Below, piece after piece: positions 1 to 21,571 of a stretch of 21,571 nucleotides of DNA (position 1 is its first letter; every line of letters starts with the position of its first letter). The stretch spans positions 1 to 21,571 of the forward strand of contig DXIA01000121.1 of assembly GCA_019113125.1 (NCBI GenBank). The letters are read 5' to 3'. This stretch comes from Candidatus Pygmaiobacter gallistercoris (lineage in GTDB: Bacteria; Bacillota; Clostridia; Oscillospirales; Ruminococcaceae). The notes under the pieces were generated by a model. That model had not been told where the DNA came from. It searched no databases and saw only the letters and a list, made by a program, of their open reading frames with translations. A program made the translations under genes and the position numbers.

Positions 1-1
1 C

Positions 2-30
2 TTGACGGACAAGATATTGTGCATTATACT
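2..30 (+). promoter_or_regulatory. sigma-70-type promoter of the nrd operon
   Basis: TTGACG (2-7) and TATACT (25-30) are separated by exactly 17 bases. The region is AT-rich in an otherwise GC-rich window. Transcription would start near 37, leaving a leader of about 77 bases before nrdD. No other promoter-like sequence lies between here and the nrdD start. Confidence 0.75.
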
Positions 31-54
31 GTTAATGCAACATAAATATTGTAT
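7..54 (+). promoter_or_regulatory. tandem NrdR-type boxes
   Basis: Two related 16-base sites lie at 7-22 and 39-54. Their cores, CAAGATATTG and ATAAATATTG, match the NrdR box core CWATATATWG at 9 and 8 of 10 positions. The shared ATATTGT starts at 14 and at 46, 32 bases apart, so the sites sit on the same face of the helix. This is the spacing known for paired NrdR boxes at nrd promoters. The first box lies between -35 and -10 and the second just after the predicted start, both positions suited to repression. No nrdR gene is in the window, so the regulator is inferred. Confidence 0.7.
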
Positions 55-56
55 AG

Positions 57-96
57 TTTCCGCGGAGGTGGCAGTATGCCCCCGCGGGAATTTTTT
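57..96 (+). promoter_or_regulatory. terminator-like hairpin in the nrdD leader (candidate attenuator)
   Basis: TTTCCGCGG (57-65) pairs with CCGCGGGAA (82-90), with one G-U pair. An inner GGCA/TGCC stem (70-73 with 77-80) closes the loop, and TTTTTT follows at 91-96. This has the form of an intrinsic terminator but lies between the nrd promoter and the nrdD start, so transcripts must read through it. The 5' arm overlaps the ribosome binding site of the small leader frame (GGAGG, 64-68). Ribosome loading would therefore compete with the hairpin. The regulatory role is inferred. Confidence 0.5.
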
Positions 97-117
97 CGGG
101 AGGAGCAGAGCGGATGA
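76..117 (+). CDS. 13-residue leader peptide overlapping the nrdD start
   Basis: An ATG at 76 follows GGAGG (64-68) by 7 bases and opens a 13-codon frame, MPPREFFREEQSG, ending in TGA at 115-117. The stop overlaps the nrdD start codon in an ATGA arrangement, which is typical of translational coupling. The frame spans the 3' arm and T-tract of the leader hairpin. Its residues show no run of a regulatory amino acid beyond two Phe codons encoded by the T-tract. It could be a chance frame. The good ribosome binding site and exact stop/start overlap argue that it is translated. Confidence 0.4.
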   Translation: MPPREFFREEQSG

Positions 118-2420
118 CCAAGGTAAAGACCATCGTCAAGCGGGACGGGCGGACCGTTCTCTACGATGAGACCAAGATCGCGGCGGCGGTGCTCAAGGCG
201 CTGGCGGCCAGCGGCAACGAGGACCCCGCGGCGGCGGCGCGGATCGCAAATGCGGTGGGGGACCAGCTGTCGGTCGGCGGGGAGGAGAGCTCCCCGACCA
301 TCGAGCAGATTCAGGACACGGTGGAGAAGGAGCTGATGCGGGAGGGGTATGCCGACGCCGCAAAGCGGTACATCCTCTACCGGGAGAACCGGACCCGGAT
401 CCGGGACGGCAAGACCTCCCTGATGCGGGCGATCGACGAGATCACCAACGTCGACGCGCGGCTGAGCGACATGAAGCGGGACAACGCGAACATCGACGGC
501 AACACCGCGATGGGCAGCATGCTGCAGATCGGCACCACCGGCGCGAAGGCCTACAACGAGCTGTATCTTTTGACCGACGAGCAGCGGGAGGCCTACCACA
601 ACGGGGACATCCACATCCACGACTTCGACTTCTACGCGCTGACCACCACCTGCACCCAGATCGACCTGCTGCGGCTGTTCAAGGACGGCTTTTCGACCGG
701 CCACGGCTTTCTGCGGGAGCCCCAGAGCATCGCGAGCTACGCCGCCCTCGCGGCGATCGCGATCCAGTCCAACCAGAACGACCAGCACGGCGGCCAGGGG
801 GTGCCGAACTTCGACTACGCGATGGCCGAGGGGGTGGCCAAGACCTTCAAGAAGAGCTATCTGCGCAAGCTGACCGAGTCGTTTGAGGACGTGACCGGCA
901 GCTTTGAGCAGGAGGACTTCCTGCGGCAGATCCTCGAGGACACCACCGCCGAGGTCGGCGAGGGGCCGCGGCTGACCGACGACGCGGATCCCGGCAGGGC
1001 GGCGCTCTTCGACCGCCGGGTCGCCGAGACGCTGGCCGAGAGCGGCCGCCTCTCGCTCGAGGAGGCGGCCCGGATCGTCGGCTCCGCCCGTCACCGGGCC
1101 GAGCGGGACACCGACCGGGCGACCTACCAGGCGATGGAGGGCTTTGTCCACAACCTGAACACGATGCACTCCCGCGCGGGGGCCCAGACCCCGTTTTCCA
1201 GCATCAACTACGGCACCGACACCAGCCCCGAGGGGCGGATGGCGATCCGCAACGTGCTGCTGGCGACCGATGCGGGGCTCGGCCACGGGGAGACCGCGAT
1301 CTTCCCGATCCACATCTTCAAGGTCAAGGAGGGGGTCAACTACAACGAGGGGGATCCCAACTACGACCTGTTTGAGCTCTCCTGCAAGGTGAGCGCCAAG
1401 CGGCTGTTCCCGAACTACGTCTTCCTCGACAGCCCCTTCAACCTGCAGTACTACAAGCCCGGCCACCCCGAGACCGAGGTCGCGACGATGGGCTGCCGCA
1501 CCCGGGTGATGGGCAACGTCTACGACCCGACCCGCGAGATCTCCTACTCCCGCGGCAACCTCTCCTTCACCTCGATCAACCTGCCGCGGCTGGCGATCGA
1601 GAGCCATGGGGACGAGGCGCTGTTCTACGAGAAACTCGACGCGATGATGGACCTCGTCGCCCGGCAGCTGCTCGACCGGTTTGAGATCCAGGCCCGCAAG
1701 CGGGTCTACAACTACCCGTTCCTGATGGGGCAGGGGGTCTGGCTGGACAGCGACAAGCTCGGCCCGAACGACGAGGTGCGGGAGGTCTTAAAGCACGGCA
1801 GCCTCTCGATCGGCTTTATCGGCCTCGCCGAGACGCTGACCGCCCTCTACGGCCACCACCACGGCGAGAGCGAGGAGATGCAGCAGAAGGGCCTTTCGAT
1901 CATCGGCCACATGCGGGAGTTCTGCGACAAGAAGGCCGCCGAGACCCACCTCAACTTCGGCCTGCTGGCCACCCCCGCCGAGGGCCTTTCGGGCCGGTTC
2001 ATCCGGATGGACCAGAAACGGTACGGCAAGATCCCCGGCGTCACCGATCGGGAGTACTACACCAACAGTTTCCACATCCCGGTCTGGTACCCCATCTCGG
2101 CCTATGACAAGATCCGGCTCGAGGCGCCCTACCACGCGCTGACCAACGCCGGCCACATCAGCTATGTCGAGCTGGACGGGGACACCGCGAACAACGTCGA
2201 GGCGTTCGAGACGGTGGTCCGCTGGATGCACGACGCCGGGATCGGCTACGGCTCGATCAACCACCCGGTCGACCGGGACCCGGTCTGCGGCTATGTCGGG
2301 GTGATCGGGGACGTCTGCCCCCGCTGCGGCCGGCGGGAGGGCGAGGCGGTCAGCGCCGAAAAGCTCGCCGAGCTGCGCAAGAAGTACCCCGGGGTACCCC
2401 ACTTCTGCGGCTGTGAATAA
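114..2420 (+). CDS. nrdD: anaerobic ribonucleoside-triphosphate reductase, catalytic subunit lacking the glycyl-radical segment
   Basis: This class III reductase makes dNTPs from NTPs without oxygen. The protein has 768 residues. An N-terminal ATP-cone (about 3-95, with KRDG at 9-12) would give allosteric control. The reductase barrel follows, with CTQID (Cys180) and MGCRTRV (Cys461), the likely active-site cysteines. The C-terminus carries the Cys zinc region (Cys725, Cys735, Cys738) and ends in HFCGCE. What is missing is the RxxGY glycyl-radical motif that normally follows the zinc region. It is encoded by the next gene (2463-2615), in the same frame but after four in-frame stop codons. The start at 114 is supported by GGGAGGAG at 98-105. 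Regulation probably involves NrdR and the leader hairpin. Identity is certain; dependence on the separate peptide is inferred. Confidence 0.96.
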   Translation: MTKVKTIVKRDGRTVLYDETKIAAAVLKALAASGNEDPAAAARIANAVGDQLSVGGEESSPTIEQIQDTVEKELMREGYADAAKRYILYRENRTRIRDGKTSLMRAIDEITNVDARLSDMKRDNANIDGNTAMGSMLQIGTTGAKAYNELYLLTDEQREAYHNGDIHIHDFDFYALTTTCTQIDLLRLFKDGFSTGHGFLREPQSIASYAALAAIAIQSNQNDQHGGQGVPNFDYAMAEGVAKTFKKSYLRKLTESFEDVTGSFEQEDFLRQILEDTTAEVGEGPRLTDDADPGRAALFDRRVAETLAESGRLSLEEAARIVGSARHRAERDTDRATYQAMEGFVHNLNTMHSRAGAQTPFSSINYGTDTSPEGRMAIRNVLLATDAGLGHGETAIFPIHIFKVKEGVNYNEGDPNYDLFELSCKVSAKRLFPNYVFLDSPFNLQYYKPGHPETEVATMGCRTRVMGNVYDPTREISYSRGNLSFTSINLPRLAIESHGDEALFYEKLDAMMDLVARQLLDRFEIQARKRVYNYPFLMGQGVWLDSDKLGPNDEVREVLKHGSLSIGFIGLAETLTALYGHHHGESEEMQQKGLSIIGHMREFCDKKAAETHLNFGLLATPAEGLSGRFIRMDQKRYGKIPGVTDREYYTNSFHIPVWYPISAYDKIRLEAPYHALTNAGHISYVELDGDTANNVEAFETVVRWMHDAGIGYGSINHPVDRDPVCGYVGVIGDVCPRCGRREGEAVSAEKLAELRKKYPGVPHFCGCE

Positions 2421-2462
2421 AGATATTGATAGATTCTTATAAAATGAAATGGAGGAGTAACG

Positions 2463-2615
2463 ATGTCAGTCAACGAGAAGAAGGAAGTCGGCAAGGATGT
2501 CGGGTTTGAGCGGATTCGCCGGATCACCGGCTATCTGGTCGGCACGATGGACAAGTGGAACGACGCCAAGAAGGCGGAGGAGCGCGACCGGGTCAAGCAC
2601 GGTCTGACCCGATGA
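2463..2615 (+). CDS. separate glycyl-radical domain of anaerobic ribonucleotide reductase
   Basis: This is a 50-residue peptide. Residues 15-30 read FERIRRITGYLVGTMD, and the C-terminus has WNDAKKAEERDRVKH. This is the C-terminal glycyl-radical region of NrdD, with the radical site expected at Gly23 in RRITGY. The upstream nrdD product lacks this segment. The gene has its own ribosome binding site (GGAGGAG, 2451-2457, 7 bases from GGAGG to the ATG). It is separated from nrdD by 42 AT-rich bases containing several in-frame stops, so readthrough is not a simple explanation. Its stop overlaps the nrdG start (ATGA, 2612-2615), which couples it to the activase that should install the radical. I infer that it binds NrdD as a detached radical subunit, analogous to GrcA/YfiD acting on pyruvate formate-lyase. 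Confidence 0.9.
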   Translation: MSVNEKKEVGKDVGFERIRRITGYLVGTMDKWNDAKKAEERDRVKHGLTR

Positions 2616-3127
2616 TCCGGGTCGCCGGTCTGGCGGACGACTCGATCGTCGACGGGCCCGGCATCCGGGTGACCGTCTTCGGCCAGGGCTGTCCCCACCA
2701 CTGCCCGGGCTGTCAGAACCCCGAGACCTGGTCCTTTGCGGGCGGGGTCGAGATGAGCGAGGAGGCGCTGGCCGCCCGCATCCGCTCGAACCCCCTCGCC
2801 AAGGGGGTCACCTTTTCGGGCGGGGAGCCGTTCGCCCAGCCCGCCGGCTTTGCCAAGCTGGCCGAGCTGCTGCGGGCGGACTACGAGCTCGCCTCCTACA
2901 CCGGCTACACCTTCGAGGAGCTCTACGCGATGGAGGACCCGGCGGTGCGAAAGCTGCTCGGGCTGCTCGACATCCTGGTCGACGGCCGGTTTGTCGAGGC
3001 CGAGCGGACGCTGACGCTGCGGTTCCGGGGCAGCCGGAACCAGCGGATCATCGATCTGCCGAGGAGCCTTGCCGCCGGCAGGGCGGTGCTCTGCACCGCC
3101 GAGCGGTGGACCGGCGGGGAGAACTGA
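2612..3127 (+). CDS. nrdG: anaerobic ribonucleotide reductase activating protein (radical SAM)
   Basis: This activase uses S-adenosylmethionine and a [4Fe-4S] cluster to create the glycyl radical of class III ribonucleotide reductase. The protein has 171 residues, a normal family length. The cluster cysteines are in CPHHCPGC (Cys27, Cys31, Cys34), the CX3CX2C radical SAM signature. TFSGGEPF (67-74) is the SAM-contacting GGEP motif, and the C-terminal RFRGSRNQRIID is typical of NrdG. The ATG at 2612 overlaps the stop of the glycyl-radical peptide and has no ribosome binding site of its own, so translation probably depends on that peptide being translated. An in-frame ATG at 2555 lies inside the radical-peptide gene without a good binding site, and it would add 19 residues unlike the family. 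Confidence 0.95.
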   Translation: MIRVAGLADDSIVDGPGIRVTVFGQGCPHHCPGCQNPETWSFAGGVEMSEEALAARIRSNPLAKGVTFSGGEPFAQPAGFAKLAELLRADYELASYTGYTFEELYAMEDPAVRKLLGLLDILVDGRFVEAERTLTLRFRGSRNQRIIDLPRSLAAGRAVLCTAERWTGGEN

Positions 3128-3134
3128 TACATAG

Positions 3135-3164
3135 GGCCGATTCCATCCGGAATCGGCCTTTTTT
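3135..3164 (+). terminator. intrinsic terminator of the nrd operon
   Basis: A perfect 10-base stem GGCCGATTCC/GGAATCGGCC (3135-3144 with 3149-3158) with loop ATCC is followed by six T residues, 8 bases after the nrdG stop. Confidence 0.9.
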
Positions 3165-3182
3165 GAAACGGAGGAACCAACC

Positions 3183-4007
3183 ATGCTGCAGGACATCCGG
3201 CCCCACCGGCTGGACATCTCATTCCACCCCGCCGCCCCCGGGCCAAAGAGCCGGGCGCTGGTCTTTGACCGGGACCAGCTGCTCGCCGCGGTGCACCGGG
3301 ACCAGCTCGCGCTGCCCCGGGTCGCCGACTGCACCGGGGCGGAGCGGGCGACCTTTCTGTTCCGGCTGGACGAGACCGACTTCTTTCTGCTGCCCGCCCC
3401 CGCCGCGGCGGCGGGGTTTTCGATGCAGCCGGTCGCGCTGCTGCGCCGGGCCGGGCCGAAGGAGACCGCCTTCGCCGCGCTGACCGGCTACCAGCTTTAT
3501 AAATGGTACCGGGACAACCGGTACTGCGGCCGGTGCGGGGGGCCGCTTATTCCCCTCGCGGGGGAGCGGGCGCTGCGGTGTGACCGGTGCGGCAACACCG
3601 TCTACCCCAGGATCGCGCCGGTGGTCATCGTCGGGGTGACGGATGGCGACCGGCTGCTGATGACCCGGTACGCCGGCGGGGACTACCGGGACTGGGCGCT
3701 GGTCGCCGGCTTTGTCGAGGTCGGGGAGACCCCCGAGGACGCCGCCCGGCGGGAGGTGCTGGAGGAGACCGGGGTGCAAATCCGGGATCTGCGGTATGTC
3801 GCAGCCCAGCCCTGGGCCTTCTCGGAGAGCCTGCTGCTCGGCTTTTTCGCCCGGCTCGAGGGCCCGGCCGCCCTCACCGTCCAGCGCAGCGAGCTCGCCG
3901 AGGCGGCCTGGATCCCCCGCGCGGAGATCCACCACCGGCCGGAGGACTTCAGCCTGACCGGCGAGCTGATCGACCGGTTCGTCCGGGGAGAACTTCCCTG
4001 GAAATAA
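3183..4007 (+). CDS. nudC: NADH pyrophosphatase NudC (Nudix hydrolase)
   Basis: NudC hydrolyses NADH to NMNH and AMP and, in other bacteria, removes NAD caps from RNA 5' ends. The protein has 274 residues, a normal family length. A zinc ribbon uses Cys115, Cys118, Cys133 and Cys136. The Nudix box (176-198) matches GX5EX7REUXEEXGU: Gly176, Glu182, Arg190, Glu191, Glu194, Glu195. AAQPWAFSES (207-216) is the SQPWPFPxS-like motif that marks the NudC subfamily, here slightly altered. A GGAGG lies about 10 bases before the ATG at 3183. The gene begins just after the nrd terminator and I see no clear promoter in that short gap. It may rely on readthrough or on a promoter inside nrdG. Confidence 0.9.
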   Translation: MLQDIRPHRLDISFHPAAPGPKSRALVFDRDQLLAAVHRDQLALPRVADCTGAERATFLFRLDETDFFLLPAPAAAAGFSMQPVALLRRAGPKETAFAALTGYQLYKWYRDNRYCGRCGGPLIPLAGERALRCDRCGNTVYPRIAPVVIVGVTDGDRLLMTRYAGGDYRDWALVAGFVEVGETPEDAARREVLEETGVQIRDLRYVAAQPWAFSESLLLGFFARLEGPAALTVQRSELAEAAWIPRAEIHHRPEDFSLTGELIDRFVRGELPWK

Positions 4008-4039
4008 AAAAGAGAGACCCGCAGGGTCTCTCTTTTTTT
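4006..4039. terminator. bidirectional terminator between nudC and the PLP enzyme
   Basis: AGAGAGACCC (4011-4020) pairs with GGGTCTCTCT (4024-4033) around loop GCA. The stem is flanked by an A-run on the left and a T-run to 4039 on the right. It can therefore end nudC on the plus strand and the convergent gene ending at 4052 on the minus strand. Confidence 0.9.
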
Positions 4040-4051
4040 GCTGTTTGGGGA

Positions 4052-5224
4052 TCAGCCCTTCATCTTCTCGAAGGCCTGCTCGAAATCGGCGATCAGATCC
4101 TCGACGTCCTCGCTGCCGACCGAGAACCGGATCAGGTTGCCGTAGGCGGACTTGGGGAACATCAGGGTGACCACGTCGCCCAGGCTGGTCGCGACCGGCG
4201 GGATGGTGGTGGCGTCGGCGAACTTCGCCATCTCCTCATAGCCGCCCTTCAGGTGGACGCAGAGCATCCCGCCGTAGCAGCCGTGGAGGAACATCTTCTC
4301 GGCCAGCGCGTGCTGGGGATGGCTCTCGAGGCCGGGATAGGTGACATAGTCGACCTCGGGCCGGGCCTCGAACCACTTGGCGAGGGTGAGGGCGTTGGCC
4401 GACTGGCGGGCGACCCGCAGGCCGAGGGTCTTGACCCCGCGCAGCGCGAGCCAGGCGTCAAAGGCGCTGATGTGGCAGCCGAGGTTGTCGCTGTAGTACC
4501 GCACCCGGTCGATGTCCTCCTTGCGGCCGGCGACGATGCCGCACAGCGCGTCGCCGTGGCCGACATAGTACTTGGTGCCGGAGTGGACGACGATGTCGGC
4601 GCCGAAATCCAGCGGCCGCAGCACATAGGGGGAGAGGAAGGTGTTGTCCACGATGAACTTGCAGCCGTGCTCGTGGGCGATCTTGGCGATCTCGGGCAGG
4701 TTGGCGAGTTTCAGCCGGGGGTTCGAGAGCGCCTCGAGGTAGATGACCTTGGTGTTGGGGCGCAGCGCCGCCTTGATGTTCTCGAGGTCGAGGATCTCGA
4801 CCCGGGTGGTCTCGATGCCCTTGGCCGGCAGGATGTCGGCGAACATGCTGGAGGTGCACATGAAGGTGTCGTCCGAGCAGATGACATGGTCGCCGGCGTT
4901 GAGGTTGGAGAGCAGCGCGTTGCTGATCGCCGCCATGCCGCAGGCGCAGATGAAGGCGTCCTCCGAGTGCTCGAGCGCCTTGACCTTCTCGGCCAGCGCG
5001 TCGGCGGTCGGGTTGGTGGTGCGGCTGTAGATGTAGACGCCCGGGGCCCAGTCGGCGCCCTCGGCGAGTTTCTGGTCGTACTCCTCGGCGGTCTCGTAGC
5101 CGTAGGTGCTGGTCTCAAAGATCGGGGTGTTCATCGCGTGGGTGATCGGGTCGGGGGTGTCCCCGCACTTGATCGCCTTGGTGTTGAAATGCATCTTGCC
5201 GAAATCGGTATCGTATCTGCTCAT
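4052..5224 (-). CDS. PLP-dependent trans-sulfuration family enzyme (methionine gamma-lyase / cystathionine gamma-synthase type)
   Basis: This is a cytosolic fold-type I PLP enzyme of sulfur amino acid metabolism, 390 residues. Family marks include YSRTTNPT (66-73, phosphate contacts), CGMAAIS (95-101), DNTFLSPY with PLP-nitrogen Asp193, and SGTKYYVGHGD with Schiff-base Lys218. Cys123 aligns with Cys116, the substrate-loop cysteine of methionine gamma-lyase. Two departures are visible. The residue aligned with the PLP-stacking, proton-donating Tyr114 is Phe121. The segment after SLGD lacks about 16 residues, including the usual ESL and the TPEER-like stretch. The substrate therefore cannot be named; I doubt a standard gamma-lyase. 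GGAGG sits 6 bases before the ATG at 5224. The gene has its own promoter at 5267-5295 and follows the M20 peptidase gene. Confidence 0.85.
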   Translation of the reverse strand: MSRYDTDFGKMHFNTKAIKCGDTPDPITHAMNTPIFETSTYGYETAEEYDQKLAEGADWAPGVYIYSRTTNPTADALAEKVKALEHSEDAFICACGMAAISNALLSNLNAGDHVICSDDTFMCTSSMFADILPAKGIETTRVEILDLENIKAALRPNTKVIYLEALSNPRLKLANLPEIAKIAHEHGCKFIVDNTFLSPYVLRPLDFGADIVVHSGTKYYVGHGDALCGIVAGRKEDIDRVRYYSDNLGCHISAFDAWLALRGVKTLGLRVARQSANALTLAKWFEARPEVDYVTYPGLESHPQHALAEKMFLHGCYGGMLCVHLKGGYEEMAKFADATTIPPVATSLGDVVTLMFPKSAYGNLIRFSVGSEDVEDLIADFEQAFEKMKG

Positions 5225-5266
5225 TTGGTCCTCCTTAGAGATGTAATACTAAAGCTGCCGAAAGCC

Positions 5267-5295
5267 ATTATACCCCGCAGCGGCGGGGATTGCAA
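5267..5295 (-). promoter_or_regulatory. promoter with a palindromic spacer ahead of the PLP enzyme
   Basis: On the minus strand TTGCAA (5295-5290) and TATAAT (5272-5267) are 17 bases apart. The spacer is almost entirely an inverted repeat, CCCCGC-AGCG-GCGGGG (5273-5288). The consensus -10 suggests a real promoter. The palindrome between the two hexamers is a possible operator, since no T-run follows it to make a terminator. Confidence 0.7.
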
Positions 5296-5301
5296 ACCCT
5301 T

Positions 5302-6549
5302 TTACTCGAGGATGCTCTCCTGCACCCCGCAGACGCCGACCGCCGCGAGGGCGACCATCAGGGTCAGCTGGGGCATCTGCCAGGTGTCCTTGACCGGGAA
5401 CCGCTCCTTGGCGGCGTTGTGGGCGTAGACCTCGGGCCCGCCGTCCCCGATGCAGACCGCCGGCAGCCCCATCCCGATGGGGATCGAGGCGTTGGTCGGG
5501 CCGCCCTCGACCAGATAGGGCTTGTTGCCGAGGTACTCGATGCCGCTCCAGGTCGCCTCGACCAGCGGATCGTGCTGGCCCAGCGAGCCGGCCTTGATGT
5601 CGAAGTAGGTCTCGACCGAGTAGGTGATGGTGTCCTTGCCCCAGCGGGCGGTCTCCTCGGCGCAGGCCTCCTCGATGCAGCGGAAGACCTCCTTGTCCAG
5701 CGCCTCGAGCTCGGCCTCGCCGTTCGAGCGGTAGTTGATCTTGATCGAGGCCTCGGGGACGATCGCGTGGATCGCCGCGTCGGTGCCGGCGTGGAAGTTG
5801 GTGACCGCGAAGGTGGTCTTCGGGTAGGCCGGGACCTTGAGGTCGGCGATCTTGGCGACCGCGCGGGCGGCGGCGTGCAGCGGGTTGGCGATCTCGCCGA
5901 AGGCCATGTAGGCATGTCCACCGATGCCGTGGAAGGTGATCTTCAGCGTCTTGATGCCGGTGGACTGGTAGATGATCCCCTCGGCGCCGCAGCCGTCCAT
6001 GTGGATGCTGGCGTCGATGTCCTTGTTCTCCGAGAAGAAGGCCTTCGCGCCACCGAAGGCGCCGATGCCCTCCTCCTGCACCGTGCCGAGGAACACCAGG
6101 TCCCCCTCGGTCTCGATGCCGGCGGCGTCGAGCGCCCGGATCAGCGAGAGCTCGGCCGCGAGGGCGCGGGTGTCGTCGACGATGCCGGGGCAGTGGACGA
6201 ACTCGCCGTCAAAGGTCGCCTTGAGCGGGGTGTCCAGCCCGTAGACGGTGTCCATGTGGCCGTCGATGACCACCTTCGGGCCGTTTCCCTTGCCCTTGCG
6301 CACCCCGATCGCGTTGCCGGCGGCGTCGATGTGGACGTCGGACAGGCCCAGCGCCTTGAACTGCTCGGTCATGTAGGCCGCGCGCTTCTCCTCGTGGAAG
6401 GTCGGCGAGGGGATCTCGGTGATGGTCACCTGCTCCTTGACGCACCGCTCGTGGTCCTCCTTGAGGAAGGCGAGCGCCTTCTGTACCTTCTCATCGCCGG
6501 TGATCGCCTTCATCGCGGCCGCCCGCTTCTCACTCACGACATAATCCAT
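5302..6549 (-). CDS. M20-family zinc metallopeptidase (peptidase T-like)
   Basis: This is a predicted cytosolic di-zinc aminopeptidase or amidohydrolase, probably acting on small peptides or acyl amino acids. Metal ligands are visible in order: DGHMDTV (His and Asp), GIVDDTR (bridging Asp), TVQEEGIG (catalytic and metal Glu), HMDGCG (Asp) and a late YAHNAAKERF (His). GIGGHAYMAF, starting the lid domain, has the usual dimer-interface His. The length of 415 residues is normal. I chose the second ATG (6549) because it lies 9 bases after AAGGGAG. The ATG at 6555 lies only 3 bases after it and would add two residues. The gene follows the zinc-ribbon gene by about 40 bases, so the two are probably co-transcribed. 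Substrate unknown. Confidence 0.85.
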   Translation of the reverse strand: MDYVVSEKRAAAMKAITGDEKVQKALAFLKEDHERCVKEQVTITEIPSPTFHEEKRAAYMTEQFKALGLSDVHIDAAGNAIGVRKGKGNGPKVVIDGHMDTVYGLDTPLKATFDGEFVHCPGIVDDTRALAAELSLIRALDAAGIETEGDLVFLGTVQEEGIGAFGGAKAFFSENKDIDASIHMDGCGAEGIIYQSTGIKTLKITFHGIGGHAYMAFGEIANPLHAAARAVAKIADLKVPAYPKTTFAVTNFHAGTDAAIHAIVPEASIKINYRSNGEAELEALDKEVFRCIEEACAEETARWGKDTITYSVETYFDIKAGSLGQHDPLVEATWSGIEYLGNKPYLVEGGPTNASIPIGMGLPAVCIGDGGPEVYAHNAAKERFPVKDTWQMPQLTLMVALAAVGVCGVQESILE

Positions 6550-6592
6550 TGTCATTCTCTCCCTTTCTTTTGGCCCCGGGGGGCCGTTGTGG

Positions 6593-7003
6593 TTACTCCG
6601 AAAGCCGCGCGCCGCAGGAGGGGCAGAACCGGTCCCGCGGCCCGCAGGCCGCCCCGCAGGCGGGGCAGGTCCGACCGACGTCCTTCGCGATCTTCGCGGT
6701 CAGTTCCTTCATCTTCATCTCGAGGTCGCTCACCCGCCCGAGCAGCGACTCGATCCGGTGCTCGGCGCTCTCGCTGCCGTCCGGCCAGCGGCCGGCGTTC
6801 ATCAGGTAGAACGCCCGCCCGATCTCGCTGAAGGCCGACTCCCGCTCGCTGCGCAGCCGCATCAGCTCGAGCCGGGCGGCGGCCTCCTCCTTCTTCTCCC
6901 CGACCGCCTTGCCGGCGGCGGTGGCGGCGTCCCGCGCCCCCTCCGCCATCGCGGCGGCCCGGTCGGCCATCTCGTTCAAAAACCGTTTCATCCCGGAATC
7001 CAT
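6593..7003 (-). CDS. helical protein with C-terminal zinc ribbon, function unknown
   Basis: The protein has 136 residues. Residues 1-110 are charged and Ala-rich and look helical, probably a coiled coil (about 36-66 and 80-108). The C-terminus is a compact zinc ribbon, CPAC at 113-116 and CPSC at 127-130. There is no signal peptide or membrane segment. The ATG at 7003 is preceded by GGGGGAC 8 bases away; a second ATG at 6991 has no binding site. Upstream in-frame extension into the promoter region is unlikely. Proteins with this layout are common and uncharacterised in Clostridia, and I cannot assign a role. Co-transcription with the M20 peptidase is likely. Confidence 0.75.
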   Translation of the reverse strand: MDSGMKRFLNEMADRAAAMAEGARDAATAAGKAVGEKKEEAAARLELMRLRSERESAFSEIGRAFYLMNAGRWPDGSESAEHRIESLLGRVSDLEMKMKELTAKIAKDVGRTCPACGAACGPRDRFCPSCGARLSE

Positions 7004-7058
7004 TCTGTTTTGTCCCCCAATCCTGCGCGGCGCGCCGCCGCGTTTGTTGTCCGCTCTC

Positions 7059-7087
7059 AGTATACCATTTTTTGCTCCCGCTGGCAC
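7059..7087 (-). promoter_or_regulatory. candidate promoter of the zinc-ribbon gene
   Basis: On the minus strand GTGCCA (7087-7082) and TATACT (7064-7059) are 17 bases apart, about 55 bases before the gene. The -35 matches consensus at four of six positions. Confidence 0.5.
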
Positions 7088-7105
7088 CCCCCGGCGCAAA
7101 TTTTT

Positions 7106-7135
7106 TTGCCCCCCGCCCCGCCGGGGTGGTATAAT
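7106..7135 (+). promoter_or_regulatory. promoter of dinB
   Basis: TTGCCC (7106-7111) and a consensus TATAAT (7130-7135) are 18 bases apart. The leader would be only about 16 bases. I see no LexA/DinR box (CGAAC-N4-GTTCG type) here, so SOS control is not supported by the sequence. Confidence 0.6.
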
Positions 7136-7157
7136 GGGGCGGGAAGGGGGGTTGCCG

Positions 7158-8417
7158 ATGGACCGGGTCATTCTGCACTGCGACTGCAACGCCTTCTACG
7201 CGTCGGTCGAGCTGCTCGATCACCCCGCGCTGGCCGACCGGCCGGTCGCGGTCGGACGGGACGACGGCAGCCGCCACGGCATCATCCTCGCAAAGAACGA
7301 GCCGGCCAAGCGGATGGGGGTCAAGACCGCCCAGACCATCTGGCAGGCCCGGCGGCTCTGCCCCGACCTGGTGCTGCTCGCCCCCCACCACGAGAAGTAC
7401 CGGGAGATGAGCCGGCGGATCAACCGGCTGTATGGGCGGTACACCGACCTGGTCGAGCCGTTCAGCATCGACGAGAGCTGGCTCGACGTCACCGGCAGCC
7501 TCCACCTCTTCGCCGCGAGCGGCAAAGAGCTGGCCGACCGGCTGCGGGAGGAGGTCCGCCGGCAGTTCGGCATCACCATCTCGGTCGGGGTCTCCTACAA
7601 CAAGGTCTTCGCAAAGCTCGGCAGCGACTACAAAAAGCCGGACGCGACCACCGTCATCCCCCGGGGGGCCGAGCAGAAGATCCTCTGGCCGCTGCCGGTC
7701 GAGGCGATGCTCTTTGTCGGGGCGGCGGCCGCCGCCCGGCTGCGGGCGGTCGGGATCCGGACGATCGGGGATCTCGCCCTCGCCGACGAGACCCTCGTCA
7801 CCGGGGTGCTCGGCCGGATGGGGGCGACGCTGCGGGGGTATGCCGCCGGGCTCGACGACGCGCCGGTGCGCCGGCAGGGGGAGAGAGACCCGGTCAAGAG
7901 CGTCGGCAACGGGATGACCTTCCGGCGGGACCTTGTCGGGATCGAGGACCTGCGGGTCGGGGCGGGCTACCTCGCCGAGGAGGTCGCCGCCCGGCTGCGG
8001 CGGGCGGGGCTGACCGCCGCGGCGCTCGGGGTGAGCATCAAGGACCCGTCGCTGCAGACCATCTCGCGGCAAAAACAGCTCACCCGGCCGACCGACCTCG
8101 CCAGCGAGCTCGCCGCCGCCGCCATCGCGCTGGTCGGGGCGAACTGGGACCTGCGCCGGCCGATCCGGGCGCTGACCCTCACCGCCTTCGCCCTCTCGGG
8201 GGAGGACGCGCCGGTCCAGACCACCCTGTTCGAGGACCCCGCCGACGCCCGGCGGCAGCGCCGCCGCCGGCTGGAGCAGACCCTCGACGGGCTGCGGGCG
8301 CGGTACGGCGCCGGGGCGGTGCTCTCGGCCGGGGTGCTCGGCAGCGATCTCGGCCTCGCCAAAAAGGGGGAGCCGGAGGAGGAGGTCGACGACCCCCGCG
8401 CCCCGAAAAAGGATTGA
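7158..8417 (+). CDS. dinB: Y-family DNA polymerase IV (DinB)
   Basis: This translesion polymerase has 419 residues. The N-terminal palm has ILHCDCNAFYASVE, with metal ligand Asp9 and probable steric-gate Tyr14. FSIDESWLDVTG provides catalytic Asp105 and Glu106. Helix-hairpin-helix and little-finger regions follow. QTTLF near the C-terminus (coded about 8218-8232) matches the beta-clamp binding motif QxxLF, so it should be recruited to the replication clamp. The ATG at 7158 follows a GGGGGG ribosome binding site. Longer in-frame starts lie inside or upstream of the promoter and are rejected. The gene is divergent from the zinc-ribbon gene and 38 bases ahead of the Dabb gene, probably in one transcript. 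Confidence 0.93.
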   Translation: MDRVILHCDCNAFYASVELLDHPALADRPVAVGRDDGSRHGIILAKNEPAKRMGVKTAQTIWQARRLCPDLVLLAPHHEKYREMSRRINRLYGRYTDLVEPFSIDESWLDVTGSLHLFAASGKELADRLREEVRRQFGITISVGVSYNKVFAKLGSDYKKPDATTVIPRGAEQKILWPLPVEAMLFVGAAAAARLRAVGIRTIGDLALADETLVTGVLGRMGATLRGYAAGLDDAPVRRQGERDPVKSVGNGMTFRRDLVGIEDLRVGAGYLAEEVAARLRRAGLTAAALGVSIKDPSLQTISRQKQLTRPTDLASELAAAAIALVGANWDLRRPIRALTLTAFALSGEDAPVQTTLFEDPADARRQRRRRLEQTLDGLRARYGAGAVLSAGVLGSDLGLAKKGEPEEEVDDPRAPKKD

Positions 8418-8455
8418 TTTCATCGCCGCAGCGCGGCGGAAAGGAGTAAAAGAAA

Positions 8456-8740
8456 ATGGTCAAACACATCGTGTTCTGGAAACTGCGGGAGGACTGCGAC
8501 AAGGACGCCGCCCTCGCCGAGATGAGGTCCGCCCTCGAGCCGCTGGTCGGGGTGGTGCCGGGTCTGCTCTCGGCCGAGGTGCGCCGGGCCTACACCGGGG
8601 ACTATGACGCGGTGCTCTACAGCACCCTGACCGACAAGGCGGCGGCCGAGGCCTACCAGGTCCACCCCGCCCACCTCGAGGCGAAGAAGGTCGTCCACAG
8701 CTACGCGGTCGGCCGCGCCGCCTGCGACTACGAGGTCTGA
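8456..8740 (+). CDS. stress-responsive alpha/beta-barrel (Dabb) domain protein
   Basis: This small protein of 94 residues begins MVKHIVFWKLRED and includes VVPGLLSAEVRR and a late YQVHPAHLEAKKVV. That is the characteristic order of the dimeric Dabb ferredoxin-like fold. Members have varied and mostly unknown roles; no catalytic residues can be assigned. AAAGGAG lies about 10 bases before the ATG. A GC-rich hairpin (CGCCGC-AGC-GCGGCG, near 8423-8440) sits in the gap after dinB. The 3' end of the gene is duplicated: the codons around its stop recur twice downstream in frame (see the repeat at 8731-8772). Confidence 0.85.
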   Translation: MVKHIVFWKLREDCDKDAALAEMRSALEPLVGVVPGLLSAEVRRAYTGDYDAVLYSTLTDKAAAEAYQVHPAHLEAKKVVHSYAVGRAACDYEV

Positions 8741-8772
8741 GCCTGCGAAGTCTGAGACTGCGAAGTCTGAGA
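8731..8772 (+). repeat. 15-base tandem repeat duplicating the gene's last codons and stop
   Basis: CTGCGAAGTCTGAGA occurs twice head to tail (8743-8757 and 8758-8772). A third, diverged partial copy (CGAGGTCTGAG, 8731-8741) contains the real stop of the Dabb gene. With a 15-base period the frame reads YEV-stop-ACEV-stop-DCEV-stop, so three TGA codons occur at equal spacing. Confidence 0.85.
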
Positions 8773-8823
8773 CGAAGTTTTCCACACCCGGCCCCGTCGC
8801 CGGTGGAAAAGTCGAGATGAAAC

Positions 8824-8853
8824 AAAAGACCGGAGCAGCGCTCCGGTCTTTTT
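8824..8853. terminator. bidirectional terminator between the Dabb and ABC genes
   Basis: AGACCGGAGC (8827-8836) pairs with GCTCCGGTCT (8840-8849) around loop AGC, with AAA on the left and TTTT on the right. A weaker hairpin, TTTTCCAC/GTGGAAAA (8778-8785 with 8803-8810), precedes it. It can serve the plus-strand Dabb transcript and the minus-strand ABC operon. Confidence 0.9.
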
Positions 8854-8861
8854 CTGTATCC

Positions 8862-10628
8862 TCACCCCTCGGTCGGGGCGAACTGGCTGTTGTAGAGGGC
8901 GGCGTAGGCGCCGTTTTTCGCCATCAGCTCGTCGTGGGTGCCCTTCTCGACGATCCGGCCGTCCCGCATCATCAAAATGCAGTCGGCGCTGCGGATGGTC
9001 GAGAGCCGGTGGGCGACGACGAAACTCGTCCGCCCCGCCATCATCTCGTCGAAGGCCCGCTGGATCTTCACCTCGGTGCGGGTGTCGATCGAGCTGGTCG
9101 CCTCGTCGAGGATCAGCATCGGGGGATCGGTCAGCATCACCCGGGCAATACAGAGCAGCTGGCGCTGCCCCTGCGAGAGGTTGCCCCCGCCCTCGGCGAT
9201 CGGGGTGTCGTACCCCTTGGCCAGCCGCTTGATAAAGCTGTGGGCGTGGGCCGCCTTCGCCGCCGCGATCACCTCGTCGTCGGTCGCGTCCGGCCGGCCG
9301 TAGGCGATGTTCTCCCGAATCGTGCCCGAGAAGAGCCAGGTGTCCTGCAGCACCATCCCAAAACCGGCCCGCAGGCTGTCCCGGGTGTAGTCCCTCGTCT
9401 CGACCCCGTCCACCCGGATGCTGCCGCTCTGGGGATCGTAGAACCGCATCAGCAGGTTGATGACGGTGGTCTTGCCGCAGCCGGTCGGGCCGACGAGGGC
9501 GATGTGCTGGCCCGGCTTTGCCCAGACGCTGAGGTCCCGGATCAGCGGCCGGTCGGGGGTGTAGCTGAAGTCGACCCCCTCGAGCTCGACCCGCCCCCTG
9601 CAGTCCGAGAGGACCTTGGCATCCGGCGCGTCGGGGGTCTGGTCCGGCTCGTCGAGGACCTTGAAGACCCGCGCCGCCCCGGCGAGGGCGGCCTGGAACT
9701 CGGCCGCGACCCCCGAGATCTCGTTGAAGGGCTTGGTGTACTGGTTGGCGTAGCTGAGAAAGCTCGACAGCCCGCCGACGGTCAGCCCGCCGCTGATGAC
9801 GGTCAGCGCGCCGGTCAGCCCGACCGCCGCGTAGACCAGCGCGTTGACGAACCGGGTGCAGGGGTTGGTCAGCGCCGAGTAGAACTGCCCCCGCACCCCG
9901 TACCGGTAGAGCTCCCGGTTGAGCTCTTCATACCGCGCCTCGCTGCGCGCCTCGCTGCCGAAGGCCCGCACCACCTTCTGCCCCTCGATCTGCTCCCGGG
10001 CAAAGCCGGTCATCCGGCCCTGCACCTCGGCCTGGCCGGTGAACATCGCGTGGATGTGGCTCGCGATAAAGCTCGCGACAAAGAGGGAGAGGGGGGTGAG
10101 CACCACCACCACCAGCGCGGTGGGCGGGTGGAGCCGGAACATGAAGGCGAGGGTGCCGAGAATCGTCAGCACCCCGGTGAAGAGCTGGGAGAACCCCTGC
10201 AGCAGGCCGGTGGCGAGCTGCTCGACGTCGTTGGTCATCCGGCTGACCAGGTCCCCCCGCGCCTGCCGGTCGATCGCCGCGATCGGCAGCGCGCTGAACT
10301 TGTCGAACAGCGCCTGCCGCAGCCGGCGCACCGCCCGGTAGGTCACCGTGTTGGTGCAGAGGGTCATCAGCCAGCCCGCGAGCGCCCCGCCGAGGGCGAC
10401 CGCCGCGAGGGCGGCGAGGATCGGGGTCATCCCGGCAAAATCCACCTCGCCCGGCCCGACGATCCGGTCGACCGCGAGGCCGATCAGGATCGGGGCGGTC
10501 AGGGTCAGCGCGACATTCACCGCCGCGAAGACCAGCCCCGCCGCGAGATACCCCCGCTCGGGGGTGACAAGGCCGATCACCCGGCGCATCGTCGCTGTGT
10601 CAAACTTCTTCTTTTTGCTCCCGCTCAT
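8862..10628 (-). CDS. ABC exporter half-transporter, canonical ATPase subunit
   Basis: This inner-membrane type IV ABC exporter half has 588 residues. Six hydrophobic segments lie between about 25 and 315, followed by a nucleotide-binding domain. Motifs: Walker A GPTGCGKT (380-387), Q-loop Gln428, signature LSQGQ (484-488), Walker B MLILDE with catalytic Glu509, and switch His540 in VVAHRLSTI. The catalytic residues are intact, but the signature is LSQGQ rather than LSGGQ. This is the pattern of the active partner in heterodimers such as TM287/288. It starts in ATGA overlap with the stop of the upstream ABC gene, so the two are made together. Substrate unknown; such pairs often export drugs or peptides. 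Confidence 0.92.
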   Translation of the reverse strand: MSGSKKKKFDTATMRRVIGLVTPERGYLAAGLVFAAVNVALTLTAPILIGLAVDRIVGPGEVDFAGMTPILAALAAVALGGALAGWLMTLCTNTVTYRAVRRLRQALFDKFSALPIAAIDRQARGDLVSRMTNDVEQLATGLLQGFSQLFTGVLTILGTLAFMFRLHPPTALVVVVLTPLSLFVASFIASHIHAMFTGQAEVQGRMTGFAREQIEGQKVVRAFGSEARSEARYEELNRELYRYGVRGQFYSALTNPCTRFVNALVYAAVGLTGALTVISGGLTVGGLSSFLSYANQYTKPFNEISGVAAEFQAALAGAARVFKVLDEPDQTPDAPDAKVLSDCRGRVELEGVDFSYTPDRPLIRDLSVWAKPGQHIALVGPTGCGKTTVINLLMRFYDPQSGSIRVDGVETRDYTRDSLRAGFGMVLQDTWLFSGTIRENIAYGRPDATDDEVIAAAKAAHAHSFIKRLAKGYDTPIAEGGGNLSQGQRQLLCIARVMLTDPPMLILDEATSSIDTRTEVKIQRAFDEMMAGRTSFVVAHRLSTIRSADCILMMRDGRIVEKGTHDELMAKNGAYAALYNSQFAPTEG

Positions 10629-12358
10629 CTCGCCGCCTCCTCTCCGGTCAGCTGGGAGAGACAGATCTCCCGATAGGTTTCACAGGATGTGAAAAGCTCG
10701 GCATGGGTGCCGACCCCGACCAGCCGGCCGTCGTCGAGGACGAGGATCTTGTCCGCCGCCCGGACGGTGTTGACCCGCTGGGAGACGAGGAAGACGGTCA
10801 TCCCGGCCCCCTCCCGCCGCAGCGCGCGGCGCAGCGCCGCGTCGGTCGCAAAGTCGAGGGCGCTGGCGCTGTCGTCGAGGATCAGGATCTTCGGCCGGCG
10901 CACCAGGGCCCGGGCGATGGTCAGCCGCTGCCGCTGCCCGCCCGAGAAGTTCGCGCCCCCCTGCTCGACCGGGGCGTCCAGCCCCGCGGGCAGCCGGCGG
11001 ACAAAGTCGGCGGCCTGCGCCGTCTCAAGGGCCCACCAGAGGTCCTCGTCGCCGGCATCCGGCGCGCCGAGGGCGAGGTTCTCCCGAATCGTGCCGGAGA
11101 AGAGCTGGGCCCGCTGGGGCACAAGGCCGATCCGCCGGCGCAGCGCATCCAGCGGCCAGTCTTTCACCGGCACCCCCTCCACCCGGACCGCGCCGGCGGC
11201 GGGGTCGTAAAACCGGGGGATCAGCGAGATCAGGCTGGACTTGCCGCTGCCGGTGCCGCCGATCACCCCGACCGTCTCGCCGGGGCGGGCGGTGAAGGTG
11301 ATCTCCTCGAGCGCCGCCTCCCCGGCGCCGGGGTAGCGGAAGGTCACCCGGTCGAACGCGACCCGCTGATCGGCGCGCTCCGCCGGCTCGGCCGCGTGTT
11401 CGGGGCTCTCGATCGAGGGGGTCAGCGCGAGGATCTCGTTCACCCGCCCGGCGCTCGCCGCCGCCCGGGTGAAGACCACCACCAGATTCGCGACCACCAC
11501 CAGCGCGAGGAGGATCTGGTTCATATAGTTGACCAGCGCGACGATCTCGCCCCGGGTCAGCCCGCCGAGGTTGACCTTCGCGCCGCCGGCGGCGACGATG
11601 GCGAGGATCGCGAGGTTGACGACCAGGTAGTTGAGCGGCCCGGTCAGCGCGCCGATGCCGCCGACCCGGACGCTGGTCTCGAACGAGTCCTCATTCGCCG
11701 CGGCAAACCGCGCCCGCTCCGCCTTCTGGCGGGAGAAGGCCCGGATCACCCGCGCCCCCTCGAGGTTCTCGGCGGTGACCAGCCCGATCCGGTCGAGTTT
11801 CTGCTGGATCACCCGGTAGTAGGGGACGCTGCGGCTCATCACGAGGTAGAGGGTCAGCGCGATGAGCACCGCCGCGATGAGAAAGATCACCGAGATCCCC
11901 AGATCGATCCGCATCGCCATGATGCAGGAGCCGATGACCAGGAACGGGGCCCGGATCACCAGCCGGATCAGCATCGCGACGGCGGTCTGCAGCTGGTTGA
12001 CGTCGGCGGTCAGCCGGTTGACCAAGCTGCTCGCCCCCACCGCGTCGAGCTCGGCGTGGGAGAGGGCGTTGATCCTGCCGAAGACCGCCGCCCGCAGGCT
12101 GGTACCAAAGCCCTGGCTCGCCCGGGCGGCCGAGTACTGGCAGAAGACCGCGCAGCAGAGGCCGACCAGCGCGAGCAGCGCCAGCACCCCGCACATCCGG
12201 ACCACATACCCCCGGTCCCCCGACGGGATCCCGACGTCGATGATCTTCGCCATCACCAGCGGGACGATCAGCTCGAAGACCGCCTCCACCAGCTTGGCCG
12301 CGGGTCCGAGGATACACTGCAGCCGGTAGGGCCGCAGATAGACTGCAAGTTTTCGCAT
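10625..12358 (-). CDS. ABC exporter half-transporter, degenerate ATPase subunit
   Basis: This is the partner half-transporter, 577 residues, with six membrane segments (about 15-300) and a nucleotide-binding domain. Walker A is GGTGSGKS (367-374) and the signature FSGGQ (471-475). The Walker B stretch is ILILDD, so the catalytic Glu is replaced by Asp496. The switch His is replaced by Gln527 in VSQRVNTV. Both changes mark the degenerate ATP site of heterodimeric exporters. They fit a site built from this Walker A/B plus LSQGQ of the partner. I chose the ATG at 12358, 9 bases after AAGGAG. An in-frame GTG at 12406 overlaps the predicted -10 and is rejected. It is divergent from lysR across a 128-base AT-rich gap. 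Confidence 0.92.
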   Translation of the reverse strand: MRKLAVYLRPYRLQCILGPAAKLVEAVFELIVPLVMAKIIDVGIPSGDRGYVVRMCGVLALLALVGLCCAVFCQYSAARASQGFGTSLRAAVFGRINALSHAELDAVGASSLVNRLTADVNQLQTAVAMLIRLVIRAPFLVIGSCIMAMRIDLGISVIFLIAAVLIALTLYLVMSRSVPYYRVIQQKLDRIGLVTAENLEGARVIRAFSRQKAERARFAAANEDSFETSVRVGGIGALTGPLNYLVVNLAILAIVAAGGAKVNLGGLTRGEIVALVNYMNQILLALVVVANLVVVFTRAAASAGRVNEILALTPSIESPEHAAEPAERADQRVAFDRVTFRYPGAGEAALEEITFTARPGETVGVIGGTGSGKSSLISLIPRFYDPAAGAVRVEGVPVKDWPLDALRRRIGLVPQRAQLFSGTIRENLALGAPDAGDEDLWWALETAQAADFVRRLPAGLDAPVEQGGANFSGGQRQRLTIARALVRRPKILILDDSASALDFATDAALRRALRREGAGMTVFLVSQRVNTVRAADKILVLDDGRLVGVGTHAELFTSCETYREICLSQLTGEEAAR

Positions 12359-12406
12359 CCGCAAAGACTCCTTTTCCTTACTTTCTTTACATCGGAATGA
12401 TAGCAC

Positions 12407-12441
12407 AGTATAATTGATATTAAAAGTATTTATTTTATATT
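12407..12441. promoter_or_regulatory. divergent promoters of the ABC operon and lysR
   Basis: On the minus strand TATACT (12412-12407) is a good -10 for the ABC operon, but its -35 region is only A/T-rich and matches poorly. On the plus strand TTGATA (12414-12419) and TATATT (12436-12441), 16 bases apart, fit a lysR promoter. The two overlap back to back, so binding of one regulator could affect both. Confidence 0.55.
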
Positions 12442-12442
12442 G

Positions 12443-12467
12443 TTTCGATTTTATTTTTGTATCGAAA
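12443..12467 (+). promoter_or_regulatory. LysR-type dyad (T-N11-A) at the lysR start of transcription
   Basis: TTTCGAT (12443-12449) and ATCGAAA (12461-12467) form a perfect 7-base inverted repeat separated by exactly 11 bases. The inner bases give the T-N11-A layout of LysR-family recognition sites. It lies just after the lysR -10, a position suited to autorepression. The identity of the binding protein is inferred from the adjacent gene. Confidence 0.6.
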
Positions 12468-12486
12468 AAGGCGAGGGGGGACCGGG

Positions 12487-13356
12487 ATGGATCTGCGGCA
12501 GCTCGAGGCGCTGGTCGCGGTGGTGGAGGAGGGCAGTTTCGGGGCGGCGGCCAAGCGGCTGCACCTGACCCAGCCGCCGCTGAGCGCCCGGATCAAGGCG
12601 CTGGAGGAGGAGCTGGGCACCCCGCTGATCGAGCGGGGACCCCGCCACTCGACCCCGACCGAGGCGGGCCGGCTGCTGGTCGAGCGGGCGCGGCGGATGC
12701 TGCTGCTGGCCGACGCGGCGAAGGAGGAGGTCGCCCAGCTCGGCGAGGGGGTGCGGGGGGTGCTGCGGCTGGGGGTGATCTCCTCCTGCGGGCCGACCCT
12801 CTTCACCCCGGCGCTGGGCGCGTTCTGCCGGCGGTACCCCGAGCTGCAGATCGAGGTGCGGGAGGGCAACAGCTACGAGCTGGTCGAGCTGCTGCGGTCG
12901 GGGGCGATCGAGACGGCGGTGCTGCGCACCCCGTTTGCGGCCGAGGGGCTGGTGCTCTTTCCGCTGCGCAGCGAGCCGATGGCGGTCGCCGGGCTGCCGG
13001 CGCTGTTTGCAGAGCTGCCGGCCGGGCCGCTCACCCCGGCGGATCTCGCGGGGCGGCCGGTGACCTACTACCGGCGGTTTGAGGGGCTGCTGGCCGACGC
13101 CTTCCGCCGGTCGGGGACCCACCTCTGCCGCCGGTTTGTGGTGGACGACGCCCGCACCGCGCTGCAGTGGGCAAAGATCGGGGCGGCCCTCGCGCTGGTG
13201 CCCCGGTCGGCGGCCGGGATGTCGCCCGCCCTCGCGGTCCGCCCGCTCGAGGCGGCGGAGCTGGTCACGGCGGTCACCCTCGCGTTTCGCGCGGGCAGCC
13301 CCCTCTCGGCGGGGGCGCGGGCGCTGCGGGAGCTGCTCGCACCGCGCCAGAACTGA
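12487..13356 (+). CDS. LysR-family transcriptional regulator
   Basis: This DNA-binding regulator has 289 residues. The N-terminal winged helix-turn-helix reads MDLRQLEALVAVVEEGSFGA and continues AAKRLHLTQPPLSARIKALE, the standard LysR recognition region. A periplasmic-binding-protein-like effector domain fills about 90-289. The ATG at 12487 follows GAGGGGGG by 7 bases. A start at 12457 lies within the operator dyad and lacks a binding site. Divergence from the ABC exporter operon suggests control of that operon and of itself; the effector is unknown. Many LysR proteins need a small-molecule ligand, which could be the exporter's substrate or a precursor of it. Confidence 0.92.
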   Translation: MDLRQLEALVAVVEEGSFGAAAKRLHLTQPPLSARIKALEEELGTPLIERGPRHSTPTEAGRLLVERARRMLLLADAAKEEVAQLGEGVRGVLRLGVISSCGPTLFTPALGAFCRRYPELQIEVREGNSYELVELLRSGAIETAVLRTPFAAEGLVLFPLRSEPMAVAGLPALFAELPAGPLTPADLAGRPVTYYRRFEGLLADAFRRSGTHLCRRFVVDDARTALQWAKIGAALALVPRSAAGMSPALAVRPLEAAELVTAVTLAFRAGSPLSAGARALRELLAPRQN

Positions 13357-13391
13357 AAAAAACGGCCCTTTGGATCCTCCAAAGGGCCGTT
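13356..13391 (-). terminator. terminator of the two-component operon
   Basis: AACGGCCCTTTGG (13361-13373) pairs perfectly with CCAAAGGGCCGTT (13379-13391), with one further A-T pair. On the minus strand it is followed by seven T residues, just after the kinase gene. On the plus strand only TT follows, so termination of lysR would be weaker. Confidence 0.85.
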
Positions 13392-13394
13392 CCA

Positions 13395-14957
13395 TTATCC
13401 TGCCACACCTTTTTTCTGCTCGTTCTTTTTGCCGTTTTTCTGCTCGCTCTTCGGCGGTTTTTTCGCCGGCGGGGGCAGCTCGAACCAGAAGTCGGACCCC
13501 TGGCCGACCGCGCTCTGCACCCCGAACGGGGCGCCGTGGGCGACCAGGATCGCCTTGACGATCGAGAGCCCCAGCCCGCTGCCCCGCCGCCCGGCATCCG
13601 AGCGGGCGCGGTAGTACCGGTCGAAGATGTAGGGCAGCTCCTTCTCCTCGATGCCGCAGCCGTTGTCGATGACGTCGGCCCGCACCCGGCCGCCGCTGCC
13701 GACGGTGAGGGTGACCCTCACCGCGCCCTTCTCCCCGAGGTGGGCGATGGCGTTCGAGACGAGGTTGTGCAGCACCCGGCCGATCTGGACCGGGTCGGCA
13801 TAGACCTCGGCCTCCTCCGGGCCCTGCTGGGTGAGGGCAAAGCCCTCCTTCTCGGCCCGGTCGGCGTACCGGCGCAGCACGTCGGCGACCAGCTCGGCGA
13901 GGTCGAACCGCTCGGGGCTGGGTTTCTCCGAACCGGAGGAGTACTTCGAGAGCTCCATCACGCTGTTGACCAATACCGACAGCCGGTCCGACTCGTCGAT
14001 GATGACCGACAGATCGTCCTCCCGGCGGGCCTTGTCCTCCCCGTCGAGGTCCCGGATCGTCTCGGCGTACCCCTTGATGAGGGTCAGCGGGGTGCGCAGG
14101 TCGTGGCTGATGTTGGCGATCAGCTCCCGCTGCAGCTGGGTGGACTTCGCGATCTCGCCGGTCATGTAGTTGAAGTCCCGGGCGAGAGCGCCCAGCTCAT
14201 CCCGGCTCTTGAGCTCGACCCGGGCGGCGTAGTCCCCCGCCGCGACCCGCTTTGCCGCGTCGGAGAGCTGGCTGACCGGCCGGGTGAACCAGCGGGCGAA
14301 CAGCAGCGCCGAGACCAGCGAGATCGCCAGCAGGATGACGCTGATGAAGACCAGCTGCCCGCTGACCACCTGCATCGCCTGATCCACCCGCTCGAGGTTG
14401 GTGCTCGCCAGCACGATGTAGCCGCTCGCGGTCACCGTTCCCATCACCTGCTGCTGGCGGTAGGGGGTGGCGGAGAAGTCGACCAGCGTCTCCTCCAGCT
14501 GGCCCTTCTGGGCGACCTGCTGCCGCTTGACGATGGCGAGGTTGGAATCGGCCTGGGTGTGGCTGCCGAAGATGGTCTGGCTGGTCGGGTGGAGCTGGCA
14601 GCCGTCCCCGATCCCCTCCAGCACGAAGAAGGCCCGGAAGGCCCGCATCGGGGTGTCGAGGGTGAGGGAGCGGTAGTCGTGGGATGCGATGCAGTCCTCA
14701 TTCGCCGAGACCTCGACGCAGATGCCCGACTGCATCAGCGGCCGGATCAGCCCCATCAGCCCGGCGACGTCCTTCTCCTGTGCCTCGCTGCTCTCGAGCA
14801 CCGCCGCGACGGCGGTGATCTTGCTGCCCAGCTCGCTGCGGATCATGCTGCGGTAGTTCGGCTCAAAGAGGACCACCGTCAAGAGCCAGACCAGCGCGAT
14901 GAGCAGGATGCACAGGCAGGAGACGAAGAGGGCGAGCTTGGTTTTGATCGATTTCAT
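13395..14957 (-). CDS. membrane sensor histidine kinase
   Basis: This two-component sensor has 520 residues. A first membrane helix lies at about 7-31, an extracytoplasmic sensing region at 32-200 and a second helix at about 201-222. Then come a HAMP linker (222-275), the HisKA dimerisation helix with phospho-acceptor His285 in NISHDLRTP, and a HATPase domain. The HATPase domain has N-box HNLVSNA (396-402), G1 DNGCGI (431-436) and G2 GSGLGLSIVK (459-468). The sensing region has three cysteines (80, 89, 120). The C-terminus is an unusual Lys/Pro/Gln-rich tail of about 25 residues. The gene starts 14 bases after the response regulator stop and is surely its partner. The layout resembles PhoR/ResE-type kinases, but the signal is unknown. 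Confidence 0.94.
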   Translation of the reverse strand: MKSIKTKLALFVSCLCILLIALVWLLTVVLFEPNYRSMIRSELGSKITAVAAVLESSEAQEKDVAGLMGLIRPLMQSGICVEVSANEDCIASHDYRSLTLDTPMRAFRAFFVLEGIGDGCQLHPTSQTIFGSHTQADSNLAIVKRQQVAQKGQLEETLVDFSATPYRQQQVMGTVTASGYIVLASTNLERVDQAMQVVSGQLVFISVILLAISLVSALLFARWFTRPVSQLSDAAKRVAAGDYAARVELKSRDELGALARDFNYMTGEIAKSTQLQRELIANISHDLRTPLTLIKGYAETIRDLDGEDKARREDDLSVIIDESDRLSVLVNSVMELSKYSSGSEKPSPERFDLAELVADVLRRYADRAEKEGFALTQQGPEEAEVYADPVQIGRVLHNLVSNAIAHLGEKGAVRVTLTVGSGGRVRADVIDNGCGIEEKELPYIFDRYYRARSDAGRRGSGLGLSIVKAILVAHGAPFGVQSAVGQGSDFWFELPPPAKKPPKSEQKNGKKNEQKKGVAG

Positions 14958-14971
14958 CGGGGAAAATCCTC

Positions 14972-15652
14972 TCAGTTGGCCGGGTCGAACTTATACCCCA
15001 CGCCCCAGACGGTGACGATGTCCTCCCGGTGAGAGCCGAGATGGCTGCGCAGCATCTTGATGTGGGTGTCCACCGTCCGGTCCTCGCCGTAGTAGTCGTA
15101 GTTCCAGACCTTCTGCAAAATCTTCTCCCGCGAGAGGGCGATGCCCTTGTTGTGGGCGAGAAAGACCAAAAGGTCGAACTCCTTGGGGGTGAGGGAGACC
15201 TCCTTGCCGGCGATCTTGACGCTGTGGGAGGCGGTGTCGATCACCAGATCCCCGAAGACGAAGTTCTCCCCGTCGGCCTGTCCCTTGGGCAGGGTGCGGC
15301 CGAGCACCGCCTTGACCCGGGCGACCATCTCGCGGGGGCTGAACGGCTTGACGATGTAGTCGTCCGCCCCGCCCTCGAGCCCGGCGACCCGGTCGTACTC
15401 CTCGCCCCGGGCGGTCAGCATGATGACCGGGGTGGTGATCTTCCGCGCCCGGATCTCCCGCAGGCAGGTCATCCCGTCGACAAAGGGCATCATAATATCC
15501 AGCAGCACAAGGTCAAAGCTGGTCGCTGTCAGCTGGGCCAGCGCCGCCGAGCCGTCGGTCGCCTCGGTGCAGGCGAATCCCTCGTGCTCGAGATACTCCC
15601 GGATCATCTGGCGGATGCGGGGTTCATCGTCCACAATTAAGATTCTGACCAT
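14972..15652 (-). CDS. OmpR/PhoB-family response regulator
   Basis: This DNA-binding response regulator has 226 residues. The receiver domain (about 1-118) has acidic pair Asp8/Asp9, phospho-acceptor Asp52 in LLDIMMP, Thr80 and Lys102. The C-terminal winged helix (about 128-226) has SLTPKEFDLLVFLAHN and a recognition region ending VWGVGYKFDP, as in OmpR/PhoB. GAGGTGA precedes the ATG at 15652. It is the first gene of the operon with the kinase. A GC hairpin and a 9-base direct repeat lie upstream. The regulon is unknown; the divergent phosphodiesterase gene is a possible target. Confidence 0.94.
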   Translation of the reverse strand: MVRILIVDDEPRIRQMIREYLEHEGFACTEATDGSAALAQLTATSFDLVLLDIMMPFVDGMTCLREIRARKITTPVIMLTARGEEYDRVAGLEGGADDYIVKPFSPREMVARVKAVLGRTLPKGQADGENFVFGDLVIDTASHSVKIAGKEVSLTPKEFDLLVFLAHNKGIALSREKILQKVWNYDYYGEDRTVDTHIKMLRSHLGSHREDIVTVWGVGYKFDPAN

Positions 15653-15677
15653 CTTGCTTCACCTCATTTTTTTCATC

Positions 15678-15702
15678 GGCCGGGGCGCAGATCCCCCCGG
15701 CC
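15678..15702 (-). promoter_or_regulatory. GC hairpin in the response regulator leader
   Basis: GGCCGGGG (15678-15685) pairs with CCCCGGCC (15695-15702), about 25 bases before the response regulator start. On the minus strand it is followed by A residues, not T, so it is not a terminator. It could stabilise the mRNA or affect translation. Confidence 0.4.
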
Positions 15703-15733
15703 TGCCCATTCTTACCCACAGTTTAAGTTTTGG

Positions 15734-15751
15734 TTATGTCAATTATGTGAA
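15734..15751 (-). repeat. 9-base direct repeat between the response regulator and phosphodiesterase genes
   Basis: TTATGTCAA and TTATGTGAA stand head to tail (15734-15742 and 15743-15751). On the minus strand they read TTCACATAA then TTGACATAA. OmpR-family regulators bind direct repeats, so this is a candidate operator for autoregulation. I could not place a convincing -10 for the minus-strand promoter. Confidence 0.4.
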
Positions 15752-15769
15752 ATCTTTTTTCCGCCCCGG

Positions 15770-15799
15770 TTGACAGCCCGGTGTGCGGCGCGCTAAAAT
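15770..15799 (+). promoter_or_regulatory. promoter of the phosphodiesterase gene
   Basis: A consensus TTGACA (15770-15775) and TAAAAT (15794-15799) are 18 bases apart, leaving a leader of about 26 bases. Confidence 0.75.
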
Positions 15800-15831
15800 A
15801 CCTGCGGATCCTGTCGAAAGGAAGTGTTTTT

Positions 15832-16656
15832 ATGCCGGTCTTATTCTGGTTTTTTGTGGTCCTTCTCCTGCTCTGCGCGCTGGCGCTGCTGCTGATCTGG
15901 CCGGGGCGGCCGAGCAAGGCGCAGCTCGCCCCGTTTGCCCGCCGCTGCTTTGCCCACCGGGGGCTGCACACCCCCGACAAGGCGGTGCCGGAGAACAGCC
16001 TGCCCGCCTTTCGCCGGGCGGTCGAGGCGGGCTACGGCATCGAGCTGGACATCCAGCTGTCGCGGGACGGCGCGGTGGTGGTCTTTCACGACGACACCCT
16101 CGACCGGGTCTGCGGGGTCCACGGTCGGGTGGACGCCTTCGACCTCGCCGCGCTGCGGGGGATGAAGCTCTGCGGCACCGCAGAGGGGATCCCCCTCTTC
16201 ACCGAGGTGCTCGAGGCGGTCGGCGGCAGGGTGCCGCTGATCGTCGAGCTCAAGAGCGGCCCCCGCAACCGGCTGCTCTGCGAGAAGGCCCTCGCGCTGC
16301 TGCGGCAGTATCAGGGCCCCTACTGCATCGAGAGCTTTGATCCCCGGATCGTGCGCTGGTTCAAGCAGCACGCCCCCGACCTGCTGCGGGGCCAGCTCTC
16401 CGGCCCGCCCCGCACCTTCGACACCCTGCCGGCGGTCGGCGGTTTTATCCTGGGCAACCTGATGGGGGACCTGATCTGCCGGCCGGGCTTTATCGCCTAC
16501 GACAACAAGCCAAAGCCCCTCCTGGTCCGGCTGGCCTGCCGGCTCGGCCCGGCGCGGGTGGTCTGGACCGCGCGGGACGCCGCCGACCACGTGCGGCTGT
16601 GCCGGGAGAACGACGCGATCATCTTTGAATTCTACCGCCCCGACCCGACCTTCTGA
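15832..16656 (+). CDS. membrane-anchored glycerophosphodiester phosphodiesterase
   Basis: This enzyme is predicted to split glycerophosphodiesters into glycerol-3-phosphate and an alcohol. The protein has 274 residues. One N-terminal membrane helix (about 4-23) follows a short start and anchors it. The GDPD barrel has FAHRGLHTPDK with His42 and Arg43, PENS with Glu54, ELDIQLSRDG with Glu71 and Asp73, and VFHDDTLDR with His86, which are the catalytic and metal residues. The ATG at 15832 has AAAGGAAG about 8 bases upstream. Longer in-frame starts fall inside the promoter. The topology (catalytic domain outside or inside) cannot be fixed, but a short N-terminus suggests an external domain. It is monocistronic with its own promoter and terminator. 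Confidence 0.9.
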   Translation: MPVLFWFFVVLLLLCALALLLIWPGRPSKAQLAPFARRCFAHRGLHTPDKAVPENSLPAFRRAVEAGYGIELDIQLSRDGAVVVFHDDTLDRVCGVHGRVDAFDLAALRGMKLCGTAEGIPLFTEVLEAVGGRVPLIVELKSGPRNRLLCEKALALLRQYQGPYCIESFDPRIVRWFKQHAPDLLRGQLSGPPRTFDTLPAVGGFILGNLMGDLICRPGFIAYDNKPKPLLVRLACRLGPARVVWTARDAADHVRLCRENDAIIFEFYRPDPTF

Positions 16657-16672
16657 GGGGCGAAGACGCCGA

Positions 16673-16704
16673 GACCCGGGCGCCAGACGGCGTCCGGGTC
16701 TTTT
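16673..16704 (+). terminator. terminator of the phosphodiesterase gene
   Basis: GACCCGGGCGCC (16673-16684) pairs with GGCGTCCGGGTC (16689-16700), with one G-U pair and loop AGAC, followed by TTTT. Confidence 0.88.
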
Positions 16705-16708
16705 GTTG

Positions 16709-17791
16709 TCACATCCGCGCGTCCCCGCTGACCTTGCGCTGCAGGGTGCCAAAGCCGTCCCCCGCGTCGTGGGTCCCCCGGGCCACCCGGCGGTAGAGGG
16801 TGGGGCTGGTGAGGGCGGCGGCGATCAGCTCCCCCATCCGCTCGCAGCTGACCAGCCGGCAGCGGCGGGTGAGGATGTCGGCGGTGCGGTAGCCGTCGTC
16901 CAGCACCCGCTGCACCGCCGCCTCGATCGCGGCGCACTCGTCCGCCATCCCGAACGCGTATTTGAGCAGCAGCGCCCCGGCGTAGACCGCCCCGACCGGG
17001 TTTGCGAGGTTCTGGCCCGCCATGTCGGGGGAGGGGCCGAGCACCGGGTGGTAGAGCCCCCGGCGGCCCGCCCCGAGCACCGCGCAGGACATCATGCCGG
17101 CGCTGCCGGTCAGCCCGGCGGCCTCCCCGGCGAGCACCGCGCCGCAGACGCCGTCGGCGAGGATGACGTCGAACCGGGCGGGGTCCTGCAGCAGCCGGCT
17201 GGCGACCTCGCTCGCCCCGAGCCGGCGCAGCCGCACCCTGGGGAACTCGGCGGCCAGCCGGTCGAGCAGCGCCCGCCAGCTGCGCCGGGCGCAGGCGTCG
17301 AGCCCCGGCTGCTCGGCGAAGACCAGCCCGCAGCGGCGCATCTCGGCGGTGCGGAAGGCGATCCGGGCGATCCGGACCGCGTCCTCCTCCCCCCGCACGG
17401 CGGGGGCGTCCTCCTCCTCCCCGGCCGAGAACTCCCCGATCGCCTGCACCAGCATCAGGTCGATGTCCTGCTTGACCAGCGCCGGGGCGAGGGGGCTCGC
17501 CCCCGCCAGCTGGGGGTAGAGCAGCGCCGGCCGCATCCGGGCCTTGAGGGCCATCGCCTCGGCCAGCTGGCCGATCGCCTGGCCGGTGCCCACCCCGGCG
17601 AGGACGCTGTCCGCCGCAAGGCAGCGCTCCAGCACCTCCTCCCCGAGCGGGGCGCTCAGCCCGACCGGGATCAGCTCAAAGGTGAACCTGTGCCCGAACC
17701 GGCCCCCGATCGCCCGCAGCGCCTTCTCGGCCTGGGCGAGCACCTCGGCCCCGATGCCGCCGCCGGGCAGCAGCGCGATTTTCTTTTCCAT
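16709..17791 (-). CDS. isopropylmalate/isocitrate dehydrogenase-fold protein without catalytic residues (pseudoenzyme)
   Basis: The protein has 360 residues, the usual length for LeuB, and recognisable family architecture: LPGGGIGAEV at the start, EDAVRIARIAFRTAE, DPARFDVILADG, and the cofactor-side GPSPDMAGQNLANP (252-265). Aligned by eye with Thermus isopropylmalate dehydrogenase, the active site is gone. Metal ligands Asp217, Asp241 and Asp245 correspond to Ser194, Ala218 and Gly222. The catalytic Lys of DKAN falls in EQPG (160-163). Substrate Arg132 corresponds to Gln116, and Arg104 of NLRP to Leu. The reading frame is intact and under a T-box, so it is expressed and selected, not a decaying pseudogene. 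It may be regulatory or have a new reaction. AAGGGTGG lies 8 bases before the ATG at 17791. It is monocistronic. Confidence 0.8.
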   Translation of the reverse strand: MEKKIALLPGGGIGAEVLAQAEKALRAIGGRFGHRFTFELIPVGLSAPLGEEVLERCLAADSVLAGVGTGQAIGQLAEAMALKARMRPALLYPQLAGASPLAPALVKQDIDLMLVQAIGEFSAGEEEDAPAVRGEEDAVRIARIAFRTAEMRRCGLVFAEQPGLDACARRSWRALLDRLAAEFPRVRLRRLGASEVASRLLQDPARFDVILADGVCGAVLAGEAAGLTGSAGMMSCAVLGAGRRGLYHPVLGPSPDMAGQNLANPVGAVYAGALLLKYAFGMADECAAIEAAVQRVLDDGYRTADILTRRCRLVSCERMGELIAAALTSPTLYRRVARGTHDAGDGFGTLQRKVSGDARM

Positions 17792-17825
17792 CTTCACGAC
17801 CACCCTTTCTCTGCGGCAGAGAGTC

Positions 17826-18090
17826 AAAAAAAGCTCCGTCTGCCGCCCGCAGGCGGGAGACGAAGCATTGCTCCGCGGTACCACTCCCGTTGCCGCGCAC
17901 AGCGCGGCCACTCTGCCCCGTCGAAAAACGGGCGCCCGGATAACGGCGGGCCGGCCGGCGCGGCCTAATGGGAGTTCGGCCTTGCTGCTCACAGGGGATC
18001 TGTCCGCGCCGCCGTCGCTGCCTCGCACCGGCCGGCAGCTCTCTTGAGACGGTAGGGGCGCGGACCGCTGTCCTGCTCCTCGCATGTTCT
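17826..18090 (-). ncRNA. T-box riboswitch leader
   Basis: On the minus strand the leader has the distal stem I sequence AGAGAGCTGCC with GGTGCGAGGCAG (about 18044-18017). It then has a stem III-like GCCCGCCGTTATCCGGGC and the T-box AGTGGTACCGCGG (17885-17873). A terminator hairpin (17866-17833, GCTTCGTCT with AGACGGAGC) ends in seven T residues (17832-17826). Uncharged tRNA should favour the antiterminator. The stem GTCCGCGCC/GGCGCGGAC and a lower CAGG/CCTG helix frame a specifier loop with AGATCC. Alignment to typical leaders favours AUC (Ile) as specifier. UCC and a CUC elsewhere (GAACTC) cannot be excluded. The target is the dehydrogenase-like gene. Confidence 0.88.
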
Positions 18091-18096
18091 GTCTTT

Positions 18097-18125
18097 AGTC
18101 TAACCCGCCCCCGCCGGCTTGTCAA
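18097..18125 (-). promoter_or_regulatory. promoter of the T-box leader
   Basis: On the minus strand TTGACA (18125-18120) and TAGACT (18102-18097) are 17 bases apart, placing the start near 18090, just ahead of stem I. Confidence 0.8.
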
Positions 18126-18130
18126 GGGGC

Positions 18131-18156
18131 AAAAAAAAGGGACCTGCGGTCCCTTT
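18131..18156 (-). terminator. terminator of the hydrogenase gene
   Basis: AAAGGGACC (18136-18144) pairs with GGTCCCTTT (18148-18156) around loop TGC. On the minus strand a run of eight T residues follows (18138-18131). It lies 4 bases after the hydrogenase stop and abuts the next promoter. Confidence 0.9.
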
Positions 18157-18159
18157 CTC

Positions 18160-19674
18160 TCATTCCTCCAGCAGGATCGGGAGGGTGATCTCGTACTTCG
18201 AATCCAGCGCGTTCTTCTCGGCCGCCTGGTTCTTGTAGGCGTTGACCGTCGCGGTGGATTTCGCGATCGGCTGCAGGGTGCCGGCGCCGGCGACGCAGCC
18301 GCCGGGGCAGGCCATCCCCTCGAGCAGATAGCCGTTGTACTTGCCGGTGCGGGCGATGGTCAGCATCTTCTTGCAGTCGGCAAGTCCCTGGGCGGCCATG
18401 ATCTTGACCTCCTTGTCGGGGTACTTGCGGCGGATGACGTCGGCCACCGCCGAGGCGACCCCGCCGCTGACCGCAAAGCCGCGGCCGGCCGCGGTGCCCT
18501 CCCGCAGCGGGTGCTCCTCGGTGATCTCGTCGAAGTTGACCCCCTTGGCCTCGAACATCCCCATGATCTCCTCAAAGGTCAGCACGAAGTCGACGTCGCT
18601 GCGGATGGTGCGGCGGCTGGCCTCGAGTTTCTTGGCGCTGCAGGGGCCGATGAAGGCGACCTTGCAGCCCTTGTGCTCCTTCTTGAGCAGCCGGGCGGTG
18701 AAGACCATCGGGGTGAGGGCCATCGAGATGTTCGGCGTGAGGTCGGGGAAGAGTTTCTTCGCCATCACCGACCAGGCCGGGCAGCAGGAGGTCGCCATGA
18801 AGGGCAGCTCCCCGGGGACCTTTTTGACGAAGTCCTCCGCCTCGTCAATCGTGCACAGGTCGGCGCCGACCGCGACCTCGGCGACGTCGGCAAAGCCGAG
18901 CAGTTTCATCGCGGCCTTGAGCCGCTCGGGGGTGACCTTCGGGCCGAGCTGGCCGACAAAAGCGGGGGCGACGGCGGCGTAGACCCGGTCCCCCTTCTTG
19001 ATCGAGTGGATCAGCTGGAAGATCTGGCCCTTGTCCGAGATCGCGCCAAACGGGCAGTTGACGATGCACATGCCGCAGGAGACGCACTTGTCGTAGTCGA
19101 TCGCGGCATGGCCCTGCTCGTCGCTGTGGATCGCGTTCATCCCGCAGGCGGCGGCGCAGGGGCGCTCCTGCTTGATGATCGCGTGGTAGGGGCAGGCCTC
19201 GACGCAGCGGCCGCACTTGATGCATTTGGACTGGTCGATCACGCTCTTGCCGTGGACCATCGAGATCGCCCCCTTGGGGCAGACCTCCATGCAGGGGTGG
19301 GCAAGGCAGCCCTGGCAGCCCCCGGTCACGGTGACCCGCTTTTCGGGGCAGGCGTTGCAGGCGAATTTGATGATGTTCACCAGGGGGGGATCATAGTACT
19401 TCTCGGCAATCGCGCTCTCCTCGATCCCCTCGCTGAGCCGGGTGTGCTCGGCGACCGGGCGCAGCGGCAGCCCGATGGCCAGCCGCAGCCGCTCGCCGAC
19501 GATCGCCCGCTCGAGGAAGATGCTCTCCCGGTAGGAGGCCTCCTCGCCCGGGATAATCTTGTAGGGCAGCTCCTCGATCCGGGAGTAGTCCCCGCCCTCA
19601 TAGGCCAGCCGGGCCACCTCCGTAAACACCTTGCGGCGGATATCGGTCACCGAGGAATGGATCCCTCTCATCAT
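18160..19674 (-). CDS. monomeric [FeFe] hydrogenase (group B-like)
   Basis: The enzyme interconverts protons and H2 and is predicted cytosolic. It has 504 residues. Cys-rich N-terminal regions carry several FeS clusters: CNAC and GGCQGCLAHPCMEVCP (106-133), CIKCGRCVEACP (151-162) and CVSCGMCIVNCP (197-208). The H-cluster motifs follow: L1 TSCCPAW (295-301), L2 FIGPCSAKKLE (341-351) and L3 EGMACPGGCVAGAG (452-465). GPC in L2 instead of MPC and the compact single-subunit layout fit group B rather than the bifurcating type. No HydE, HydF or HydG maturase is in the window. I start at the first of two ATGs (19674), 12 bases after AAAGGA; an ATG at 19830 lies beyond the promoter. A Rex-like site lies in the leader, which suggests control by the NADH/NAD+ ratio. 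Confidence 0.92.
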   Translation of the reverse strand: MMRGIHSSVTDIRRKVFTEVARLAYEGGDYSRIEELPYKIIPGEEASYRESIFLERAIVGERLRLAIGLPLRPVAEHTRLSEGIEESAIAEKYYDPPLVNIIKFACNACPEKRVTVTGGCQGCLAHPCMEVCPKGAISMVHGKSVIDQSKCIKCGRCVEACPYHAIIKQERPCAAACGMNAIHSDEQGHAAIDYDKCVSCGMCIVNCPFGAISDKGQIFQLIHSIKKGDRVYAAVAPAFVGQLGPKVTPERLKAAMKLLGFADVAEVAVGADLCTIDEAEDFVKKVPGELPFMATSCCPAWSVMAKKLFPDLTPNISMALTPMVFTARLLKKEHKGCKVAFIGPCSAKKLEASRRTIRSDVDFVLTFEEIMGMFEAKGVNFDEITEEHPLREGTAAGRGFAVSGGVASAVADVIRRKYPDKEVKIMAAQGLADCKKMLTIARTGKYNGYLLEGMACPGGCVAGAGTLQPIAKSTATVNAYKNQAAEKNALDSKYEITLPILLEE

Positions 19675-19720
19675 AATCGGCACTCGTCCTTTCGGTTCAT
19701 TTTTTCGGGGCAAAAACCGG

Positions 19721-19734
19721 GTTAAAAATTTAAC
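19721..19734 (-). promoter_or_regulatory. Rex-like operator in the hydrogenase leader
   Basis: GTTAA-AAAT-TTAAC is an exact match to the core of the clostridial Rex site (TTGTTAA-N4-TTAACAA), though the outer bases differ. It lies roughly 12-25 bases after the predicted hydrogenase transcription start, a repressor position. Rex senses NADH/NAD+ and is known to control fermentation and hydrogen genes in Clostridia. No rex gene is in the window. Confidence 0.55.
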
Positions 19735-19752
19735 GATCTTCACCCATTCGGT

Positions 19753-19781
19753 ATCATACCACGGATGGGGCGCCGGTGCAA
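19753..19781 (-). promoter_or_regulatory. candidate hydrogenase promoter
   Basis: On the minus strand TTGCAC (19781-19776) and TATGAT (19758-19753) are 17 bases apart. The -10 is within the palindrome GGTATCATACC (19750-19760). The -35 is weak. Confidence 0.5.
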
Positions 19782-19832
19782 CCGTTCGGGGAAAGAAAGT
19801 TTTCCATTTTTTGTGTAAATTTTCCTCCATCG

Positions 19833-19861
19833 TTGACAGAAGGGGGGAAAATCGCTAAACT
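19833..19861 (+). promoter_or_regulatory. promoter of the TtcA-HAD gene
   Basis: A consensus TTGACA (19833-19838) and TAAACT (19856-19861) are 17 bases apart, with GGGAAGGGAG as ribosome binding site before the ATG at 19897. Confidence 0.75.
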
Positions 19862-19896
19862 GAAACTGTTTTGACCGGCGGGAAGGGAGCGTTGTT

Positions 19897-21375
19897 ATGG
19901 ATCGCAGAGAGCAGATCGAGCGCAGCATCATCAAGAAGTTCCGCAAACCGATCTGGAACCGGTTTGTCGGGGGGATCAAGGACTACCACCTGATCGAGGA
20001 GGGGGACCGGATCGCGGTCTGCATCTCGGGGGGCAAGGACAGCATGCTGCTGGCAAAGTGCATGCAGGAGCTGCAGCGGCACAGCTATCTGCAGTTCGAG
20101 CTGAAGTTTCTGGTGATGGACCCGGGCTACAGCCCGGCCAACCGCCGCCGGATCGAGGAGAACGCGGCGCTGCTCGGGATCCCGGTCGAGATCTTCGAGA
20201 GCGAGATCTTCGGGGTGGTGGAGGAGATCGCCGAGAGCCCCTGCTACCTCTGCGCCCGGATGCGGCGGGGCCACCTTTATAAATACGCGCAGCAGTTGGG
20301 CTGCAACAAGATCGCGCTGGGCCACCACTTCGACGACATGATCGAGACGGTGCTGATGAGCATGTTCTACTCGGCCGAGATCAAGACGATGATGCCGAAA
20401 CTGCGCAGCAAGAACTTCGAGGGGATGGAGCTGATCCGGCCGCTGTATCTGGTGCGGGAGCGGGACATCCTCGCCTGGGTGCGGTACAACGAGCTCTCCT
20501 TTCTCCAGTGCGCCTGCCGGCGGACCGAGCAGCGCAGCGACCTCACCGGCACCGACGGGGGCCGGCGGGCGGCGACCAAGGCGCTGATCGCCCGGCTGCG
20601 CAGCGAGAACCCCCAGGTCGACGTCAATATCTTCCGCAGCGTCCACAACCTCAACCTCAAGACGGTGATCGGCTACACCGACCTCGAGGGGAGGTACCAC
20701 CACTTCCTCGACGCCTATGAGGGCCGCTGCGGCCGGCCGGACTATGCGGTCTTCGACCTCGACGGCACCCTGCTCGACTCGCTCTGGGTCTGGCGGGAGG
20801 CGGCGCCGGCCTGGCTGGCCGCCCACGGCCTCCCGGTGCCGGCGGACCTCGAGGAACAGCTGCGGGGGGTGACGGTGCCCGGCGCGATCGCCCGGCTGCA
20901 GCAGCAGTACCAGCTGCCCGGCACCGTCGAGGAGGGGGTCGCCGAGATCTGCGCCCTCGTCGCAAAGGACTACGCCGAAAAGGTGCAGCTGAAACCCTTC
21001 GCCCGGGACTATCTCGACCAGCTGCGGCGGCAGGGGGTGCCCTGCTGCCTTGCCACCGCGTCGGAGGAGCGGTATCTGCGCCCGGCGCTCGAGCGGCTCG
21101 GCCTTGCGCCCTACTTTTCGTTCATCGTCTACCGGGGGGATCTGCCGGTGGACAAGGGGGATCCCGAATACTACCGGCTGCTGGCCGGGCGGTTTGGCGC
21201 CGCGCCCGACCGGCTGACCGTCTTTGAGGACTCGCTCTACGCGATCCGCAGCGCGAAGGAGGCGGGCTGCCGCACCGTCGCCCTCTACGACAAGGCGGCG
21301 GACAGCGAGCGCAGCCGGATCAAGGTCCTCTGCGACTACTACGCCGGCGGATTCGACGCGCTGCTCGAGGGATGA
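19897..21375 (+). CDS. fusion of a TtcA-like PP-loop tRNA-thiolation protein and a HAD-family phosphatase
   Basis: A single frame of 492 residues joins two domains. Residues 1-275 are a TtcA/TilS-type PP-loop ATPase: SGGKDS (44-49) binds ATP and LGHHFDD (141-147) is conserved. Cys116 and Cys119 (CYLCARMRRG) with Cys205 match the FeS-binding cysteines of TtcA, which thiolates cytidine 32 of tRNA. The second Cys pair is CxC (205, 207) instead of CxxC. Residues 282-492 are a HAD hydrolase of the beta-phosphoglucomutase/phosphatase type: FDLDGTLLDS with nucleophile Asp287 and Asp289, ATAS, VDKGDPEYY with Lys, and VFEDSLYAI. Both sets of catalytic residues are intact and no frameshift or internal ribosome site is evident. 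The link between the two activities is unknown. Confidence 0.88.
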   Translation: MDRREQIERSIIKKFRKPIWNRFVGGIKDYHLIEEGDRIAVCISGGKDSMLLAKCMQELQRHSYLQFELKFLVMDPGYSPANRRRIEENAALLGIPVEIFESEIFGVVEEIAESPCYLCARMRRGHLYKYAQQLGCNKIALGHHFDDMIETVLMSMFYSAEIKTMMPKLRSKNFEGMELIRPLYLVRERDILAWVRYNELSFLQCACRRTEQRSDLTGTDGGRRAATKALIARLRSENPQVDVNIFRSVHNLNLKTVIGYTDLEGRYHHFLDAYEGRCGRPDYAVFDLDGTLLDSLWVWREAAPAWLAAHGLPVPADLEEQLRGVTVPGAIARLQQQYQLPGTVEEGVAEICALVAKDYAEKVQLKPFARDYLDQLRRQGVPCCLATASEERYLRPALERLGLAPYFSFIVYRGDLPVDKGDPEYYRLLAGRFGAAPDRLTVFEDSLYAIRSAKEAGCRTVALYDKAADSERSRIKVLCDYYAGGFDALLEG

Positions 21376-21452
21376 CAAAGCGAAACTCACGCTGATTTGA
21401 CAGAATAAGAAGCACTGTAATACTTCAATATTCCCTGAGAAAGAGTAATAAT

Positions 21453-21491
21453 GGCGGAAAACCCTGCAAAATAAGGTTTTCCGCCGTTTTT
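21453..21491 (+). terminator. terminator downstream of the TtcA-HAD gene
   Basis: GGCGGAAAACC (21453-21463) pairs perfectly with GGTTTTCCGCC (21475-21485), followed by GTTTTT. The surrounding 21376-21571 is AT-rich and holds no gene that I can support. Confidence 0.88.
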
Positions 21492-21571
21492 ATATATTTT
21501 TCTTATTTCCATTAGCAAGTGGTCACGAGATGATAGCAGGCAACCCTTATGCTGTTATATTGTGATACAGT

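Follow-up and report, generated by a model that had tools for sequence, protein, structure and literature searches.

Organization of the locus

The window (the whole stretch of DNA that was analysed, 21,571 nucleotides long) carries an nrdD gene, a short reading frame of 50 codons and nrdG in succession on one strand (Table 1). An earlier note made from the DNA letters had described the first of these as a class III ribonucleotide reductase of 768 residues lacking the glycyl radical motif, and this was confirmed by profile searches: the Pfam NRDD family (PF13597) matches the window NrdD over positions 1-531 of 562 (E 2.7e-182; 607.8 bits against a cut-off of 26.2) and stops there, the chain ending in PGVPHFCGCE. 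An ATP-cone, a domain common but not universal in NrdD, lies at its N-terminus (PF03477; E 6.1e-22), and the finger-loop cysteine Cys461 was invariant in two alignments of 52 and 29 rows. The protein has the traits of class III enzymes (NRDD, ATP-cone, finger-loop cysteine, NrdG) except for a glycyl radical motif on the same chain.

The remainder of the profile, positions 532-562 of 562, is matched by the 50-residue peptide (E 7.6e-9), and the single Pfam NRDD profile is divided exactly at 531/532 between the two proteins. The NCBIfam model PRK07111 is parted in a similar manner, with the window NrdD matched up to position 711 of 746 and the peptide at 710-744, and the peptide also matches PRK14704 (583-617 of 618; E 5.5e-15) and residues 707-738 of the Prevotella copri NrdD structure 8p23 (E 4.6e-7). 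In the alignment to 8p23, the match of the window NrdD ends at chain residue 705 and that of the peptide begins at 707. PF01228, the Gly_radical family of the pyruvate formate-lyase (PFL) type, gave no match to the peptide, which was matched by PF13597 alone. If a 4-residue tag offset in 8p23 is assumed, Cys461 would be equivalent to Cys416 of the published enzyme, and peptide Gly23, which falls on the GY of 8p23, would by the same constant offset be equivalent to Gly711 (PMC11226230, as far as its accessible text goes).

The RRITGY motif was indeed found where the earlier note had placed it, in a separate frame with its own ribosome-binding sequence, 42 nt beyond the stop codon of nrdD. This frame is the same as that of nrdD, and the four in-frame stops that had been reported between them (TAA, TGA, TAG, TGA) are present. 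The nrdG start codon overlaps the TGA of the peptide gene by 4 nt (ATGA, 2612-2615). Elsewhere in the window, a PP-loop ATPase (ATP_bind_3) and a HAD-like hydrolase are encoded together in a single ORF at 19897-21375.

Table 1. Features of the nrdD locus in the window
Feature	Position	Strand	Remarks
nrdD body, 768 aa	114..2420	+	ATP-cone, NRDD barrel and zinc region, glycyl radical motif lacking
Codon for Cys461 of the MGCRT finger loop, where the thiyl radical is predicted	1494..1496	+	Alignment to MGCR of P. copri 8p23
C-terminal tail past the zinc region (REGEAVSAEKLAELRKKYPGVPHFCGCE)	2337..2417	+	Common to split NrdDs
Shine-Dalgarno-like GGAGGAG of the peptide	2451..2457	+	Read from sequence
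50-aa glycyl-radical subunit (predicted)	2463..2615	+	Matches to PF13597, PRK14704 and 8p23
Codon for Gly23 of the peptide (RRITGY), the glycine predicted to hold the radical	2529..2531	+	Glycine in 107/107 aligned split peptides
nrdG, radical-SAM activase	2612..3127	+	TIGR02491 NrdG, 137.7 bits (cut-off 126.1)

The genome to which the window belongs is a draft of 1.6 Mb in 198 contigs, estimated to be 91.6% complete; uncultured Pygmaiobacter are the closest relatives that bear a name. Another full-length nrdD, which had been named as a finding that would count against the split, was looked for in this draft, and no second NRDD match was found. A 572-aa piece of an adenosylcobalamin-dependent class II (B12) reductase is present at a contig end; its RTPR match (E 7e-76) is under the family cut-off because the piece is partial. 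Hence, the split enzyme need not be the sole reductase of this organism.

Distribution among relatives

The window NrdD was scanned against 84,980 species genomes; from the 456 related stretches obtained, the best 80 were retrieved. A glycine-less NrdD with an adjoining peptide was found in 79 of these 80 loci (77 picked up by an initial script; the peptide frames of the other two, L096 and L155, open far upstream); since the best 80 of the 456 are the nearest matches, this share is not representative of Clostridia at large. Many of the relatives are metagenome assemblies, and cultured isolates are also among the split loci, namely Fournierella massiliensis DSM 100451 and An912, Gemmiger sp. 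An194, An50 and An87, Faecalimonas umbilicata DSM 103426 and [Clostridium] fimetarium DSM 9179. As judged from these genomes, many gut bacteria carry the radical glycine on a distinct protein some 50 residues long.

Across 106 loci, the peptide is 44-64 aa long (median 53) and the gap between it and NrdD measures 1 to 669 nt (median 55). Relative to NrdD, the three frames are occupied by 43, 18 and 17 of 78 peptides, 43 being in frame; the in-frame position, considered as a sign of readthrough, was rejected as such because all three frames occur. In most split loci the peptide lies between nrdD and nrdG, the latter being recognised by script downstream of most peptides, though not all. Genomes G002, G001 and G007 have a second, distant NrdD of about 26% identity (L077, L078 and L079, respectively), the C-terminal sequence of which contains a CPKC/CPNC motif and resembles a thioredoxin or glutaredoxin domain. 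In another genome, a stop-broken second nrdD copy (G140:C1:2745989-2747916) was seen next to an intact fused nrdD.

Selection and translation signals

For the analysis of selection, 107 loci were used, 98 of which are distinct by DNA. The radical glycine is present in all 107 aligned peptides, and the same layout with an invariant glycine at 98 distinct loci means that the split arrangement is more than chance. The dN/dS ratio was 0.048 for the peptide core (32 codons); a 120-codon section of the NrdD body gave 0.204 and the tail 0.379. The pairs compared are not independent, and those with saturated synonymous sites were dropped. Both the peptide and the NrdD body are under purifying selection, which is strong for the peptide. 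A strong Shine-Dalgarno-like site precedes 99 of the 107 peptides; in shuffled controls, which used the same choice of starts as the real loci, the mean was 11.4 and the maximum 19.

Association with a separate radical protein

Among 100 related genomes, 33 have an NrdD that ends at or before profile position 542, and a separate radical ORF was found in 32 of these 33. The exception is G022, a 55% complete genome, in which the ORF was looked for and not found. With three further genomes (G251, G289 and G364), each of which has a glycine-less NrdD and a separate radical ORF, the association holds in 35 of 36; G364 has a fused NrdD besides its glycine-less one.

In 14 genomes with a glycine-less NrdD, there was no other NrdD and no match to PF02867 (class I/II) or RTPR; these are drafts of 91-100% completeness, and absence was judged by these two profiles. 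The peptide adjoins nrdD in ten of them (G003, G004, G010, G018, G035, G038, G051, G063, G076 and G088) and is unlinked in four (G021, G036, G041 and G251). G003 and G010 consist of 3 contigs each. G018 is apparently the isolate F. massiliensis An912: its contig coordinates coincide with those of G415, and the nrdD DNA is identical in L041 and L166. A PF02867 match was found in 8 of 20 genomes searched, and a class II enzyme also occurs in several of the named split isolates; hence, the split enzyme is not always alone.

Unlinked radical proteins and the C-terminal tail

A different form of separation was found in G021, G036, G041, G055 and G289, where NrdD ends just ahead of the glycine (for example in FERIKRIR or FERIHRITE) and the radical domain belongs to a protein of about 95 aa that has an N-terminal part of its own and is encoded on another contig. 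Similar free radical proteins also occur in genomes with a fused NrdD. At one such locus (L252, G191:C10), the operon begins with a fused nrdD, followed by the gene of a free radical protein of 101 aa, nrdG and a last ORF, presumably nrdR-like; the 101-aa protein is a candidate spare part for the intact NrdD. Free radical ORFs of less than 160 aa were present in at least 78 of 247 family genomes, among the matches listed.

The tail beyond the zinc region, common across split clades, was seen in none of the fused NrdDs examined. In the window it ends in CGCE, the cysteines of which are not conserved in other split NrdDs. Two tail types can be distinguished, and in a profile comparison they resemble each other across clades (P 3.7e-5). 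The idea that the tail is a decayed radical domain found no support on comparison with fused radical domains (P 0.079 for the longer type and 0.57 for the shorter), shuffling of tail residues giving mixed results (5 of 14 tails at p <0.05). Being shared by split clades and seen in no fused NrdD, the tail points to the exchange of a C-terminal cassette or to a shared origin.

Phylogeny of the NrdD bodies

A tree of 97 rows was computed from NrdD bodies trimmed of their C-termini (quick method, with SH-aLRT support only), L249, L251 and L242 being left out since a motif was not found in them. The window groups with split NrdDs in one clade, made up of 26 bacterial and 2 phage rows, with a support of 99. 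This clade is adjoined, with a support of 94, by L168 (JAUNTE010000019, an Oscillospiraceae MAG), the sole fused locus among the best 80 of the 456 stretches. The NrdD of L168 has two intact tandem glycyl radical domains at its C-terminus; such tandem domains were considered as a common intermediate, and the idea was dropped after a search of 247 family genomes with the L168 C-terminus gave no second case. The split label requires 11 changes on the tree, 9 of them being forced by starred branches. When fused and separate states are compared, the tree as a whole requires 18 changes and its 87 cellular rows require 14, so the expectation that the split might be one clade was not borne out. On this tree, the state has changed repeatedly, in a manner that suits gain, loss and C-terminus recombination alike.

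Copies in phages

From 336 virus loci, 80 were fetched, several of them near-duplicates, and counted by hand. In 59 of the 80, a free radical ORF has no NrdD body in the 4 kb around it; 8 have an NrdD lacking the glycine together with a separate radical ORF, and 11 have a fused NrdD, one of which is interrupted. The remainder were one locus at a contig end and one that the search pattern missed. In whole virus records, the radical ORF occurred alone in 30 of 40 (11 to 95 kb), with a glycine-less NrdD body in 8 and as part of a fused NrdD in 2; such records may be fragments, so the absence of NrdD is not proven for those with the radical ORF alone. In four records that were scanned, phage genes adjoin the radical ORF: those of a holin, an endolysin and a terminase (L176), of a tail fibre, an endolysin and an integrase (L187), of an endolysin-like protein (L192), and of an exonuclease together with a PAPS reductase-like protein (L246). 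In two further phage records, L195 and L206, a free radical protein of the 95-aa kind comes after an NrdD that lacks the glycine. Among three circular Subdoligranulum records, OY725842 has a split NrdD with the peptide and the other two gave no profile match. In PHROGs, the peptide is placed under full-length NrdD families only. The nrdD of Eggerthella phage EL753P1 (L085) is annotated as such and is without the glycine; an ORF in the same locus, annotated as "hypothetical protein", begins as a radical peptide and is then frameshifted.

Alternative explanations

The arrangement could be due to a sequencing error or a pseudogene, that is, one real frame that was misread or a gene in decay. The peptide of the window is in the frame of NrdD and many relatives are metagenome assemblies, which would suit this explanation; it is nevertheless most improbable, as an identical split is found at 98 distinct loci including cultured isolates, four stops intervene in the window, all three frames are used elsewhere, and NrdD and peptide are both under purifying selection. 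For the group, the isolate genomes with the split refute it. It is likewise very improbable that the two ORFs are joined by stop readthrough, frameshifting or a spliced intron. The 43 of 78 loci with the peptide in frame would allow this, but the gaps vary widely in length and frame, a conserved tail ends NrdD and the peptide has its own ribosome site; joining is impossible in lineages where the radical protein is encoded elsewhere in the genome. As for an intron, the insert is about 170 nt and an Rfam scan of the window gave nothing above threshold. Group I and group II introns are larger than this.

Two other explanations accept the peptide as a real protein and give it a different role. It might be a repair part only, in the strict role of GrcA, with the NrdD radical started in another way or NrdD itself serving some other function. 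Free radical proteins of about 95 aa do exist beside fused NrdDs, and GrcA is described as a repair part of PFL (PMC8683613, accessible text). Against this, the split NrdD has no glycine to be repaired, nrdG adjoins the peptide gene, the finger-loop cysteine is invariant and 14 genomes have no other reductase that could be found, which together make a role in repair only unlikely. A role of the peptide with some other glycyl radical enzyme would agree with the phages that carry it without any NrdD body; yet it matches the end of the NrdD profile and not PF01228, and in most split loci its gene is flanked by nrdD and nrdG, so that such a role is extremely improbable.

Proposed mechanism and significance

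The window very probably encodes a two-piece class III ribonucleotide reductase, in which the peptide would be an obligate radical subunit that acts in trans and is activated by NrdG. The NrdD body would bind substrate and effectors and carry the thiyl cysteine. We infer that the peptide would dock at the site occupied in fused enzymes by the C-terminal glycyl-radical loop and supply the glycine, from which NrdG, encoded in the same operon, would abstract a hydrogen, with the peptide bound to the body or before binding. The glycyl radical would then generate the thiyl radical on Cys461. In this mechanism the peptide would be a normal, obligate subunit and probably also a part that is replaced after oxygen damage.

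The role in trans, as proposed in the earlier note, is supported on comparative grounds by the invariant glycine, the purifying selection and the operon with nrdG. The association with a separate ORF in 35 of 36 glycine-less genomes, 14 of them without another reductase found, likewise argues for the view that the peptide represents the normal state, in resemblance to GrcA and PFL. This part of the note stood; the single clade did not, and the unlinked form of about 95 aa and the phage copies had not been foreseen.

Hardly any free-living cell can do without ribonucleotide reductase, and the data suggest a two-part, swappable form of this essential enzyme. We lean slightly towards a wider view, according to which class III enzymes would have become two-subunit enzymes widely, by way of spare parts followed by loss of the NrdD glycine, and phages would plug a subunit of 45-60 residues into the host NrdD and so restart or boost the supply of dNTPs. 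The phage copies suggest a minimal auxiliary gene for that supply. With the radical on a separate subunit, glycyl radical transfer between chains would be directly testable by combining the body with labelled, mutated or oxidised peptides. ORFs of this kind would be poorly named or missed by gene callers and by family models with full-length cut-offs.

Comparison with known systems

No published account of a split NrdD or of a free radical protein of the NrdD type was found in a search that covered mainly openly accessible papers; in the class III literature examined, as far as its accessible text goes, the radical is on the catalytic chain. The fused NrdDs of P. copri (8p23), E. coli and phage T4 share with the window the ATP-cone, the NRDD barrel, the MGCR finger loop, the zinc cysteines and NrdG, and their last 32 or so residues correspond to the window peptide. 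They differ in that the window has its glycine on a separately started polypeptide and that the body has a new tail. The radical domain of P. copri NrdD is described in the accessible text as mobile, and as disordered with dATP (PMC11226230); a detachable domain therefore fits known motion.

In class I ribonucleotide reductase (alpha and a radical-bearing beta), the radical is also on a separate subunit, but its oxygen-dependent metal/tyrosyl chemistry resides in a ferritin-like protein that is evolutionarily unrelated. The class II reductase gene of Pseudomonas aeruginosa is reportedly divided in two; this enzyme, compared here by title only (as cited in PMC9669993), is of another class and has no glycyl radical.

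The closest likeness in function would be to GrcA (YfiD) of E. coli and Y06I of phage T4, small free glycyl-radical proteins, also carried by phage, which work in trans with PFL as is proposed for the window peptide. They serve another enzyme, belong to PF01228 and not to NRDD, and are of about 14 kDa, against about 50 aa for the peptide. A partner enzyme with its own radical domain, as GrcA has, is absent at the window and present for the 95-aa proteins beside fused NrdDs; since the window NrdD has no glycine of its own, the peptide would be obligate, unlike GrcA. That a glycyl radical can work in trans follows from E. coli PflB with a mutated glycine, which makes formate when GrcA is present (PMC12338860, accessible text). 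According to the accessible text of Andorfer et al., only YfiD and Y06I have been validated, and it is speculative whether further glycyl radical enzymes have spare parts (PMC8683613); the free NrdD-type proteins of about 95 aa are candidates for these. If the wider view given above is true, the phage radical subunit would parallel what T4 Y06I is for pyruvate formate-lyase.
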